A stretch of 64,000 nucleotides of DNA, taken from the NCBI GenBank assembly GCA_947589415.1, contig CANQBP010000009.1, positions 1 through 64,000 on the forward strand, written 5' to 3'. A program made the translations under genes and the position numbers. The stretch is from an uncultured Clostridia bacterium (GTDB lineage Bacteria > Bacillota > Clostridia > Oscillospirales > Acutalibacteraceae). Below the pieces are notes generated by a model. That model ran no database searches and was not told where the DNA came from. It worked only from the letters and a program-made list of their open reading frames with translations. How positions within the stretch are numbered: the stretch's first letter is position 1; each line of letters starts with the position of its first letter. Below are positions 1 through 64,000 of this stretch, piece by piece.

Positions 1-41
1 ATACCGATAGACGGTCGCTCCCAAATATGCACGATTTTAAG

Positions 42-77
42 AAATAACCGCTTTACTGGGGAGTTGGGCGGTTATTT
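42..77. terminator. Bidirectional terminator shared by toxin mRNA and antisense RNA
   Basis: The 10-bp inverted repeat AAATAACCGC / GCGGTTATTT sits where the minus-strand toxin gene ends and the plus-strand antisense transcript would end. The stem is A-rich on one side and T-rich on the other, so it can stop transcription both ways, as in Fst/TxpA-type modules. Confidence 0.75.
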
Positions 78-155
78 TCTTTTGTGGCTGTTTTGAAATA
101 TTATGACAATGTTACAAACAACAATTGCTAAAGTTAAAAACTCCATCCAAGTCAT
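72..155 (-). CDS. 27-aa hydrophobic peptide, putative type I toxin (copy A)
   Basis: The gene is too short for the ORF track. It encodes a 27-residue peptide that starts MTWMEFLTLAIVV, has one membrane-spanning stretch and ends in a basic tail (HKRK). A strong GGGAGGTGGT ribosome site lies just upstream of the ATG, and a TTGACG-N17-TATAAT promoter lies at 224-252. This layout (hydrophobic peptide, convergent antisense RNA, overlapping 3' ends in a shared hairpin) is that of the Fst/TxpA type I toxins of Firmicutes, where the peptide damages the membrane when antisense control fails. Membership of that broad class is inferred from architecture and from a close second copy at 544-627. Toxicity is not shown by the sequence. 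Confidence 0.7.
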   Translation of the reverse strand: MTWMEFLTLAIVVCNIVIIFQNSHKRK

Positions 156-223
156 TAAAACCACCTCCCGTTTCCGGGAGCAAGATTGACCGCCTACCGT
201 ATATGGTACACTCTGTAACACAA

Positions 224-252
224 ATTATATCAGATATTTTCTTTTTCGTCAA
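224..252 (-). promoter_or_regulatory. Promoter of toxin copy A
   Basis: On the minus strand: TTGACG, 17-nt spacer, TATAAT. The transcript would start near 217 and read into the peptide gene. Confidence 0.8.
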
Positions 253-430
253 TATTCGCAATACGCTCGAATTTTGCTTGATGGCGGGTTTTGGACTACA
301 TTAAAAATACGTATATCTTTCGATATACAGCTGTCCGAACTGCCGTTATCCCTTTGCAAGTCTTGCTTTTCAGGCATATGTTACTATTCTTATTTCACCT
401 CCCATATTGTCAAAAATCAATTTGCACCTC

Positions 431-459
431 TTGACATATTTTTCGTAGAATTGTATAAT
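431..459 (+). promoter_or_regulatory. Promoter of antisense antitoxin RNA (copy B)
   Basis: Perfect consensus: TTGACA (431-436), 17-nt spacer, TATAAT (454-459). It points into the 3' end of the minus-strand toxin gene at 544-627, with no good ORF behind it, so it fits an antisense RNA. Confidence 0.8.
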
Positions 460-465
460 ATAAAT

Positions 466-555
466 ACAGAGCATACCGATAGACGGTCGCTCCCAAATAT
501 GCACGATTTTAAGAAATAACCGCTTTACTGGGGAGTTGGGCGGTTATTTCTTTGT
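466..555 (+). ncRNA. Candidate antisense antitoxin RNA (copy B)
   Basis: The predicted transcript starts about 7 nt after the -10 box and runs to the hairpin at 514-549, roughly 85-90 nt. It is complementary to the 3' UTR and last codons of the toxin mRNA from 544-627. It contains the motif GACGGTCGCTCCCAAATAT, also present at 11-29 in copy A. The role as antitoxin is inferred from the known organisation of convergent type I modules; the ends are estimates. Confidence 0.65.
514..549. terminator. Bidirectional terminator (copy B)
   Basis: Same 10-bp inverted repeat as at 42-77 (514-523 with 540-549), lying at the overlap of the toxin and antisense transcripts. Confidence 0.75.
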
Positions 556-627
556 GTAGATGTTATTTACTAATGTAATAACATTGCAAATGGCAATGAC
601 TAAAGTTAAAAACTCCGTCCATGACAT
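544..627 (-). CDS. 27-aa hydrophobic peptide, putative type I toxin (copy B)
   Basis: Homologue of the peptide at 72-155, also 27 residues, beginning MSWTEFLTLVIAI and ending in TKK. It has one predicted membrane helix, a GGGAGGTGG ribosome site and a TTGACG-N17-TATAAT promoter at 696-724. The antisense RNA from 431-459 overlaps its 3' end. The two peptides differ at many positions although their control elements are nearly the same, which suggests diverged specificities or relaxed constraint on the peptide. Confidence 0.7.
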   Translation of the reverse strand: MSWTEFLTLVIAICNVITLVNNIYTKK

Positions 628-695
628 AAGCACCACCTCCCGTTTCCGGGAGCAAGATTGACCGCCTACCGTATATGGTACACTCTGTAACACAA

Positions 696-724
696 ATTAT
701 ATCAAACATTTTCTTTTTCGTCAA
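696..724 (-). promoter_or_regulatory. Promoter of toxin copy B
   Basis: Minus strand TTGACG, 17-nt spacer, TATAAT; same spacing as for copy A. Confidence 0.8.
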
Positions 725-758
725 TATTCGCAATAGGCTTAAAATCCGATTCCGGGAC

Positions 759-1100
759 TTAAAGTCCCACAAAAAAACAGCTCCAAAAGTCGTTTGTGCT
801 TTTGAGCTGTTTTTGCTGTTTTACTGCTTCTATAAGGATCTTGTCATAGATTTCACACATAGTAATACCTCCCTTAGATTTTTCAATCAACGAGTTATAG
901 TCATCTCTAAATCGATCAACACCCGAAAAAACACTAATCATATCAATAACCACTTCGGGATATTCTAAAATTCGGTCACTCGGACGATAGTCGATTCCGT
1001 TGTTCAATGCACTAAAAAACTCGGCAATTACCTTGAAATCGGATTTAAATAAATCTGCTTTTTTGACATATCCTTTGAAACAATCCGAACGATTGTAGTT
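759..1100 (-). pseudogene. Remnant of Rpn-family nuclease gene (C-terminal part)
   Basis: The frame is open from 1100 down to the stop at 759-761 but has no start with a ribosome site at its upstream end, so the N-terminal nuclease part is missing. The text ADLFKSDFKVIAEFF...YRPSD...EVVIDMISVFSG.DRF resembles the C-terminal part of Lachnospiraceae/Ruminococcaceae Rpn (PD-(D/E)XK transposase-like) proteins, followed by the typical KGGITMCEIYDK segment. An AGGGAGGT site lies just before the in-frame ATG at 860, so a 34-residue internal product (MCEIYDK...) could still be made, as in RpnS-type intragenic antitoxins. The family call is from memory of the pattern; the broken state is direct. Confidence 0.5.
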
Positions 1101-1231
1101 TTACAGACTCGATACTGTTGTCACGATATTACAGCGATACATAACAATGCGGATATTATAAAACATTTTTATAAATTTATTTGTAACAATTCCGATTTAC
1201 GTGTATCATATTTATGGTGGGGGGTGATAAA

Positions 1232-1717
1232 GTGCTTTTTGAAAAACTTTATGAAGATAATTACAAAATAGTGTATGGATATTTATTCTCACTTTCAAAA
1301 AATGAAACTATAACAGAAGACCTCACTTCTCAAACCTTTTTGAAAGCATTTTCAAAGATATCAGAGTTTAAAGGTGAGAGTAAAATCTCTACTTGGTTGT
1401 GTCAAATCGCCAAAAATGAGTATTTACAATATCTTCGCAGACAAAAAACAGAGCCAATAGATGAATATACTGATATTCTTTTAACTGATCAAATTGAAGA
1501 TATTGTACAGGATAAATCAATATCAATTGTTATACATAAAATCTTGCACGATCTGGAAGAACCTTACAAAGAAGTATTTATCCTGAAAGTATTTGCAGAG
1601 TTGAGTTATAAAGATATTGCCTGCATTCTCGATAAAACGGAAACGTGGGCAAGAGTGACCTATTACCGTGCAAGAATTAAAATTATAGAAAGATTAGGTG
1701 GTAAAAATGAAAAATGA
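1232..1717 (+). CDS. ECF-type RNA polymerase sigma factor
   Basis: A 161-residue sigma-70 family protein with region 2 (FEKLYEDNYKIVYGYL to about residue 75, including the STWLCQIAKN helix) and a C-terminal region 4 helix-turn-helix (YKEVFILKVFAELSYKDIACIL). Such factors redirect RNA polymerase to a stress or envelope regulon. I chose the GTG at 1232 because the GGGGGGTGA ribosome site precedes it; the ATG at 1214 would place that site inside the gene. The stop overlaps the next gene by 11 nt, which couples it to its likely anti-sigma factor. No clear ECF promoter was found upstream. Confidence 0.85.
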   Translation: MLFEKLYEDNYKIVYGYLFSLSKNETITEDLTSQTFLKAFSKISEFKGESKISTWLCQIAKNEYLQYLRRQKTEPIDEYTDILLTDQIEDIVQDKSISIVIHKILHDLEEPYKEVFILKVFAELSYKDIACILDKTETWARVTYYRARIKIIERLGGKNEK

Positions 1718-2354
1718 TTGCAGTATAGTTAAAGACCTTATCCCCCTGTATGCCGAGTCGCTTTTAAGTTCGGAAACAGAAGAGTTTATTTGTGAACATT
1801 GCCAAAGCTGCGAAAAATGCAAAAATCTTTTAGACTCCATTGTCAATTCCCATGATAGCAATGAAACAACTGATTATAAAAAGGAGAAAATATGGAATGA
1901 AATAGCAATTAAAGAAAGGAAAAAGAGAAGAATAAGGTATATTTTGCTGTCATTTGCAGCTATGGTACTCATTACGGCGTCGGTTTTTAACTACTCGTTT
2001 ATGATAAAGGGAAATACATGGTTTGCTAAATATGACTGTACATATACTGAACAAACCACAAAGCAGAGTAATTTTAGCGAGAAAGATATCCGTTCAGCCG
2101 CCGAGGAAGTTAAAAGATATTTTCAAAACAATTTTGGAGGATGCGTATTGCTCAGCCTTACATATGATGAGAAAAGTACACTAAACAAGGACTGGCACGA
2201 GGAATATCCCGAAGCAATCATATTTAAAAGTGATTACTATATGCTCAAAGAACCTGTTGCAGGAGATCCAAATCGTGATAGACACAACTGGGAATGGATA
2301 GTTATAAAAGATAATAACAATCAGTGGAAAGTTGTCGGCTCCGGTTACTGTTAA
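1707..2354 (+). CDS. Membrane-bound zinc-finger anti-sigma factor
   Basis: A 215-residue protein with an N-terminal zinc-binding anti-sigma motif (C-E-H-C-x2-C-x2-C pattern around residues 30-40), one transmembrane helix (ILLSFAAMVLITASVF, about residues 75-95) and an external domain of unknown fold. It should hold the upstream ECF sigma factor at the membrane and release it on a signal sensed outside. The ATG at 1707 follows an AGGTGG site and overlaps the sigma gene. The external part (about 120 residues) is not one I recognise. Confidence 0.8.
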   Translation: MKNDCSIVKDLIPLYAESLLSSETEEFICEHCQSCEKCKNLLDSIVNSHDSNETTDYKKEKIWNEIAIKERKKRRIRYILLSFAAMVLITASVFNYSFMIKGNTWFAKYDCTYTEQTTKQSNFSEKDIRSAAEEVKRYFQNNFGGCVLLSLTYDEKSTLNKDWHEEYPEAIIFKSDYYMLKEPVAGDPNRDRHNWEWIVIKDNNNQWKVVGSGYC

Positions 2355-2521
2355 TTTTAGGATATTACATATTATAAACGAGTAAGCCGCACAATCACAA
2401 ATTCTAAATAAACGGGTTTACGGGCAGCTTGTAAATGTGACAAGCCGAAATTCCTCTTGAGATATATTTAAGTGAAACCATTTTGCGAATACACACTAAC
2501 TCATAAACATCTTATTTTTCA

Positions 2522-3241
2522 CTAAATAGGAATATTAACATAAAATTCTTTCATATCATCAAGTCGCAGGCAGCCCAAATTTCCACTATCGAAAACGCAG
2601 CCGCAATCTATATTTATATGATTATTTTTCATATAAATATATCCCGGATTCGGATTACCCTTTATAGCCAACGTCGGGGTATGTCCCGCAACAACAAACT
2701 TATCGTCATAATACGGAATTTCGTAATTCGGTCTTTCCCATAGAAGCTCATCGATCTCATAATCACTTAACTCTTTATCCGGCGAAAAATTTCGGAGTCC
2801 TCCATGAACAAGGATAAACGTTTTCCCGCCTACTGAAATTTCATCGTACACATCTAAGTTCAATATAAAATCCAATATTTTTCTCCTTGTCACCCTATCT
2901 TCTTTTAAAAATTCATAAATGGTAGTTTCCGCCCCGTTAGATACCCAGCAAAGAAAATCTTCTATAAAGCTGTCGTCTGCGGATTTAAGATCCTCCGGAT
3001 CATTCATGTCGCATAAAAATTCAAGTAATTTTATAGCCATAAGCTCATGATTACCGACAAGCATTTTAATATTATGGTCGTCAGCCATAATATCAAGCAG
3101 AGTTTTTATAGGGTGCGGTCCTCGGTCTAAAATATCACCTAAAATATACAAAGTATCTTCATAAGAAAAACTGATTTTTTTCAACATTTCTTTATATGCA
3201 GCATAATGACCGTGTATATCGGACATTAAATATGTAGACAA
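2522..3241 (-). CDS. Metallophosphoesterase, serine/threonine phosphatase-like
   Basis: A 239-residue calcineurin-like phosphoesterase with all metal-site motifs in order: DIHGH (residue 8), GDILDRG (34), GNHE (63), VHGG (about 146) and GHTP (about 186). This set matches bacterial PPP-type protein phosphatases and ApaH-like diadenosine tetraphosphatases. The sequence alone does not separate protein from nucleotide substrates. The start is a TTG with a GGGGAG site 7 nt upstream. It stands alone, downstream of nothing obvious, before the kinase/binding-protein operon on the same strand. Confidence 0.85.
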   Translation of the reverse strand: MSTYLMSDIHGHYAAYKEMLKKISFSYEDTLYILGDILDRGPHPIKTLLDIMADDHNIKMLVGNHELMAIKLLEFLCDMNDPEDLKSADDSFIEDFLCWVSNGAETTIYEFLKEDRVTRRKILDFILNLDVYDEISVGGKTFILVHGGLRNFSPDKELSDYEIDELLWERPNYEIPYYDDKFVVAGHTPTLAIKGNPNPGYIYMKNNHINIDCGCVFDSGNLGCLRLDDMKEFYVNIPI

Positions 3242-3272
3242 CTCTATCTCCCCTTTCTCCTTATCACATTAC

Positions 3273-4547
3273 TCAAAAATTTTCAATTCCCTGCGCCCTT
3301 GCTTCTTTAATACGATATTCGTCCATAAGCTCTATACATTTTGAAACACTTATTTCCTTTTTAAACAGCTTATTAAGAGATGAGCAAACCTCTTCCGCAC
3401 TGTAACCCACAACTCTTGTAGCCGCTGTCGACACACGTTCATACTCTGCCAGAGACATACTCGCCTCAGTTACCATATGCGATTGTATGTTCGTTGTCTG
3501 ACCCTTAAAGCAGCTTACAGTCGAAATTCCGTCAAATGCGGCATTGTAATTGTCACTTGAGGCACAAAATTCAAGAAATTCCAATGCTTCCTGTTTTTTG
3601 TCGCTGTTCTTATTTACCATCATCATATTAAGATTACCGCCTTCATAAGTACCGTTTTCTGCGGTATTCATAAAAACAGGCATCAACGCAAAGTCATCTA
3701 CGGAATACTTACCGTCCTTTTGCAAGTCCGTGTAAAACCATGTATCCCATATAAATATCATAGCTGCCTCGCCGGACGACATTACCGTGCTGATATCTTC
3801 CATACCTGTTTCAAGATATTTGTTTCCGAACCAGCCCTTATCGGCAGCGTCGGCTATCCACCGCACCATATCATTCACCTGCGGGATATCCGCATATTTT
3901 ATTTCGTTACGGTTGATTTTCTCAAGTATGGACGGGTCATCTGCAAATACGGGATCAAGACCGAATTGCACCATCCATGAACAACCGTCGGCAGGCCAGC
4001 ATATCGGTGTGTACCCGATACTTTTCAGTGCATCGCATAATACGTCAAACTCGGCCTGATTTGTTGCAGGCTTGAGTCCGAGTTCACTAAAGATTTTCTT
4101 GTTGTAGTAACACCCCGACACGGAGCTTTCCCAATACGGCAAGCCTAAAAGATTACCGTCCGAATCCGTGCAATAGGCTTTCGCACTGTCGGTCAGGTCA
4201 TCTACCCATTTCTCATCATTCAGGTAACAGAAATTATCCTCTGTGTCAAAACGGTTCAGATCCGCATTATTAAAATGCATAAATATGTCCGGTATATTTC
4301 CCTCGGAAAATCTTCTTTCGGCTTCGACCTCATATTCCGAATCCTCAATGGAAATTATATTGATATTTTTTCCCGCAGTTTTTTTGTAACGCTCAAAAAT
4401 TTCGGTCATATAGCTTTTAGCAAGATCACTTTTCTTTCCCATGATCGTGAGCGAATTTTCGTCATACTCATCGTCCTCTCCCACGCCGCAGGCTGAAAAC
4501 GAAAAAACAACGGCAAATACAATAAACAAGGATAATAATTTTTTCAT
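3273..4547 (-). CDS. Extracellular solute-binding lipoprotein (family 1)
   Basis: A 424-residue ABC-type substrate-binding lipoprotein. It has a hydrophobic signal with a lipobox ending FSAC (Cys 20) and then a family 1 carbohydrate-binding fold (NKKIFSELGLKPATNQAEFDVLCDALK, MIFIWDTWF, GGNLNMMMVNK). Such proteins usually deliver sugars to an ABC importer, but no permease or ATPase gene lies nearby. Instead it starts 9 nt after the stop of a hybrid histidine kinase, with its AAGGAGA site inside that gene, so the two are co-transcribed. A sensory role, presenting ligand to the kinase, is inferred. Confidence 0.85.
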   Translation of the reverse strand: MKKLLSLFIVFAVVFSFSACGVGEDDEYDENSLTIMGKKSDLAKSYMTEIFERYKKTAGKNINIISIEDSEYEVEAERRFSEGNIPDIFMHFNNADLNRFDTEDNFCYLNDEKWVDDLTDSAKAYCTDSDGNLLGLPYWESSVSGCYYNKKIFSELGLKPATNQAEFDVLCDALKSIGYTPICWPADGCSWMVQFGLDPVFADDPSILEKINRNEIKYADIPQVNDMVRWIADAADKGWFGNKYLETGMEDISTVMSSGEAAMIFIWDTWFYTDLQKDGKYSVDDFALMPVFMNTAENGTYEGGNLNMMMVNKNSDKKQEALEFLEFCASSDNYNAAFDGISTVSCFKGQTTNIQSHMVTEASMSLAEYERVSTAATRVVGYSAEEVCSSLNKLFKKEISVSKCIELMDEYRIKEARAQGIENF

Positions 4548-4556
4548 AAAAATATG

Positions 4557-7511
4557 TCACTTCTCCTTCTCACCCAAGAGCTTTCCTACAAGCTCCTTCA
4601 CGGCTGTCATATCAATCGGCTTACCGAGATGTGCATTCATTCCGGACTCAAGGGCATCACGTACATCTTCATCGAATGTATTTGCGGTCATTGCCGCAAT
4701 AGGTATTGTTTTAGCCTCCGGGTGTTCACTTGCCCTGATTTTTCTTGTTGCATCATATCCGTTCATCACCGGCATCTGAACGTCCATAAATATCATATCA
4801 TAATGACCCGGTTCTGACCTCAAAAACATATCGACCGCTTCCTGACCGTTTACAGCCAATTCGGAGCTTGCTCCCTCAATTTTCAGCATTTCGGAAAGAA
4901 TTTCCGAATTTATCTCGTTGTCCTCAACAATGAGGAACAGCCTGCCCTTCATCACGTCTTTTACATTATCCGCAGAATTATCTTCCTTTTCGCCGACCGT
5001 ATTATTTGCCGAGGCATCATAGAATAGCGGTTTTATTGTATGTCGGAACGATGATACGAAAAACGGCTTTGCCATAAATGCATCAATACCCGCCTGACGT
5101 GCGCAGTCCTCTATCTCCGTCCAGTCATTGGAGGTGAGTACCAATATAGGTACTTTAGAACTAACCTTTTGACGAATCATTTTTGCCGTTTCGACACCGT
5201 CCGTTCCGGGCATTTTCAAATCAAGCAGAATTACATCAAAATCCTTTCCGTTCTCATGTGCGGCAACGGTTTTTTCTACCGCTTCCGCACCGTTCAGAGC
5301 CATATCCACATCAACGCCAAAATCACTCATAAGCTCACGTATATTAAGGCATACCTGCTCCTCGTCATCTGCAACAAGCATTCGTGAAATATTATTTTCC
5401 AGCCATGAATCTGACTCATCGTTTTCGGGACATACAAAAGTAAGCTCTACCGTAAACGTACTTCCCTTTCCGGGCTCACTTTCGACTTCTATAATACCGC
5501 CCATAAGGTCAACAAGATTTTTGGTTATAGCCATACCGAGTCCCGTTCCCTGTATCTTATTGGTAACGGAGCTTACCTCACGGCTGAACGGTGCAAAAAT
5601 ATGCTCCTTAAATTCGTCGCTTATTCCTATTCCGTTATCTTTAACGACAAATTTAAGTTTAACATACTGGTTTGACGAGGGGGTCACGGTACTTACATCA
5701 AACGAGATATTTCCGCCGTTCGGAGTGTATTTGACCGCATTGGACAGAAGATTGATAAGTATTTGATTTAACCTCAGCTTATCCCCCGTTATTTGTTCGG
5801 GCGGAGAGCCGACTACGTGCATTCTGAATTCCTGATGTTTCGCTTTCACCTGCGGCAGGAGTATTATATTAAGCTCCTCAAGCAGTTCGGGCAGACTGAA
5901 AGTATCAATATTCAGCGACGTCTTTCCGCTTTCAATCTTATTCATATCGAGGATATCGTTTATAAGGCTCAGCAAATAGTGACTCGAAGCCGTAATTTTA
6001 CGTGTATATTCACGAACCTTATCCGCCTTATCGGCATCTTTTTCGAGCAGAACAGAAAAACCTACTATTGCATTCATAGGTGTTCGTATATCGTGGGACA
6101 TATTCGACAGGAAATTACTTTTTGCCTCGTTTGCGCTCCTTGCCGCCGTCAATGCATCTTCGAGCTGTTTATTCATTTGCTTGTCAAGTGTTCTGTCCGA
6201 AAGGACTATTATGTACTTTTCGATGTTCTGTATGCTCATGTGATATACGGTCATTCTGTACCAACGGCGTTCACCCGTGTTCTGGTGCATATATTCACAT
6301 TCCCAACACTTATTTCCGTTCAGCGGTATCTCATCAAGCTCCTCTTTCGGAATTACAACATCAAAATTAACGGCACATTTTTCCATTACTCTTATATTTT
6401 TTCTTGCTTCCTTTGCGGGAATACCGATAAGCCTTTCAATATTCGGACTTATATAATCGACACTAACCGTTTTATGGTCAAGCATAATAAAAATATCGTC
6501 TACGCTGTTTGACAGTACATCGAACATAAGCTCTCTGTATTGCAGTTCCATTTTATTTTTACGTGACTGCTTATAGCTGCGTATTACAACAACGGTTATT
6601 GCCGCTGCACTCAAAAGCAGAAATATTGCAACAAGTACGCCCGTGGTAGTGTGTTGTACACTAATAAGCCCCGCACTTATTGCACTCTGCGGAACAGCAC
6701 TCAACATCATATATCCCTGATACCCCACGGGAAGGTAAAGAATACAGTAATCAACATCTCCGATATAACATTGTAAAAGCCCCGATTTCCCGTTATCCCA
6801 ATCTTTCCTTATCTGTTCAAATTCGTCATCACTTATATCAGATGCCGCCTTGAGATATGTAAGGTAATTATCAAACACATTTCCCCCTTTTTGAGTTGAC
6901 AGCAGCACCTTTCCGTCATTATGAATGACAAAGCACATAGCCTCTCCCGAAAATGCACTTACTTTCAATGATTTTACCATATCCTCATTTGTATAACTCA
7001 CGCCTATCGCATCATAGCCGAAGTCCTTATATTTACCATGTTCCACGGGTACGGCAAATACTGTAACATCTTTGCCGTCCGACATACTTGCCCCTGCCAT
7101 TACAGGGCCTTCTCCTGCAGAAAGACAGTCCCACACCTCACTCAAATCGGTGTTGTTTTTTTCGCCCTCTATTGTCATACACTCTTTATCGGACGACAAA
7201 AAATAAAAATCCGAAAAACCCCAATATTTTTTCTCCTCTTTTATTAAATCCGAAATTTCGCCGTCACTTGTATCCTTATGCTCCGTCACAACTATATATC
7301 TGCCCCAACCGTCGATCAATCCCCAGTTTCTCTCAACAAACGCACCAAACGATCTGTTTACTTGTGCGTATATTTCTCTAAGGTGTCCCGTGCTGTCATC
7401 ATATATTTTGCTTGAAATAAAATTAAAATAGAACATTCCTATTACTATCGCAGCAATGCATATAATACACGCCGACAATGCAATCAATATTCTTCCGATC
7501 AATTTTTTCAT
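4557..7511 (-). CDS. Hybrid sensor histidine kinase with two receiver domains
   Basis: A 984-residue membrane kinase. Order of parts: transmembrane helix (about 5-27), external sensor domain (about 30-285), second helix (about 290-312), PAS (about 335-450), HisKA with SHDIRTPMN phospho-acceptor His (about 470), HATPase with N and G boxes (about 580-700), receiver 1 (DLKMPGTDG, about 763) and receiver 2 (DVQMPVMNG, about 907). There is no HPt or DNA-binding output, so the phosphate must pass to another protein. I chose the ATG at 7511 (MKKLIG) because a GAGGGG site precedes it; the track start adds 17 residues without a site. Followed by a sugar-binding lipoprotein in one operon. Confidence 0.9.
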   Translation of the reverse strand: MKKLIGRILIALSACIICIAAIVIGMFYFNFISSKIYDDSTGHLREIYAQVNRSFGAFVERNWGLIDGWGRYIVVTEHKDTSDGEISDLIKEEKKYWGFSDFYFLSSDKECMTIEGEKNNTDLSEVWDCLSAGEGPVMAGASMSDGKDVTVFAVPVEHGKYKDFGYDAIGVSYTNEDMVKSLKVSAFSGEAMCFVIHNDGKVLLSTQKGGNVFDNYLTYLKAASDISDDEFEQIRKDWDNGKSGLLQCYIGDVDYCILYLPVGYQGYMMLSAVPQSAISAGLISVQHTTTGVLVAIFLLLSAAAITVVVIRSYKQSRKNKMELQYRELMFDVLSNSVDDIFIMLDHKTVSVDYISPNIERLIGIPAKEARKNIRVMEKCAVNFDVVIPKEELDEIPLNGNKCWECEYMHQNTGERRWYRMTVYHMSIQNIEKYIIVLSDRTLDKQMNKQLEDALTAARSANEAKSNFLSNMSHDIRTPMNAIVGFSVLLEKDADKADKVREYTRKITASSHYLLSLINDILDMNKIESGKTSLNIDTFSLPELLEELNIILLPQVKAKHQEFRMHVVGSPPEQITGDKLRLNQILINLLSNAVKYTPNGGNISFDVSTVTPSSNQYVKLKFVVKDNGIGISDEFKEHIFAPFSREVSSVTNKIQGTGLGMAITKNLVDLMGGIIEVESEPGKGSTFTVELTFVCPENDESDSWLENNISRMLVADDEEQVCLNIRELMSDFGVDVDMALNGAEAVEKTVAAHENGKDFDVILLDLKMPGTDGVETAKMIRQKVSSKVPILVLTSNDWTEIEDCARQAGIDAFMAKPFFVSSFRHTIKPLFYDASANNTVGEKEDNSADNVKDVMKGRLFLIVEDNEINSEILSEMLKIEGASSELAVNGQEAVDMFLRSEPGHYDMIFMDVQMPVMNGYDATRKIRASEHPEAKTIPIAAMTANTFDEDVRDALESGMNAHLGKPIDMTAVKELVGKLLGEKEK

Positions 7512-7574
7512 GATACGTCCGTTCCCCTCGACATCACAAAATTTATTCGACACAAAAAACAATTTTACATTTTA

Positions 7575-7603
7575 ATGTTATCATATTCCATTCAAAAAGT
7601 CAA
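7575..7603 (-). promoter_or_regulatory. Promoter of the kinase/binding-protein operon
   Basis: Minus strand TTGACT, 17-nt spacer, TAACAT, about 60 nt upstream of the chosen kinase start. Confidence 0.6.
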
Positions 7604-7696
7604 TGAAAAACATCATTAAATCACACAAAAATCACCTTTAAAAAAACAGATGAAATTTTTCCTTTTCAATTGCTTTATTTAATTTCTTATAACAAA

Positions 7697-7742
7697 TAAA
7701 AAAGCTCCGACAAGTTATAAAAAACTTAATCGTAGCTTTTTT
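7697..7742 (-). terminator. Terminator after the cyclophilin gene
   Basis: Inverted repeat AAAAAGCT / AGCTTTTTT just downstream of the cyclophilin stop, giving a T-run on the minus strand. Confidence 0.6.
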
Positions 7743-7746
7743 ATCA

Positions 7747-8265
7747 TTATACCTTTTCGGGTTCAGGATAATCCGTGCCAAAGGTTTCCACGGTTACACT
7801 TTCCATAACCTGCGGTGATATCGGCTTGTCCGCATATCCTGTCTGAACGGCTGCAATTTTATTCACAATATCCATTCCCTCAGTAACCTTGCCGAACGCT
7901 GCATACTCTCCGTCAAGATGCGGAGCAGCCCTATGCATGATAAAGAACTGCGAACCCGCAGAGTCCGGCACCATCGTTCTTGCCATTGAAAGCACTCCCT
8001 CCGTGTGCTTGAGATTATTCTCAAAACCGTTAGAGGAAAATTCACCCCTGATATGATATCCGGGTCCCCCGGTTCCCGTTCCTTCGGGACAACCGCCCTG
8101 CAGCATGAAACCGTATATAACCCTGTGGAACGTAAGTCCGTTGTAAAAGCCTTTTTTGATGAGGCTTATAAAATTATTTACTGTGTTCGGGGCAATTTCG
8201 GGATAAAGCTCCGCCTTTATGATATCCCCGTTTCTCATTTTGATTGTTACAATAGGATTAGACAT
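7747..8265 (-). CDS. Cyclophilin-type peptidyl-prolyl cis-trans isomerase
   Basis: A 172-residue cyclophilin core with FHRVIYGFMLQGG, GTGGPGYHIRGEF, SQFFIMHRAAPHLDGEYAAFGKV. The active-site Arg in FHRV, the QGG motif and the FFI motif are present. The usual tryptophan for cyclosporin contact is replaced by His (PHLDG), common in bacterial forms. There is no signal peptide, so it acts in the cytoplasm, speeding proline isomerisation in folding proteins. Single-gene unit on the minus strand with its own terminator. Confidence 0.93.
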   Translation of the reverse strand: MSNPIVTIKMRNGDIIKAELYPEIAPNTVNNFISLIKKGFYNGLTFHRVIYGFMLQGGCPEGTGTGGPGYHIRGEFSSNGFENNLKHTEGVLSMARTMVPDSAGSQFFIMHRAAPHLDGEYAAFGKVTEGMDIVNKIAAVQTGYADKPISPQVMESVTVETFGTDYPEPEKV

Positions 8266-8447
8266 AAATATTTTCCTTTCTTATCTGAACATTTTGATAT
8301 TTCGCCATACCGATTATATAATACACTATAATCCCGAAATAATCAAGCTATTTCCGAAAAACAATACAAAGTCTTATACGGGCAGCATTATCTTTTTGTC
8401 AAAAGCGACATTATATATTTTTTTCATATTACTGTCTGTCATTTTGC

Positions 8448-8476
8448 TTGAAAAAAACTTATTTTTGTCTTATAAT
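8448..8476 (+). promoter_or_regulatory. Promoter of murT-gatD operon
   Basis: TTGAAA (8448-8453), 17-nt spacer, TATAAT (8471-8476), about 30 nt before the murT ATG. Confidence 0.75.
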
Positions 8477-8504
8477 AATTGTGTCAGATAAAAGGAGAAT
8501 AACA

Positions 8505-9821
8505 ATGAAATTATTTTTAACAATATTGATATGCAGACTCCTGCACTTTATCGGGAAAATGATCGGAAAGGGCAGCAGCCTTCCCGGTAAAATCGCACTC
8601 AGACTCTGTCCCGATATTCTTGATAGGGTCAAACTTCCCGAATATATAATTGCCGTTACGGGCAGCAACGGAAAAACTTCAACGGTTGAAATGATCGCAC
8701 ACATTCTTACGGAAAACGGTAAATCAATAGCATGGAACAAGGAAGGCTCAAATCAGATCGAGGGAGTCACCACACTGGTGCTTGCCAATTCTACCCTGAC
8801 CGGCAAGGTAAAATGTGATATACTTTTGATTGAAAGCGACGAAAGATTTGCACGTTATACATTTAAACACATTACGCCGACCCATTATGTTATAACCAAT
8901 CTCTACCGTGACCAACTTACCAGAAACGGTCACCCCGAATGGGTAGCCGATGCGATAAAGGAAAGCATAAAGGATAATACGGAGCTCATACTTAATGCAG
9001 ATGATCCTCTTGTTTCGCTTTTCGGCGAAGGAAAAAACAAAGTGATATGGTTCGGTGCTGACGAGCTTGACACGGACACAACAGAATGTACGGGAAAATA
9101 TGACGACGGTGCATACTGCCCGAAGTGTAAAAAATTTATGAGATACAGCAGCAGGCATTATGCGGATATAGGTCACTTCAAATGTACAACCTGCGGTTAT
9201 GAACGACATAACACCGATTATACTGTGAACTCTGTGGATCTCGAAAACGGAACGGCCGTTATAAACGGAAAATACAATATTTCACTCGCACTTAAATCAC
9301 TGTACAATATATACAATATACTTGCAGCCTTTACCGTTGCATCTGTTGTCGGAATTGATGAAGAAAAAATTGCCGAAAATTTAAGCGATTATGTTATGAA
9401 AAACGGCAGGGTCGTAAATTTCACTATCGGAAACCGAAAAGGTACTCTCCTTACATCTAAACATGAAAACAGCATATCCTACGACCAGTCCGTAAGGCTT
9501 GCCGTGTCCGACAAGGGCGGGTGCGATGTGGTATTCATTGTCGATGCCGTGAGCAGAAAATATTTTACAAGCGATGTTTCATGGCTTTGGGATATTAACT
9601 TTGATATGCTTAAATGTGAAAATGTACACAATATTATTCTTTCGGGCAAATATTGCAACGACCTTGCGGTACGCTTCAGCTATACCGATATACCCGAAAG
9701 CAGAATAAAAATATACGAAGATGTCAAAAAGGCATATGATTTTCTTAACTGCGACAGAAAAGAGCATATCTATGTAATAACCTGTTTTTCTGACAAAAAT
9801 AAATTTTTGAATTTACTGTAA
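8505..9821 (+). CDS. murT: MurT-like lipid II isoglutaminyl synthase, Mur ligase subunit
   Basis: A 438-residue Mur-ligase-like protein. It has an ATP loop VTGSNGKTST (about residue 50), the Mur central domain, a four-Cys zinc ribbon (CPKC...CTTC, about 205-230) that marks MurT, and the C-terminal DUF1727 region with DVSWLWDINFD. In other Firmicutes MurT with GatD turns the D-glutamate of the peptidoglycan stem into D-isoglutamine, using ammonia from glutamine. I chose the ATG at 8505 because AAAGGAGA lies 6 nt upstream; the track start at 8448 falls on the promoter. It is followed 12 nt later by a GatD-like gene that lacks catalytic residues. Confidence 0.9.
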   Translation: MKLFLTILICRLLHFIGKMIGKGSSLPGKIALRLCPDILDRVKLPEYIIAVTGSNGKTSTVEMIAHILTENGKSIAWNKEGSNQIEGVTTLVLANSTLTGKVKCDILLIESDERFARYTFKHITPTHYVITNLYRDQLTRNGHPEWVADAIKESIKDNTELILNADDPLVSLFGEGKNKVIWFGADELDTDTTECTGKYDDGAYCPKCKKFMRYSSRHYADIGHFKCTTCGYERHNTDYTVNSVDLENGTAVINGKYNISLALKSLYNIYNILAAFTVASVVGIDEEKIAENLSDYVMKNGRVVNFTIGNRKGTLLTSKHENSISYDQSVRLAVSDKGGCDVVFIVDAVSRKYFTSDVSWLWDINFDMLKCENVHNIILSGKYCNDLAVRFSYTDIPESRIKIYEDVKKAYDFLNCDRKEHIYVITCFSDKNKFLNLL

Positions 9822-9833
9822 CGGAGGAAAAAT

Positions 9834-10553
9834 ATGAGGCTGCTCCATTTGTATTACGATATAATGAATTTGTACGGCGAATATGCAAATATATCCGCTA
9901 TGGAACGAATACTTACCCAAAGCTGTACGGAATTTCAGACCGACAGGCTTTCAATCGGTGATAATGCCGAACTGTCCGAATATGATTTTGTTTATATAGG
10001 TTCGGGAACAGAAAAAAATCAAAAAGTCGTTCTTGACGATTTCGGCAAATATAAAACTGCTCTAAAATCCTATGTTGACAGAGGCGGGGTTATCCTTATG
10101 ACGGGCAATTCCTTTGAGATACTCGGAAATAAAATAACCGATGCAAACGGTAAAGAATTTTCGGGAACGGGATTTGCCGATTTTACCGTTAAGGAACAAA
10201 ATAAAACAAGGCTGACGTCCGACGCAATATTTAAAGCTGATTTTTCTGATAAGGAGCTTGTCGGATTTGTAAATAAGTGCAGTGAAATATACGGTATCTC
10301 CACTCCCCTGTTTGATGTATTGATGGGAATTGGCAACAATAACGACGAAAAAAAAGAGGGTATCAGAGTTAATAATCTGTTCGGCACACACCTTACCGGC
10401 CCTATACTTATAAAAAATCCCTATTTCCTCGAATACATCGCAAAACTCGTCGTGGGCGGCAAAACCGAAATCAATACCAAATATCTCGGCTTTGAAAAAT
10501 CGGGTTATGAGGTAACGCTGAATGAATTAAACAAACGAAAAGCATCTTCATAA
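9834..10553 (+). CDS. gatD: GatD-like glutamine amidotransferase, catalytic residues missing
   Basis: A 239-residue class I amidotransferase of the GatD type, clear from the start (LYYDIMNLYGEYANI), the ADFTVKEQNKTRLTSD region and the end (NNNDEKKEGIRVNNLFGTHLTGPIL). Active GatD has a nucleophile Cys in an ICGGYQ motif and a His in a YLHGP motif. Here the first reads MTGNSFE and the second THLTGP, so both the Cys and the His are gone. The DNA reads these codons plainly, with no frameshift. The protein may act as a scaffold or as a receptor for free ammonia with MurT, or peptidoglycan amidation may be lost. It sits in the murT operon with its own GGAGG site. Confidence 0.85.
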   Translation: MRLLHLYYDIMNLYGEYANISAMERILTQSCTEFQTDRLSIGDNAELSEYDFVYIGSGTEKNQKVVLDDFGKYKTALKSYVDRGGVILMTGNSFEILGNKITDANGKEFSGTGFADFTVKEQNKTRLTSDAIFKADFSDKELVGFVNKCSEIYGISTPLFDVLMGIGNNNDEKKEGIRVNNLFGTHLTGPILIKNPYFLEYIAKLVVGGKTEINTKYLGFEKSGYEVTLNELNKRKASS

Positions 10554-10557
10554 AATT

Positions 10558-10602
10558 AAAATTAAGGCAGGCGGCCGTTTATGTACCGCTTGCCTTAATT
10601 TT
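10558..10602. terminator. Bidirectional terminator between gatD-like gene and ldh
   Basis: Long inverted repeat AAAATTAAGGCA...TGCCTTAATTTT with a CGG/CCG inner part. It lies between two convergent genes and overlaps the last codon of ldh. Confidence 0.8.
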
Positions 10603-11551
10603 ACCCGAAAAACCGACTTATCCCTTCCTTTAGCACATCTGCCGATTTGTGCAGCATTTCCTCTTCGTCCCTGTCAAGACTTATCGGAACTTCTGCTTCT
10701 ATACCGTCCTTACCTACTATTGCCGGCATACTTAAAGATATATCCTTTATGCCATAACTTCCGTGATGCATAAAAGAAACGGGAAAAATTGATTTTTCAT
10801 CACGCATTATTGCCTCACATATCCTTTTTACCGACATCGCAATTCCGTAATATGTGGCTTTCTTTTTTTCAATAATTTCATATGCACTATTTTTTACGTC
10901 CTCTGCTATTTGCCGCATTTCCTCCTCAAAGTGAGTATGACCCCGCATTTCGCAAAAATTATATATCGGTATCCCGGATACATTTGCGCTGCTCCATGCG
11001 GCAATTTCACTATCACCGTGTTCCCCTATTATAAATGCGTGAACGCTTCGGCTGTCAACGTTTAAATGCTCTCCTATAAGGTATTTAAGCCTTGCACTAT
11101 CTAATACCGTACCGGAACCGAATACCCTATTTTCGGGATAACCGCTGAGTTTTGCAGCAGTATATGTCAAAATATCCACGGGATTTGCAACAACAAGAAG
11201 TATTGCCGAGCTGTTCCTTTTACTTATTTCCGGAATTATCTTCCTGAATATATTTATATTTTTTTCGGCAAGATCCAGCCTTGTTTCTCCGGGCTTCTGC
11301 CCTGCACCTGCCGAAATTATTATTATTGATGCATCTGTAATATCATCATAATCTCCCGCATATATCTGCATCGGCTTTGCAAACGGTAATCCGTGGCTTA
11401 TATCAAGTGCTTCCCCCTCCGCCTTATCTCTGTCCGAGTCTATAAGAACCATTTCCGAGAAAAGTCCGCTTTGCATTATGGCAAACGCAGACGCAGACCC
11501 CACAAAACCGCAGCCTATTATCGCTGTTTTCCTGCTGTTAAGTTCACTCAT
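10601..11551 (-). CDS. ldh: L-lactate dehydrogenase
   Basis: A 316-residue NAD-dependent dehydrogenase that reduces pyruvate to L-lactate in fermentation. Seen: the NAD-binding loop GCGFVGSASA, the substrate loop GQKPGETRLDL (Gln after the first Gly marks lactate rather than malate dehydrogenase), VANPVDILT, and the active-site IGEHGDSE with catalytic His. The length is normal. The ATG at 11551 follows GGAGGG; the track start 30 nt upstream has no site. Convergent with murT-gatD. Confidence 0.93.
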   Translation of the reverse strand: MSELNSRKTAIIGCGFVGSASAFAIMQSGLFSEMVLIDSDRDKAEGEALDISHGLPFAKPMQIYAGDYDDITDASIIIISAGAGQKPGETRLDLAEKNINIFRKIIPEISKRNSSAILLVVANPVDILTYTAAKLSGYPENRVFGSGTVLDSARLKYLIGEHLNVDSRSVHAFIIGEHGDSEIAAWSSANVSGIPIYNFCEMRGHTHFEEEMRQIAEDVKNSAYEIIEKKKATYYGIAMSVKRICEAIMRDEKSIFPVSFMHHGSYGIKDISLSMPAIVGKDGIEAEVPISLDRDEEEMLHKSADVLKEGISRFFG

Positions 11552-11631
11552 AAAAAATCCCTCCGAGATTACTATTGACAACCTCGGAGGAATTTAAACC
11601 AATCAAATTTTCAATGCTTTATGTTTCTGTA

Positions 11632-12120
11632 TCAATTCGCATAGTTGAGATCCGCAAACGTATCTGCTCCGTTAGGTTTAAGCGGGGTCAAACCGCTTTT
11701 GGGAGGATCACCCAACACGGATATATTTCCGTTGGCATCGTACCCGAATTCATCAAGCCTGCTAAGTAAATCACTCAATCCGCCGTATTCCAATGCCCCT
11801 GCAACAGTACATCTTCTTGCGCATCCCATTTTTGTGCTTGTCGGCGCAACCTTATTTGGTATCAGATCACCCGATTGAGCAGCTGTAAAATTATCTCTAT
11901 TGATTTCTCCGCTTTTTACACCCGTATAATACATTTTACAAGCCTGATCCATCGATGCCGCCTCAGTTTCAAGAGCCGCAGACGATGCAGACTGTATTAT
12001 TGAAATAACGGCGGGAATAGCTATCGCAGCAAGAACCGCCAGAATTGCTACAACAACAACAAGCTCGATCAATGTAAAGCCTTTTCTGCTGCCGACCCGA
12101 ATACATCTTTTCCCTGACAT
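11632..12120 (-). CDS. Type IV pilin-like protein (paralogue 1)
   Basis: A 162-residue prepilin with a basic leader, cleavage site RKG-FTLIELVVVVAILAVLAAIAIPA and the conserved Glu at +5, then a hydrophobic helix and a soluble domain. It matches the other pilin at 14867-15403 through the helix and on into QSASSA...ACK..Y.GVKSG.IN, so the two are paralogues. A prepilin peptidase would process it and the protein would join a pilus or pseudopilus. The ATG at 12120 follows a GGGGGGAG site. The C-terminal half has a Cys pair (GCARRC) and a predicted calcium-loop-like DANGN stretch. Confidence 0.85.
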   Translation of the reverse strand: MSGKRCIRVGSRKGFTLIELVVVVAILAVLAAIAIPAVISIIQSASSAALETEAASMDQACKMYYTGVKSGEINRDNFTAAQSGDLIPNKVAPTSTKMGCARRCTVAGALEYGGLSDLLSRLDEFGYDANGNISVLGDPPKSGLTPLKPNGADTFADLNYAN

Positions 12121-12377
12121 ACCATTCTCCCCCCTCTTTTCCTTAACATTCATTCATATATAGGATATATTATAAATATATACTATGTCAATATACTTAA
12201 AAGAATTAAAAAATTTCTTATTTTAGAAATTTAACTCACTTTTTTATATATAATATACAATACTATCATTTACGGTTGGTTTCTATTACTGACATACACT
12301 CCCCTATGCCCAAAAATAGTTATAATTTCTAAATCTCTTTTGCCTTCACATTGTCCCGATAACGTTAGAAAAAATAA
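12121..12377. other. Spacer between pilin gene 1 and Rpn gene 1
   Basis: AT-rich, no gene. A TTGACA on the minus strand near 12192-12197 may belong to the pilin promoter, but the nearest TATAAT is only 11 nt away, so no firm promoter call is made. The long direct repeat containing Rpn begins at 12290. Confidence 0.5.
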
Positions 12378-12406
12378 TTGACATTAAACATAGATAAATA
12401 TATAAT
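12378..12406 (+). promoter_or_regulatory. Promoter of Rpn gene 1
   Basis: TTGACA (12378-12383), 17-nt spacer, TATAAT (12401-12406). Confidence 0.85.
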
Positions 12407-12431
12407 ATAATTAAGAAAGAAGGTGTTTCCG

Positions 12432-13430
12432 ATGCCTGAAACGGAATTAACGGACAGCAGAACAACAAAACACAAAACCAAAGATAGTGTGTTCTCACGT
12501 CTTTTCACTGACCCTAAAAATATCCTGCAACTGTACAAGGATCTCCACCCCGAAGATACCTCAACAACAGTAGATGATATCCAACCGGAAACTTTGGAAA
12601 CGGTGCTTGTCAACGATATATATAACGATTTAGGATTTATAGTGAAAGACAATGAAAACCCCAAGTATATTCTTTTAATTGAGGCACAAAGTATATGGAC
12701 TGAAAACATAACACTTCGTATGCTTTTCTACGTAACCGAAACATATCGGCGTTTTTTGAAAGCCTCAAAGCAGAGCGAACATATATCAAGAAAGGTATAT
12801 CTTCCGAAACCGGAATTTTATGTTGTCTATACGGGTAACAGAGTTATGCCGGAAGAAGTTTCTCTAAATAAGACCTACTTTGACGGAACAGCACCGCTTG
12901 ACATAAAAGTTAAAGTGCTTACCGCTCCCGGAACTAATACGATTTACGGTCAGTATATAGCTTTCAGCAAGATATATGATCAGCAGAGAAAAATTTACAG
13001 CAACACATTGGACTGCATAAAAGAAACAATTGGAATTTGTCTTGAAAAAGGCTTCCTTTCGGATTTTCTCAATGCACACAAACAGGAGGTAGTTACCATG
13101 TTATCCGAATTATTTGATGAAAAAGCTCTCCGTGAGCAGTACGATATTGCTTTAATGACAGAAAGTGAAGCAAGGGGTCGAGCCATCGGTGAAGCGGCAG
13201 GCGAAGCAAGGGGTCGAGCTATCGGTGAAGCGGCAGGCGAAGCAAGGGGTCGAGCTATTGGTGAAGCGGCAGGCGAAGCAAGAGGCAAGGCGAAAGGTGA
13301 GGAGAACGGATTTCTGAAAGCACTTACAGGTCTTGTAAAGAAAGGGATACTCACGGTTTCGCAGGCGGCGGAGGAAGCGAATTTAAGTATTGCGGAGTTT
13401 GAAACAAAAACCGGGATAAAAGCGACATAA
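12432..13430 (+). CDS. Rpn-family PD-(D/E)XK nuclease/transposase-like protein 1 (RpnL-like)
   Basis: A 332-residue protein of the Rpn (recombination-promoting nuclease, YhgA-like) family. The N-terminal nuclease domain has DSVFSRLF, the NDIYNDLGF region and ILLIEAQS, which fits the E-x-Q form of the PD-(D/E)XK site. Rpn proteins cut DNA and, in E. coli, act as toxins in phage defence, held in check by a short C-terminal product (RpnS) made from an internal start. Here an AGGAGGT plus ATG lies at 13084-13100 in frame. After it come three 12-residue repeats (ARGRAIGEAAGE type). ATG at 12432 follows GAAGG. A near-identical second gene lies at 13709. Confidence 0.88.
   Translation: MPETELTDSRTTKHKTKDSVFSRLFTDPKNILQLYKDLHPEDTSTTVDDIQPETLETVLVNDIYNDLGFIVKDNENPKYILLIEAQSIWTENITLRMLFYVTETYRRFLKASKQSEHISRKVYLPKPEFYVVYTGNRVMPEEVSLNKTYFDGTAPLDIKVKVLTAPGTNTIYGQYIAFSKIYDQQRKIYSNTLDCIKETIGICLEKGFLSDFLNAHKQEVVTMLSELFDEKALREQYDIALMTESEARGRAIGEAAGEARGRAIGEAAGEARGRAIGEAAGEARGKAKGEENGFLKALTGLVKKGILTVSQAAEEANLSIAEFETKTGIKAT
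13098..13430 (+). CDS. Internal in-frame product of Rpn gene 1 (RpnS-like, candidate antitoxin)
   Basis: An in-frame ATG within the rpn gene is preceded by a full AGGAGGT Shine-Dalgarno at 13084-13090 with 8-nt spacing, better than the site of the full gene. Translation from it would give a 110-residue protein beginning MLSELFDEKALREQYD, with the Gly-Glu-Ala-Arg-type repeats and the C-terminal helical part (FLKALTGLVKKGILTVSQAAEEA). In E. coli Rpn systems such separately translated C-terminal fragments bind and block the full-length nuclease. That role is carried over by analogy; the internal site is direct sequence evidence. Confidence 0.6.
   Translation: MLSELFDEKALREQYDIALMTESEARGRAIGEAAGEARGRAIGEAAGEARGRAIGEAAGEARGKAKGEENGFLKALTGLVKKGILTVSQAAEEANLSIAEFETKTGIKAT
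13167..13274 (+). repeat. Coding tandem repeat, 3 x 36 bp, in Rpn gene 1
   Basis: Three near-perfect 36-bp units starting GAAGCAAGGGG encode GRAIGEAAGEAR-type blocks, themselves three four-residue sub-units. In copy 2 the same place holds 12-bp units instead. The arrangement is prone to slippage and keeps the frame. Confidence 0.9.
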
Positions 13431-13454
13431 TAGTAGTAACGTATAATTTATTTT

Positions 13455-13491
13455 CAGCCTCGACACTTTAAGGGATTTAGTGTCGGGGCTG
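13455..13491 (+). terminator. Terminator after Rpn gene 1
   Basis: Inverted repeat AGCCTCGACACT...AGTGTCGGGGCT followed by GTTT; one G-T pair differs from the matching hairpin of copy 2. Confidence 0.75.
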
Positions 13492-13518
13492 TTTGGCAGG
13501 ATTATTTACTTGGGGTGT

Positions 13519-13564
13519 GCTTTCTTTCTGATTTTCCCAATGCGCATAAACCGGAGGTAGTTAG
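13519..13564 (+). repeat. Diverged fragment of a third Rpn copy
   Basis: About 46 bp between the two intact units match the rpn segment at 13052-13096 with several changes (GATTTTCCCAATGCGCATAA against GATTTTCTCAATGCACACAA) and include the internal ribosome site as CCGGAGGTAGTTA. The ATG is lost (TCTG). This is the trace of an older third copy. Confidence 0.7.
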
Positions 13565-13654
13565 TCTGACATACACTCCCCTATGCCGAAAAATAGTTAT
13601 AATTTATAAATCCCTGTTGCCTTCACATTGTCCCGATAACGTTAGAAAAAATAA

Positions 13655-13683
13655 TTGACATTATACATAGATAAATATATAAT
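13655..13683 (+). promoter_or_regulatory. Promoter of Rpn gene 2
   Basis: TTGACA, 17-nt spacer, TATAAT. One base differs in the spacer from the copy 1 promoter. Confidence 0.85.
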
Positions 13684-13708
13684 ATAATTAAGAAAGAAGG
13701 TGTTTCCG

Positions 13709-14659
13709 ATGCCTGAAACGGAATTAACGGACAGCAGAACAACAAAACACAAAACCAAAGATAGTGTGTTCTCACGTCTTTTCACTGACCCTAAAAATAT
13801 CCTGCAACTGTACAAGGATCTCCACCCCGAAGATACCTCAACAACAGTAGATGATATCCAACCGGAAACTTTGGAAACGGTGCTTGTCAACGATATATAT
13901 AACGATTTAGGATTTATAGTGAAAGACAATGAAAACCCCAAGTATATTCTTTTAATTGAGGCACAAAGTATATGGACTGAAAACATAACACTTCGTATGC
14001 TTTTCTACGTAACCGAAACATATCGGCGTTTTTTGAAAGCCTCAAAGCAGAGCGAACATATATCAAGAAAGGTATATCTTCCGAAACCGGAATTTTATGT
14101 TGTCTATACGGGTAACAGAGTTATGCCGGAAGAAGTTTCTCTAAATAAGACCTACTTTGACGGAACAGCACCGCTTGACATAAAAGTTAAAGTGCTTACC
14201 GCTCCCGGAACTAATACGATTTACGGTCAGTATATAGCTTTCAGCAAGATATATGATCAGCAGAGAAAAATTTACAGCAACACATTGGACTGCATAAAAG
14301 AAACAATTGGAATTTGTCTTGAAAAAGGCTTCCTTTCGGATTTTCTCAATGCACACAAACAGGAGGTAGTTACCATGTTATCCGAATTATTTGATGAAAA
14401 AGCTCTCCGTGAACAATACGATATTGCCCTAATTGCAGAAAGCGAAGCAAGGGGCGAGGCAAGAGGCGAAGCAAGAGGCGAAGCAAGGGGGCGAGCTATC
14501 GGTGAAGCGGCAGGCAAAGCTAAAGGTGAGGAGAACGGATTTCTGAAAGCACTTACAGGGCTTGTAAAGAAAGGGATACTCACGGTTTCGCAGGCGGCGG
14601 AGGAAGCGAATTTAAGTATTGCGGAGTTTGAAACAAAAACCGGGATAAAAGCGACATAA
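13709..14659 (+). CDS. Rpn-family PD-(D/E)XK nuclease/transposase-like protein 2 (RpnL-like)
   Basis: A 316-residue paralogue of the product at 12432-13430. The nuclease domain is identical in the given translations up to the residues just after the internal start (REQYDIAL). Then the copies differ: MTES in copy 1, IAES here. The repeat region here is three four-residue GEAR blocks plus one GRAIGEAAGKAK block. The last 45 residues are again the same. This pattern, identical toxin part with a variable linker in the putative antitoxin part, is what is known for Rpn genes in enterobacteria. It has its own promoter and terminator. Confidence 0.88.
   Translation: MPETELTDSRTTKHKTKDSVFSRLFTDPKNILQLYKDLHPEDTSTTVDDIQPETLETVLVNDIYNDLGFIVKDNENPKYILLIEAQSIWTENITLRMLFYVTETYRRFLKASKQSEHISRKVYLPKPEFYVVYTGNRVMPEEVSLNKTYFDGTAPLDIKVKVLTAPGTNTIYGQYIAFSKIYDQQRKIYSNTLDCIKETIGICLEKGFLSDFLNAHKQEVVTMLSELFDEKALREQYDIALIAESEARGEARGEARGEARGRAIGEAAGKAKGEENGFLKALTGLVKKGILTVSQAAEEANLSIAEFETKTGIKAT
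14375..14659 (+). CDS. Internal in-frame product of Rpn gene 2 (RpnS-like, candidate antitoxin)
   Basis: Same internal AGGAGGT (14361-14367) and ATG (14375) as in copy 1. The product would be 94 residues, 16 shorter than that of copy 1 because of fewer repeat units. If these fragments dimerise through the repeat helix, as known for RpnS of E. coli, the different lengths could reduce cross-binding. That is inference. Confidence 0.6.
   Translation: MLSELFDEKALREQYDIALIAESEARGEARGEARGEARGRAIGEAAGKAKGEENGFLKALTGLVKKGILTVSQAAEEANLSIAEFETKTGIKAT
14444..14515 (+). repeat. Coding tandem repeat of 12-bp units in Rpn gene 2
   Basis: Units of the form GAAGCAAGAGGC (encoding Glu-Ala-Arg-Gly) run three to four times, then one 36-bp block like those of copy 1. 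Confidence 0.85.
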
Positions 14660-14682
14660 TAGTAGTAACGTATAATTATTTT

Positions 14683-14719
14683 CAGCCCCGACACTTTAAG
14701 GAATTTAGTGTCGGGGCTG
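14683..14719 (+). terminator. Terminator after Rpn gene 2
   Basis: Perfect inverted repeat CAGCCCCGACACT...AGTGTCGGGGCTG followed by TTAT. Confidence 0.8.
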
Positions 14720-14784
14720 TTATAATACAAAATCGTGTACAACACACGCGGTGTGGTGGTATATGTGGATATTGCGTATATGCA

Positions 14785-14813
14785 AAAAGGTTCGGAACAA
14801 GTCCGAACCTTTT
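14785..14813 (-). terminator. Terminator after pilin gene 2
   Basis: Perfect 12-bp stem (AAAAGGTTCGGA / TCCGAACCTTTT) with a 5-nt loop; T-run on the minus strand, 53 nt past the pilin stop. Confidence 0.85.
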
Positions 14814-14866
14814 ACGAAAGCTATTTGATTTTACTTTCTGCTGCGCATTACAGAGCCGTCAACTTA

Positions 14867-15403
14867 TTAGTTGTAAAGACCTGCTGTACCACCTACGTTA
14901 CCGAGTGTTGTTGTACCTGCGAGCTGAGCGCTCTCACCAGAGTGAGGATCAGTACCGGTGCCGTCCCAATAATAAATAGTACCCATTGTAAGGTTACCTG
15001 ATGAACTTTTAGCAACTGTAATATAATGGAAGTCAGTGTAGTCAAGGTTTGTACCGTTATACTTCTGAACATCATCAACTTTTACAGCGTTAGCAGCCGT
15101 CTGCTTAGCTGTATTTGAAGCACCCTTAGCTGCTGCAAAACCCACCGGAGTATTATCAGCGTTTTTACTCTCCGTGTTGTTGATAGAACCGGACTTAACA
15201 CCTGCATATACGTTCTTGCAAGCACTGTTGAGTGTTGAAGCATCGGAGTCACCTGCCGAGCTTGAAGCGCTCTGGATAATGTTTACAACTGCCGGAATTG
15301 CGATAGCTGCGAGAATTGCAAGGATTGCAATAACAACTACGAGTTCAACGAGTGTGAAGCCTTTTTTGCTCTGTTTAGCGAGCAGTTTCTGTTGGAGTGT
15401 CAT
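14867..15403 (-). CDS. Type IV pilin-like protein (paralogue 2, likely major pilin)
   Basis: A 178-residue prepilin with leader MTLQQKLLAKQSKKG, cleavage before FTLVELVVVIAILAILAAIAIPA and Glu at +5. The body is rich in Ala, Thr, Asn and Gly, with two N-terminal-half similarities to paralogue 1 (SACKNVYAGVKSGSIN). A consensus promoter, a strong terminator and a long leader suggest high, single-gene expression, as for a major pilin. No assembly ATPase, platform protein or peptidase gene is in the window. It is separated from paralogue 1 by the two Rpn units. Confidence 0.87.
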   Translation of the reverse strand: MTLQQKLLAKQSKKGFTLVELVVVIAILAILAAIAIPAVVNIIQSASSSAGDSDASTLNSACKNVYAGVKSGSINNTESKNADNTPVGFAAAKGASNTAKQTAANAVKVDDVQKYNGTNLDYTDFHYITVAKSSSGNLTMGTIYYWDGTGTDPHSGESAQLAGTTTLGNVGGTAGLYN

Positions 15404-15736
15404 GATAGATTACCTCTTTCTTAATAAAAATTTTTTTTACTCGAACTCTGCACCTTGAAGGGGTAGGTGCTTTGTTCTTTGTTGAATATATATTAACTCT
15501 TTATGAACAAAATGTCAATAGTTTTTTTACAAAAAAATATATTTTTTCTGTAAAAAGAAAACGTAATTTTTTATGCAAATTGACGGGATTATTCAAAAAC
15601 TGCCGTTATTATTAACGGTTTTATTTATATTCAACCGTTTTTTTCGGATATTTCGTGTATTATTGCCTATTTTCGTAAAAAATCAATTATGAACAACTTT
15701 TGAACGACTTCATAATTTATTAAAATTTATCCCGCA
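15404..15736. other. Pilin gene 2 leader and AT-rich spacer
   Basis: It holds the pilin promoter (15490-15518), a leader of about 80 nt and 200 bp of AT-rich DNA further upstream. The short inverted repeat AACGGTT / AACCGTT near 15615-15645 may be an upstream control site or a terminator. No gene was seen. Confidence 0.5.
15490..15518 (-). promoter_or_regulatory. Promoter of pilin gene 2
   Basis: Minus strand TTGACA, 17-nt spacer, TAATAT. Confidence 0.75.
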
Positions 15737-15777
15737 AAAAAAGATGTCCGCCTCATTTGAGAAGCAGACATCTTTTT
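15737..15777 (-). terminator. Terminator of the aroK-trmH-dprA-topA operon
   Basis: Stem AAAAGATGTC / GACATCTTTT about 70 nt past the topA stop, with T-runs on both sides. Confidence 0.75.
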
Positions 15778-15845
15778 GTGCCATATTTTTTTAATCATCA
15801 AAGGTGTTTCGGATACAACCGTGCCGATCGGCTTTTGTATTTGAC

Positions 15846-17948
15846 TTATTCCCCATTATCTTCGCTTTCGCTGACTTCCTTTTCGTATCCGCAGCCCTCC
15901 GTATTACAAAACAGTTTAGGTTTTTTGCCATTTTTCTTAAACAGCACTCCGCCGCATTGGGGGCATTTTTCTGTCGTAGGTTCATACCATGATACAAAAT
16001 CGCAATTCGGGTAGTTGGAACAGCCGAAAAATACCCTGCCTTTTTTTGTATTCTTAGTTATGACATCACCCCCGCATTTGGGACACGGAACGCCTATTTT
16101 ATTAACTATCTTGACCACGGTCTTACAATCCGGATATCCGGAGCAGGCTATAAATTTTCCGTATCTTCCGTATTTTACAACCATAGGCTTACCGCAGTTT
16201 TCGCATATCAGGTCGGTTTTATCCTCCTCAAGCTCAATTTTAACGCCCTTCATATCGTTCTTTGCCGCCTTGAGGGTTTTATCGAAATCCCCGTAGAAAT
16301 CCGTAAGAAGCTGTACCCATTCATATTTTCCCTCTTCGACCGTATCAAGGTTCTGTTCCATCTGTGCGGTAAATTTAACGTTGGCTATTTTAGGGAAACG
16401 CTCCTCCATAAGTTTTGTAGACACCTCCCCCAACTCGGTCGGGATAAGGGTCTTTCTTTCTCTTTTAACATATCCTCTTGTTGTAATAGTACTTATAGTA
16501 GCGGCATAAGTTGACGGTCTGCCTATTCCGTATTCCTCAAGTGCCTTTATAAGTCCCGCCTCGGTATATCTTGCAGGCGGCTGCGTAAAATGCTGATTAG
16601 GTATCATCTCTTTAGTTTTGAGGAGCATACCGTTTTCAAGCGGCGGAAGTTCCGATTCCTTTTCGTCATTTTCACCGTCGCCCCCCTCAACATAAAGCAC
16701 CGTATATCCGTCAAAATCCACAACATATCCCGAAGCCTTGAAGATATAGCCTTTAACCGCTATATCAGCTTGTGTTGTTTTTTGGATACACTCTGCCATT
16801 TGACAGGCAATAAACCTCTCCCATATCAGTTTATACAGCTTATACTGGTCTGTTGTGAGGTTATTTTTAACCTTTGACGGCTCAAGATCTATCATTGTAG
16901 GACGTATAGCCTCGTGTCCGTCTTGTGCATTAGAACGGGATTTAAAGTGCCTTCTCTCCTTTGGGAGATATTTTTCTCCCCATTTATTTTTAATAAACAC
17001 CTCGGCGGCATCGAGAGCGTCCTCCGAAAGTCTTAGGGAGTCTGTTCTCATATATGTTATAAGTCCGACTGCTCCCATTCCGTCTATATCGACACCCTCA
17101 TAAAGCTCCTGTGCGACTTTCATAGTCCTCTTAGACTGAAATCCCAACTTTCTTGAGGCCTCCTGCTGGAGTGTAGACGTAATAAACGGCGGCACGGGTT
17201 TCTTTCTTCTCGTTCCGTGTTTTACCTTTTCCACGATAGCCTGTTCTCCCTCGATGTCCGAAAGGATTTCATTTGCCTGCTGTTCGTTTTCTATTTTTAT
17301 TTTTCCGTTTCTGTCGCCGTAGAATGATGCGTTAAATACCTTTCTGCTTCCCTTTGGTATAAATTTCGCATCAATTGTCCAATATTCTTCAGGCTTGAAA
17401 GCACGTATTTTCCTTTCCCTGTCAACTATTATCTTAACGGCGACAGTCTGCACTCTTCCCGCCGAAAGACCTTTCCGTATTTTTTGTGACACGAACGGAC
17501 TCAACTTATAGCCGACAAGTCTGTCCAATATTCTTCTTGCCTGCTGCGCATTAACAAGATCTATATCAATCTTTCTCGGTGCGCTCATTCCCGTACTGAC
17601 TCCTGTCTTGGTTATCTCGTTAAACGTAACCCTGTTTTTATCTTCAAGATCAAGACCGAGAAGATATGCAAGGTGCCAAGATATTGCCTCTCCCTCACGG
17701 TCGGGGTCGGTCGCAAGATAAACATACTCGCTCTTTTTGGCAAGTTTTATAAGATCCTCCGCAAGTTTTTCCTTGCTTTTTATAATCTCGTACTTTGGCT
17801 GAAATTTCTTCTTAATATCCACGCTCAGCCTGTTCGGGTTAAGATCCCTTATATGTCCCATAGAAGCAACAACCTCATATCCGGAACCGAGATATTTTTT
17901 TATTGTTTTTGCTTTTGCGGGAGACTCCACAATAACAAGTTTTGACAT
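15846..17948 (-). CDS. topA: DNA topoisomerase I
   Basis: A 700-residue type IA topoisomerase that relaxes negative supercoils. It starts with the Toprim domain (KLVIVESPAKAKTI, ATDPDREGEAI), has the catalytic tyrosine in GLITYMRTDS (about residue 300), and ends with three four-Cys zinc ribbons (CENCGKP, CPKCGGD, CPQCGGV), the usual Firmicutes layout and length. GGAGG precedes the ATG. It lies 15 nt downstream of dprA; this dprA-topA order is common in Clostridia and Bacilli. Confidence 0.95.
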   Translation of the reverse strand: MSKLVIVESPAKAKTIKKYLGSGYEVVASMGHIRDLNPNRLSVDIKKKFQPKYEIIKSKEKLAEDLIKLAKKSEYVYLATDPDREGEAISWHLAYLLGLDLEDKNRVTFNEITKTGVSTGMSAPRKIDIDLVNAQQARRILDRLVGYKLSPFVSQKIRKGLSAGRVQTVAVKIIVDRERKIRAFKPEEYWTIDAKFIPKGSRKVFNASFYGDRNGKIKIENEQQANEILSDIEGEQAIVEKVKHGTRRKKPVPPFITSTLQQEASRKLGFQSKRTMKVAQELYEGVDIDGMGAVGLITYMRTDSLRLSEDALDAAEVFIKNKWGEKYLPKERRHFKSRSNAQDGHEAIRPTMIDLEPSKVKNNLTTDQYKLYKLIWERFIACQMAECIQKTTQADIAVKGYIFKASGYVVDFDGYTVLYVEGGDGENDEKESELPPLENGMLLKTKEMIPNQHFTQPPARYTEAGLIKALEEYGIGRPSTYAATISTITTRGYVKRERKTLIPTELGEVSTKLMEERFPKIANVKFTAQMEQNLDTVEEGKYEWVQLLTDFYGDFDKTLKAAKNDMKGVKIELEEDKTDLICENCGKPMVVKYGRYGKFIACSGYPDCKTVVKIVNKIGVPCPKCGGDVITKNTKKGRVFFGCSNYPNCDFVSWYEPTTEKCPQCGGVLFKKNGKKPKLFCNTEGCGYEKEVSESEDNGE

Positions 17949-17963
17949 TATATTTCCTCCGAA

Positions 17964-19907
17964 TTATTGATTTTTTATATATCTGCCGCCCGGCAGTTTA
18001 GTCACCAGTCCGTAAACCTGAAGCTCGGCGAGTGCCGAAAGCGCATCACCAATATCAAGACCCGTTTCGGTCTTTATATCGTTTACATGAACAGGTGTAT
18101 CTGAAATTGTATAATACACCGTAGAAGCGTTTTCTGTCAACTCCCCCGATAAAATTTTATTATTTTTTTCTTCATTTTTGCCGATTTTGCTCTCTTTTAC
18201 GTTATCGTCAGATGTTTTTTTATCCGACTTTTCCATACTGTCGGATTTTTTCGTATTTACCGTTTTCTTGTCATACTTCCTTTTTACACGACTTTTTTTA
18301 GGATTTTCGGAGCTGTTTTCCGATTTGTCCGAATTTTCCGTTTTTTCGGATTCGTTCCTTTGCGCATTTTTCATTTTATTTATTGACTCAATAATATACG
18401 GGCGCATTTTTTCGTCGGCTTTCTCCAATTCATTCATTGCAAAATCAAGACCCATATTTTCCAAAGCCTTTTGTGCCACTCTTCTGCCGACCTCAACGTC
18501 CAGTCCCACATCGAGATTATACTTTAATATTATTCTTCTTATTTCATACGCTCTTTTTTCATAATCGCTTGTCATAAAACCGCCGATTTTAAAAGCGGGA
18601 CTTGACGGCGGTTCGGGTTCTCCCGCAATTTCACGTTCAAACATTTCATTCATATATCGTATGTCATTTTCTCTTTCCTCGTCCGTATATTCTGCGGTTG
18701 AGCCGTTCGGAACATACGCCTCGGAAATTTCCCCGTCACCTTCATTCATACCGTTCAACGGAAATTCTTGTGCATCGTTTATTTTACCGTCATCGGTATC
18801 AGGCATAGAGTCCGAAATTTTCATCTGTTCAGAGTCCGAAACAATGCTGCAAATTTCTCTTTTGCATAAATCCGTCATCATCTGATACCCCGCGGGGGCT
18901 TTTATTTTACGACCGCTGTCTGTTCTGATTAAAGCCTGCTCCGCCTTAATTGCCATAGTACGCATAAAATCTCCGTCCGTAGGGGGGTTTGGATCTCCAC
19001 GATCAATTCTGCCCTTACATTTTTCGTACCAGTCCAATATATCACTATACACCAATGCGGCGGAAAAACCGTTTCCTATAAGATAATTCACACCTGTACC
19101 GTTCAAATTGGCGGCATCTGCCGGCACGGCAAAGACCTTTCGTTTTTGTTCTATGGCATATTTAACCGTAATCAACGCACCGCTTCCGAGTCCTGCCCTG
19201 ACAACGAGCGTACAATCAGACATACCGGAAATTATTCGGTCACGCATCGGGAACGTATATCTCGTGGCAGGATATCCCGGCGGATATTCGGAAACTATTG
19301 CCCCGCTTTTCGGAATTTGTGAACGTATAAAGTCGGACGAGCTTCCGCTAAGCCTGTCAATTCCGCAGCCTATCACACATACGGTCTTACCGCCCGCATC
19401 AACACTTCCTTTGTGGGAATAAATATCAACTCCGTATGCCCCCCCGCTGACTATGACGGCATTATTTTTTGAAAGGTCATACGAAAAATTATACGAAAGT
19501 GACATTCCCGTTTCTCCCGCATTTCTCGTACCCACCATTCCCACATGAAGCTCATTCTCCGACGGCAGCTCACCCAGAACATACAGTACCACGGGCGGTG
19601 ACGGAGTTTCCGCAAGACGTTTCGGATAACCCGCACTTTTATACGGTATTATTTTATACCCTGACCTTTCGCATAAATAAACCGTTTTTTCGGAATACTC
19701 CAGTCTTTTGTCACACAACTTCAATATTTCGTTTTTAGAAAATATTCCCGCCGTTCGGTAAGCGTTTTCATCTGAATTATAAATATTTTCCGCACTTTTA
19801 AATGTTTCAATAATAGTTTTCAGTCTTTTATTATCAACACCAAGGCAGCACTGAAGCCAAATCCAGTATTTTAAATCATTATACGTAAAAACACATCTCC
19901 CCTGCAT
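17964..19907 (-). CDS. dprA: DprA (DNA processing protein) with a large insertion
   Basis: A 647-residue DprA; the usual length is 300-370. It has the N-terminal helical part (WIWLQCCLGV), the Rossmann DNA-binding domain (VGTRNAGETG, SGGAYGVDIYSHKG, VIGCGIDRL, SEYPPG, AGLGSGALITVKYA, about residues 65-290) and the C-terminal winged helix (VHNDIKTETGLDIGDALSALAELQVYGLV). Between them lie about 290 extra residues: an acidic stretch, a helical block (YEKRAYEIRRIILKYNL...) and a Lys/Ser/Glu-rich linker. DprA loads RecA on incoming single strands in transformation. The start ATG has a weak ribosome site. Confidence 0.9.
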   Translation of the reverse strand: MQGRCVFTYNDLKYWIWLQCCLGVDNKRLKTIIETFKSAENIYNSDENAYRTAGIFSKNEILKLCDKRLEYSEKTVYLCERSGYKIIPYKSAGYPKRLAETPSPPVVLYVLGELPSENELHVGMVGTRNAGETGMSLSYNFSYDLSKNNAVIVSGGAYGVDIYSHKGSVDAGGKTVCVIGCGIDRLSGSSSDFIRSQIPKSGAIVSEYPPGYPATRYTFPMRDRIISGMSDCTLVVRAGLGSGALITVKYAIEQKRKVFAVPADAANLNGTGVNYLIGNGFSAALVYSDILDWYEKCKGRIDRGDPNPPTDGDFMRTMAIKAEQALIRTDSGRKIKAPAGYQMMTDLCKREICSIVSDSEQMKISDSMPDTDDGKINDAQEFPLNGMNEGDGEISEAYVPNGSTAEYTDEERENDIRYMNEMFEREIAGEPEPPSSPAFKIGGFMTSDYEKRAYEIRRIILKYNLDVGLDVEVGRRVAQKALENMGLDFAMNELEKADEKMRPYIIESINKMKNAQRNESEKTENSDKSENSSENPKKSRVKRKYDKKTVNTKKSDSMEKSDKKTSDDNVKESKIGKNEEKNNKILSGELTENASTVYYTISDTPVHVNDIKTETGLDIGDALSALAELQVYGLVTKLPGGRYIKNQ

Positions 19908-19935
19908 TTTTTATAAAACCCAAATTTTTATATCC

Positions 19936-20712
19936 TCACAAGCTGAATTTATACAGCAGTATTGCCGCCGCAGCAGCAGCATTCAGCGATTCCGCCCTGC
20001 CCCTCATTTCTATTCTTACCCGCTTCATGCATAATCTTACGGTTTCCTCTTTCAACCCGCTGCCCTCGTTTCCGATAAGCATTATACCGCCCCGTGAAAA
20101 ATCCGTATCCTCTATATTTTCGGCATCGTGCGGTGTAGAGGCATATGTCGGTATTCCGATTTTCCCCGAATATGCCACAAACTCCGACATATCCTCCACT
20201 ATCATAAACGGAATACGGAAAACTGCCCCCATGCTCCCCCTGACTACTTTAGGCGAATACACATCGCAGCACCCGACCGACATTATCACTCCGTCACTTC
20301 CCAATGCTTCCGCTGTTCTCAATATTGTACCGAGATTTGACGGGTCTTGAATATTTTCAAGTCCGAGGTATCTTTTTCCGCTTTCTATTTCTGTTATATA
20401 TGTATCAAGTTTGTTCCCGATTATGCACATAAATCCCTGTGGTGTGCCTGTATCGGAAATTTTTTTGAATATATCCCCGCTTACGCAGATACATTTATCC
20501 GCTGCCGACATTATACAGCCAAAATCCTCTTTATTTTTTTCGGCTGCCTCTTCGGTATAAAGAAAATATACGATGTGCGCTCCGGACCTTAATGCATCTC
20601 TGCAAAGACGTACACCCTCCGCAGCAAAAAGTCCTCTCTGTCTGCGTTCCTTTGCACTTGACATCAATTTCTTTATTTCCTTTATAAGCTCGTTATTTTT
20701 TCCGCTTATCAT
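19936..20712 (-). CDS. SpoU/TrmH-family RNA 2'-O-methyltransferase
   Basis: A 258-residue SPOUT methyltransferase, with an N-terminal RNA-binding part (KERRQRGLFAAEGVRLCRDAL) and the three knot motifs LENIQDPSNLGTILRTAEALG, MLIGNEGSGL and IEMRGRAESLNAAAAAAILLY. These bind S-adenosylmethionine and shape the trefoil knot. The family methylates ribose in rRNA or tRNA; the exact target cannot be read. The start at 20712 follows GGAGG at 5 nt; the track start 15 nt upstream lacks that spacing. Second gene of the aroK operon. Confidence 0.9.
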   Translation of the reverse strand: MISGKNNELIKEIKKLMSSAKERRQRGLFAAEGVRLCRDALRSGAHIVYFLYTEEAAEKNKEDFGCIMSAADKCICVSGDIFKKISDTGTPQGFMCIIGNKLDTYITEIESGKRYLGLENIQDPSNLGTILRTAEALGSDGVIMSVGCCDVYSPKVVRGSMGAVFRIPFMIVEDMSEFVAYSGKIGIPTYASTPHDAENIEDTDFSRGGIMLIGNEGSGLKEETVRLCMKRVRIEMRGRAESLNAAAAAAILLYKFSL

Positions 20713-20727
20713 AATATCCTCCGTCAT

Positions 20728-21237
20728 TTACCCGTATAACAGCGTTTCTGCCCTGTCTTTTATACACAAAGCGGTTTCGGAAATACTTTTCCCGCCCGCA
20801 TCTATTATTATATCCGCATATTTTTCATAAAGCGGTACTCTTTCCTTATATAACTGCTCAAGTGTCTGCCCTTTTTTCATTGATACCCCTCTTTCGGTCA
20901 GATTACCCAACCGATTTTTCACTTCCTCATACGGCAGTCTTATATAAACTATCACACCCGTTTTTTTAAAATGCTCCATAGCATTTTTTCCGTAAACAAC
21001 ACTTCCGCCCGTTGCTATTACCGTACTTTCGACATTTATGCCGCTGTTTATTCTGTCCTCAATCTCATTAAAGCCCTCTGTTCCCTCCTGCTCTATTATC
21101 TCACACAAGAGTCTGCCGTCTGTTTCCTGTATAACCAGATCACTGTCTGTAAAACGATAGCCCATAGTCTTTGCCAGCACCACACCGACCGTACTTTTTC
21201 CGCACCCCGGCATACCTATAAGAATTATATTTTTCAC
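20728..21237 (-). CDS. aroK: Shikimate kinase family protein
   Basis: A 169-residue P-loop kinase (GMPGCGKSTVG) with the shikimate kinase DSD motif, ATGGSVVY (GG binding the substrate carboxylate), a lid Arg in LTERG and RVPLYEKYAD. In proven shikimate kinases an FR..E motif follows GE.xF; here it reads GFNEIED, so the substrate-binding Arg is Asn. The gene stands outside any aro operon, ahead of trmH, dprA and topA. The start is GTG. It may phosphorylate shikimate or a relative; the subfamily is common in Clostridia under the shikimate kinase name. Confidence 0.75.
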   Translation of the reverse strand: MKNIILIGMPGCGKSTVGVVLAKTMGYRFTDSDLVIQETDGRLLCEIIEQEGTEGFNEIEDRINSGINVESTVIATGGSVVYGKNAMEHFKKTGVIVYIRLPYEEVKNRLGNLTERGVSMKKGQTLEQLYKERVPLYEKYADIIIDAGGKSISETALCIKDRAETLLYG

Positions 21238-21340
21238 CCTTTACTCAATCCTTTCACCTTTCACGAATACATAAAGATATCATACCATATTATGCCGACA
21301 AAATCAAATATGATTAGTGAAATAAATATCATTATAAAAA

Positions 21341-21370
21341 TGACGGACACCGCTGCGGCCGTATCCGTCA
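21341..21370 (-). terminator. Terminator after the TPM-domain gene
   Basis: Stem TGACGGACAC / GTATCCGTCA with one mismatch, followed by a T-run on the minus strand. Confidence 0.65.
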
Positions 21371-21473
21371 CATATATCAATATATACCCGTCCGATATAT
21401 TGCCTAACCGTGCAGGCTATAATCTGCTGCAGAAATTTTCTGCGCCGTTTCAAACTCTGCATTTCACCCGCAG

Positions 21474-22442
21474 CTATCTGTGGCCGCCCGCACCGCCATG
21501 ACTGCCGCCTGAACCGCCTGACGAACCTCCTCCTCCGCCGCCTCGGTGTGATGACTCTATTTTCTGCCTTGTAACATTCGTAGACAGCAAAATATCCTTT
21601 ACATCTTTATAATTAACACGATTTGTCGAAGTATATGCCGATGCCCGCTGTTCCTCACGGTATTTGTACTTCTTACGCACCATACCCCCTATCAGAACCG
21701 CTATAATAACGGCAGGAATTATAGATGCCGCCAAAAAAAGTACTAAATACCTGTACGGTCTTATCGAGGACTCAATTATTTTCCCGAAAAATACATAACG
21801 ATACTTATTTATTTCTTCATTGTAATAACACGAATTATGATCCGGCCCGTCATCTTTTTCTTCTTCAATATCCCTCAAAAATACCGATACCGCACGTAAT
21901 ATCTGATTAGGATATACTGCATCGCCGCTTTTCGGGAGGTATTCGTCAATATCATCAATCATATCCTGTGCTTCGGAATTTTTTATATAGAGCTTTGCAT
22001 CGTGAAATAAGTCTATATAGTCATAGCTGACGGAATCACCCTCAAAATCAAGATAAAGAAAAATCGAGTTTACATCTCCGCCGCTGCCAAAAATGTACTC
22101 CGAACATTCTTCCGCAAACTTTTCTGTTGTATTGTCACTTCTATGAACACCGCCTATATATACGGCTACATTCATATTTATCCTACCCGCTGTTTGCAGG
22201 ATATCGTCAAATAAACCTCTGCACGACTCCGCAGATAAAATTCCCGCCTCATCTTTTAAATATGCATTTTCCGAACGCAGGCTGTCGTCAGTATCGGCAT
22301 TTTGATAAGGTAATGACAAATCGGAAACGGAGGAATAATTTTTCCCGCCGCTTTCCGAGAGGGTTGATGCAGCGGAAACAGGCATCAGGCAACATATTAA
22401 AGCTGCCGAAAAAATCAGGAGTGAAGTAATTACCCTTTTCAT
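21474..22442 (-). CDS. TPM-domain membrane protein with Gly-rich tail
   Basis: A 322-residue protein with a signal peptide (LLIFSAALICCLMPVSA), a TPM-type domain (AYLKDEAGILSAESCRGLFDDILQTAGRINMNVAVYIGG), a transmembrane helix near residue 245 and a tail of about 25 residues made of Gly, Ser and His (GGGGGSSGGSGG). This is the YgcG-like layout. TPM domains have phosphatase-like or chaperone roles in other bacteria and plants; no activity can be assigned. Its ATG overlaps the stop of the upstream zinc-ribbon gene (ATGA), so the two are coupled. Confidence 0.75.
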   Translation of the reverse strand: MKRVITSLLIFSAALICCLMPVSAASTLSESGGKNYSSVSDLSLPYQNADTDDSLRSENAYLKDEAGILSAESCRGLFDDILQTAGRINMNVAVYIGGVHRSDNTTEKFAEECSEYIFGSGGDVNSIFLYLDFEGDSVSYDYIDLFHDAKLYIKNSEAQDMIDDIDEYLPKSGDAVYPNQILRAVSVFLRDIEEEKDDGPDHNSCYYNEEINKYRYVFFGKIIESSIRPYRYLVLFLAASIIPAVIIAVLIGGMVRKKYKYREEQRASAYTSTNRVNYKDVKDILLSTNVTRQKIESSHRGGGGGGSSGGSGGSHGGAGGHR

Positions 22443-23521
22443 ATATTGATCCCCCCGAAAAAATAACCTAAAATCATGATTGCAAGGAAAACAAGAAGTC
22501 CTATGAGTATCTGATGCCGAAGCAGTTTTTTACCGTCAACGGGAAGTTCTCCGGAAATTTTTCCTGTTTGTCCGTTTATGGCATATTCATGTATCTCGCC
22601 TTTGTAATTATACGACATGAACCATACCGGGAGAAGCATATAACTCCAACGTATTCTCATGACCTTGTTAGAGAAATTTTTATTGTACATATTGGAATAC
22701 GAACAGGAGGACTCAACCGCCTGACTGTTGTTTATAAACATTCTTTCACATATTCTCGGATACATTTCTTCCTTTGTCACATCATATCTGTCCGCAAAAA
22801 ATCCGCTGAGGTAGGACATATCAAAATCCCTCAGCTTTGTATAATCATAAGGCTCTATCGCCTCCATAACGGAATCTTCTATTTTTCTTGACCCGTCGGC
22901 AGGTACACCGTTATACTCTATGTTCACATCTCTCACAATGGAATACCGTTTTGTTTCGGTATATACATATCCGCCCGACGACCATGTACGTATCTCATTT
23001 GCCGACGCCGTCATTCGTGTGTTGGTCATGGCGTCTGCTACCCAAAACGGTACGTATAATCCCGTCATTTTTTCTATCTGTTGTTCCGAAACAAAATCTT
23101 TCGGAAGATATCTCTTGCCTTTCGTCCATTCCCTAAAATATTCTACCGCCTTATCTCTGCCGAAAGCAAAAGGCAGAACCTTTGACGGTCTGTCCTTTCC
23201 GTCAACTCTTCCCTTGAGTATAACAGGATTATGACAATAAAAGCAGAATGCCGCCGCCGTATTCAAATCTGCAATTATCTGCGCCCCGCAGCTCGGACAC
23301 TCATATAAACTTGTATTTTCGGAAAACTCCCTCTCCTGCTCCGTCGGGCCTTCTTCATGACTATCTTCGGTATCCGTATTTTCGTTCATTTTTTTAAATA
23401 ATTCCTTGACCCTGTCCTCCGTGAAACTCCCATTACAAAACTCGCAGACAAATTTCTGCTCATCAGGATTAAATTTTAAATCTGCCCCACAATTCGGGCA
23501 AGTATATGTTTTTGCCTCCAA
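22439..23521 (-). CDS. Zinc-ribbon membrane protein, function unknown
   Basis: A 360-residue protein with two zinc ribbons in the first 120 residues (CPNCGADL...CEFC and CPSCGAQI...CFYC), a long central domain with aromatic strands (YVPFWVADAMTNTRMTASA, LLPVWFMSYNYKGEIHEYAINGQTGKI) and one C-terminal membrane helix (ILIGLLVFLAIMILGYFFGG). This domain order occurs widely in Firmicutes, often beside TPM proteins as here. Likely a cytoplasmic protein tethered to the membrane. I do not know its job. Confidence 0.7.
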   Translation of the reverse strand: MEAKTYTCPNCGADLKFNPDEQKFVCEFCNGSFTEDRVKELFKKMNENTDTEDSHEEGPTEQEREFSENTSLYECPSCGAQIIADLNTAAAFCFYCHNPVILKGRVDGKDRPSKVLPFAFGRDKAVEYFREWTKGKRYLPKDFVSEQQIEKMTGLYVPFWVADAMTNTRMTASANEIRTWSSGGYVYTETKRYSIVRDVNIEYNGVPADGSRKIEDSVMEAIEPYDYTKLRDFDMSYLSGFFADRYDVTKEEMYPRICERMFINNSQAVESSCSYSNMYNKNFSNKVMRIRWSYMLLPVWFMSYNYKGEIHEYAINGQTGKISGELPVDGKKLLRHQILIGLLVFLAIMILGYFFGGINI

Positions 23522-23697
23522 TTTTTACACTCCCTTTCATGCAACTAAATTATACAAAGATATGTGTTTTTTGTCAACTGCATTATTATGCTGTCAAATA
23601 CGACAGGGTACACACTCTCACATTTATAAATGTATTTCATATTATGTTATAAACAGATGATTTAACTGTTGTAAATAATTCATTTCGGAGGAAGCAT

Positions 23698-24555
23698 ATG
23701 CTTGATATAAATAGCTTTGGTATAGTCGGAGGTGACAAACGCCAGCTCTTTTGCGCACGCTCCATGTCGGACGACGGATATAGGGTATTTCTCACAGGAT
23801 TTGATAAATGTACGGATATGCTCGGTATGAAAAACAGCGATATTTCAACAGTGATGAGCAATTCCGATGCATTCATACTCCCGCTTCCCGTTTCAAAGGA
23901 CGGAAAAACCGTCTTTTCACCGTTTTCCGATTCTCCTGTTAAAATAGGTGATCTGGTAAGAATTATCGGAAATGAAAAGCCTGTATTCTGCGGGATAAAC
24001 GGTGCTGCGGACAATGAAATTATTTCCGGACTCAATGTTTGCAGATACAGCAGCCGTGAGGAATTTTCGGTTGCCAATGCACTGCCGACAGCCGAAGGAG
24101 CTTTGGAAATAGCCATGAGGGAATATGAGGGGACGGTAAGTTCTTCCGAATGTTTGGTCATAGGATACGGAAAAATAGGAAGGGTACTTTCACTTATGCT
24201 CAGGGGTATAGGGGCGAGGGTCACGGTCGCTGCACGAAAGCTCAGGGACAGGGAGTTTATAAAAGCGCTGGGAATGATACCGTCATCTGTTGACAGCATT
24301 AAAGGTAAATTTGATTTGATATTCAATACTGTTCCGGCGGAGGTGCTTGATTCCCATACACTTGCAAAAATTGCGTCTAATGCTATTGTGATAGACCTTG
24401 CATCACTTCCGGGCGGAGTTGACGATGAAGCTGCCGAAAGAATGTCAATAAAGGTGATACACGCATTGTCACTTCCCGGAAAGGCAGCCCCCAAGACAGC
24501 AGGAATCATCATAAAAAATGCAGTTTATAACATAATCAGGGAGGAAGAATTATGA
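23698..24555 (+). CDS. dpaA: Dipicolinate synthase subunit A
   Basis: A 285-residue Rossmann-fold protein (SpoVFA). Seen: GIVGGDKRQLFCARSMSDDGYRV at the N terminus, the central LVIGYGKIGRVLSLML nucleotide loop and the C-terminal HALSLPGKAAPKTAG. With DpaB it converts dihydrodipicolinate pathway intermediate to dipicolinic acid in the mother cell during sporulation. CGGAGGA precedes the ATG, and the stop overlaps the dpaB start (ATGA). It shows that the organism has spore-forming capacity. The long minus-strand ORF over it is a shadow. Confidence 0.93.
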   Translation: MLDINSFGIVGGDKRQLFCARSMSDDGYRVFLTGFDKCTDMLGMKNSDISTVMSNSDAFILPLPVSKDGKTVFSPFSDSPVKIGDLVRIIGNEKPVFCGINGAADNEIISGLNVCRYSSREEFSVANALPTAEGALEIAMREYEGTVSSSECLVIGYGKIGRVLSLMLRGIGARVTVAARKLRDREFIKALGMIPSSVDSIKGKFDLIFNTVPAEVLDSHTLAKIASNAIVIDLASLPGGVDDEAAERMSIKVIHALSLPGKAAPKTAGIIIKNAVYNIIREEEL

Positions 24556-25124
24556 ACGGCATAACAGTTGGGTTTGCAATGTGCGGATCCTTCTGCACAA
24601 TTTCTAAGGCTATAAAAGAGATGAAGCGGCTTGTCGGTCTGGGATACGAGATTTTGCCGATAATGTCGGAAAACACCTACACCAAAAATACGAGATTCGG
24701 AAAAGCAGCGGATATAATCGGAGAAGTTGAGGAAATATGCGGAAAAAGCGTAATCCATACCATTGAAGATGCCGAGCCGATAGGCCCTAAGGGAATGACC
24801 GATATAATGCTGGTTGCTCCCTGCACGGGTAATACTGCGGCAAAGCTGGCAAATTCCGTGACGGATACGCCCGTGACAATGGCGGTCAAATCCCATTTGC
24901 GCCAATCGAAACCTGTTCTTCTTGCGATAGCAACCAATGATGCTCTCGGATCGTCGGCGCAAAATATAGGAAAACTGATGAATACACGTTATATGTATTT
25001 TGTTCCTTTCTCACAAGACGACCCGATAAAAAAACCCAATTCTCTTGTTTCACACTTTGAACTTATTCCGTCGGCACTTGAGCTTGCCGTTAGCGGTAAA
25101 CAGATACAGCCGATACTGGCATAA
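24552..25124 (+). CDS. dpaB: Dipicolinate synthase subunit B
   Basis: A 190-residue flavoprotein-like subunit (SpoVFB). Seen: VGFAMCGSFCTISKAIKEMKRL, PIMSEN, VAPCTGNTAAKLANSVTDTPVTMAVKSHLR and DALGSSAQNIGKLMN, all typical of the family. Partner of DpaA in making the dipicolinic acid of the spore core. A terminator hairpin follows at 25175. Confidence 0.93.
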   Translation: MNGITVGFAMCGSFCTISKAIKEMKRLVGLGYEILPIMSENTYTKNTRFGKAADIIGEVEEICGKSVIHTIEDAEPIGPKGMTDIMLVAPCTGNTAAKLANSVTDTPVTMAVKSHLRQSKPVLLAIATNDALGSSAQNIGKLMNTRYMYFVPFSQDDPIKKPNSLVSHFELIPSALELAVSGKQIQPILA

Positions 25125-25174
25125 CAAATGCGGATTTTACGGTAAACTTTTGCCGCCTAAACGTAAAATAACAA

Positions 25175-25206
25175 CTAAGGGACGCCCGTTACAGAGCGTC
25201 CCTTAA
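25175..25206. terminator. Bidirectional terminator between dpaB and the CBM26 gene
   Basis: Perfect 10-bp stem TAAGGGACGC / GCGTCCCTTA followed by AATCTCTTTTT on the plus strand; it separates convergent genes. Confidence 0.75.
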
Positions 25207-25237
25207 ATCTCTTTTTAACATATTTTCTGCCGCAAGA

Positions 25238-27286
25238 TTACTCAACCTGATATACCTTGCCGTTTTCTGCAGCAAGACCGTCACTCTTCGGATACTTATT
25301 ACCGCCGTCATCGTCATTAAATATCAATCTGGCATCTTGGATAGTACCCGACTTGATAGTATAGCTGTATGTTCCGTCAGAATTTTTCGTCATGACCTCA
25401 CCCGGCCAATCGGCGATCTTGTCACTTCCGCCTTCCTGATATACATACAAATAAATGTTATCAGACCAATCATCAGGCTTTTTAAAAGTGACAACAATGT
25501 CCGTACCTTCTACCGAGTAAGATGAACCTTCCGTAACCTTGAGTCCTTCTTTCTGTTTTCCGGGGTACTGATTATCTCCGTCATTAAAAATAATCAAAGC
25601 ATCTTTAATATCCTTTGGTACATCATAGGAATATGAACCGCTGCCGTCATTATTCATCTCTACCCCCGGCCATTTTGCATTTTCATCTCCGGAACTGTTA
25701 TAAACATACGCATACACCTTATCTCCCCAGCTGTCAGGTTTCTTAAACGACACACCGGAGCTTGTCTTGGTTTCGGAGCCTGATGCCGAAACGCTGCTTC
25801 CCGAAGAAGATCCCTGCGCTTGTTGTTCGCCGCCGTTACCGCTCATAACAAGCACAACTATTACCACTATTGCTATAATAAGCACGGCAACCACCACTAT
25901 ACCGGCAACAGGCATCTTTTTATTTGCTGTCGTCTGCTGAAGTTGTATGGACGGATTGTTGTTGAGCGGCCCATTCATAGGAATGTCAACATCTACCGGA
26001 GGTCTGCTGTTTTGCTCAAAGTTTTTCTTAAAATTCTCTATGAAATCATCTCCGTCCTCCGGTTGTTCTGTTTTGGGAGATGTTGTCCATTTATTATTCT
26101 CAAATTGATTTGATGTTCCGACAGAATTTGCAGACCATTGACCTGCATTATTTGAATCGACCCTCTGCTGTACGGGTTGTGCAGGAGTAGCCGCTGCTTC
26201 CGTTGACCATTGTCTTTTCGGTTTTGACTCGGTCGGCTGTACGGGTTGTGCAGGAGTAGCCGCTGCTTCCGTTGACCATTGTCTTTTCGGTTTCGACTCG
26301 GTCGGCTGTACGGGTTGTGCGGGAGTCGGTGCTGTTTCCGTTGACCATTGTCTTTTCGGCTTGGACTCGGTCGGCTGTACGGGTTGTGCAGGAGTAGGCG
26401 CTGTTTCCGTTGACCATTGTCTTTTCGGTTTCGACTCGGTCGGCTGTACGGGTTGTGCGGGAGTAGGCGCTGCTTCCGTTGACCATTGTCTTTTCGGTTT
26501 TGACTCGGTCGGCTGTACGGGTTGTGCGGGAGTCGGCGCTGCTTCCGTTGACCTCTGCCTTTGCGGACGTTCAACCGATACCCTGTCAGCCGTCTGAACC
26601 TTCTCCACATTTATCTTTACACCCGAATGACTTGTTTCAGCCTTAGAAATATCCGAACTTTTCATATCGGGAAGTCTGCCCTCAACCTTTTCCTGTTCAA
26701 TAGGAGTGAGCTTGACTGCGGGAGTCTTACGAATTTGCTCAATTGTTATTTCTCTTTCCGGCTGCATAGGAGGTAGTGTACTCGTCAGCTCCTCGGATTT
26801 TATCGGAGTCAGCTCTACTGCCGGCGTATTTGCAATTTTAGACAAAGGAACAGGTCTTTCTATCTCTATCGGCGGCAAAGTTCTTCCGCCGCTCTCCGAC
26901 TGAATTTCGGGAAGTTCGTCCGTATTCCCGCCAAACGATTGCTGTTCATTCTTAACAGCCTGCGGTACATTTTCTGTCCTTGCAGGAGGTTCGGCAGCCG
27001 CCTTTTTTAAAGAGGGGGCAGTCTGCTGTATCGGGGCGGACTGCTGCACCGGAGCATTTTGCTGCGCCGGAGTTGTCTGTTGTATTTGTGCGGGTCTTTC
27101 CTGTACATCGGCAACAGCCGCTTTATCAGCGGTATCTTCTGCCGATGCGGTTTCGTTCTCCAGCCTTTCCGCTTCCATTTCCTCCGCACTCTTATTTTCC
27201 TTGACATTAAATCCGCAGAAAGGACAATTCTCACCGTTATTAACTATTCTGCTGCCGCATCCGGGACAATTTATAAATAATGCCAT
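25238..27286 (-). CDS. Membrane protein with zinc ribbon, repeat linker and two CBM26-like starch-binding modules
   Basis: A 682-residue protein. An N-terminal zinc ribbon (CPGCGSRI...CPFCGF) is followed by about 420 residues of Pro/Gln/Thr-rich low-complexity chain, with six 23-residue repeats (KPKRQWSTEAAPTPAQPVQPTES type, about residues 240-373). Then come one transmembrane helix (about 455-477) and two C-terminal modules of about 85 residues each. The modules carry WGDKVYAYVYN..WPGVEM...YSYDVP..ALIIFNDGDNQYPG and its twin, a pattern of family 26 starch-binding modules. The topology puts the binding modules outside and the ribbon inside. ATG at 27286 follows GGGGAGA. Confidence 0.8.
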   Translation of the reverse strand: MALFINCPGCGSRIVNNGENCPFCGFNVKENKSAEEMEAERLENETASAEDTADKAAVADVQERPAQIQQTTPAQQNAPVQQSAPIQQTAPSLKKAAAEPPARTENVPQAVKNEQQSFGGNTDELPEIQSESGGRTLPPIEIERPVPLSKIANTPAVELTPIKSEELTSTLPPMQPEREITIEQIRKTPAVKLTPIEQEKVEGRLPDMKSSDISKAETSHSGVKINVEKVQTADRVSVERPQRQRSTEAAPTPAQPVQPTESKPKRQWSTEAAPTPAQPVQPTESKPKRQWSTETAPTPAQPVQPTESKPKRQWSTETAPTPAQPVQPTESKPKRQWSTEAAATPAQPVQPTESKPKRQWSTEAAATPAQPVQQRVDSNNAGQWSANSVGTSNQFENNKWTTSPKTEQPEDGDDFIENFKKNFEQNSRPPVDVDIPMNGPLNNNPSIQLQQTTANKKMPVAGIVVVAVLIIAIVVIVVLVMSGNGGEQQAQGSSSGSSVSASGSETKTSSGVSFKKPDSWGDKVYAYVYNSSGDENAKWPGVEMNNDGSGSYSYDVPKDIKDALIIFNDGDNQYPGKQKEGLKVTEGSSYSVEGTDIVVTFKKPDDWSDNIYLYVYQEGGSDKIADWPGEVMTKNSDGTYSYTIKSGTIQDARLIFNDDDGGNKYPKSDGLAAENGKVYQVE
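26168..26567 (-). repeat. Coding tandem repeat, six 69-bp units
   Basis: Units start at 26168, 26237, 26306, 26375, 26444 and 26513, each 69 bp, with few differences; the last one (N-terminal in the protein) is partly diverged. They encode the 23-residue Pro/Gln linker repeat. Confidence 0.95.
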
Positions 27287-27412
27287 ACCTATCTCCCCTA
27301 AGTCAATTTTATATAATCGCACACTTGCGCAATCTCTTATCCATATAACCAATTATACAATATTTTTATCAAACAGTCAATATTTTTGAAAAAAACAGCA
27401 ATACTGTAATAT

Positions 27413-28681
27413 TTAATCCGCATTCGCTTTCGCTATTTCGTCTATCTGATCTCTTATTCGGAGAAATGCGTCAGTAACTACCGGATCAAACTTCTTTCCT
27501 CTCTGCTCTTTTATATTTTCAAACACGACCGATGTCGGCAAAGCCGCCTTATAGCTGCGCTTCGCAACAAGCGCATCAAAATAATCGGCTATCGTCATGA
27601 TTCTTGCACATAGAGGTATTTCATCTCCCGAAATACCATACGGATAACCTGAACCGTCCCAACATTCATGATGATAAAGCGCAACGGATTTTGCAACTTT
27701 AAGAAATTCCTCGTCCTCAATATCAGACATTGCCTCCTCTATAATAGCTTTTCCGTTGACCGTGTGCTGCTTTATCTTATCAAATTCCGACTGCGTGAGC
27801 CTGCCCGATTTTGTAAGTATGGAATCGGGAATTGTTATCTTTCCGATATCATGGAGAGGCGCAGACATCATAACATCATGCATATATCTTTCGTCAAGTA
27901 TATCTCTGTAATTGCCGTTGCGTTTCAGCTCTTTAACAAGTGCCTCAACATATTCGCTTGTACGTTTAACGTGTTTACCGGTACTGCCGTCCCTTGCTTC
28001 TATTATATTCGCAAAGCTGATTATTATTTGATTTTGCATTTCGTATATTGTATTGGTTTTCTCGTTTACGCTCGTATCAAGTTCACTTCTTTTTTCATCA
28101 AGGGAATGAACCACACGTCCTGTAAATATATGCGTTACAGTGAAACTTATAATACAATTTATCACAAGCAGTACTATTGATACATCTTCGGGAAGTTCAT
28201 AATACGCTTCCGTGTCATTAAAAGAGATTATCAGGTATATAAATGTAACAGAGGCAATCAAAATTATAATTCCCCTCAAGTACCGGTATATCTTCCCCTT
28301 CATTCGTATAAATACGGTTATAAACATAAGCGGTATAAGCAGATACTGAAATCCGGGAGCAAGACCGAACATTTTTACCGTGCAAATCTGATGCATAAAA
28401 AGCTCTACCCCGGCAAGAAGCACACACGGAAACCATGACCCCTTAAACCGCTTGAGTATTATGACAAAAGCAGTATAAAGCAGGACACAAACAAGATCCA
28501 ACACGATCATCATAGGTATATTCAAATATGAGAAAATCACCATGTAAGCACTATGAAGAACAAGGCAGGCAAGAAAGAAAATGTTGAGCGGAGCGCTGAA
28601 ATATGCAAAATCCGCATAATCCTTGTCATCATTATAAACAGGCGCACCGGTAAAAAAATCAATTACTTTATTGCGGGACAT
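27413..28681 (-). CDS. HD-GYP domain membrane protein, likely cyclic-di-GMP phosphodiesterase
   Basis: A 422-residue protein with about six transmembrane helices in the first 210 residues and a C-terminal HD-GYP domain: IIEARDGSTGKHVKRTSEYV, PLHDIGKITIPDSILTK, HTVNGKAI, HHECWDGSGYPYGISGDEIPL, ARIMTIADYFDALVAKRSYK. All metal ligands and the GYP motif are present, so hydrolysis of cyclic-di-GMP (or a related cyclic dinucleotide) is likely. Such signals control pili and attachment, which fits the pilin and adhesin genes here. The ATG at 28681 follows GAGGTGG; the track start lies 57 nt upstream. Confidence 0.88.
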   Translation of the reverse strand: MSRNKVIDFFTGAPVYNDDKDYADFAYFSAPLNIFFLACLVLHSAYMVIFSYLNIPMMIVLDLVCVLLYTAFVIILKRFKGSWFPCVLLAGVELFMHQICTVKMFGLAPGFQYLLIPLMFITVFIRMKGKIYRYLRGIIILIASVTFIYLIISFNDTEAYYELPEDVSIVLLVINCIISFTVTHIFTGRVVHSLDEKRSELDTSVNEKTNTIYEMQNQIIISFANIIEARDGSTGKHVKRTSEYVEALVKELKRNGNYRDILDERYMHDVMMSAPLHDIGKITIPDSILTKSGRLTQSEFDKIKQHTVNGKAIIEEAMSDIEDEEFLKVAKSVALYHHECWDGSGYPYGISGDEIPLCARIMTIADYFDALVAKRSYKAALPTSVVFENIKEQRGKKFDPVVTDAFLRIRDQIDEIAKANAD

Positions 28682-28832
28682 ATTAACCACCTCAAACAAA
28701 CCTTGATGATCCGGACTTATTTTTCCTGTCAGAAACAAAAGTCGGGAAATTTATTAAATTATACTATATTTTACAACATAATTCAATAGTATTTATATAA
28801 TTTTGCAGAACAATTTCGGAGGGTGACATATT

Positions 28833-29693
28833 TTGTTTGCAATAATAAACAAAAAAACGATATTGACCTTATGTATCGGGATATTTATATCCGCAATATG
28901 CGCATCAATGGCATTTTACGCAGTTCCGGCAAATACAAATGTTTCCGGGTTGAAACTGCCGATAATAATGTATCACGGTTTGTGCGAAAGCGAAAGCAGA
29001 CAGAACGAATATATGATAGAGCCGGATTATTTTGAACAGGATCTCAAATTTCTTTCCGAAAACGGATATAATACAATATTTCTGTCAGAGCTTGTAAGCC
29101 ATTACAAAAACGGCACTCCTCTGCCGGAAAATCCCGTCATAATCACGTTCGACGACGGTTATCTTAACAATTATACCTATGCATACCCGCTTTTAAAAAA
29201 ATACAATGCCAAAGCGGTTATATCCCCCATAGGTCTGTCTGCCGATGATGCCGAAAATGAAGAATACCGAAGTCCGCTGTGGTCACAATGCACATGGGAA
29301 CAGCTTAAAGAAATGCATGACAGCGGTCTGGTCGAAATACAGAACCATACTTACAATCTCCACAAACTCAGCGGAGGTGCAAGAGGTGCCGCCGCCAAAA
29401 ACGGAGAGGATTATGAAGAATATAAAAAAAGACTCACCAACGATCTTATCGAGGAAAATAACAGAATTAAAGAGAAGATAGGAACGAAACCATGTGCATT
29501 CGTTTATCCTTTCGGCGCAAAAAGTAAGGATACCGAAAAAATAGTGAGGTCACTCGGATTCGAGGCTATACTCGATTGTGAAAACAAAATGAATTATATA
29601 TCGGGAAATGCGGATCTCTTTGCGCTTCACCGATTTTTGCGTCCGAATAATGTCAGTGCGGAAGAATTTTTCGGGGAAATAATGAATAAATAA
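28833..29693 (+). CDS. Polysaccharide deacetylase (NodB homology), membrane-anchored
   Basis: A 286-residue protein with an N-terminal membrane anchor (TLCIGIFISAICASMAFYAV) and a carbohydrate esterase 4 domain: LPIIMYHG, ITFDDGYLNNY (catalytic Asp pair), a metal His in VEIQNHTYNLH, and FVYPFGA. It probably removes acetyl groups from peptidoglycan or another surface sugar chain. The start is TTG behind GGAGGGTGA. The next gene, a cell-wall amidase homologue, begins 52 nt downstream on the same strand, so both may serve wall or spore-cortex remodelling. Confidence 0.88.
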   Translation: MFAIINKKTILTLCIGIFISAICASMAFYAVPANTNVSGLKLPIIMYHGLCESESRQNEYMIEPDYFEQDLKFLSENGYNTIFLSELVSHYKNGTPLPENPVIITFDDGYLNNYTYAYPLLKKYNAKAVISPIGLSADDAENEEYRSPLWSQCTWEQLKEMHDSGLVEIQNHTYNLHKLSGGARGAAAKNGEDYEEYKKRLTNDLIEENNRIKEKIGTKPCAFVYPFGAKSKDTEKIVRSLGFEAILDCENKMNYISGNADLFALHRFLRPNNVSAEEFFGEIMNK

Positions 29694-29745
29694 ACCATGC
29701 GAAATCATAACTATTACAATAAAAATATTATGGAGGAAAGTAACC

Positions 29746-30486
29746 ATGCCTATAATTTATTTGAGTCCGTCAACGCAGGAATACAATCCCTATGTGGACG
29801 GAGGAAACGAAGAATACTATATGAACCTTATTGCTGATGCGATGCAGCCTTACCTTGAGGCTTCAGGCATAGAATATGTCCGCAATGATCCGAGCAAGAC
29901 GGTAAACAACTCGATTTCCCAATCAAATGCCGGAATATATAATTTTCATCTTGCCATTCATTCAAATGCCTCACCTGCCTCAAGTGCGGGAAGAAATCAG
30001 GGGACTCAAATATACTACTACCCTAATTCGGCACAAAGCAGACGTGCCGCAGATATTTTCGAGGAGAATTTTAAGAAAATCTACCCCCAACCCTCCCTTG
30101 TCAAAACCGTACCCACAACAAGTCTTGGGGAGGTCGCAAGAACTACCGCACCCGCAATCCTTATAGAAGTCGCTTACCACGATAATCGTGACGATGCCCG
30201 TTGGATACGGGAAAATATCGGGGAAATCGCCGAAAACCTTGCACAATCTACCGCCGAATTTCTCGGTGTACCGTTCCGAACACCGTCCGGCGTGAGAACC
30301 GGTACGGTGACAACTCAAAATACCTCACTTAATTTAAGAAGTGAACCGTCGCAAAATTCCGAAGTGCTTGCATCTGTTCCTAAAGGCACAAGGCTGACGA
30401 TAGTCGGCTCGGACGGTGACTGGTATCTTACACGTTTCAACGGAATACAAGGATATGTTTCATCAAAATACGTTACGCTTGACTAA
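29746..30486 (+). CDS. Amidase_3-like N-acetylmuramoyl-L-alanine amidase with SH3b domain, divergent metal site
   Basis: A 246-residue protein. Residues 1-180 resemble the zinc amidase fold (NEEYYMNLIADAM, LAIHSNASP, GTQIYYYP, PAILIEVAYHDN), and the end is an SH3b repeat (TTQNTSLNLRSEPS...GYVSSKYV). In standard Amidase_3 enzymes the first strand carries the zinc-binding His of a GHGG motif; here it reads YLSPSTQEYN, without His. The later His (AIHSN) and Glu (IEVAY) remain. No signal peptide is seen. This divergent group is common in Clostridia, so activity is plausible but not assured. Confidence 0.75.
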   Translation: MPIIYLSPSTQEYNPYVDGGNEEYYMNLIADAMQPYLEASGIEYVRNDPSKTVNNSISQSNAGIYNFHLAIHSNASPASSAGRNQGTQIYYYPNSAQSRRAADIFEENFKKIYPQPSLVKTVPTTSLGEVARTTAPAILIEVAYHDNRDDARWIRENIGEIAENLAQSTAEFLGVPFRTPSGVRTGTVTTQNTSLNLRSEPSQNSEVLASVPKGTRLTIVGSDGDWYLTRFNGIQGYVSSKYVTLD

Positions 30487-30503
30487 AAATATAAAAAAAA
30501 CTC

Positions 30504-30559
30504 TTTACAATGGAAAAATAATATGATATATTATAAATAATCAGTAATAATTACTGATT
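30504..30559 (+). promoter_or_regulatory. perR promoter with palindromic operator
   Basis: TTTACA (30504-30509), 17-nt spacer, TATATT (30527-30532). Starting 7 nt downstream, over the transcription start, is a perfect 21-bp palindrome at 30539-30559 with half-site AATCAGTAAT. This position would let a bound repressor block transcription, so autoregulation by PerR is likely, although the half-site is not the Bacillus PerR consensus. Confidence 0.7.
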
Positions 30560-30593
30560 TATCCCATGTTATATTACTTGTGAGGTGGCGGAT

Positions 30594-30989
30594 ATGCTGC
30601 AAAAAAGAAATTTCAGCGCAAAAAGAGAAGCGATATATAATGCTATCTCTCTTACGAAAGTCCACCCCTCGGTCGAATGGATATATCATAAGCTAAAGCC
30701 GGAAATTCCTGATTTAAGCCTCGGTACAGTTTACAGAAATCTTAATGTGCTAAGGGAAATGGGTCTTGTAAAATCCGTAGGCGTGGTGGACGGTCAAGAA
30801 CGTTTTGATGCAGATATGTCGCAGCACTCACACTTTATATGTACAAAGTGTTTTTGTGTGATCGATGTGCGGCTCGGAAATGATTTCTTCAGCGACAGCA
30901 TTTATGATTGCATTTCAGATGAGTGCGGCGTATATATACAGTATCATAATCTGACTTTTTACGGTGTATGCGGTTCATGTCCTAAATAG
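30594..30989 (+). CDS. perR: Fur-family regulator, PerR-like
   Basis: A 131-residue Fur-family repressor: a winged helix (SAKREAIYNAISLTKVHPSVEWIYHKLKPEIPDLSLGTVYRNLNVLREMGLV) and a dimer domain with HSHFICTKC and two CxxC pairs (CTKC, CGSC) for structural zinc. It stands before a rubrerythrin gene, 69 nt apart on the same strand, which points to peroxide control rather than iron control. The ATG at 30594 follows GAGGTGG. A 21-bp palindrome sits on its promoter. Confidence 0.85.
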   Translation: MLQKRNFSAKREAIYNAISLTKVHPSVEWIYHKLKPEIPDLSLGTVYRNLNVLREMGLVKSVGVVDGQERFDADMSQHSHFICTKCFCVIDVRLGNDFFSDSIYDCISDECGVYIQYHNLTFYGVCGSCPK

Positions 30990-31058
30990 CACGGAGATTT
31001 GTCGGTATGTCCGTTCGTGGGAAATATAATAAATCTAAAAAAATCGGAGGAAACAGAA

Positions 31059-31604
31059 ATGAAAAAATTTGTATGTCAGGTTTGCGGTTATGTTTATGAG
31101 GGAGATGCTGCTCCCGAACAGTGCCCCGTCTGTAAGGCACCAAAGGAGAAATTCAAGGAGATGTCCTCTGACACTTCCTTTGCAACCGTTCACGAGCTTG
31201 GCTCGGCAAAGGGCGTAGATCCCGAAATATACAAGGAACTCGTTGCAAACTTTAACGGTGAATGCAGTGAAGTAGGTATGTATCTTGCTATGGCAAGACA
31301 GGCAGACAGAGAAGGATATCCCGAAATTTCAGCCGCATTTACAAAGTATGCATTTGAGGAAGCTGAACACGCTGCTAAATTTGCCGAACTTCTCGGTGAG
31401 GTACTTACTGACAGCACAAAGAAAAATCTCCAGATGAGAGTTGATGCCGAAACAGGTGCTTGTGCAGGCAAATTCGAGCTTGCAAAGAAGGCAAAGGCTC
31501 AAAATCTTGACGCTATTCACGATACCGTACATGAAATGGCAAAAGACGAAGCACGTCACGGAGCAGGATTTGCAGGTCTTTTAAAGAGATATTTCGGTGA
31601 ATAA
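31059..31604 (+). CDS. rbr: Reverse-type rubrerythrin (N-terminal rubredoxin)
   Basis: A 181-residue protein with a rubredoxin domain first ([10 protein letters not shown]...[11 protein letters not shown]) and a ferritin-like di-iron domain after it ([49 protein letters not shown], then [17 protein letters not shown]). The order is reversed against classic rubrerythrin. Such proteins reduce hydrogen peroxide in anaerobes and are under PerR control in Clostridium. The start at 31059 has TCGGAGGAAACAG before it; the track start adds 20 residues in the spacer. Confidence 0.93.
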
Positions 31605-31621
31605 TTTTTTGTCCGTAATAA

Positions 31622-31692
31622 GTATGAGCAGGCTTGCCGCAGGAGATTTGTTTCGTCTGTCGGACTGCGGGAACGCTTAGGCTCGGTACTCT
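31622..31692 (+). other. Predicted structured RNA segment after rubrerythrin gene
   Basis: Outer pairing AGTA..GAGC with GCTC..TACT and inner pairing CCGCAG with CTGCGG enclose a loop region. There is no direct T-run (CTAAAAAAATAAC follows), so it is not a plain terminator. It may be the 3' UTR structure of perR-rbr or a small RNA. Confidence 0.3.
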
Positions 31693-31714
31693 AAAAAAAT
31701 AACGACTTTGACTG

Positions 31715-31750
31715 CCCGACCGTCGGTTAAATTTTCCGTCGGTCGGGTAT
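31715..31750 (+). terminator. Terminator of perR-rbr
   Basis: Stem CCCGACCG / CGGTCGGG with further pairing inside, about 110 nt past the rbr stop, followed by TATAATTATTATTTT. Confidence 0.6.
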
Positions 31751-31837
31751 AATTATTATTTTGTGCTTGATTTATTGGTCAGTTTGTTGTAAAATAATTA
31801 TTATCTTAAATAATTTTTGTTTATATGGGGTGAAATT

Positions 31838-32473
31838 ATGACTAAAGAATTTAAAATCAGAACCAAAAATAAAGATGTTTTTCTGCGTGTTAAAAAGGGA
31901 CATTTTGCGACCATGCACAGTCATACAAACTATTTTATAGATGTTACGACACAGAAAATGCGTCTTTCCGAGGCGAAAGCCGTTGCAAACGAACTTGTCA
32001 GCGAGTACCGAACAAATACCATAGTCGATACCATTCTATGTATAGACGGTATGGAGGTTATCGGGACTTGTATTGCGGACGAACTTACAAGCGACCATTA
32101 TATGAACATGAATGCACATCAAACAATTTATGTTGTATCTCCCGAATATATTCAGGGCGGACAAATGATATTCCGTGACAATCTCGTTCCGATGCTTGCG
32201 GGAAAGAATGTACTTATTCTTGCCGCTTCCGTAACAACGGGTAAAAGTGCGCTTGCCGCTATTGATGCAGTTAATTATTACGGCGGCAGGATTGCGGGCG
32301 TAGCAGCCATTTTCGCCACGGTTGAGGAATGTGACGGTCATCCTGTCAATTCTGTTTTTGACCCGAACGATCTCGGAGATTACCAAAGCTATAAACCGCA
32401 CCGCTGTCCTTTCTGCGAACAGGGCGAAAAGCTCGATGCACTTGTAAACAGCTTCGGATATTCTGCATTATAA
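31838..32473 (+). CDS. Orotate phosphoribosyltransferase-like protein
   Basis: A 211-residue type I phosphoribosyltransferase-like protein. It shows IVDTILCIDGMEVIGTCIADEL and the loop NVLILAASVTTGKSALAAIDAVNYYGGRIAGVAAIF, where the usual PRPP motif (acidic pair then TTG) is reduced to AASVTTG. A CPFCEQG motif near the C terminus could bind metal. The family is annotated as orotate phosphoribosyltransferase in Clostridia, but no pyr genes are near and the acidic PRPP residues are missing, so the substrate is open. A TTGATT-N17-TAAAAT promoter lies at 31767-31795. ATG 31838 follows GGGGTGA. Confidence 0.65.
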   Translation: MTKEFKIRTKNKDVFLRVKKGHFATMHSHTNYFIDVTTQKMRLSEAKAVANELVSEYRTNTIVDTILCIDGMEVIGTCIADELTSDHYMNMNAHQTIYVVSPEYIQGGQMIFRDNLVPMLAGKNVLILAASVTTGKSALAAIDAVNYYGGRIAGVAAIFATVEECDGHPVNSVFDPNDLGDYQSYKPHRCPFCEQGEKLDALVNSFGYSAL

Positions 32474-32561
32474 GACCGTCATAAATCATATAGACACGTA
32501 CGTTTTTTAATTAACGTACATTATACGGTGCATTCGATACGTTTATCGGAGGAACGGTACA

Positions 32562-33470
32562 ATGAAAAAAATTCTTGTTACAGGCGGTACAATTTTCGTA
32601 AGCAGATATCTTGCCGAATATTATACCAACGGCGGAAACGAAGTATATACCTTAAACAGGGCTACACGTCCGCAGCCACATGGTGTCAGGCTTATAAAGG
32701 GTGATAAAGCAAGGCTGTGTCCGGAGCTGAAAAAAATCAGCTTTGATTTGGTTCTCGCTGTAAATATTTATACGGGAAATGAAATGCTCAATCTTCTCAA
32801 CAGTCTTGGTGATGTCAAAGATTTTGTTTTCATAAGTTCAAGTGCTGTATATCCGGAAACAAACCCTCTCCCCTTTTGTGTAAATCAACCGACAGGCAAA
32901 AACTCAATATGGGGTAATTACGGCACAAATAAGATTTCTGCCGAAAACATACTGCTTAGGGAAAAGACAAATGCCTACATTATCAGGCCACCGTATTTTT
33001 ACGGGAAATTTCAAAATCTTTATCGTGAAGGATTTGTGTTCGATTGTGCCTTGAAAAATATGCCATTTTATATACCAAAGGACGGAAAAATGTCACTTCA
33101 ATTTTATAATGTCTATGATCTTTGCAGATTTATAGATAACTTACTCATCAAAAAGCCTGAAACACATATTTTTAATGTGGGAAATAAGGATATAATTGAT
33201 ATAAATAAATTTGTCGAATTATGCTATGACATAGCGGGTAAGAAATTGAATAAAATATTTGTTGATTCCTCGCATAATCAACGCAGCTATTTTCCGTTTT
33301 ATGATTATTCATATTATCTTGACGTTACAGAGCAATATAATATTATCCCCGATACCGTTCCTATTTATGACGGACTGAAAGAGGATTTTGAATATTACAT
33401 TGAACATCAGAATGAAATCATGAAAAAATCATCATACTTTGAATATATTGCCAATGTCCTGCAAAAATAA
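32562..33470 (+). CDS. NAD-dependent epimerase/dehydratase family protein
   Basis: A 302-residue short-chain dehydrogenase of the extended (nucleotide-sugar epimerase) type: TGGTIFVSRYLAEYY dinucleotide loop, FVFISSSAVYPET, a YGTNKISAE catalytic Tyr-x3-Lys, and IIRPPYFYG. The loop deviates from the classic GxxGxxG (GGTIFVS). It may change a sugar on a nucleotide carrier for surface polysaccharide. It stands alone. Its base composition is more AT-rich than its neighbours, a weak hint of transfer. GGAGG lies before the ATG. Confidence 0.8.
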   Translation: MKKILVTGGTIFVSRYLAEYYTNGGNEVYTLNRATRPQPHGVRLIKGDKARLCPELKKISFDLVLAVNIYTGNEMLNLLNSLGDVKDFVFISSSAVYPETNPLPFCVNQPTGKNSIWGNYGTNKISAENILLREKTNAYIIRPPYFYGKFQNLYREGFVFDCALKNMPFYIPKDGKMSLQFYNVYDLCRFIDNLLIKKPETHIFNVGNKDIIDINKFVELCYDIAGKKLNKIFVDSSHNQRSYFPFYDYSYYLDVTEQYNIIPDTVPIYDGLKEDFEYYIEHQNEIMKKSSYFEYIANVLQK

Positions 33471-33479
33471 AAAACAAAA

Positions 33480-33520
33480 CCCAACCTATCAATACACATT
33501 GACAGGTTGGGCATTTTTTA
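33480..33520. terminator. Bidirectional terminator, epimerase/cohesin-like genes
   Basis: Stem CCCAACCT-TCAA / TTGA-AGGTTGGG followed by CATTTTTT; it lies between convergent genes. Confidence 0.8.
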
Positions 33521-33521
33521 T

Positions 33522-34787
33522 CTATTCTTTCATATCATCATCGTTTTCCTCATCTTCTTCATCGTCCTTATCTATCCAACGTGAAACAAGGAAATACAAG
33601 ATACCGACCACTACCACAACAATTGCCGATATAACAATAACTATAATAATTCTCTTTTGTTTTCCGTCCGTTTCATCAGAAACGCTGTCGGTCACTTCGC
33701 TGTCCGTATTTTGACTGTACTGCGAACTGATTTCATTATCTGAAGAATCTGTCCTATCCCCGCTTACAGTACCGTTCGGACTTGAAACACCGTTTTGCCG
33801 ACTGCCTTCTGAGTCGCTCATATCATTTGATGTCCCGTCGGAATTTTGTCCGCCGCCTTGTGAACCTTCCACTTCGGAGTTAGTACTCTCGGATACCGAA
33901 CCTCCTGCCGATGATGTACCTGTACCATGATTACTGCTGTCGCCGTTTTGACCGTTACCGCCGCCATTACTCTCGGTCTTACTGTTGTCGGGATTAGCGT
34001 TACTATTTGTGCCGCTTGACTGATTTCCTCCGCCGCCGCTTACCTCTCGGTTACTGCTTTCCCCACTCCCGTTTCCGCCGGAGCTTTGTGGACTGCTCGA
34101 ACCGTTATTGTTGCCGTTGTTACCGCCGCTGGTGTTATTGCCGCCGCTACCGTTGTTACCGCTGCCACCGTTGTTTCCGGTGCCGTCGTCATCACCGATG
34201 CTATTGTCATTACCGTTACTGCTGTTTTGCTCCGTCGGTCTATTCTGCGGCTCACGTGATGAGTTGCCCGAAGCTGACGACTCCTCCTCACTGTATTCGG
34301 AGAAAATATTCCTTGAGTTTATACTGTACTTTAAGTCAGCGGTCGTATTATCCGAAATCAGCTTTGAATCTTCTCCGAAAAGCTGAAATTCCTTTGCAAA
34401 AACATCATCAGAGGAAAGTCTGTCCGACTTTAGCTTAAAACTTATCTCCGCAAGCTCGGTATTACCCTTGACAACTCCGTCGGAATTATAGAAATTTATC
34501 TTTATAGTCCCGTTATTTTCGGAATCTATATTTACAACCTTAGCTTTTGACGAACCCTTATGTACGGAAACAAATTTCAGCACTCCCGTATCATAACCTA
34601 TTGATATAGAGCCGGAAGACGCTTTACCGGGAGTGAAAGAAACGACTGCGGTCACGTTTCTGTCCGTATCAATTATTTCGTTAATGCCGAATGTCGGCAT
34701 TTCTTCAGCGGAAACTAACAAACTCCCGCAAAAAGATATAACAAACAGCATGACCAAAAATATGTATATACCTTTTCTTTGCTTCAA
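33522..34787 (-). CDS. Membrane-anchored cohesin-like protein
   Basis: A 421-residue protein: signal peptide (FLVMLFVISFCGSLLVSA), one cohesin-like beta-sandwich (about residues 30-150; VVSFTPGKASSGSISIGYDTGVLKFVSVHKGS...GTIKINFYNSDGVVKGNTELAEISFKLKSD), a Gly/Asn/Ser-rich linker of about 220 residues, one membrane helix (about 377-398) and an acidic tail (DKDDEEDEENDDDMKE). Cohesins bind dockerins on enzymes to build cellulosomes and amylosomes. A single cohesin held by a helix instead of a sortase signal would be a cell-surface anchor. The match is by pattern only. Confidence 0.7.
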   Translation of the reverse strand: MKQRKGIYIFLVMLFVISFCGSLLVSAEEMPTFGINEIIDTDRNVTAVVSFTPGKASSGSISIGYDTGVLKFVSVHKGSSKAKVVNIDSENNGTIKINFYNSDGVVKGNTELAEISFKLKSDRLSSDDVFAKEFQLFGEDSKLISDNTTADLKYSINSRNIFSEYSEEESSASGNSSREPQNRPTEQNSSNGNDNSIGDDDGTGNNGGSGNNGSGGNNTSGGNNGNNNGSSSPQSSGGNGSGESSNREVSGGGGNQSSGTNSNANPDNSKTESNGGGNGQNGDSSNHGTGTSSAGGSVSESTNSEVEGSQGGGQNSDGTSNDMSDSEGSRQNGVSSPNGTVSGDRTDSSDNEISSQYSQNTDSEVTDSVSDETDGKQKRIIIVIVISAIVVVVVGILYFLVSRWIDKDDEEDEENDDDMKE

Positions 34788-34929
34788 AACCGAGACCCCC
34801 CGAATACATTAAAAGCGGGCGAAAAACAAACGCCCGCCCGAACGGATACTTATGTCAGACACCGATACAATTATAAATAATTTTTATATGATTGTCAAGA
34901 AATCCGCATAATTTACAAAAAATACATAA

Positions 34930-35391
34930 TTATTTCGCATATTTGAGCTTATCGGGAGTCCAGTCATGTATAATCTCCAAAAATTCGGCTGATGTTCTTT
35001 TAGCCGCTTCGAGATCATGATCCATGCAGTTGCCGCACTCTATGCGTGTACTTCCGGGTATCGTACCCTCAAATTCAGAAATATACGAAAATGAGGATTT
35101 TATAAGCTCTATAACTTCCGTTTCACTAATGCTGTCACGCACAAGCAGATAAAAACCCGTTTGGCAACCCATCGGGCCGACATATAAAACCCTGTCGGAA
35201 TATTTGCTGTTACGAACATACGTTGCAAAGATATGTTCGATAGTATGCATTTCCCCTGTTGACATATAGTCGCCGCCATTAGGCTTTTTAAGGCGAATAT
35301 CGTATGTAACCGCATCTCCGTCTATGCGTGACGTATAAATTCCTCTTTCAAGTAAATCGTGGTTTACCTCAAAACTTGCAATTCTTTCCAT
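34930..35391 (-). CDS. luxS: S-ribosylhomocysteine lyase (AI-2 synthesis)
   Basis: A 153-residue LuxS. It splits S-ribosylhomocysteine into homocysteine and the AI-2 precursor in methyl-cycle recycling. The metal site is complete: HTIEH and the later Cys in ECGNCMDHD, with the catalytic Cys in GPMGCQTGFYL. The length is standard. The start at 35391 follows GGAG at 8 nt; the track start extends into the spacer. It lies just 30 nt beyond the terminator of a tRNA cluster on the same strand, with no obvious promoter of its own. Confidence 0.95.
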   Translation of the reverse strand: MERIASFEVNHDLLERGIYTSRIDGDAVTYDIRLKKPNGGDYMSTGEMHTIEHIFATYVRNSKYSDRVLYVGPMGCQTGFYLLVRDSISETEVIELIKSSFSYISEFEGTIPGSTRIECGNCMDHDLEAAKRTSAEFLEIIHDWTPDKLKYAK

Positions 35392-35419
35392 TTCAGTCAC
35401 TCCGCTCTTTACAAAAATA

Positions 35420-35462
35420 AAACGGCAACAAGCCAAAGACCAGCCTTAGCTTATTGCCGTTT
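35420..35462 (-). terminator. Terminator between tRNA cluster and luxS
   Basis: Long stem with AAACGGCAA / TTGCCGTTT at its base and further pairing above, followed on the minus strand by TTTTATTTTTG. It lies between tRNA-Cys and the luxS ribosome site. Confidence 0.75.
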
Positions 35463-35468
35463 AAATTA

Positions 35469-35539
35469 AGGCGACACCCGGATTTGAACCGGGGATCAGA
35501 GTTTTGCAGACTCGTGCCTTACCACTTGGCTATGTCGCC
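35469..35539 (-). tRNA. tRNA-Cys (GCA)
   Basis: The 71-nt cloverleaf has acceptor GGCGACA with TGTCGCC, anticodon GCA in CTGCAAA and T arm GGTTCAAATCC. Last of five tRNAs. Confidence 0.95.
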
Positions 35540-35607
35540 GGACAAACTCAAAACTCAATACAACATGAGTTCTGACGAACCGCATCTCAATGCACCGAAA
35601 AAAACAA

Positions 35608-35680
35608 AGCGGATGACGGGGCTCGAACCCGCTACCTCAACCTTGGCAAGGTTGCGCTCTACCAGATGAGCTACATCCGC
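35608..35680 (-). tRNA. tRNA-Gly (GCC)
   Basis: The 73-nt cloverleaf has acceptor GCGGATG / CATCCGC, anticodon GCC in CTTGCCAAG and T loop GGTTCGAGCC. Confidence 0.95.
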
Positions 35681-35684
35681 ATTA

Positions 35685-35757
<73 letters not shown>

Positions 35758-35763
35758 ATTTTA

Positions 35764-35837
35764 CGATCCGGAACGGGATCGAACCGTCGACCTCTAGCGT
35801 GACAGGCTAGCGTTCTAACCAGCTGAACTACCGGACC
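35764..35837 (-). tRNA. tRNA-Asp (GTC)
   Basis: The 74-nt cloverleaf has acceptor GGTCCGG / CCGGATC, anticodon GTC in CTGTCAC and discriminator G. Confidence 0.95.
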
Positions 35838-35844
35838 ATAATGG

Positions 35845-35917
35845 TGGGAACAATAGGGCTCGAACCTATGACCCTCTGCTTGTAAGGCAGATGCTCTCCC
35901 AGCTGAGCTATGCTCCC
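35845..35917 (-). tRNA. tRNA-Val (TAC)
   Basis: The 73-nt cloverleaf has acceptor GGGAGCA / TGTTCCC, anticodon TAC in CTTACAA. An encoded CCA follows. First gene of the cluster Val-Asp-Phe-Gly-Cys. Confidence 0.95.
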
Positions 35918-36117
35918 ATGACGACCTCAAGATTACCTTTAAGGAATTATCTATCAGCGACTTTATTATAATACAACATTTAAGCATGAATGTCAAGGGT
36001 TTTTTAAAATTTTTTTTTATTTTTTCATGTATTACATTATATTCGTATAAAGATATTTTGATAACTGTTTGTACAAAAATAATTTTGCGGCTATTTTGCG
36101 GCTGCTATATTGTATTA

Positions 36118-36146
36118 TTGACAAAAAAACATCTTCATGTTATATT
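36118..36146 (+). promoter_or_regulatory. Promoter of the NifX-like gene
   Basis: TTGACA, 17-nt spacer, TATATT, 28 nt before the ATG. Confidence 0.8.
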
Positions 36147-36174
36147 AGATTATATTTTTTCGGGGGGTTTTTAC

Positions 36175-36483
36175 ATGAAAGTTGCTTTTACGTATGACAA
36201 GTCGGACGGCAGTATCCGACAACAATTTGACGGTGTGAGGCATTTTAAAATTTATGAACTTGAGAACGGTGAAATAGTTTATTCCGAAATTATTGCCGTT
36301 CCCGACGGTGAGGTCGATACGATTATTTCATTGTTATGTATGTTCGAGGTTGATGCGGTCATAAGCGGTATTATCGAAGGCAATACAAAAAAGCTGCTTG
36401 ACGACGAGGGTATATTCGTTTATGAGGGACATTCGGGCAGTTGCGAAAACGCAATAAATCTTCTTATCGGCGGAAAACTCTGA
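36175..36483 (+). CDS. Small protein resembling NifB/NifX (dinitrogenase cofactor-binding) fold
   Basis: A 102-residue protein that starts MKVAFTYDKSDGSIRQQFDGVRHFKIYELENGEIVYSEII, the pattern of the NifX/NafY-like fold that carries iron-molybdenum cofactors in nitrogen fixers. It continues with a region where the family often binds clusters. No nif genes are near, and in Clostridia such stand-alone proteins have unknown roles. I set the start at 36175 because a GGGGGG site and a consensus promoter precede it; the track start 189 nt upstream covers the promoter. Confidence 0.6.
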   Translation: MKVAFTYDKSDGSIRQQFDGVRHFKIYELENGEIVYSEIIAVPDGEVDTIISLLCMFEVDAVISGIIEGNTKKLLDDEGIFVYEGHSGSCENAINLLIGGKL

Positions 36484-36492
36484 TACATTAAA

Positions 36493-36530
36493 AATATCCC
36501 GACAGCGCAGAAACTGTCGGGATATATTTT
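36493..36530. terminator. Bidirectional terminator before the giant gene
   Basis: Stem AATATCCCGACAG / CTGTCGGGATAT followed by ATTTTTT; shared by convergent genes. Confidence 0.85.
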
Positions 36531-36541
36531 TTGCTGAAAAA

Positions 36542-39500
36542 TCAGCTGTTTGAATATACAACTTCCGGTTTAAACCTATCACCTGATGTACCGGCTAAGC
36601 CGCCGTCGTTGTCATAGCGGTTTTTAATTGTAACATACTCCATACTTTCCCAGTACTCCTCGTCAAACAGATCTGCAATATATCCTGTCTGACCTGCCGG
36701 TCGGGTAATTTCGTATGCACCCTCACGGATCGTAAACTGATGCAAGTCACCGTATGAGTCATAGTACTCAATATTCATATCCGTTTGGAATATGACGTCC
36801 ATCTTGTCATCATCGTCATACGTACCGATTTGGAAGTGCTTGCCGTAGTTACTTGTACCTACGAGCTTGCCGGACAACGCAAATGTAAGCTCATCGGCAT
36901 TGAATGTTACATTGTTATATACATTCAAATTAGTGTTGCCCTCCCAGCGGAAATACATCTTACCCGTTGTCATATACTTCATAAGTCTGTTTTCGGCAAA
37001 TGCACCGTCATTAACCGTGAGATTTACGGTCTTATTCGTTGCGTGAGCACCTGCCGTTATCGTCAGATCACTTCCGCTCTTAGTTACCCAGCCGCTGAGT
37101 GCGGTTGCATCAACTATATCACTCGGATCTCCGTCAAGCGGAGCAACATATTCACCGTAATTGATGGGATCTTCAAAGAAGTTCTTTGCTACCGTGCTGT
37201 ACAAATTCAGTCGCGGCTTCCAATTGCTTCCGCCCGTATCGGTATATATAAACGGGCCTACCTGACCGCTGTTAATTTCAGCTTGGGTATTTATGAAATT
37301 CTCATCAAACGTGTACGCACCGGCTTTTATCTTGTAGCTGTTACTCGGATCATAAGTGTTTACAGTCACATCATACTTGAAATATAGTGTTATCGGCTTA
37401 TATTTAAGTCCTTTAGCCTCTGCTTCGGTGTTTGCAACGGGTATTGCTGAACTTACCGATGCACGAACTGCCGCCATATCGAACAAATAAGCATCTGATG
37501 CAGAAGTCTGCTGCAGCACTGATGCAGAAATCTGACGATAATCCGTTGCAGTATTCTGTACCCAATATGATGTATCCGGCGTGGTCGCTCCGTCACCGGG
37601 CTGATGCACAAATACCCATGCGCCGTCAAGAAGATCTATTTTATCCTTCAAAGCACATTCCTTAGTCGTACCGTCGGGATATCTTATAACAAACTGAAGA
37701 TCGTACAGATAATTTTCACCGGCTGCGGGCTGAACGAAGATTATCGGACAGCCTTCGGTATTCTTATACTCCACGGTAGACTCACGTGTCATACCGCTTT
37801 CGTCGAGCTTGTATCTAAGGGCAAATTCAGCGCCGCGGGTTGCTGCTTTCTTCGTATCGAAGAATATAATCGGTATTCTGTCGTCTGTTGAAATGGTGAT
37901 GTTATCAACGGCAGAATTAAGTTTATCGGTTTGTCTGACTATATCATTTACCGTTGTCGTATCACTTTCATAGAGATTTTCTGCTTGAAGCAGTAATCTT
38001 TCAATTTCGGCAACAGCGGTGCTGTCAAAGATATCCGGTTGACCGTTACGGAGATATTCGGGATAGTTATGTCCGGGAACATAAGCTCTTGCGTTACTCA
38101 TAGCCACATAGAGATCCGAATATGCCGAAACCCACCTGTTGACATCATTGATATTTGCACTATATCCGTTACTGTTTATAACACCGTCCGTGAAATACGG
38201 GTCAATCAAATTCTTTTTGATTGCACCTGCATACTTGTAGGAACCTCTTCCTCCGTTACCGCCGAGGTTCTTAGGATTACCCTTTGCATCATACTGAATA
38301 GCAAGCACCTTGCCGTAGTAGAGCGAATGTGCCCCGTACAACGCTCTCTCAAGTGCAACCTTTGGCGGAACATAGTTATCCCAACCGCCTGCTCCCGAAT
38401 TCATATTGGTATCGAAGAGTATGAGGTCGTCGCCTTGGAGTGATGTTCTGTACACTTTCATTGTTCCGTCATCAAAGTACGCCGAGAATGTAATGAATGG
38501 TGTTTGTGCAGGTATCGTTGCACAAAGATACGTTGTAGTTTCCGTGTCATCGGTCATAAGATACTGTCCGCCTGCTCCTACACCGTTTGCCTGTATGGAA
38601 ACCGACTGCAAATTCGGAAGTTTTTTGAAGTATATGGTCTGATTGTCTTCAACCTGTACCGTTTCGGGATCTATGGTACAGAGCGACATATTTGTAAACA
38701 CACTGTTTCTCACGGTAATGTCCTTCATAACAAGCCATACATTTCCGTAAACGTCCTGAATTTGCTGTGTAAAGGTCGAATCCGTAGCATAACCGTCATC
38801 ATACCAATTTTTACCCGGTGTTACAGATGATCTTCTCAGACCCTGAATTTGGAATGAATATTCATCGGACTGATCAACAGGTATCTTACGTTCGTACCAG
38901 TCAAATATCAACGTCATTGTCGTATCACCGACACGTCCCATTGATTCACGGTTGCCGCCTGAACCGCCGAACAGATTAGTTCCCAGTACCCATGCACCGT
39001 TTTCGGATTTGAATGCACTATCGGGAAGCAACTCACGATTACCGTTAAGATAGAAACATCCGTATGAAGAATTGTATGACATATTTGTCAGCTTGATTTT
39101 TGATCCGCCAACATAAGGCATTCTCAAATCCGTTACCATAGTACCTCTGTCAATTGCGGGAACCATCGTTGTGTAAGACGGTGCAACATCACTACGTTTT
39201 GCTCTATAATGGTAGGCATAAGCTCCACCAACACTTGTACCATAACTATAGTTAGTTACTTTTCCCGGCGCATAGGGCCAAATGCTCACTCTGTGACCTG
39301 CTCTGTCAGGACATTTATTACCTGTGCTTGCATGGTAATCATAAATATAAACTCCTCCAACAACCTCTGCACCACCCATTACAGTAGTTACCGTAGAACT
39401 GCTACGGTAATCTGTATAACCGTTTCTGCTGAGAACTTCATCATCTATTAAGGTAAACAAACAGCAGCCACCGGTTTGGTTTTCATTACCATAATTGCAC

Positions 39501-42500
39501 TCAAACGGTCTGCAGAATGAATCATGAACCAGGGGAGCACTCGCACGATTGCTTAAGCAAGACTTATCCCAGTTTGTAGGATACGAACACGGATGAGTAT
39601 CTTCAAAGCACTGGGTGTCCGCCATATCGAGATAAATCTGTCCGCCGTCATTTTGTCCGTCGTTTGCTTGTCCTGCCGGTGTACCTCCGACCTTTTCGGC
39701 TCCGGCGTTCTTAGTAATGATACAACCGTAAGCTGTCGCACTTACAACTACGTAATAACAATCGTCTGACTCATCAACACGAATTGCCTGTGTTCCGGGC
39801 CATGCTCCGTTGAGGGATCGGTCATACCTGTCCCAAACATAAACCCACGGCTGCGCTCCATTAAGTGTTCTGTCGGCATCGATCCAAATTACCGTTTTAC
39901 CGAGGTTAATTCTTGGAATACCTCCAAGACCGTCCTGGTTAAAATAGTCAAATGTTACAGTCTTAGTAGTAAATCCGTTTGCCGCAGTTACCACCGGCAC
40001 CGGTGCAGATACCGCTGCGGGTGCTGTAAGAAGCTCACTTGCAAAAGTTGATGATACAACACCGCTAAGCTCTCCTACGCTGTTAAATGAAACATTACTT
40101 CCGGTTGAAACGTTGGTCGAATATTTCGGATAAATATTCTTTGCGGATATAAGCTCTGATGAAACATTCTTAAATGTATATGCGGAATATGCAGCCGATA
40201 TTTGATTGTCAGACACATAAGTAACGTTCAATTCGCCTGCTCTCGGCACATTCATAGATGATGTCACAATTTCCTGCTCTCCGTCATCGCCGTACCTTCT
40301 GTAAACGCTGAAGGCGAACTCGCCGCTGTACTGTGCGGTGTACACATACTGCATACCGTCAAAATAAGCCTCTACCGGTTCGGAATTACCTATCTTTATA
40401 CCTACAAATGTCGTATCATCACCGCTTATTGTGGTACTGTTATAGGGAATATTTATCTTAACGGTAGGTCTGTCGGTTTTGTTTGTCTCATCGGGTTTTA
40501 ATACATACTGACCTATCTGTGAGGCAAAGGAATTTGTGTAGAGATATTCGCTGTCATCAATAGAATAATACCTTACCTGAACATTCTGTCCTGCCTCATA
40601 AACATATCTTGCAACATTGTACGGACCTTCTTTGATTGTGTTGTAATCAGTCTTTTCTCCGTCAGCTCCCGTTACTTCCACAACCGCATTCTCTGCTCCG
40701 GATATATAAAGCTCGGAGAGTTTTGCCCTCTTCATCTCAAGTATATCCTTCTCCGCATTTCCTTGGCTTGTAACAACAAGTCCTGCTAAATCAAATACAA
40801 TGTTACCGTCCTGCATCTCACTTACGGGAACATTTTGTTCGGTAGTAAATACTACTGTCTTAGTTCCTATAATTTGATGTTTTCCGGTCGACGGGTCAAT
40901 TTCGCCGAGTTCATTCTGAACCGTCGTAAGCACAAATCTTGCGCTGTTAAAACTATCATAATCCACATCTGTGTACGAAAGTCCCTGTGCAACTATTTTG
41001 TTGAAGGAACTGCCTACATTGTAGTTTCCGACAACTGTGTCGTCCTTATACAGCTGCATGGTAAGTCCGGTAACCTCATAGGGAGTTTCGGCAGTTTTTT
41101 CGGCACCGTTTATGCTGCCCTCATGATATGTCCGCAGAACCGTTCCTACTGCAAGACCCTCAACCCATATCCTTACCTTATTCTCTGAAAGGAGCTTGTC
41201 TGTTGCTGTCGAATCGCCGTTAGTTGTTCCGCTGCCCGGCTTGTACACATAAAACTCGTCATATGCTTTCTTGAGTTTATCATATACTGCATCAACTTTT
41301 TCCTGTGTTGCACTTATGTCCGTGATCATAGAATTTGCTTCATTAACTGCATCTTGAAGATTTTTATAGGTTTCATCCGTGCAGTCAACCTTCAAATCGA
41401 TCATCGGCTGTGCCAAAGCTACCAAATCCACTAACGGTCTTGTATCAACATTAACGTCCGGATTAGCAAGAACATCTTCTATTGCCTTATTCAGATCTTC
41501 CGCCGCCTTGTCGATATCCGACTGTGTCGGGCCTAAATTATCCGCATTTTCAGCCACTGTCAAAGCTGCTGCAAGTGCATCTCTGTATTCTCTCTTATAT
41601 CTATCATTGTTCAAATACGGCTGTGCTTTCTTAATTGCATCATCAAGTACACTCTTATCGAGCTTGGAAGAAACTACACTTGTATATTCCGCTTTCAGCT
41701 TGTCAATAAGTTCGATAACTTCCGAAGAATTATAAACCTTGCCGCTTGGGGAATTAAGTATTTCTCCACTATCAATCAAAGCCTTTGCGTTTACATATTC
41801 GCCCATTTCAAAGAGGGCAAACTGTACAACATCATACACAACCTTGTTGTGCTGCTCTGTTATAATGCTTGTACATTCATTAACGAGCTTTTCATACTCA
41901 CTATAAAGTTCGTTGCTGACTACCTTTGTTCTGAGTGCCTTTACAGCATCATCAATTTCCTGTACCTTTTTCTCATATACGTCATCTCCGTGAACTACCG
42001 TATCATTCAGCAAATCAACTGCCTCATTAAGAACATTCTGAAGTGCATCATAGCTTGCATCTTCATAGTCATCACGAAGATATGACGAACGTGCCTCGTT
42101 TACCTTTTCGGTAAGAATTCTTTTGGCTGTCGTTGATACGCCGCTGCTCTCATAATCCAAATAGGGAGCAACTGCCGAACCTATCATACTTGATTTTACA
42201 CGGACTGTCGTGTATGCCTTATAGTCAAGACCTATCAGGTCACACGCCTTTCTCTCCGTAAGTCGGCAGGCAATCGAATTGGGTCTTGCCGGGTCTACAA
42301 CGACAAATGCTTCATTTTCCGTATTAGGTGTAACCGACACGGTTTCGGTTACGGGATTTCCGGATTTATCATAGTAGGTTAATACCATATCGAAGTTCTT
42401 GGCACATTCGATATTTGCTACCCACCAACCGCAGCCTTCGTAAAGCATCTTCTGCTTTCCTGCATCATCAATTCCGTAGAAGTAATCTAGGCTGCCGTTA

Positions 42501-43957
42501 CCTCTTCCGGCAGAACCGGCTTTTATGGTGCTGACAAAGTCAAGCTGCCAGATACTTTCGAGCGTACTGTTGCTGAACATATCTTCATCAACGTTGCCGT
42601 TATTAAATCTTCTAATATTGGTGTCACGCTGTGTAGTATCGAATATAGAAACACCGTTTACGGTTATACTGTTTATAACCGGTGCTTTTGTAGGCGCATT
42701 GTTTGCCTCATCGGGATCATCGGGATCTCCCAAGCCTTTTACCTTGAAATGTACCGTTGTCTTTTTATTTTTTACATAGACCAACATTCTGTCGTCAAGT
42801 GTTTCAAGACCGTTCCATGCATAGCCGTCCTTATAAAGAAGACCGGGCTGTAAAAACTCAAAATAAATGTTCTTGTCATCACTAAAAAGATACCAAAGGT
42901 GGAACATTTCACTTGTCTGGGTTTCCGGACGCCACTCGCCGTTTCTTCCGTTAAGTACCTGACCTTTCTTTGTAATGATCAAGTTGAAATAATTAACGTT
43001 ATCGCTGTCATAATAGTATGTGGCATTATACCAACCCCCGCTGCCGCTTGAAGCAAAAGATGTTGCAGGACCGTTTCGGGGATCGTCAGGATTACTCTCG
43101 ATTACGTTCCAAGGCTCCGGAGAAAATACGTGCGGATTGTTAGGATCGCTGTTATCATGGTTCTCCGTAAAAGCATCGTAAATCGTTTTGGAAGATTTGA
43201 CTATATTTCCCGAACTATCCAGAGTGTAATAAGTATACGGACCTAATACATTTCGTGAGCTGTTATAGAGGTTATTGTTATTTTTATAATAAGTTTCCAA
43301 TCCGTAACAGTTGTCGGTAAGACTGTACAACCCCGTCACATCTTTATATGTCCACAAATAATAGAAAGGCGTCCAGTTCTCTCCGGGATACTGTTTTACG
43401 TGCATATTGATGGCATCCTGCTGCGGATAGTTCAGTACGTCCGTTGTCATATCAACATCCGTCAAGGTCATCCTGCTCTTACTTGTTTTTTTGTTAAGAG
43501 TGTAGGTGCCTGCAATACTCACCGACTTTGATTTCTTTCCAAAAGCATCCGTCGACCTGGAATATGCAACCAGCTTGAGAAGTGAATCTCCTGTCGTAGA
43601 CGGAATATAATTTGCCTGAACATACGTCGTATAGTCCTGAGCATCAGCTTCGGTCGCCACGAAATCTGCGCCGCCTTCGACTGTACCTCCGTCCTTGTCA
43701 AGCATGACCATGTACTCATCACTCACCGTGGTGATGTCCGGTACACTATCGGTATTGCAGTAGTATGTATACGCATACTCAAGCGCACTTCTTGCATTCA
43801 AATACGCCTGACGGCTGTTCACGGTACTACTCGTATTGGTAATACTCGTAAGAGCAATTCCGATGAGTGACACGGAAAGGATAATAAGTACACAAGTCAC
43901 AGCCATTGCCACAGGCAACGTTATACCCTGCTTGCTTTTGAGCTTCTTTGATAACAT
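36542..43957 (-). CDS. Giant pilin-like surface protein with FIVAR repeats and starch-binding-like module
   Basis: A 2471-residue protein. The N terminus is prepilin-like: KKLKSKQG-ITLPVAMAVTCVLIILSVSLIGIAL, with a Gly before the hydrophobic helix but Val, not Glu, at +5, as in tip-type minor (pseudo)pilins. Residues about 617-905 form helical FIVAR-type repeats (TEKVNEARSSY..., DAIKKAQPYLNNDRY...); about 1355-1440 resemble a CBM26 module (NGAQPWVYVWDRYD..NGAWPG). A Cys-rich segment follows, and beta-rich domains of no clear family fill the rest. No C-terminal anchor is seen. It may be a pilus-tip adhesin for starch or plant particles; this is inferred. It has its own promoter and terminator. 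Confidence 0.75.
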   Translation of the reverse strand: MLSKKLKSKQGITLPVAMAVTCVLIILSVSLIGIALTSITNTSSTVNSRQAYLNARSALEYAYTYYCNTDSVPDITTVSDEYMVMLDKDGGTVEGGADFVATEADAQDYTTYVQANYIPSTTGDSLLKLVAYSRSTDAFGKKSKSVSIAGTYTLNKKTSKSRMTLTDVDMTTDVLNYPQQDAINMHVKQYPGENWTPFYYLWTYKDVTGLYSLTDNCYGLETYYKNNNNLYNSSRNVLGPYTYYTLDSSGNIVKSSKTIYDAFTENHDNSDPNNPHVFSPEPWNVIESNPDDPRNGPATSFASSGSGGWYNATYYYDSDNVNYFNLIITKKGQVLNGRNGEWRPETQTSEMFHLWYLFSDDKNIYFEFLQPGLLYKDGYAWNGLETLDDRMLVYVKNKKTTVHFKVKGLGDPDDPDEANNAPTKAPVINSITVNGVSIFDTTQRDTNIRRFNNGNVDEDMFSNSTLESIWQLDFVSTIKAGSAGRGNGSLDYFYGIDDAGKQKMLYEGCGWWVANIECAKNFDMVLTYYDKSGNPVTETVSVTPNTENEAFVVVDPARPNSIACRLTERKACDLIGLDYKAYTTVRVKSSMIGSAVAPYLDYESSGVSTTAKRILTEKVNEARSSYLRDDYEDASYDALQNVLNEAVDLLNDTVVHGDDVYEKKVQEIDDAVKALRTKVVSNELYSEYEKLVNECTSIITEQHNKVVYDVVQFALFEMGEYVNAKALIDSGEILNSPSGKVYNSSEVIELIDKLKAEYTSVVSSKLDKSVLDDAIKKAQPYLNNDRYKREYRDALAAALTVAENADNLGPTQSDIDKAAEDLNKAIEDVLANPDVNVDTRPLVDLVALAQPMIDLKVDCTDETYKNLQDAVNEANSMITDISATQEKVDAVYDKLKKAYDEFYVYKPGSGTTNGDSTATDKLLSENKVRIWVEGLAVGTVLRTYHEGSINGAEKTAETPYEVTGLTMQLYKDDTVVGNYNVGSSFNKIVAQGLSYTDVDYDSFNSARFVLTTVQNELGEIDPSTGKHQIIGTKTVVFTTEQNVPVSEMQDGNIVFDLAGLVVTSQGNAEKDILEMKRAKLSELYISGAENAVVEVTGADGEKTDYNTIKEGPYNVARYVYEAGQNVQVRYYSIDDSEYLYTNSFASQIGQYVLKPDETNKTDRPTVKINIPYNSTTISGDDTTFVGIKIGNSEPVEAYFDGMQYVYTAQYSGEFAFSVYRRYGDDGEQEIVTSSMNVPRAGELNVTYVSDNQISAAYSAYTFKNVSSELISAKNIYPKYSTNVSTGSNVSFNSVGELSGVVSSTFASELLTAPAAVSAPVPVVTAANGFTTKTVTFDYFNQDGLGGIPRINLGKTVIWIDADRTLNGAQPWVYVWDRYDRSLNGAWPGTQAIRVDESDDCYYVVVSATAYGCIITKNAGAEKVGGTPAGQANDGQNDGGQIYLDMADTQCFEDTHPCSYPTNWDKSCLSNRASAPLVHDSFCRPFECNYGNENQTGGCCLFTLIDDEVLSRNGYTDYRSSSTVTTVMGGAEVVGGVYIYDYHASTGNKCPDRAGHRVSIWPYAPGKVTNYSYGTSVGGAYAYHYRAKRSDVAPSYTTMVPAIDRGTMVTDLRMPYVGGSKIKLTNMSYNSSYGCFYLNGNRELLPDSAFKSENGAWVLGTNLFGGSGGNRESMGRVGDTTMTLIFDWYERKIPVDQSDEYSFQIQGLRRSSVTPGKNWYDDGYATDSTFTQQIQDVYGNVWLVMKDITVRNSVFTNMSLCTIDPETVQVEDNQTIYFKKLPNLQSVSIQANGVGAGGQYLMTDDTETTTYLCATIPAQTPFITFSAYFDDGTMKVYRTSLQGDDLILFDTNMNSGAGGWDNYVPPKVALERALYGAHSLYYGKVLAIQYDAKGNPKNLGGNGGRGSYKYAGAIKKNLIDPYFTDGVINSNGYSANINDVNRWVSAYSDLYVAMSNARAYVPGHNYPEYLRNGQPDIFDSTAVAEIERLLLQAENLYESDTTTVNDIVRQTDKLNSAVDNITISTDDRIPIIFFDTKKAATRGAEFALRYKLDESGMTRESTVEYKNTEGCPIIFVQPAAGENYLYDLQFVIRYPDGTTKECALKDKIDLLDGAWVFVHQPGDGATTPDTSYWVQNTATDYRQISASVLQQTSASDAYLFDMAAVRASVSSAIPVANTEAEAKGLKYKPITLYFKYDVTVNTYDPSNSYKIKAGAYTFDENFINTQAEINSGQVGPFIYTDTGGSNWKPRLNLYSTVAKNFFEDPINYGEYVAPLDGDPSDIVDATALSGWVTKSGSDLTITAGAHATNKTVNLTVNDGAFAENRLMKYMTTGKMYFRWEGNTNLNVYNNVTFNADELTFALSGKLVGTSNYGKHFQIGTYDDDDKMDVIFQTDMNIEYYDSYGDLHQFTIREGAYEITRPAGQTGYIADLFDEEYWESMEYVTIKNRYDNDGGLAGTSGDRFKPEVVYSNS

Positions 43958-43984
43958 AGCAGCTACTTCCTTTCCTCAAATATT

Positions 43985-44600
43985 CTTGGTTTTGCAGCGT
44001 ATCCGAAAATTTCCCGACACAAATAAACGGACACACAAATCTACTATTTAGTTTCATTATATTACTAACCGTTGCCATTATCAAGAACATTTTAAATTTT
44101 TGTAAAATATATCAAATATTAGCTTTCGCATTTATGCAAAACAACTAACGGTTATTGCGGAAAATATAAAATTATTACTCATATAATCATCAAAGCCTTT
44201 CTCCTCTGCGGATTTTCCCGATTTTGACTTTCCCTACATTATATATAGATAAATTTAAAATTATTACTTGTAACGCAACCCGATTTCGGATATTCTCATT
44301 CGGAATTTTAAGTTTAATTATATCACCTGTTGTAACATTCGTATATGTAAAGCATTTATCTTTATATCTGTATTGTATTATTATTTGCCCCAAAAATAAT
44401 ATAATAATGCTTTGGTTATTGATTATATGAGGTTATTTTCAAGAAAATTATTTAATAACCCGTAAACAGTCTGTTTGTGATACGAGATATACAGCCATTT
44501 TTTACTGTTAAGCTGCCGCATTTACAGTATATTATTATTCTATAATATAATTATACCTATATTTTGTGTTCACCTGCATACATTTAATTTTCTAAAAAAC
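43985..44600. other. AT-rich region upstream of the giant gene
   Basis: About 600 bp with the giant-gene promoter at its left end and the metY terminator at its right end. A minus-strand ORF at 44190-44393 (67 residues, MGQIIIQYRYKDKCFTYTNVTTGDIIKLKIP) could code, but it has only a TTG start and no ribosome site. No RNA gene was recognised. Confidence 0.4.
44056..44084 (-). promoter_or_regulatory. Promoter of the giant pilin-like gene
   Basis: Minus strand TTGATA, 17-nt spacer, TATAAT, about 100 nt before the ATG; AAAGGAAG serves as ribosome site. Confidence 0.75.
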
Positions 44601-44648
44601 AAAAATGCTGTATCATACCGTTAAAAAACATGATACAGCACCTTTTTT
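44601..44648 (-). terminator. Terminator after metY
   Basis: Perfect 11-bp stem TGCTGTATCAT / ATGATACAGCA with a long T-run on the minus strand. Confidence 0.85.
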
Positions 44649-44655
44649 CTATATT

Positions 44656-45927
44656 TTATACATTTTCCAATGCTTGTGCAAGATCTGCAATAAGATCGTC
44701 GGCATCTTCAAGACCTACGGAAAGCCTAATCAGATCGGGTGATACTCCGGCAGCCTCAAGCTCGGCATCATTCATCTGTCTGTGTGTAGCGGACGCAGGA
44801 TGAAGAACGCACGTTTTTGCGTCGGCAACATGGGTTGCAATAGAAGCGAGTTTAAGTCCTGCCATAAATTTTTCGGCAGCCGCCCTGCCTCCGGATACCC
44901 CGAACGATACTACTCCGCAAGCTCCTTTAGGAAGATACTTCTTTGCAAGCTCATAATACTTATCTCCCTCAAGTCCCGCATATCTTATCCACGACACCTT
45001 CGGGTGATTTTTGAGATACTCTGCGATCTTCTTAGCATTCTCACAATGACGCTCCATGCGCAGCGGAAGTGTTTCTATTCCGAGTCCGAGCAAAAATGAA
45101 TTCATCGGTGCAGGTGTAGAACCGAAATCCCTCATAAGCTGCGCAACTGCCTTTGTAATATAAGCACCGCCCTGACCGAAACGCTTTGTATATGTAATGC
45201 CGTGATAACTGTCATCGGGCGTTGTAAGTCCGGGATATTTATCGGCATATTTATCCCAGTCAAATTTACCCGAATCAACAATAGCACCGCCGACCGCAGC
45301 AGCGTGTCCGTCGAGGTATTTCGTTGTCGAATGTGTCACAATATCTGCTCCCCATTCAAACGGTCTGCACCCCCAGGGCGTAGCGAATGTATTGTCAACA
45401 ATAAGCGGAACGCCGTGTGAATGTGCAGCCTTTGCGAATTTTTCGATATCAAGCACGGCAAGGGCAGGGTTAGCTATGGTTTCTCCGAAAACTGCCTTTG
45501 TATTCGGTCTAAAAGCGGCATTAAGCTCATCTTCGGTACAATCCGGGTCGATAAACGTAAATTCAATGCCCATTCTCTTCATTGTAACGGCAAACAGGTT
45601 ATATGTACCCCCGTATATTGTTGAGGACGAAACAATATGATCCCCTGCGGAAGCGATATTGAATATTGAGAAAAATGATGCAGCCTGACCCGATGAAAGC
45701 AGCATAGCCGCCGTGCCTCCCTCAAGTTTACATATACGTGCGGCAACCATATCATTTGTCGGATTTTGCAGTCTTGTATAGAAGTATCCTTCTGCCTCAA
45801 GATCGAACAGCTTTCCCATATCCTCACTTGTTTCATAGCGGAATGTAGTAGACTGAATTATCGGTATATTCCTCGGTTCACCGTTTTCGGGGCGGTATCC
45901 CCCATGCAGACAATCAGTATTGAACAT
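44656..45927 (-). CDS. metY: O-acetylhomoserine aminocarboxypropyltransferase (sulfhydrylase)
   Basis: A 423-residue PLP enzyme of the Cys/Met metabolism family. Motifs: NTDCLHGGYRPENGEPRNIPIIQSTTFRY, YTRLQNPTNDMVAARICKLEGG, the Lys that holds PLP in THSTTKYLDGH, and FLLGLGIETLPLRMERH. These fit MetY, which joins O-acetylhomoserine and sulfide to homocysteine. LuxS in this window also yields homocysteine. The ATG at 45927 has AAGGAG 7 nt upstream; the track start is a TTG two codons earlier. TTGACA-N17-TAGAAT promoter at 45968-45996. Confidence 0.93.
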   Translation of the reverse strand: MFNTDCLHGGYRPENGEPRNIPIIQSTTFRYETSEDMGKLFDLEAEGYFYTRLQNPTNDMVAARICKLEGGTAAMLLSSGQAASFFSIFNIASAGDHIVSSSTIYGGTYNLFAVTMKRMGIEFTFIDPDCTEDELNAAFRPNTKAVFGETIANPALAVLDIEKFAKAAHSHGVPLIVDNTFATPWGCRPFEWGADIVTHSTTKYLDGHAAAVGGAIVDSGKFDWDKYADKYPGLTTPDDSYHGITYTKRFGQGGAYITKAVAQLMRDFGSTPAPMNSFLLGLGIETLPLRMERHCENAKKIAEYLKNHPKVSWIRYAGLEGDKYYELAKKYLPKGACGVVSFGVSGGRAAAEKFMAGLKLASIATHVADAKTCVLHPASATHRQMNDAELEAAGVSPDLIRLSVGLEDADDLIADLAQALENV

Positions 45928-45967
45928 TTCCAAGCTCCTTTCAAAATTTACAATTTTTACATTTACA

Positions 45968-45996
45968 ATTCTACATTATGAATATTATATTGTCAA
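45968..45996 (-). promoter_or_regulatory. Promoter of metY
   Basis: Minus strand TTGACA, 17-nt spacer, TAGAAT. The short leader leaves no room for a SAM riboswitch, and none was seen. Confidence 0.7.
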
Positions 45997-46061
45997 GGTT
46001 AAGTTTACAACATTTTGACTAATAAAGGAAACCCGACCCCAAAAACGAATAAAAAATCAAA

Positions 46062-46100
46062 ATCCCCGAATTACGTTTTAAAAAACGACAATTCGGGGAT
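46062..46100 (-). terminator. Terminator after tRNA-Ser
   Basis: Stem ATCCCCGAATT / AATTCGGGGAT with TTTTGATTTTTT following on the minus strand. Confidence 0.85.
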
Positions 46101-46151
46101 CTTTAAAGGAGATATAAAAATGTGCGCTCAACAGTGGCATTGAGCACTAAG

Positions 46152-46237
46152 CGGAGACGGTGGGATTCGAACCCACGAGCCCTTGCGGACTACCTGATTT
46201 CGAGTCAGGCCCGTTATGACCACTTCGATACGTCTCC
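46152..46237 (-). tRNA. tRNA-Ser (CGA)
   Basis: The 86-nt type II tRNA with a long variable arm has acceptor GGAGACG, anticodon CGA in CTCGAAA and T loop GGTTCGAATCC. Single gene. Confidence 0.95.
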
Positions 46238-46385
46238 GAATAGAAGATCACCGCCTTTGGAACGGCAACAATAATATTTTATATTTTTTTTTAACAATTG
46301 TCAAGACAATAACGAAAATTTATTAAACAAATTTATAAAACACCGGCATTTCGATAAAATTGTACAAAAAGTTGCTAAATTTCGA

Positions 46386-46414
46386 TTGAAAAATATGAAT
46401 ATCAGTGTTAGAAT
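46386..46414 (+). promoter_or_regulatory. Promoter of the NAD(P)H-hydrate repair gene
   Basis: TTGAAA, 17-nt spacer, TAGAAT, about 65 nt before the chosen ATG. Confidence 0.65.
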
Positions 46415-46482
46415 AGAGTATATGTCAGGGCGCACGTATGCCCGTATTTACGCATAGTAAAAAATATAACGAGGTGATGACA

Positions 46483-48009
46483 ATGATAGTTGTAGAAAGC
46501 GGAGAAATGCAGAATATTGAAAGAGCTTATGTACGAAACGGACTCCCGCTTGCCTCCTTAATGGAACAGGCAGGTGCTGCCGTTGCGGAGCTTGCAACAA
46601 AAATCATAATACAAAATAAACTCAAGAAAGTAACCGTTTTGTGCGGAAAGGGTAATAACGGCGGCGACGGGTTTGTTGCGGCAAGATTTATGTCACTTAT
46701 GAGTGATGTAACGGTCATAGTAGCAAACGAATATCCGTCAACGGATTTAGGTAAGCTGAATTTTCAAATAATTCCCGATAAAGTTAATGTAATAGCATAT
46801 GCCGAAAAGCCGGACGAATGTCTAAACGCTGTAAACGATGCGGATATACTTGTAGATGCAATATACGGAATATCATTCAGAGACATACCCGACCCGATGA
46901 GTGCAGAATTGATACGTGCCTGCAACAAAAACGATAAGGCCGTTAAAATTGCCGTTGATACTCCGAGCGGAATCGTATGCAATACCGGAGAAATTCCCGA
47001 TGAATGTTTCCATGCGGACTATACGGTATCGTTTACAGCACTGAAGCCCCTCCACGTTCTTTATCCGTCAACAGATTACTGCGGTAAGGTTTCGGTTGCT
47101 AAAATAGGTATTCCCCAACCGCTTGTCGACACCTGTACTTACGTTATGAAAACAACAGATGAGTTTGTCGAAAGCCACCCTCTCAAGGAAAAGAAAAAAT
47201 CCGCCCATAAAGGAACAAACGGTACACTCCTTTCGGTCTGCGGCAGCTTAGGAATGTCCGGGGCGGTTGTACTTTCCGGAACGGCTGCTCTGCGCTGCGG
47301 TGTCGGTATTCTTAAATCGGCAGTACCCGAAAGTATCTACCCCATTGTTGCGTCGAAACTTACCGAGGCTGTATTTATCCCGCTTGAACAAACCGAAAAC
47401 GGACTTATAAGCATTAACTCCTTCGATAAACTGCAATATGAGATACTCGGAAAAACCAGTGCCGTACTTATAGGCTGCGGACTTGGAACGGGAAATGATA
47501 TGGCCGAGCTTGTTTCGGCAATGCTAAGCACCTCGACCAAACCCGTTGTGCTTGATGCAGACGGGATAAAGGCAATTTCAATAAATAAGGATATATTAAG
47601 AATGACCGGCGCTCCCGTCATAATTACACCGCACCCCGGTGAAATGGCTGAATTGACCGGTACAGATGTTGCGGATATACAAAAGAACAGATACAACATA
47701 GCAAGAGATTTCGCCTGCGAATACGGAGTTACCGTTATACTTAAAGGAGCAAACACTCTAATAGCTTTTCCCGACGGTAACGTTTATGTCAATCTTACGG
47801 GCAACAACGGTATGGCAAAGGGCGGAAGCGGTGATATTTTGGCAGGCATGGTTGCCTCTTTCCTTGCACAAGGCGCAGGCTTTGACGAAGCGGCTATATA
47901 CGGTGTTTATTACCACGGACTTCTCGGAGATAAGTGTACCGAAAAATATTCGCCCCGCACAATGCTTCCGAGCGATATGCTTGACGAAATGAAATATGTA
48001 ATAAAATAA
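46483..48009 (+). CDS. nnr: Bifunctional NAD(P)H-hydrate epimerase/dehydratase
   Basis: A 508-residue fusion that repairs hydrated NADH and NADPH. The N-terminal half is the epimerase (YjeF_N: MEQAGAAVAELA, VLCGKGNNGGDGFVAARFM, AVDTPSGI). The C-terminal half is the ADP- or ATP-dependent dehydratase (carbohydrate-kinase fold: GTLLSVCGSLGMSGAVVLSGTAALRCGVG, VLDADGI, ITPHPGEMAELTG, GNNGMAKGGSGDILAGMV). The ATG at 46483 has GAGGTG at the right distance; the track start adds 15 residues. Confidence 0.95.
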   Translation: MIVVESGEMQNIERAYVRNGLPLASLMEQAGAAVAELATKIIIQNKLKKVTVLCGKGNNGGDGFVAARFMSLMSDVTVIVANEYPSTDLGKLNFQIIPDKVNVIAYAEKPDECLNAVNDADILVDAIYGISFRDIPDPMSAELIRACNKNDKAVKIAVDTPSGIVCNTGEIPDECFHADYTVSFTALKPLHVLYPSTDYCGKVSVAKIGIPQPLVDTCTYVMKTTDEFVESHPLKEKKKSAHKGTNGTLLSVCGSLGMSGAVVLSGTAALRCGVGILKSAVPESIYPIVASKLTEAVFIPLEQTENGLISINSFDKLQYEILGKTSAVLIGCGLGTGNDMAELVSAMLSTSTKPVVLDADGIKAISINKDILRMTGAPVIITPHPGEMAELTGTDVADIQKNRYNIARDFACEYGVTVILKGANTLIAFPDGNVYVNLTGNNGMAKGGSGDILAGMVASFLAQGAGFDEAAIYGVYYHGLLGDKCTEKYSPRTMLPSDMLDEMKYVIK

Positions 48010-48207
48010 CAAAAAGACACGTCACTAATACCGTTACGGTAAGATACTGTCTGCGTTTTCCACGGTCTGCGGCTTGGGAAACGCAGATTTTATTATTTCA
48101 TGCCGCATTTCCTTTGTTGTCATAAATTCATGCTCCCACGAATATTATAATAACGGCAAATAAAAAGGCGGCGCAGCAGCCGTACTGTTTGAAAGGCGGT
48201 CAGGGGC

Positions 48208-48678
48208 TTGAAAAAAACGGTTTCATTATTATTCGCTGTCATGCTTATGATTTCGGCAGGTGCCTGCTCAAAAGCAGATAACACGCCAATGTTGAACCTT
48301 GACACTAAAAGCAACTGCACGATCAATTATTCCGGGAACGATTATAACTGCACATTAAACTTTTTGGGCGACGGCATTGAGTCTGTTACGCTTAATTCTC
48401 CCGAAACCCTGTCGGGTATGTGTTTCCGTTGTTCAAACGGCAAATATACCGTTTCCCTCGGTTCACTTATATGCCGAAGCGACACACTCCTTATTCCCGA
48501 CAATTCGTTTCCCGCTGCCGTTTCACTCATCATGGAGGAACTCAGAGAAAACAGAGAAAATATTAAGTTATCCGAGGACGGAAACGGCTATTCATATTCA
48601 TCATCATCAAAAATACCTTATACACTCAAAACGGACAAAAAGGGCACAATAACAAAAATCATGCTCGGCAGCAAATAA
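48208..48678 (+). CDS. Small lipoprotein, function unknown
   Basis: A 156-residue lipoprotein. TTG start, signal with lipobox SAGAC (Cys 20) and a beta-rich body (CTINYSGNDYNCTLNFLGDGIESVTLNSPETLSGMCFRCSNGKYTVSLGSL) with several Cys. Comparable small lipoproteins occur in Clostridia with no known role. I do not recognise a family. AAGGCGG lies 8 nt upstream. Confidence 0.65.
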   Translation: MKKTVSLLFAVMLMISAGACSKADNTPMLNLDTKSNCTINYSGNDYNCTLNFLGDGIESVTLNSPETLSGMCFRCSNGKYTVSLGSLICRSDTLLIPDNSFPAAVSLIMEELRENRENIKLSEDGNGYSYSSSSKIPYTLKTDKKGTITKIMLGSK

Positions 48679-48681
48679 GGC

Positions 48682-48720
48682 AAACGGTCTGTCGCACCTC
48701 TAAGGTGCAGCAGACCGTTT
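48682..48720. terminator. Bidirectional terminator, lipoprotein/DUF378 genes
   Basis: Stem AAACGGTCTG / CAGACCGTTT with an inner CACCT / AGGTG stem. Confidence 0.8.
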
Positions 48721-48758
48721 GTCATAATTTCGGTATAATTCTTGTTGTGTGCGAGTTG

Positions 48759-48983
48759 TTACTCACCGTATGCCGTTCTATCCTTACCGACGGACGTTTC
48801 ATCACGAAACAAGAGAGAAATACACCAAATTGCCGCAAGAGCCACAAGGGTATAAATAATTCTGCTTATAATACCGGTCTGTCCGCCGCATATCCATGCA
48901 ACCAAATCAAACTGGAATATACCGACTGCACCCCAGTTAAGTCCGCCTATGATAAGCAGTATCAAAGAAATTTTATCAAGCAT
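48759..48983 (-). CDS. DUF378 family membrane protein
   Basis: A 74-residue protein with two transmembrane helices and the family motif LLIIGGLNWGAVGIFQFDLV at the start, then IIYTLVALAAIWCISLLF. DUF378 proteins are common small membrane proteins of unknown role. GGAGG precedes the ATG. Single gene. Confidence 0.88.
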   Translation of the reverse strand: MLDKISLILLIIGGLNWGAVGIFQFDLVAWICGGQTGIISRIIYTLVALAAIWCISLLFRDETSVGKDRTAYGE

Positions 48984-49259
48984 ATAAAAATACCTCCAAA
49001 ATAATTCTGTCCCTTATAGCATTGTCATATTTTTTAATTTTATTCATTAAAAAGAAATTTTATAATACCCGATAATTTTTTTAAAAAAACAAACCGACCG
49101 TATATCTGTCAATCCTTTTTCCCGACCGACGTCAGCAAAAAATTTATGTTTTGCAATAAAACCTGACAGGTACGGCGGAAATTTTTACCTGCCGCAGTAA
49201 ATCACGTCCGAAAAAACAATTACGGGACAAGGATAACCTCGTCCCGCACAAAAAATCAA

Positions 49260-49332
49260 TGACCCATCGGGGATTCGAACCCCGGACACCTTGATTAAAA
49301 GTCAAGTGCTCTGCCAACTGAGCTAATGAGTC
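49260..49332 (-). tRNA. tRNA-Lys (TTT)
   Basis: The 73-nt cloverleaf has acceptor GACTCAT / ATGGGTC, anticodon TTT in CTTTTAA, discriminator A. Last of a five-tRNA cluster. Confidence 0.95.
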
Positions 49333-49382
49333 ATATATATTTACCCGCACAAAAAACTCCGTGCAGAATAAAAAGCAACAAA

Positions 49383-49454
49383 CTGGGGTGGCTGGAATCG
49401 AACCAGCGATGACGGAGTCAAAGTCCGTTGCCTTAACCATTGGGCGACACCCCA
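49383..49454 (-). tRNA. tRNA-Gln (TTG)
   Basis: The 72-nt cloverleaf has acceptor TGGGGTG / CACCCCA, anticodon TTG in CTTTGAC, discriminator G. Confidence 0.95.
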
Positions 49455-49512
49455 TTGAATTACCGCAAAAAAAAGCAGCCAAATCAAGTGCTGACTTGCA
49501 GATAAAAGATGG

Positions 49513-49587
49513 GGTGGGTAATCGGATTCGAACCGACGATCTCCAGTGCCACAAACTGGCGCTTTAACCGGCTAAGCTATACCCACC
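49513..49587 (-). tRNA. tRNA-His (GTG)
   Basis: Cloverleaf with acceptor GTGGGTA / TACCCAC, the extra G at -1 facing C73, anticodon GTG in TTGTGGC. CCA is encoded. Confidence 0.95.
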
Positions 49588-49594
49588 ATAGCAC

Positions 49595-49668
49595 CGCGCT
49601 GAAAGGGATTCGAACCCCTGACCTACTGCTTAGAAGGCAGTTGCTCTATCCGGCTGAGCTATCAGCGC
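49595..49668 (-). tRNA. tRNA-Arg (TCT)
   Basis: The 74-nt cloverleaf has acceptor GCGCTGA / TTCAGCGC region, anticodon TCT in CTTCTAA. Confidence 0.95.
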
Positions 49669-49676
49669 ATATGTGG

Positions 49677-49747
49677 AGCGGGTGATGGGAATCGAACCCA
49701 CGCAACCAGCTTGGAAGGCTAGTGTTCTACCATTGAACTACACCCGC
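49677..49747 (-). tRNA. tRNA-Gly (TCC)
   Basis: The 71-nt cloverleaf has acceptor GCGGGTG / CACCCGC region, anticodon TCC in CTTCCAA; encoded CCA follows. First of the cluster Gly-Arg-His-Gln-Lys. Confidence 0.95.
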
Positions 49748-50051
49748 GTCTTAGCGACGATAATTATATTACCACATCATTTTAAAAATGTCAATACTTT
49801 CTCTATAATTTTTTTAAATAAATAAAAAAATGTATATTTTATCCAAAAAAATATTGTATAATTATAAAAACAGCAGCAATATATACATACGACAATGCAT
49901 TATCTATCGAAAGTAATGAAAAAAAATATTCCGAAAAATTCAAAATATTAAAAGGCGTCATGCCGCCGCAGATGTTTATGTACCACAAAACGGCACGGCG
50001 CCTTATGAATGTAACTGCCGAACAGACCGCAAATTACAGAATAAAAACAAA
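49748..50051. other. Spacer between tRNA cluster 2 and the phage-type cassette
   Basis: AT-rich. A plus-strand frame from about 49850 to 50110 stays open (…EKKYSEKFKILKGVMPPQMFMYHKT…) but has no start with a ribosome site and runs into the convergent sigma-like gene. It may be a gene remnant. Nothing else was seen. Confidence 0.35.
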
Positions 50052-50351
50052 TCAAAGGTACACGGCACAATGCTTCATGGCAGCTATCCCCTTTCGTATA
50101 TGCTTATAGACGGTCGCCGGTTTTATATTAAGTTCATTCGCTATGTCCGATGCTTTCATACCCTTATAGAATTTCATATTGATACATTCACGCTGTCTGT
50201 CCGTCAGCTCATTCTCTATGGCGAGTTTCAGCAAACGCTTCATTCTGTCACGCTGTTTATCGTTCACTCCGTCCTCTCGGCTGTTTAGGAAAGCAAAAAG
50301 CGACATCTCTTTTTCTTCATTCTCGCCAATATACCTTATTACTGTTTTCAT
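50052..50351 (-). CDS. Sigma-70 region 4-like DNA-binding protein
   Basis: A 99-residue protein whose second half is a sigma region 4 / LuxR-like helix-turn-helix (ENELTDRQRECINMKFYKGMKASDIANELNIKPATVYKHIRKGI). No region 2 is present, so it is a regulator of the kind found in prophages and conjugative elements rather than a full sigma factor. The start at 50351 overlaps the stop of the upstream gene (TGATG), and GGGGGA lies in front. Confidence 0.75.
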   Translation of the reverse strand: MKTVIRYIGENEEKEMSLFAFLNSREDGVNDKQRDRMKRLLKLAIENELTDRQRECINMKFYKGMKASDIANELNIKPATVYKHIRKGIAAMKHCAVYL

Positions 50352-50554
50352 CAACATTCCCCCTTTCTGCTTGCAAGGAGTTTAGCCGTATCCATACAAT
50401 CGTAATACATACCTGTCATAATATTTATCCTGTCATTAAGTTCCGCAAGTTTGTCGGGTGATACGGTTTTCAGCTCATTTTTAAGCAGGGAAATCCTCTC
50501 CCTAAGATTTTCTGCACTTTTAAAATATTCGTCCGCCCATTCCTTATATGTCAT
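50351..50554 (-). CDS. Small coiled-coil protein, phage/element type
   Basis: A 67-residue helical protein (MTYKEWADEYFKSAENLRERISLLKNEL...LNDRINIMTGMYYDCMDTAKLLASRK). Short proteins like this stand before sigma-like regulators in Firmicutes prophages and integrative elements. The start at 50554 follows AAAGGAG; the track start is 66 nt upstream in the operator region. Function unknown. Confidence 0.65.
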   Translation of the reverse strand: MTYKEWADEYFKSAENLRERISLLKNELKTVSPDKLAELNDRINIMTGMYYDCMDTAKLLASRKGEC

Positions 50555-50609
50555 ATTAGCTCCTTTCAACACGATACGTGTAGTAAAACATTTTTTAAAA
50601 GAGATATCC

Positions 50610-50641
50610 GAAATGCACATTTTTGTAAATATGTGTATTTC
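50610..50641. promoter_or_regulatory. Imperfect palindromic operator upstream of the small-protein/sigma-like operon
   Basis: A 32-bp inverted repeat with arms GAAATGCACAT and ATGTGTATTTC (10 of 11 pair). The same half-site, GAAATACACGT, lies in the promoter of the divergent XRE gene. This makes it a likely binding site of the XRE repressor. Confidence 0.6.
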
Positions 50642-50756
50642 AAATTCTCTTTATAACTAATTATAACGCATTTCCGATAAAAATCAATATATTTTTTTAA
50701 TTTTTTCTCTATTGTCGCATAAAACGTATATTAGGGGATATAAATAAAAATAACAC

Positions 50757-50785
50757 TTGAAATACACGTATCGTGGTGTTATAAT
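50757..50785 (+). promoter_or_regulatory. Promoter of the XRE repressor gene with overlapping operator
   Basis: TTGAAA (50757-50762), 17-nt spacer, TATAAT (50780-50785). The spacer holds GAAATACACG and the inverse CGTGGTGTT, i.e. two half-sites of the 50610-50641 operator, so a bound repressor would block its own promoter. Confidence 0.7.
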
Positions 50786-50841
50786 ATTAGAAACACAATT
50801 CAGCCGCAGCCGTACACGGCGGCAGGTATCTGGGGGACAAT

Positions 50842-51237
50842 ATGAAAAACAGCGTCGGAAACATGATCAGACAGCTTAGAAAAAATGCGGATTGGACACA
50901 AGCCGACCTTGCGGAAAAGCTGGGGATATCGGCGTCCGCCGTAGGAATGTATGAGCAGGGCAGAAGGCAGCCCGACAGCGGCATGATACTGAAAATATGT
51001 ACTGTTTTCGGAATATCCGCCGACTATCTCTTAGGCAAGAATACAGTCGGGCAAAAGCGTGACGAGGTATGTGAGCTTTCAGATGTATTTGACGAATTTA
51101 CACAAGTGCTTACGTCACAACAGGGTCTGATGTTCGACGGTGTACTGCTTAACGAAGAGGACAAGAAAAAAATCGTTGATGCAATAAAAGCAGTTGCGGC
51201 ACTCGCCAAACAGCAGAGAAAAAAATCATTCGGATAA
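50842..51237 (+). CDS. XRE-family repressor (ImmR-like)
   Basis: A 131-residue repressor with an N-terminal Cro/C1 helix-turn-helix (IRQLRKNADWTQADLAEKLGISASAVGMYEQGRRQPDSGMILKICTVFGISADYLLG) and a short helical C-terminal part. It is followed 12 nt later by an ImmA-type peptidase, the pair that controls Bacillus conjugative elements and prophages, where the peptidase cuts the repressor. Operator half-sites on both divergent sides support a lysis/lysogeny-type switch. Confidence 0.88.
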   Translation: MKNSVGNMIRQLRKNADWTQADLAEKLGISASAVGMYEQGRRQPDSGMILKICTVFGISADYLLGKNTVGQKRDEVCELSDVFDEFTQVLTSQQGLMFDGVLLNEEDKKKIVDAIKAVAALAKQQRKKSFG

Positions 51238-51249
51238 ACGGAGATTTGT

Positions 51250-51687
51250 ATGAACAAAATAGAGCATAATGTCAGACAGCTTATAAACAGATACAAAAGT
51301 GCGGATCCGTTTTTCATATGTGAAAAAATGGAAATACTCATAGTGGATAAGGATCTGCCTTCAAGCATAAACGGATTTACGGTAACGATTGATAAGCTGC
51401 CGTTTATAGTACTTAATACATCGCTCGACTATTATAACCGCAGGTTTACGGCGGCGCATGAGCTGGGACATATAATACTTCACGGCACGACAAACACGAT
51501 TAAGCTGAGCATAAACACGAGCTTTTGTGTTTCAAAATTTGAAAAAGAGGCGGACAGTTTTGCCGCCCGTCTTTTGCTTGCGCTGGAGCTTGACGAAACC
51601 GAGGGAATGGAGAGCATTACATCAGATGATATTTCAAAACTGACACATATACCGAAGTCCGTGATTGAAGACGCTTTTTTCGGGTAA
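51250..51687 (+). CDS. ImmA/IrrE-family metallopeptidase
   Basis: A 145-residue zinc peptidase with the HExxH motif in AAHELGHIILHG and the third ligand region FEKEADSFAARLLL. In ImmRA systems it cleaves the XRE repressor to switch on the element. It is encoded directly after the repressor, with a GGAGA site. Here no integrase or other element genes remain, so the pair may be domesticated. Confidence 0.9.
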   Translation: MNKIEHNVRQLINRYKSADPFFICEKMEILIVDKDLPSSINGFTVTIDKLPFIVLNTSLDYYNRRFTAAHELGHIILHGTTNTIKLSINTSFCVSKFEKEADSFAARLLLALELDETEGMESITSDDISKLTHIPKSVIEDAFFG

Positions 51688-51722
51688 ACTAAATACATAA
51701 GCAATTCTTTGGGGGGTTCAGC

Positions 51723-52199
51723 ATGAAATTTTTTATAAAACGTGGTGCAGAGTGCTTTGACGGTTTCACCATATACAATTACAATGCCGAGCCTTTATAT
51801 ATAGCAAGGGCAGAAGCCAACCCTTCAATGAAAATTACCATGACCGACAGTTCGGACAAGACGGTTTCCACGATCAAACTGAATAATTTTATGTTTAATT
51901 ACTTTACCATAAGATGTTCAAAACGTTTTTACGCCCTTGTCCCGTGCTTTGACAAAAGATTTTCGTTTGCCATATACGGAAGTACGTTTCGTTTTATCGG
52001 TAATCTTGCCGACGGCAGGTTTTCAATGCTCAATTCAAACGGTGAGGTTATAATGACACAAAAAAAATGTTGGACACAGCACGGAGAGGGCTATGAGGTC
52101 AATATCAAAGAAGGTCAATACCATATTTTTATGCTGTCCGTTGCGCTCTGCGCCGATATGTATATCTCTTTGACAGAAAGTCACCCGATACCCACTTAA
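51723..52199 (+). CDS. LURP-one-related/YxjI-like protein
   Basis: A 158-residue beta-rich protein (MKFFIKRGAECFDGFTIYNYNAEPLYIARAEANPSMKITMTDSSDKTVSTIKL...FRFIGNLADGRFSMLNSNGEVIM). The spacing of strands and turns is like the tubby/LURP-one barrel of YxjI. No catalytic motif is seen. It lies 35 nt after the ImmA gene with a GGGGGG site, so it is probably part of the same cassette and could be its cargo. The fold call is by eye. Confidence 0.5.
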   Translation: MKFFIKRGAECFDGFTIYNYNAEPLYIARAEANPSMKITMTDSSDKTVSTIKLNNFMFNYFTIRCSKRFYALVPCFDKRFSFAIYGSTFRFIGNLADGRFSMLNSNGEVIMTQKKCWTQHGEGYEVNIKEGQYHIFMLSVALCADMYISLTESHPIPT

Positions 52200-52212
52200 T
52201 TTAAACAGTAAA

Positions 52213-52257
52213 AAAACGGCACACGGTTTCTCTTACGGAATACCGCTGCGCCGTTTT
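52213..52257. terminator. Bidirectional terminator after the XRE cassette
   Basis: Stem AAAACGGC / GCCGTTTT with T-runs on both strands between convergent genes. Confidence 0.7.
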
Positions 52258-52270
52258 CTTTTTTTATATA

Positions 52271-53575
52271 TCAATAATCATACCGTGACGTGATACCAAA
52301 ATACTCCTCAAGTGTCAGACCGCTGTTATAAAGCTCCTCGGCAAGTTCTCTGCCCACATACCGTATATGCCACGGTTCATAAGCATACCCCGTTATTTCC
52401 TCCTTACCTCTCGGATATCTTATTATAAAGCCGTACCGCCAACAATTTTCATCAAGCCATTGTGCTTCGGGCGTATCTTCAAAGCTGAATGACGTACTGT
52501 TTATATCCATTGAAAGTCCCGTCTGATGTTCCGAATGACCCGGACGGGCGGAAACTCTGTCAGCCTGCGATATTCCCCTTTCCGAGCAAAAGTAATTGTA
52601 CGTGCTGTATTGTGTCCAATAGCTTCTGAAACCGGAAACGATATACAGATAAATTCCGTCTGCCGATGCCTGATCCGCCATTTCCGTAAACGCTCCGAGG
52701 GCATCTTCATCAAGACCCGAACCGTAATATTCCGGTACGGAATAGGTCTTGTTTACTATCAGAGTACCGTCAATGTATGTTACCCCGTCAATTACTTCAA
52801 CCTGCTTTGTCGATACGGTTTCAATATCACCCCAAAGCGAATATATTTTTTCTGTTCCGTTCTCATCATACACATAGTTTCTTATTCTAACATAATATGT
52901 GCTGTTCCACGGAAGCTTCGTTTTTGTATAAGAGGTGTTATCCCCTCCCTCAATGACAAGTGTTTCCTGTTCGGTCATGTCGCTGTTCGGGCTAATCTCT
53001 ATTTCATACCCGTCAACATTTTCCGATGCTGTCCAATTCAATTCAAAATCAGACACTCTTGTATTAACCGAAGAAAACGACACCCTCTGCGGAATAACGT
53101 TATAGGATTTCTCTATACTTCCCTCATATTTATCGGTCATAGTGACCGTAAAATAATATTTACCCGCTCCCCTGTCGGTTTTGCCGTCAAATTCTATTTC
53201 ATAATCCGTTCCGCACTTTAAAGCAGTCCCGCCATGCATTACTTTTATCGAAGGCTCTGTAAATTCACCGCTATATTCAACATCATCAACAATAATGCTG
53301 CACTCCGATATATTGATTTTTTCTTCGGTCTTATCCGACTGCTCCTCTTCACGGCTGATATCGTGGGAATTTTCCGACGGTTTTTTCAACGGTTTTTCCA
53401 ATAACTCCCCCGATGATTTTTCCGTACCTATGCCGGCATTGCCGTACGTTTTATCGGGTACATACGAACTGATAATATGTGCATCAGCCTTTGAACCCGA
53501 ATTGACATAATACGAAAGTCCTGCGGCGACCGAACCGGCTATAACAACAGCAATAAGACAAAACTTCCGTTTCAT
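52271..53575 (-). CDS. VanY-type D-alanyl-D-alanine carboxypeptidase with Fn3-like domain
   Basis: A 434-residue exported protein. N-terminal membrane signal (FCLIAVVIAGSVAAGLSYYV), a low-complexity linker, two beta domains (the second, residues about 175-265, like fibronectin type III: VNTRVSDFELNWTASENVDGYEIEISP), and a C-terminal LAS/VanY peptidase (SGFRSYWTQYSTYN, RPGHSEHQTGLSMDI, EPWHIRYVG). The zinc ligands His, Asp and His are present. It trims the last D-alanine from peptidoglycan stems. Single gene. Confidence 0.9.
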   Translation of the reverse strand: MKRKFCLIAVVIAGSVAAGLSYYVNSGSKADAHIISSYVPDKTYGNAGIGTEKSSGELLEKPLKKPSENSHDISREEEQSDKTEEKINISECSIIVDDVEYSGEFTEPSIKVMHGGTALKCGTDYEIEFDGKTDRGAGKYYFTVTMTDKYEGSIEKSYNVIPQRVSFSSVNTRVSDFELNWTASENVDGYEIEISPNSDMTEQETLVIEGGDNTSYTKTKLPWNSTYYVRIRNYVYDENGTEKIYSLWGDIETVSTKQVEVIDGVTYIDGTLIVNKTYSVPEYYGSGLDEDALGAFTEMADQASADGIYLYIVSGFRSYWTQYSTYNYFCSERGISQADRVSARPGHSEHQTGLSMDINSTSFSFEDTPEAQWLDENCWRYGFIIRYPRGKEEITGYAYEPWHIRYVGRELAEELYNSGLTLEEYFGITSRYDY

Positions 53576-54000
53576 TTACAACCACCACTCAAATCGCATA
53601 TTTCTAATGATATTTTATTATATTCAACAATAAAAATCAATAATTCTGCAGAATATTACTTATTTTTCCGCTGTCATTACCCTGCCTGCCGCACCTTTCC
53701 GACATAAACGGCAGAAATTTGCCGTATTTTATACGCCCTCCTGCCATACCTCGGACTTTTACCGCACCAACAACCCCAAGTGCGTACATAAATATATACA
53801 GCTTTCTGCCCGTCAAAAGCACAGGAAAACGATAAAAAAATCAAAGCGGCAATCTTTTCGGCGGAAAATTTTATAATTATTCTAAGCGTTTTTCTCCTGT
53901 TGATATTATGGGATATTATAAGAGTCCTAATCGCAGCACGTTTCCGATTTTTTCTCATGCAGTATTACGAATATGAAGATGACGGTATATTACAGAAATA
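53576..54000. other. Spacer between the carboxypeptidase and TrkH genes
   Basis: No supported gene. A plus-strand frame around 53810-53999 would encode a hydrophobic stretch ending MQYYEYEDDGILQK, but it has no start codon with a ribosome site. The two minus-strand ORFs in the track overlap it and lack family signals. Confidence 0.4.
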
Positions 54001-54047
54001 ACCGACCGCAGCAAGACAAATTCACTTGACACGGTCGGTATTTTTTT
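54001..54047. terminator. Terminator after trkA-trkH
   Basis: Stem ACCGACCG / CGGTCGGT with T-run on the plus side and AAATAACC on the other; just past the trkH stop. Confidence 0.65.
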
Positions 54048-54048
54048 A

Positions 54049-55500
54049 TTATTTATTTTTGTTTACCCAGTTATGCGGGTTAAGTGCAAGCAAAAACGGG
54101 AATATCTCAAGTCTGCCCAAAATCATGGAAAGTGCAAGCACGACCGTTGAAAAATCGGAATATCCCGAATAATTTCCGGACGGCCCGACAGCTCCGAGTC
54201 CGGGACCTACATTATTAACACAAGAAACGGCTGCCGTGAGATTTGTTTCCAATCCGAACGGGTCAAAGGATATCAGCAAAAATACAGCCAATATTAGCGC
54301 AATATATACAAAGAAATATATATTCACCCTTCGTATAGTACCGTTATCCACGGCCTTTCCGTCTATCTTTACCGATGTTACCGACCGCGGGTGAAGCTGC
54401 TGCTTGATATCGTTCCACGCAGACTTGAAAAGAATTATAATTCTTGATATTTTCAGTCCGCCCGCAGTAGATCCCGCACAACCTCCGAGGAACATCAGCA
54501 AAAACAGAATTGACCTTGAAAGCGACGGCCAAAGATTGAAGTCCGCTGTCGAATAACCTGTTGTGGACATGATAGACGTGACTTGGAAAAAGGAATTTCT
54601 TACCGAATCCCCCACATTACCGTATATTGAGAAGATATCCACAGATATCACAACTGTCGAAACAGCAATTATTCCGAAAAACACCCACAATTCAAGATTT
54701 TTCAGAACTGCTCCGAATTTTTTCAGAAGCAGCAGATAATACAAATTGAAATTTATTCCGAAAATAACCATAAATACGGCGATCACCCATTGTAAATACG
54801 GGCTGTATGCACCGATTGAAGTTGATTTTATTCCGTATCCTCCCGTACCTGCCGTACCCAAAGCATGAACGATACTGTCAAAAAGCGGCATACCTCCGGC
54901 GAGAAGGAATATTATCTCAACGATAGTCAGCGCAAAATAAATAACATACAATATTTTTGCCGTATCCTTTATTTTCGGAACCAGCTTTCCAACGACAGGA
55001 CCTGCCATTTCCGCACGCATTATATGAATAGAACGTCCCGAATCCGTCGGTATTATCGCCATAACAAGGACAAGTATGCCCATTCCGCCTATCCAATGCG
55101 TAAAGCTCCTCCAAAAGAGCATACTTTTGCTCATAGCCTCAACATTTTCAAGTATTGATGCACCCGTAGTTGTAAAGCCGCTTGCCGTTTCAAAAAATGC
55201 ATCGGCAAAATTCGGTATTTCACCGCTGAAGAAAAACGGCAGCGCACCTATCAACGACAAAAGCAACCATGCAAGGCTTACGATAGTAAAGCCTTCCTTT
55301 GCAAACATGACCTTATCCTTTGCTTTGAATACAAATATCAGCAGAACACCCAAAAAACCGGAAACAGCCGCCGATAACGCAAATGAGCAGGTACAGAAAA
55401 ACTCCTTGTAACACAAAGACACTAACAGCGGAAGCAGTATAAGTACCGCCTCCAAACACATAATTTGTCCCACCCTGTATAAAACCATGCGCCGATTCAT
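54049..55500 (-). CDS. trkH: TrkH-family potassium uptake protein
   Basis: A 483-residue membrane protein with about ten helices and four pore-loop repeats typical of TrkH/KtrB: ETASGFTTTGASI, ALGTAGTGGYGIKS, TSIMSTTGYSTAD and SCVNNVGPGLGAVG. It brings in K+ at the cell membrane, gated by the TrkA ring encoded just upstream (17 nt gap). The C terminus ends near LALNPHNWVNKNK, normal for the family. Confidence 0.93.
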   Translation of the reverse strand: MNRRMVLYRVGQIMCLEAVLILLPLLVSLCYKEFFCTCSFALSAAVSGFLGVLLIFVFKAKDKVMFAKEGFTIVSLAWLLLSLIGALPFFFSGEIPNFADAFFETASGFTTTGASILENVEAMSKSMLFWRSFTHWIGGMGILVLVMAIIPTDSGRSIHIMRAEMAGPVVGKLVPKIKDTAKILYVIYFALTIVEIIFLLAGGMPLFDSIVHALGTAGTGGYGIKSTSIGAYSPYLQWVIAVFMVIFGINFNLYYLLLLKKFGAVLKNLELWVFFGIIAVSTVVISVDIFSIYGNVGDSVRNSFFQVTSIMSTTGYSTADFNLWPSLSRSILFLLMFLGGCAGSTAGGLKISRIIILFKSAWNDIKQQLHPRSVTSVKIDGKAVDNGTIRRVNIYFFVYIALILAVFLLISFDPFGLETNLTAAVSCVNNVGPGLGAVGPSGNYSGYSDFSTVVLALSMILGRLEIFPFLLALNPHNWVNKNK

Positions 55501-55517
55501 TTTCTATTCTCCTAACT

Positions 55518-56879
55518 TCACTGTAAAATATCCGATAAATCATTAAGTCTGCTTCCCGCCGCAACTACTATGACCCTGTCCTTAGCCTCGATCTTGTCAA
55601 ATCCTGACGGGATTATAGCCTTACGTCCCCTTATTATTCCGCCTATAATTATATTTTTTCTGATATGCAGATCCTTTATCGGAACATCTATTCCCCTAAA
55701 ATCATCGCTTACCTTAAATTCAAGTACTTCCGCCTTGTCGTCCATTACCTTATACAATGCTTCAACATTACTGCCCTTAGAATTTTCAAGCGCTCTTGCA
55801 TATCTTACCACAACATCGGCGGCAATTTTCCTCGGAGAAATTATGCAGTCCAGCCCCAGCTTTTCCGCCATTCCTATAAGCTCACGGCGGTTTATCTTTG
55901 CAACAACCTTAGGCACTTTGCTTACCGAGGCAAATATTGATATCAGTATATTCTCCTCGTCCATTCCCGTGAGTGAAACAAATGCATCTGTGGTCGAAAG
56001 TCCCTCTTCCAAAAGGAGTTCCTGCTGCGCCCCGTCGCCGTTTATAACAACCGTTTTGGCTGCCACGGTTTTTGAAAGTGCATTTGCTTTTTCGTCGTCC
56101 TTTTCAATCAGCTTGACGCTGCTGCCGGCATACGAAAGCATATGCGAAAGATAATAGGCTATTCGGCTTCCGCCGAGCAGCATAACACTTTTTGCCTGCT
56201 TTGTTTCTACTCCGAGTGAACGCATAAGTTTCTGCATTTCAGCAAGCGAAGCCGTAAGACCTATTTTATCCCCGCTTTGCAATACAAAATTACCGTCGGG
56301 AATATACACGTTTTCTCCCCTTTGTACAAGACACACAAGAAAATTCTGGTTAAATTTTTTTCTGATATCCATTAAGCGTGAATTTATCATCGGTGAACCG
56401 TCACGCAGTATTATTTCCACTATCTCAAAATTACGCTGCGAAAACGTTTCTATCTTTACCGCATACGGCAAACGAAGTATATTGAATATTTCCTCGGCGG
56501 CAAGATGCTCCGGATTTATCGACATTGACAAATCGAGCTGCTGACGAAGAAATCCGATATTATTCATTTTATACTCGGGTTTCCTTATTCTTGCTATCGT
56601 ATGCTGCGAGCCCATTTTTTTTGCGATAAAACAGCAAAGCATATTCAGCTCGTCAAGCGTTGTAACGGCAAGCAGCAGGTCTGTATTTTCTACGCCCGCA
56701 TCTGCAAGGGTATCACAATCCGTTCCGCTTCCGCATACCCCCATTATGTCATATATGTTTGTAAGATTATCAATGACCTTGGGATCGGTATCCACGGCAA
56801 CAACATTATGTCCCTCATCAACAAGACTTGCTATTATGGTAGTACCGATCTTCCCGCAGCCCACAACAATTACTTTCAT
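55518..56879 (-). CDS. trkA: TrkA potassium uptake regulatory subunit, two RCK domains
   Basis: A 453-residue cytoplasmic protein with two tandem RCK_N/RCK_C units. The first nucleotide site is VVGCGKIGTTIIASLVDEGHNVVAVDTD; the second (VMLLGGSRIAYYLSHMLSYAG) has a changed glycine motif. It binds NAD(H) or ATP/ADP and gates TrkH. The ATG at 56879 follows GGAGG; the track start adds 23 residues. A TTGAAC-N17-TATTAT promoter lies at 56937-56965. Confidence 0.93.
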   Translation of the reverse strand: MKVIVVGCGKIGTTIIASLVDEGHNVVAVDTDPKVIDNLTNIYDIMGVCGSGTDCDTLADAGVENTDLLLAVTTLDELNMLCCFIAKKMGSQHTIARIRKPEYKMNNIGFLRQQLDLSMSINPEHLAAEEIFNILRLPYAVKIETFSQRNFEIVEIILRDGSPMINSRLMDIRKKFNQNFLVCLVQRGENVYIPDGNFVLQSGDKIGLTASLAEMQKLMRSLGVETKQAKSVMLLGGSRIAYYLSHMLSYAGSSVKLIEKDDEKANALSKTVAAKTVVINGDGAQQELLLEEGLSTTDAFVSLTGMDEENILISIFASVSKVPKVVAKINRRELIGMAEKLGLDCIISPRKIAADVVVRYARALENSKGSNVEALYKVMDDKAEVLEFKVSDDFRGIDVPIKDLHIRKNIIIGGIIRGRKAIIPSGFDKIEAKDRVIVVAAGSRLNDLSDILQ

Positions 56880-56936
56880 ATTACAGCCTCCGTGATGATC
56901 ACTTGAATAATTTTTATAAAAAATAATGCCATACAT

Positions 56937-56965
56937 ATAATATACCAAAATTACCCGAAGTTCAA
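56937..56965 (-). promoter_or_regulatory. Promoter of trkA-trkH
   Basis: Minus strand TTGAAC, 17-nt spacer, TATTAT. Confidence 0.65.
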
Positions 56966-57065
56966 CAAAAAAAAATATTTATGATGACTTATTACTAAAA
57001 ATTGTGTATAATAATATATAATTTGTCCTTTTAATATATTTTTGACACAAAAACGGAGGTAAAAT

Positions 57066-58340
57066 ATGGAAGATAATAAAAATAAAATCTCTCCCGATAT
57101 GGATCCCGATAAATTTTATCCGGAGAACGAACCCGATATCCCGACACACGAAAGATTAAGACGGCGTATATTTAAAATGGTATCCGTTGGTGTTGTGGAC
57201 GATATTATAAATCAATTATACGATATAATCAGTATTTCCGCACTTGTTTTGAATATTCTCGCAGCAATACTGAACACATTCGATACCGTAAGCTCTCGGT
57301 ACGGCTGTATCCTAAGCGGAGTCGAGTCCGGTACTGTCGCATTTTTTGCGGTCGATTATGTATTAAGACTTTATACGGCTAACTGTCTTTATCCCAACGA
57401 TAACGAAATACGCTCAATCTTAAAATATATTTTCTCGTTTTCCGGGATCGTAGATCTTTTTTCTTTTCTTCCGTACTATCTTCCGACATTTTTCCCGGCA
57501 GGTGCAGCGGTATTCAGAATGTTCAGGGCGGCAAGAATATTAAGACTGTTCCGCATAAATGCATATTATGATTCACTAAACGTAATAGCCGAGGTACTGT
57601 TGAGAAAAAAACAGCAGCTAATGTCATCGGTATTCATTATTCTTGTGCTAATGCTCGGTGCAAGTCTTTGTATGTACAGTATAGAAAATCCCGCACAACC
57701 GGAAGTATTCTCCAATGCTTTTTCGGGAATATGGTGGGCTGCGTCAACTCTCCTTACTGTCGGATACGGCGACATATACCCCATAACTGCTCTCGGAAAG
57801 GCTTTAGGGATATGCATAACCTTTCTCGGTGTCGGTATGGTGGCAATACCGACAGGTATCATTTCGGCAGGTTTTGTCGAGCAATATTCAAGATTTCAGA
57901 GTATCGACAGCGGTGAAGAGGAGGATATCCGTTTCATAAAGATACAGATCGATAAAAACGACAGTTGGGCGGGAAAGAGTATAGCCGACATCGGACTGCC
58001 GAAGGGTATAATAATTGCAGTAATTCAAAGAGGAAATGAAACCATAACTCCGAGGGGGAACATAAAACTGCGTGCGGGTGATAAAATCGTACTCGGAGCG
58101 GAATCCTTTAAGGGAGATAAACCGATATACTTAAAAGAGGTCACAATGGGCAGAAATCATATTTGGAACGGACAGAAGCTCAGAGATCTCGATATTTCCC
58201 GTCAAACCGTAATAATTATGATAAAACGGCAGGGAAAGTCAATTGTTCCGAACGGAGATACGGTACTTCTTGAGGGTGATACAGTAATACTGTATTCCAA
58301 CAAGCACATTAGTGACAACCGTTCCGAAAATACGGTTTAA
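57066..58340 (+). CDS. Voltage-gated-type potassium channel with two RCK_C domains
   Basis: A 424-residue channel. It has a cytoplasmic N terminus, S1-S4 with an Arg-rich S4 (FRMFRAARILRLFRI), a pore with selectivity filter TLLTVGYGDIYP and S6, then two C-terminal RCK_C (TrkA_C) domains (GKSIADIGLPKGIIIAVIQRGNETITPRGNIKLRAGDKIVLGA and a second after it). RCK_C domains bind ions or cyclic dinucleotides such as c-di-AMP in other channels. Divergent from trkA-trkH, so uptake and release of K+ are encoded side by side. GGAGGT before the ATG. Confidence 0.9.
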   Translation: MEDNKNKISPDMDPDKFYPENEPDIPTHERLRRRIFKMVSVGVVDDIINQLYDIISISALVLNILAAILNTFDTVSSRYGCILSGVESGTVAFFAVDYVLRLYTANCLYPNDNEIRSILKYIFSFSGIVDLFSFLPYYLPTFFPAGAAVFRMFRAARILRLFRINAYYDSLNVIAEVLLRKKQQLMSSVFIILVLMLGASLCMYSIENPAQPEVFSNAFSGIWWAASTLLTVGYGDIYPITALGKALGICITFLGVGMVAIPTGIISAGFVEQYSRFQSIDSGEEEDIRFIKIQIDKNDSWAGKSIADIGLPKGIIIAVIQRGNETITPRGNIKLRAGDKIVLGAESFKGDKPIYLKEVTMGRNHIWNGQKLRDLDISRQTVIIMIKRQGKSIVPNGDTVLLEGDTVILYSNKHISDNRSENTV

Positions 58341-58343
58341 CAC

Positions 58344-58398
58344 AATAATAAATGGCTGCGGGTCTGCATTAACGGCAGATCCGCAGCCATTTATTATG
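58344..58398. terminator. Bidirectional terminator, K+ channel/pyruvate kinase
   Basis: A very long stem from AATAATAAATGGCTGCGG to its complement, between convergent genes. Confidence 0.85.
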
Positions 58399-58415
58399 AT
58401 TTTCGTTACGGTTTA

Positions 58416-60188
58416 TTACTTCTGGACGGATATCGGCGGCATTTCGGTCGTGGCAGTCGTAACGACACTCTTACCGGAGAACATATTGACATTAGCTCCC
58501 GTTTTCAATAGAAGTGTTGCATTTTTTGCACCTACTATAACAGGCTTGTTAAGTGCAAGACCTACAATTGCGGCATGGCTTTCTGTTCCGTCAACCTCCG
58601 TGATTATTCCCGCACATTTTTTCATTACGGGCAAAAGACTGTTATTTGTTTCCTTAATAACGAGTATTTCACCCTCCTTGCAGTTAAGCAAAGCCTCCTC
58701 ATCGCTCCTGCATACAACAAGGTGGCCGTGTGCCGACAGGTCATTTACAATAGCTCCGCCGCTGCAAAGGATATTTCCGACAAGATGAACTTTCATAAGA
58801 TTTGTTGTACCCGATACACCGAGAGGCACGCCCGCTGTCAATACTACAAGATCCCCGTTTTTGAGGAGTCCCTTTTGTTGTGCGACATCAATAACATGGT
58901 CGATAAGCTCGTCCGTATTATGCTTTTCCTCGATCATTATCGGGTGTACACCCCATGACATATTTGTCTGACGCCATACCTTTTCGCTCGGCGTTCCGCT
59001 GATTATCGGACATTCCGGTCGGTATTTGGAAAGCATACGTGATGTACTTCCGCTTTTTGATACCGTAATTATAGCCGCCGCACCGAGGTCATGTGCCGTT
59101 GTGCAGGTAGCATGGGAAATAGCCGAGGTAACATCGGGTCTTTCATGTATATCGAGTTTATTAAATCGGTCTATATAATTGATATTGTTTTCGGTTGTTT
59201 CGGCAATTTTAGCCATTGTTTTTACAGCCTCGATCGGATATGCTCCCGCAGCCGTTTCCCCCGAAAGCATTATCCCGCTTGTTCCGTCATAGATAGCATT
59301 TGCAACATCGGTTGTTTCCGCACGGGTCGGACGGGGATTTTTAATCATGGAATCAAGCATTTGAGTTGCCGTTATTACGGGCTTATCGGAATTTCTTGTT
59401 TTGCGTATAAGCATTTTCTGAATAACGGGGATTTCTGCGATAGGTATTTCCACGCCGAGATCTCCTCTTGCTACCATTATGCCGTCGGAAACACGTACTA
59501 TATCATCTATATTGTTTACTCCGTCCTTATTTTCTATTTTTGCTATTATTCTTATATCGTGTCCGCCGCCGATTTCAAGTTCGGCGCGCATCTCGTTTAT
59601 GTCCTCGGCGCAGCGTGTAAAAGATGCGGCGACAAAGTCAACGTCCTGTTCGATTCCGAATTTCAGATCCTGTCTGTCCTTATCGCTTAAAAAGGGCAGC
59701 GACAGAGTTATATCCGGTACATTTATACCTTTATGCGAGGAAATAGGGCCGCCGTTAAGCACCTCACATATTATATCGGTATCCGTTTTACTTTTTACTT
59801 CCATTTCGATAAGTCCGTCATCAACAAGTATTTTTGTCCCTATATCCACATCTCCCGGAAGTCCCGCAAATGTTATTGAACAATGCTTATTATCTCCGTC
59901 GCAGGGAAGTGTCGTAAGCGTGTAGCTCTGTCCCGTTTCAAGTGTTACCTTTTCGGGAAAGTTTCCCGTACGTATTTCCGGGCCTTTGGTATCGAGAAGT
60001 ATAGCTATCGGCATTTCAAGTTCTGCACGAAGTTTTTTTATTTTCTCTATTTTAGCCTTATGCTCCTCATAAGTTCCGTGTGACATATTTATTCTTGCCA
60101 CGTCCATTCCTCCGAGTATAAGACTTCTAAGAACATCCTCGTCCTCGGTTGACGGGCCGAGTGTACATATAATTTTAGTTTTCCTCAT
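58416..60188 (-). CDS. pyk: Pyruvate kinase with extra C-terminal PEP-utiliser domain
   Basis: A 590-residue pyruvate kinase, longer than the 470 of the core. Core motifs: TKIICTLGPSTEDED, MDVARINMSHG, LLDTKGPEIRTG, IIAKIENKDGVNNID, MVARGDLGVEIP and PVITATQMLDSM. After residue about 480 comes the extra domain (GEILVIKETNNSLLPVMKKCAGIITEVDGTESHAAIVGLALNKPVIVGA), like the His-domain of PEP synthase but with Ser before His (ESHAA). This extra domain is usual in Bacillus and Clostridium enzymes. It makes pyruvate and ATP in glycolysis and stands as a single gene. Confidence 0.95.
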   Translation of the reverse strand: MRKTKIICTLGPSTEDEDVLRSLILGGMDVARINMSHGTYEEHKAKIEKIKKLRAELEMPIAILLDTKGPEIRTGNFPEKVTLETGQSYTLTTLPCDGDNKHCSITFAGLPGDVDIGTKILVDDGLIEMEVKSKTDTDIICEVLNGGPISSHKGINVPDITLSLPFLSDKDRQDLKFGIEQDVDFVAASFTRCAEDINEMRAELEIGGGHDIRIIAKIENKDGVNNIDDIVRVSDGIMVARGDLGVEIPIAEIPVIQKMLIRKTRNSDKPVITATQMLDSMIKNPRPTRAETTDVANAIYDGTSGIMLSGETAAGAYPIEAVKTMAKIAETTENNINYIDRFNKLDIHERPDVTSAISHATCTTAHDLGAAAIITVSKSGSTSRMLSKYRPECPIISGTPSEKVWRQTNMSWGVHPIMIEEKHNTDELIDHVIDVAQQKGLLKNGDLVVLTAGVPLGVSGTTNLMKVHLVGNILCSGGAIVNDLSAHGHLVVCRSDEEALLNCKEGEILVIKETNNSLLPVMKKCAGIITEVDGTESHAAIVGLALNKPVIVGAKNATLLLKTGANVNMFSGKSVVTTATTEMPPISVQK

Positions 60189-60223
60189 AATATCTCTCCG
60201 TTCGCAGTTATTATTACATATTT

Positions 60224-60252
60224 ATAATACACCATATTCGGAAAATTTACAA
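60224..60252 (-). promoter_or_regulatory. Promoter of pyk
   Basis: Minus strand TTGTAA, 17-nt spacer, TATTAT, about 35 nt before the ATG. Confidence 0.65.
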
Positions 60253-60317
60253 GAAAAAAATCTTTTGTAATATTTATCAAAATATATTAACAAATATGAA
60301 AACTTTCATCAAAATGC

Positions 60318-60346
60318 TTGCATTATTTGGTAAAAAATATTATAAT
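60318..60346 (+). promoter_or_regulatory. Promoter with long leader before the lipoprotein gene
   Basis: TTGCAT, 17-nt spacer, TATAAT. The transcript would have a leader of about 200 nt up to the ATG at 60552. The leader includes a GGGGGGATTTTAAA element near 60410 with no ORF behind it. No known riboswitch was recognised. Confidence 0.55.
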
Positions 60347-60551
60347 TGTTATAACGAATCGGGTGGATATGTTATATCAGTGATGCACATTTTAATTATT
60401 TTTTTAGGGGGGATTTTAAAATTTAATATTAACTCATCCTGTTTCAAATAAATATAAATTATATGCCGAATCATAGTATCATTTAATGTATCTGTAAATT
60501 CTTACGATGTCCGACTACTACACAATAAAAATCAGTTAAGAGGTGTTACAT

Positions 60552-61415
60552 ATGAAAATCAAAATACTCATAGTTACAATTGCAATGTTTTCCCTGCTTT
60601 CCGCCGCAGTCCTTGCAGGCTGCGGTAACACGAAAAACAATTACAGCAGTAAATCCGTTGCCGAAAGTGTGCAGTCGTCCGTTTCGGAAAGCAATAACGG
60701 GCAATCCGAAACAGAAAGTACCGAAAACTCCCCCGCAGACGAAAATAATTCGAGTCCCGAACAAGAAGAATCCGAAGATAACGACAGCTTTCCGAGTATC
60801 AGTATAGTAACCGAATCAGACATCGAAGAGCAATCATGGTTTGAACATACACCTTCAGAAGATGTTGTTAAAAATCTGAAATTTATCAACAAAAAAAGAG
60901 GCTCCGGCGGTGATTACGTTTTGTCTTTAAATGAGGCAAACGGTAAAGCATACTGCGTATGCAGAGATAAAAATGTAACCCAAGAACAATACGACAACAT
61001 CATACTCTACATGGATGAGGCAGGGCTCAACAATGAACTGATTTCCGAAAGAAAAATGGCCGAACTTATAGGTGAAGACTATAAAGGGGAGCGATTGACA
61101 GTTGAATTAGTTAAGAGAATAGTTCATGATGTACGTGCCAAAGCAAAAGAGGAAAATTTAGATTTCGCGGATGAATGTAGAGCATTAAGAAGAACAATAC
61201 GAAATTATATGGAGCCTGATTATATTACCACTTATGATGGTACTGCTGATTACTTTTACTATACCGATGACTCCAAAAATAAAGTAATTGAAGTATCCGG
61301 CGGATATATATATTATTATGAATACGATAATGACGGCAACAAAACACTAATCGAGAATCTCCACACAATATCCGACGACGACAGAACAAGTGAACTTACA
61401 GATGACGAATCGTAG
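60552..61415 (+). CDS. Lipoprotein of unknown function
   Basis: A 287-residue lipoprotein: signal with lipobox LAGC (Cys 20), a Ser/Glu/Asn-rich acidic linker (about residues 25-90), and a helical-beta domain (VKNLKFINKKRGSGGDYVLSLNEANGKAYCVCRDKNVTQEQYDNIILYMDEAGLNNEL...). The end is rich in Tyr and Asp (YDGTADYFYYTDDSKNKVIEVSGGYIYYYEYDNDGNK), perhaps a calcium-binding surface. I do not recognise a family. The ATG at 60552 follows AAGAGGTG. Confidence 0.65.
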   Translation: MKIKILIVTIAMFSLLSAAVLAGCGNTKNNYSSKSVAESVQSSVSESNNGQSETESTENSPADENNSSPEQEESEDNDSFPSISIVTESDIEEQSWFEHTPSEDVVKNLKFINKKRGSGGDYVLSLNEANGKAYCVCRDKNVTQEQYDNIILYMDEAGLNNELISERKMAELIGEDYKGERLTVELVKRIVHDVRAKAKEENLDFADECRALRRTIRNYMEPDYITTYDGTADYFYYTDDSKNKVIEVSGGYIYYYEYDNDGNKTLIENLHTISDDDRTSELTDDES

Positions 61416-61443
61416 AAGAATATCTCAATTAGGTTAAACCAAA

Positions 61444-61466
61444 GGCGGGCAGAAAATCTGCCCGCC
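61444..61466 (+). terminator. Hairpin terminator after the lipoprotein gene
   Basis: Perfect 10-bp stem GGCGGGCAGA / TCTGCCCGCC with a 3-nt loop; only a short T-run follows. Confidence 0.6.
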
Positions 61467-61543
61467 ACATTTATTGATAGGGTTGAAAAGTATGAAGATA
61501 GGAAAACACCTGCTGACGGTAAGCATACTTACCATGATTTGCA

Positions 61544-63811
61544 CTATTCCTTATATTTCTCTCCCTCTCTGCCGAAAACCTCCTTGTATTTCTCCGCAAG
61601 TTCGGGACGGGTTTTTTCAAGCCTTTTTATATACTCGGCACGATGTTCAAGCAATATATTATATGCCTCCGGATCGGATTTTTTCAAAGCCTCTGCGTGT
61701 TCCGTACGCCTTTGCTTTAGTCTTTCAAATATCTTCGGATCCATTGAAAGCATACGCATCTCGATCTCCTCACGGCGTTTTTCAAGCAGTCTTTCAAACA
61801 TCGTTTCCTTTTCGGGATCATTTTTCAAAAGCGTAAATATACGCATCTCGATTCTGTCAATAAGCTCATCTTCATCAAAATAGTTAATTCTTCCCCACGG
61901 TGTATGTTTTTCAGCCGCTACAAGTCCGGACTCGCTTATATCCTTGTCGAGAAGTTCATCTATCATCTCGTCTGTCATTTTATCAATATATACCGTACTG
62001 TCCTCTCCGAAAACCCACTCAAGTTCCGCCTGAATACCCTTGGCGGCTCTGCTTATGTGACCCGGACGCTGCACTACGGTATTTTGTTTCATAGATTTAC
62101 CTATGCTTTGTGTCAAATTATATTTCCTGCCCTGCTCGGCTTTATTATCCGTATCAAGTTCATACGGATATTCCAAACCCGCATCTCTCAACGCAAGTGC
62201 CGTGGTCATTCGTACCGCCCCGCTTTTTAGCAGCTTTTCGGCTCCGTATTTTCTCAGCATATCATTTACTTCGCCTACGTGTTCGGTTATATACAGCTTA
62301 ATGCCACGCTTTTTGTAGTCGTCATACATAAGGACAAGCCTGTCCGCCGCCGTAATGTCAATATTTCCGACTGCACCCGCATTTACTATTATGTACTTCG
62401 TTTCGGGTGTAACCGCATTTTCTATGTCATTCTGGAAAGTATCAATGTTTGCAAAAAACAAATTACCCCCGAACCTGTATATAACAGTGTTTTTTATTGT
62501 CTTTGCCTCACTGTTCCTTGCTAAGCTGTAAAAACCGTCCTTTCCCTTTATAACGCCGAGAAATGCCCTCGGAGGTGTTACCGCACGTATAACAACGGCA
62601 ACAAAGGAAAGTACAACACCTATCATGACTCCCGCAACCGTTCCGAAAAACAGAACAGACAAAAATGCCCCCATGAATATATAAAACTCATTCCTGCTTG
62701 TTTTCCAAAGCCTTTTCGCCTCATGAAATTCACACGCATTCATTAGTGCTGATACAACTATTGCAGTAAGCACAGGAACAGGAAGACATTCTATTATCGG
62801 GGTTGCAAAATACAGTACCCCAAGCATTGCAAATGCCGCAGATACCGAAAGCCATTGTGATTTTGCCCCGAACTGGCGAACAATTCCTGTCCTCGAAACA
62901 CTTCCGTTGACAGGACAGCAGCCGGTGAGGGCAGATGAGAAATTCGCCGCCGAATATGCAAGTATCTCACGGTTGTTATCTAATTTATACCCGTCTTTGA
63001 GTGCATTTCCCCTTGATGCAAGCAGTGACTCTGCAAGAATAACAACGGCAATCGAAAGCGAATTGAAAAGATATTCGCTTATGCTTCCCTTAATTTTATC
63101 GGGACGGAGTATAAATCCCCCCGCAAAGCCGCTGTCGACATGAGGTAAAAGCCTCACACCCATACTGTCGATATGGAAAAACAGAGTCATCAATGCGCCC
63201 ATAAGCATAACTATGACCGAAACGGGTACTTTAGGCATAAATTTCTTTCCAAGCATAATAAGTACTATTGCGGATATACCGAGAATAAACGATACCGGCT
63301 CAAAATCACCGCACTGTTCAATGATATGCTTAATCAGTTCGGGGGCTTCGCCCGTTCCTGCCGAACCGCCGAACAGTTTCGGTATCTGCATGAGAATTAT
63401 AGTACAGCATATACCGGAAACAAAACCGCCCATAACAGGGGAGCTTATGTATTGTACTATGCGCCCCGCCTTAAAAATGAAAAAAATGAGTAACCATAAT
63501 GAAACCAAAAACGTTATGACGGGAACGGAATTAACGGCTTCCGTCGATTCGGCAGATATACCCATAGTCGCAATAGCACCGCCGACAAGTGCGGCAGGTG
63601 CGGCGTCCACGCCAAAGACAAAATCCTTTGACGATGTAAGCAGACCAAAGAGAAATATAGGTATTACAGAGCCGTAAAGTCCGTACTGCATGGGCAGACC
63701 CGAAATTTGTGCATATCCCATTGATATCGGTATAGACACAAGGGCAATTATTATCCCGCCGAGAATATCCCTTATTAACTGTTTAGGCTTAACAGCAAAT
63801 TTTTCTTTCAT
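61544..63811 (-). CDS. SulP-family anion transporter with STAS domain and long charged tail
   Basis: A 755-residue transporter. The SulP membrane domain covers residues 1-400 (GIIIALVSIPISMGYAQISGLPMQYGLYGSVIP, SRTGIVRQFGAKSQWLSVSAAF, PVPVLTAIVVSALMNACEFHEAKRLWK). STAS follows (NTVIYRFGGNLFFANIDTFQ...YIIVNAGAVGNIDITAADRL, about 430-540). The last 190 residues, after the usual end, are a charged, helix-rich chain with repeats of Glu, Arg and Lys (MFERLLEKRREEIEMRM, RRTEHAEALKKSDPEAYNILLEHRAEYIKRLEKTRPEL). The ion carried (sulfate, bicarbonate or other) cannot be told. It starts one base after the mini-RNase III stop. Confidence 0.9.
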   Translation of the reverse strand: MKEKFAVKPKQLIRDILGGIIIALVSIPISMGYAQISGLPMQYGLYGSVIPIFLFGLLTSSKDFVFGVDAAPAALVGGAIATMGISAESTEAVNSVPVITFLVSLWLLIFFIFKAGRIVQYISSPVMGGFVSGICCTIILMQIPKLFGGSAGTGEAPELIKHIIEQCGDFEPVSFILGISAIVLIMLGKKFMPKVPVSVIVMLMGALMTLFFHIDSMGVRLLPHVDSGFAGGFILRPDKIKGSISEYLFNSLSIAVVILAESLLASRGNALKDGYKLDNNREILAYSAANFSSALTGCCPVNGSVSRTGIVRQFGAKSQWLSVSAAFAMLGVLYFATPIIECLPVPVLTAIVVSALMNACEFHEAKRLWKTSRNEFYIFMGAFLSVLFFGTVAGVMIGVVLSFVAVVIRAVTPPRAFLGVIKGKDGFYSLARNSEAKTIKNTVIYRFGGNLFFANIDTFQNDIENAVTPETKYIIVNAGAVGNIDITAADRLVLMYDDYKKRGIKLYITEHVGEVNDMLRKYGAEKLLKSGAVRMTTALALRDAGLEYPYELDTDNKAEQGRKYNLTQSIGKSMKQNTVVQRPGHISRAAKGIQAELEWVFGEDSTVYIDKMTDEMIDELLDKDISESGLVAAEKHTPWGRINYFDEDELIDRIEMRIFTLLKNDPEKETMFERLLEKRREEIEMRMLSMDPKIFERLKQRRTEHAEALKKSDPEAYNILLEHRAEYIKRLEKTRPELAEKYKEVFGREGEKYKE

Positions 63812-63812
63812 A

Positions 63813-64000
63813 TTACCCCTCTTTTCGGGCGATATCTATTAACTCTCTTACTCTTTCTATATTATCCGAAAGATAAAGGTAGCCGATAAGTGTTTCAAGG
63901 GCTGTTGCCATATGATAATCCGCCACGCTTGCATTTTTTGGCACATGACCCGTATGTGCATTTCTTCCCCTTCTCATGATATCCGCTTCCCTTTCCGTCA
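63813..64000 (-). CDS. mrnC: Mini-ribonuclease III, 3' part (cut by window end)
   Basis: The last 62 residues of a protein that runs out of the window: EADIMRRGRNAHTGHVPKN.ASVADYHMATALETLIGYLYLSDN.ERVRELIDIA. This is the end of MrnC, the RNase III domain enzyme without an RNA-binding domain that trims 23S rRNA. The catalytic acid residues near GYLYL and the RRGRN motif fit. The ORF track does not list it because it lacks a start. GAGGGGTAATATG joins it to the SulP gene. Confidence 0.88.
   Translation of the reverse strand, partial: TEREADIMRRGRNAHTGHVPKNASVADYHMATALETLIGYLYLSDNIERVRELIDIARKEG

Follow-up and report, generated by a model that had tools for sequence, protein, structure and literature searches.

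The tandem rpn pair in the window (the whole 64,000-nucleotide stretch analyzed) very likely consists of two Rpn toxin-antitoxin genes-within-genes, in each of which a full-length nuclease toxin, RpnL, would be encoded together with an antitoxin, RpnS, begun at an internal start codon. The features of the locus are as follows.

12432..13430, plus strand: rpn copy A, full-length nuclease RpnL-A, 332 aa (open reading frame; PF04754 at 26.2 bits; D18, D66, E84, Q86, and R96 conserved)
13709..14659, plus strand: rpn copy B, full-length nuclease RpnL-B, 316 aa (open reading frame; Pfam)
13084..13090, plus strand: internal Shine-Dalgarno sequence AGGAGGT of copy A (codon choice kept in 39/39 Glu-bearing clusters of homologs)
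14361..14367, plus strand: internal Shine-Dalgarno sequence AGGAGGT of copy B (pattern and homolog codon test)
13098..13430, plus strand: predicted RpnS-A from the internal ATG at 13098, 110 aa (homologous free S genes begin at the same Met)
14375..14659, plus strand: predicted RpnS-B from the internal ATG at 14375, 94 aa (reading of the open frame)
13167..13310, plus strand: repeat tract of copy A, made of twelve four-residue units, among them three 36-nt blocks of nearly identical sequence
14444..14539, plus strand: repeat tract of copy B, made of eight four-residue units, with expansion one 12-nt unit at a time
12378..12406, plus strand: putative consensus promoter of copy A, TTGACA-17-TATAAT, 12/12 (pattern match)
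13655..13683, plus strand: putative consensus promoter of copy B, 12/12 (pattern match)
13455..13491, plus strand: terminator-like hairpin of copy A, 13-bp stem, -22.9 kcal/mol
14683..14719, plus strand: terminator-like hairpin of copy B, -25.9 kcal/mol
13519..13563, plus strand: remnant of a third rpn-type unit, the 15 codons that lead up to the internal start, CCGGAGGTAGTTA, 87% to copy A

In both copies, the AGGAGG (from 13084 and 14361) is spaced 8 nt from an in-frame ATG, and the 669 nt between the main ATG and the internal start show no difference between copies. The sequence-only reading had reported this motif and spacing with products of 110 and 94 residues, an identical nuclease part, and four-residue repeats that differ between copies; on rechecking, its positions and lengths were all correct, and the repeats indeed number 12 versus 8 units of different types. 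Because each copy has a 12/12 promoter and a strong end hairpin, the two look like separate transcription units.

Assignment of the locus to the Rpn family (YhgA/Transposase_31, PF04754, COG5464) is supported by profile comparisons. The Transposase_31 score exceeds its cutoff of 21, the score for the Rpn subfamily model TIGR01784 lies under its cutoff, and a profile of 74 homologs matches Escherichia coli RpnA with an E value of 8e-9. In the profile alignment, RpnA residues D11, D63, E82, Q84, and R94 correspond to D18, D66, E84, Q86, and R96 here, of which the last four are invariant in the 74 homologs and D18 is at least 90% conserved. Mutating these five residues of RpnA abolished recombination promotion, and toxicity was lost too in D11A, D63A, E82A, and Q84K (PMC5350276). 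The AlphaFold model of the full-length protein (pLDDT 86) combines a domain of mixed alpha/beta structure with a single helix in the tail, residues 217 to 303, that holds the repeats. PD-(D/E)XK nucleases are prominent among its top structural matches, which reach a Z score of at most 5.5, none significant, and include EndoMS, Avs3, PaqCI, Shedu, and McrC among unrelated proteins. The model of the short product (pLDDT 64) has a C-terminal helix-turn-helix-like part only, and PDB 7TH0 (RpnAS, a dimer) is not among the matches listed. Foldseek with the full-length and short models gave no significant match, a PDB sequence search with the homolog profile returned nothing relevant, and PADLOC 2.0.0 gave no hit for the locus.

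Is the internal start real? Among the 50 open reading frames of the window, only the two rpn genes contain AGGAGG-N5-10-ATG internally and in frame. Synonymous-codon shuffles of the window yield 1.3 such sites on average (maximum, 4), and the two copies count as one event by descent; hence, the motif is not significant on the window alone. Of the 528 internal start codons ranked by hybridization energy, the rpn internal site falls within the top seven. With the count at chance and the energy rank unremarkable, judging the motif by window statistics was dropped for a homolog test. Patterns lying outside the internal site were run against 84,980 species genomes, and the hits, joined with those from relatives, provided 84 distinct genes of roughly 25 to 75% identity, which were clustered at 70% (40 clusters) and 50% identity.

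The Glu of the motif, where present, is encoded by GAG in 83/83 aligned genes, the single exception codon being AAG. Counted by clusters (<70% identity), it is GAG in 39/39, compared to 14 to 58% GAG in other Glu columns, with a probability of 1.7e-17 under each gene's own codon usage; at 50% identity, GAG is found in 17/17 clusters (P = 3.5e-8). The genes otherwise favor GAA. In 31 cases the codon ahead of this Glu has a synonymous choice, and 29 of these codons have G as the last base, against 10.5 expected; Lys at this place is AAG, never AAA, though the preceding codon is often AAA. The internal start is ATG in 38/40 clusters, and E. coli rpnA has AAGGAG-N6-ATG at the corresponding place. 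The mRNA near the internal start folds more weakly than shuffled sequences do (z = +1.6). Read across relatives, the codon pattern is a signature of selection for a ribosome-binding site and start codon. The AGGAGG-ATG might instead simply follow from conservation of a protein motif (Q/K/A-E-V-x-x-M), without any translation starting inside the gene, an account that draws on the strong conservation of the motif as protein and on the chance-level count of such sites in the window. We consider this extremely improbable, since the choice among synonymous codons is locked to the ribosome site and free S genes start at this very site; as a general account, it is already refuted by the homolog codon test. 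The synonymous-codon test shows the inner start of rpn genes to have persisted over long evolutionary times in Clostridia and also in genomes labeled Fibrimonadales, Thermoguttaceae, and Synergistaceae, lending independent support to its published broad conservation.

The repeat tracts read (EARG RAIG EAAG)x3 EARG KAKG EENG in copy A and EARGx4 RAIG EAAG KAKG EENG in copy B, making the tail of copy B 16 aa shorter. Copy A grew by 36-nt blocks (EARG-RAIG-EAAG three times) and copy B by single 12-nt units, so that the tracts of the two copies changed separately. Four-residue periodicity is found in most of the family; the onset of the repeats here, ~23 residues past the internal Met, is slightly outside the 8 to 20 given by Zhong (PMC10327210). 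NCBIfam matches to FliH were set aside, as they sit on the four-residue repeats and fall far under the FliH cutoffs. In three loci of the same genus (L124, L128, and L134), a frameshift in or beside the repeat tract splits rpn and the tail goes on in another frame, which could be phase variation or assembly error. A tandem rpn pair in Blautia sp. MSJ-19 (L104) has copies one repeat unit apart; it is one of the exceptions to the ATG rule, the internal start codon being ACG in both copies, with the ribosome site kept.

Copies A and B share a 748-nt identical block (12388 to 13135) and have 22 substitutions in the remaining aligned sequence. When the repeat zone is excluded, differences number 0/748 versus 10/294 (Fisher P = 3e-6). 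Plain recent duplication does not predict such a contrast, whereas it is predicted if the nuclease part underwent gene conversion or if the outer parts are of mosaic origin.

The tail unit has also been duplicated as free genes, and several lineages have free S genes, with a ribosome site of the same type, downstream of rpn; counting those at contig edges was rejected as unreliable. In one relative (G091, locus L043), a free tail copy with CCGGAGGTCGTTACGATG lies 76 nt past the rpn stop and has two repeat units fewer. The free tail after rpn is 20 residues shorter than its neighbor's tail in L082, 8 residues shorter in L055, and of equal length with rearranged units and a lost ribosome site in L075; that of L132, compared with L034, is 8 residues shorter, less certain because the two are joined across contigs. 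Four of five free tails therefore differ from the neighbor's tail by multiples of four residues. In the window, the remnant at 13519 to 13563 lies in the spacer between the copies, breaks off at the duplication junction, and has F-P...P-E-V-V in common with the free rpnS leader of L043; judged by this likeness, the spacer holds a truncated leader of a free-tail type unit. In a truncated paralog of the same genome (contig C27), the long frame stops soon after the ribosome site and the tail has an open frame beginning at an ATG of its own. Elsewhere, two free tails with unequal repeat numbers stand in tandem beside a contig end (L131, G246:C152), and at 2251 to 2806 of L061 a helix-turn-helix domain, XRE-like by eye, is followed in a fusion by an Rpn tail that includes its ribosome site.

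In E. coli, the full-length Rpn nuclease is toxic and its tail product, RpnS, is its antitoxin, the two pairing via the repeat-bearing helix in a manner sensitive to repeat number (PMC10327210). From Zhong et al. 2023 (PMC10327210), we infer RpnS translation, toxicity, inhibition, repeat-length specificity, and phage defence for the pair in the window by analogy. Each copy, with its own promoter and terminator-like hairpin, would give rise to RpnL and RpnS. RpnL would be a DNA endonuclease of the PD-(D/E)XK type that carries a helical tail at its C terminus, and RpnS would be that tail alone, begun at the conserved internal ribosome-binding site. By pairing with a matching RpnL tail via the repeat-bearing helix, RpnS would hold the nuclease inactive, and loss of pairing, e.g., in phage infection, would free it. 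With one shared nuclease and tails four repeat units apart, each RpnS would probably restrain its own RpnL only, so that the antitoxins of copies A and B are probably mutually nonrecognizing.

Other accounts accept the internal site as real. Instead of acting as an antitoxin, the short product could be a constant part of the nuclease complex, much as Cas11d is an obligate partner of Cas10d; a conserved start and free S genes would look alike under such an account, and the single long tail helix of the AlphaFold model could assemble oligomers. We regard this as improbable, since the C-terminal RpnS of E. coli blocks nuclease activity, growth inhibition, and SOS induction, and does so specifically for its own RpnL (PMC10327210). 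A lesser but realistic chance attaches to free cross-inhibition between the two S products, with the repeat difference being neutral slippage and the pair a recent duplication of higher dose. The tract does grow by perfect 12- and 36-nt steps, as in slippage, and one tandem pair (L035) is identical, repeats included; against this, a single added repeat in RpnC abolished inhibition both ways (PMC10327210), and the copies here are four units apart. The pair might also be partly an assembly product, with copies or phasing wrong, because the 748-nt identical block is longer than short reads; other rpn genes of the same genome stop at contig edges (C27:1 and C65:1), as repeats do in short-read assemblies. 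However, the copies have unlike upstreams, repeats, and tails (22 differences), all in one contig, and other genomes also have tandem rpn pairs, which makes an artifact of this kind unlikely.

Beyond two toxin-antitoxin pairs, rpn loci might constitute a diversification system, a proposal that we put forward as speculative and rather unlikely: gene conversion would keep the nuclease uniform, the toxin tail and antitoxin would change by 12-nt steps, and shed free tails with an earlier or different repeat number would neutralize a former or foreign allele, not the neighbor. If so, the window would capture the state reached when a single duplication had made two mutually blind toxin-antitoxin pairs.

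Like E. coli RpnA-E and RpnP2, the genes studied here have an N-terminal Transposase_31 nuclease that shares the active-site residues, an internal ribosome site and ATG, a predicted C-terminal product with variable four-residue repeats, tandem arrays, and downstream free S copies. Unlike in E. coli, the tail sequence is hardly recognizable, the repeats are EARG/RAIG/EAAG, and the window has a natural pair with an identical nuclease and a four-unit difference. The rpn gene of Clostridioides difficile, by its published description, is likewise a Gram-positive Clostridia gene, and its RpnS was detected in E. coli and lost on mutating the ribosome site and start (PMC10327210). The likeness to the E. 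coli layout drawn by the sequence-only reading thus stands on sequence evidence with respect to family, selected internal start, variable repeats, and tandem duplication, but the C. difficile gene means that this layout is not new outside E. coli. Tandem rpn arrays and variable four-residue repeats have also been described (Zhong et al. 2023, PMC10327210); with class, Clostridia occurrence, tandem arrays, and repeat variation already published, the pair in the window joins a known class. The number of four-residue repeats (TAEL) alters specificity in EcoR124I/EcoR124II as in Rpn (cited in PMC10327210); the former differ in that restriction enzyme specificity is concerned, without an internal antitoxin. 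The present analysis adds a test of the inner start in quantitative terms, the comparison of free tails, and a natural matched experiment of one nuclease with two tails four repeat units apart, suited to asking if toxin-antitoxin recognition is set by repeat number in bacteria other than E. coli.

Family matches occur in 39 of 61 genomes of the source genus, many with several. An internal promoter for a short transcript, which E. coli has, was sought in the window, and the best candidates, 9/12 matches, were weak and lay well upstream of that start. The locus is not bracketed by convincing terminal inverted repeats of an insertion sequence or transposase unit, only by short A+T-rich pairs of the kind expected by chance. 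Two related pilin-like genes on the minus strand flank the rpn pair (11635 to 12153 and 14870 to 15409). A relative (G220, locus L183; LDH 91% identical) shares the order gatD-ldh-pilin-pilin-topA with the window but lacks rpn there. In its syntenic spacer, at about 2300 to 2370 of L183, a short open reading frame (MADTDLAIYNFIKDDDKLKYAL) resembles a shrunken rpn start region and is perhaps an rpn relic; this spoils the spacer as a clean empty site, and insertion and loss both fit. At 780 to 1100 of the window, on the minus strand, lies a fragment of another Rpn-like family with an intact internal ribosome site (AAGGGAGGTATTACTATG); its tail diverges and has an early stop, with 63% identity over 48 residues to the end of a same-genus gene (L146). 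Further along the window, at 36545 to 43975 on the minus strand, a 2,477-codon open frame starts like a pilin or secreted protein (LKSKQGITLPVAMAVT).

Follow-up and report, generated by a model that had tools for sequence, protein, structure and literature searches.

We read the 2471-residue protein encoded on the minus strand of the window, a 64,000-nucleotide stretch of DNA from an uncultured Clostridia bacterium, as a modular K-type tip pilin whose outer modules catch starch (alpha-glucan), and we give this reading a probability of about 0.68. The form of its N terminus, the operon place of the gene in relatives and the presence of pilus machinery are read from sequence, and its pilin- and CBM-like folds from structure models; cleavage, location at the tip, the starch ligand and retraction are only inferred. 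A first-pass annotation had already proposed a pilus-tip starch adhesin. This proposal is now supported by the operon place in 27 of 44 homologues, the predicted pilin module, the occurrence of PilB, PilT, PilC and PilD, the CBM26 modules of relatives, and matches of the protein's predicted folds to CBM25/26/41.

The gene is a single frame of 2471 codons with no internal stops, and AGGAAAGGAAG about 10 nt upstream of its ATG provides a good ribosome-binding site. The genes that flank it in the window are unrelated, leaving it isolated. Its product begins with MLSKKLKSKQG and continues with ITLPVAMAVTCVLIILSV, that is, a short basic leader ending in Gly11, then a hydrophobic helix that carries Val rather than Glu at +5. 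The set of 44 distinct full-length proteins that we compared (the window protein counted in; 1919-2903 aa, median about 2400) shares this class III signal peptide form of short basic leader, Gly and hydrophobic helix without exception, with Gly at -1 in 44/44, Pro at +4 in 42/44 and Glu at +5 in 0/44. The pilin-like N terminus noted at first pass (basic leader, Gly, helix, no Glu5) is therefore not a chance pattern, and ordinary signal peptides, which would have refuted that proposal, were seen in none of the homologues. Pfam N_methyl finds no match in the giant, with its Val at +5, and no family member passes the PilX_N cut-off, the homologue of Pseudoruminococcus massiliensis alone matching below it (20.5 against 25.5 bits, E 4.6e-4). 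K subunits lack Glu5 and are proposed, from work on GspK, to cap the filament together with I and J (PMC8179133); the missing Glu5 is expected of K-type pilins and does not exclude K-type identity. The protein was also said to be over ten times the length of a pilin, which holds if the genome's own pilins of 173-234 aa are the yardstick and fails for its K-type counterparts, 534-994 aa long in related bacteria. An ordinary secreted or sortase-anchored protein is ruled out by the wrong form of the leader and the absence of a C-terminal anchor motif, while the dozens of intact homologues exclude both a likeness by chance and an artefact of MAG assembly.

The giant belongs to a conserved family and is not a one-off. 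The giant was matched in 24 of the 25 searched genomes of the genus, source genome included, in many as a single long frame; of 15 genomes from elsewhere in the order, only one showed weak matches, and these were confined to the FIVAR region. A scan of 85,000 genomes returned 56 loci with giant homologues (L060-L115) and five with ordinary-size kin. The giant loci lie mainly in rumen and rabbit MAGs labelled uncultured Ruminococcus or Clostridia bacterium, and the bacteria that encode full-length giants live in the rumen, the caecum and the human gut. The sole cultured species among them is P. massiliensis, which encodes a 1919 aa homologue within its pilus locus. Pilus-like filaments and the degradation of retrograded starch have been reported for this species in a paper that names PilX in its pilus cluster and does not mention the giant in its text (PMC8726730).

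The place of the gene in relatives ties it to the pilus. In 27/44 cases it is preceded by a pair of Glu5 minor pilins and starts 18-45 nt downstream of the second one (24 from a pattern search, with L088, L095 and L107 added where the pattern had missed the second pilin). The first of the paired pilins is GspI- or PilV-like in some species, and pilB-pilT-pilC lies upstream of both wherever the contig is long enough. These 27 meet the definition of a K-type pilin, namely no Glu5 and a gene beside I-/J-like minor pilins; the window's locus does not. The gene of the window belongs to the other 17, which are detached from the operon and form a single tree group with support 100, surrounded by operon-type kin. 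One fully supported group of detached genes next to operon-type kin points to a single relocation, and by this sequence-based reckoning the window's gene position is derived and arose once. Ordinary-size K-type pilins of 534-994 aa, which share the giant's N terminus and sit beside two Glu5 pilins, hold the corresponding place in related bacteria of the order, suggesting that an ancestral tip pilin was enlarged. Judged by sequence, then, the giant is a K-type (GspK/PilX-like) pilin of a type IV pilus, grown from a normal tip pilin. A second giant, a K-type pilin of 1997 aa (L132:3744-9737, minus strand), is encoded in another genus of the source organism's own family; it has no Pfam domain and is followed, not preceded, by two Glu5 pilins. 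In a different family, a frame of 1606 codons is of uncertain start.

The source genome has the machinery that such a pilin would need on a different contig, C20, where one operon encodes PilD, PilB, PilT and PilC (Pfam PF01478, PF00437 twice and PF00482) and two Glu5 minor pilins. No K-type gene is present in that operon, and a profile of the giant's N terminus retrieved from the source genome the giant and no other protein of its kind. Since the giant gene stands alone, apart from the pilus operon, co-regulation is not given. Two candidate major pilins are encoded in the window (Table 1), the one at 14867..15403 closely resembling the first pilin of P. massiliensis (L111:7245-7763). Between these two pilin genes lies a near-identical gene pair on the plus strand (12423-13430 and 13700-14659), apparently a recent duplication, whose members differ in the count of the GEARGRAIGEAA repeat. 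By appearance only, they look like Rpn-type transposases or nucleases.

Table 1. Features of the giant gene and candidate major pilins, in window coordinates
Feature	Position	Strand	Basis
Giant K-type minor pilin gene, 2471 aa	36542-43957	minus	ORF and 44 distinct full-length homologues
Class III (prepilin) leader, residues 1-11, last Gly11	43925..43957	minus	Gly -1 in 44/44, Glu5 absent in 44/44
Predicted pilin module, residues 1-155	43493..43957	minus	AlphaFold; alignment with 534-581 aa K-type pilins of Caproiciproducens-type bacteria
Predicted beta module 1, residues 178-412, the best conserved of the modules	42722..43426	minus	AlphaFold; 6b15 Z 7.8 over 181-579
Predicted beta module 2, residues 425-582, YEGCGWWVANI motif	42212..42685	minus	AlphaFold and fold match
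FIVAR-type three-helix bundles, residues 605-905, stalk	41243..42145	minus	Pfam; 7jrl, 7puk Z 11.8
Predicted beta modules, residues 925-1160, last CBM25-like	40478..41185	minus	AlphaFold; 2laa Z 8.2 over 1075-1161
Degenerate CBM26, residues 1355-1425	39683..39895	minus	Custom profile 15.9 bits; hhalign 98.6%; Pfam CBM26 of relatives
Cys-rich stretch, residues 1450-1499, 7 Cys	39461..39610	minus	Low model confidence
Predicted beta module, residues 1770-1864, CBM26-like fold	38366..38650	minus	2c3h Z 7.9
Predicted beta module, residues 2025-2136, CBM41/CBM25-like fold	37550..37885	minus	2j71 Z 9.4; 7rft Z 7.2; 2lab
C-terminal beta-rich domain, residues 2257-2445, many short strands	36623..37189	minus	High model confidence
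Type IV pilin GFTLIELVVV, candidate major pilin	11632..12153	minus	N_methyl 1.6e-8
Type IV pilin GFTLVELVVV, candidate major pilin	14867..15403	minus	N_methyl 1.4e-9

AlphaFold models were made of residues 1-1195 (mean pLDDT 78) and 1272-2471 (mean pLDDT 73). The N-terminal module is predicted to follow the pilin plan, with a 55-residue helix (13-67) and strands at 81-85, 111-118, 126-136 and 143-153. Further along the first model, beta modules span 181-406, 427-565 and 927-1153, with helical bundles at 610-902. Pilin structures are absent from the fold matches of the N-terminal half, which is no evidence against a pilin module given that other domains dominate so long a model. Beta module 1 contains many invariant Trp and Tyr residues, and the nearest fold for its region, 6b15, is the tandem CBM26 of Eubacterium rectale Amy13K. 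FIVAR in the window copy comprises two stretches, the best at about 771-827, that score 20.4-25.8 bits and stay under the Pfam cut-off of 29.2; the earlier assignment of these repeats falls short of that measure in the window copy and draws support from Pfam matches in 16/43 relatives (best 8e-7). Fold matches include Ebh/Embp. A Pfam match to PIN_12 (E 2.3e-4) was dismissed, being limited to a single member, below cut-off and within the helical FIVAR stretch. Large parts of the chain from residue 1272 to about 1690 are poorly predicted, with beta modules beyond and helices at 1865-2020. The Cys-rich part remarked on at first pass was borne out by a count of its Cys residues (Table 1) and is kept in the closest relatives only. 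For the C-terminal half Foldseek ranked 2lab (CBM25) first with a probability of 1.00, and the module at 2025-2136 matched CBM41 (2j71) and, at a lower Z score, Sas20 domain 1 of Ruminococcus bromii (7rft). No fold was identified for the C-terminal domain. The main nearest solved folds are alpha-glucan modules (CBM25, 26 and 41) and FIVAR-type bundles. Z scores of 7-9 fall in a range where common arrangements also arise; what lends these model-based matches weight is that alpha-glucan modules top the list. With its FIVAR and CBM26-type modules the protein meets the definition of a modular pilin, a pilin module joined to a domain that is not pilus-specific.

Sequence evidence for starch binding centers on CBM26. 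Pfam detects this module in the C-terminal halves of 12/40 relatives (E up to 0.01; best 1.3e-20), often in two or three copies, and has no match to it in the window copy. A custom profile of other CBM26s, from which the window protein was excluded, scored 15.9 bits at residues 1369-1419, where 1000 shuffled proteins reached at most 9.2, and these residues align with the place of real CBM26s in relatives. We quote this score since a second, 'no-giant' profile may include giant fragments. Using the family alignment, which contains relatives with intact CBM26, hhalign placed CBM26 at 1355-1425 with 98.6% and below 6% elsewhere. The CBM26-like module first noted from the sequence alone is backed by profile score and aligned place, in a degenerate form without a Pfam match. 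Beta module 1 shows a CBM26 trace in 2 of 20 members (best E 0.01). Compared with PDB sequences, profiles of the modules at 178-412 and 2020-2140 gave nothing useful, and that of the whole C-terminal half gave no match; the modules outside 1355-1425 rest on predicted fold, with little sequence support. Nor does the P. massiliensis homologue have a CBM26 match, so that starch can be named only tentatively as a ligand common to the family. Mucin binding by the giant finds no support here.

The middle of the giant varies, clear CBM26 copies ranging from 0 to 3 across species (L098, L108, L101), as though modules were gained and lost here in the manner of a ligand-binding cassette. More widely, CBM26 proteins are found in 31/31 genomes of the genus, and the source genome has 10 matches to CBM26 and also encodes cohesins. 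One cohesin (PF00963, E 2.3e-8) forms the N terminus of a membrane protein encoded 1.8 kb past the end of the giant gene (33522-34787, minus strand), which continues into a long linker rich in Ser, Gly and Asn, ends with a transmembrane helix and is a candidate cell-surface anchor of an amylosome-like complex. Another protein of the window (25238-27352, minus strand) starts with a zinc ribbon, repeats a 23-residue unit (KRQWSTEAAPTPAQPVQPTESKP) about six times, has one transmembrane helix and ends in two CBM26 modules (E 1.8e-37). We take it for a second, membrane-tethered starch binder, for which a cytoplasmic zinc ribbon is odd.

We propose that PilD cuts off the 11-residue leader and that the giant, with the two I/J-like Glu5 minor pilins encoded on the other contig, would make up the cap that serves as starting point for building the type IV pilus. 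Without Glu5 and with so bulky a body, the giant would be held at the tip. As such bulk can hardly fit within the filament, its remaining ~2300 residues would project from there as an arm of starch-binding-type beta-sandwich modules spaced by FIVAR helical bundles, catching granules of starch (alpha-glucan) at some distance from the cell. Retraction powered by PilT might then draw granule and cell together, after which cell-surface amylases would act. Counting against this model, a body of ~270 kDa (estimated from length) that passes Sec and the wall with a pilus would be unusual. We hold it an even bet that a gut and rumen lineage of starch degraders has turned a K-type tip pilin into a ~270-kDa, starch-catching multi-CBM arm, perhaps in the largest pilin family, with a retractile pilus for substrate capture beside or instead of the amylosome.

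A K-type tip pilin could have another ligand, whether mucin or a host glycan, the plant cell wall, the wall polysaccharide of other bacteria, or a protein. The CBM26 of the window copy is degenerate and most other modules are CBM-like by fold alone, the P. massiliensis homologue without CBM26 comes from a species that adheres to enterocytes (PMC8726730), and FIVAR is known from host-binding adhesins such as those behind the Ebh/Embp fold matches. Even so, we judge this unlikely, if not to be dismissed, because alpha-glucan modules are the best fold matches in two separate regions, CBM26 remains intact in the 12 relatives noted above, and the CBM26 repertoire is genus-wide and starch-rich.

Doubts about the pilus itself carry less weight. 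At least in the detached clade, the helix could act as a signal anchor that is never cleaved and so tether the protein to the membrane as a surface adhesin: cleavage data are lacking, and 17/44 genes lie away from the pilus operon. Yet all 17 detached copies keep Gly -1 and no Glu5, a pilin-like sheet is conserved behind the helix, and the source genome has both partner minor pilins and no other K-type pilin, which makes a location outside the pilus improbable. It is more improbable still that the giant is a type II-like pseudopilin in a monoderm, where amylases would be exported or displayed by a short pseudopilus with the giant as its cap. A GspK-like N terminus and the gene order I-J-K would suit such a system; the second, PilT-type ATPase of the operon, the pili of the cultured relative (PMC8726730) and the two candidate major pilins of the window would not.

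Returning to a starch-catching tip pilin, we found no description of starch adhesins at a pilus tip or of type IV pilins of giant size in the literature, open-access papers only, and no reliable literature support for tapirins as a parallel. A 2021 survey of modular pilins listed 264 architectures, the largest of 860 residues, and searched with the IPR012902 motif (PMC8179133); the giants have no N_methyl match and would be missed by such a survey. The first-pass remark that no such design was familiar from starch degraders needs qualifying, as modular adhesive pilins are known (PMC8179133, PMC9934059); what sets the giant apart is its size, its K-type place and its starch-type modules. As far as open-access literature shows, the giant is an extreme variant of known modular pilins, new in these three respects. 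If our reading is true, type IV pili would be tied to resistant-starch degradation, and the known size range of modular pilins would extend about threefold. P. massiliensis is cultured, piliated and starch-degrading (PMC8726730), and the idea is therefore directly testable.

Of the known systems, PilB and PilC of Streptococcus sanguinis likewise graft adhesive modules onto a pilin module in a monoderm, PilC being lectin-bearing and glycan-binding, and a tip complex has been proposed (PMC8179133, PMC9934059). At ~50 kDa these pilins carry one or two modules beyond the pilin part, and PilB has Glu5, whereas the giant lacks Glu5, has a K-type place and reaches ~270 kDa with about ten starch-binding/FIVAR-type modules. 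GspK/PilX of the HIJK complex resembles the giant in its missing Glu5, its gene beside I-/J-like pilins, its added bulk and its proposed role as tip cap, but the bulk of GspK is a single alpha-domain inside the pilin sheet (PMC8179133) and that of the giant a long C-terminal chain of carbohydrate-binding-type modules. In a related gut lineage, adherence to starch through multiple modules is known from Sas20 and the amylosome of R. bromii, and Sas20 domain 1 is among the giant's fold matches; Sas20, however, is a starch-binding protein assembled in the amylosome and no pilin (PMC9112005). Type IV pili have been implicated in the polysaccharide attachment of a ruminococcus, Ruminococcus albus, in a system of a Pil-family protein and cellulose where a giant tip module is not described (reviewed in PMC4300822). 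Finally, diderm PilC/PilY1 is a very large, tip-presented adhesin with variable modules. PilY1 does not belong to the pilins, and monoderms lack it (PMC9934059), whereas the giant would be adhesin and pilin in one and so the monoderm equivalent of this large tip adhesin.
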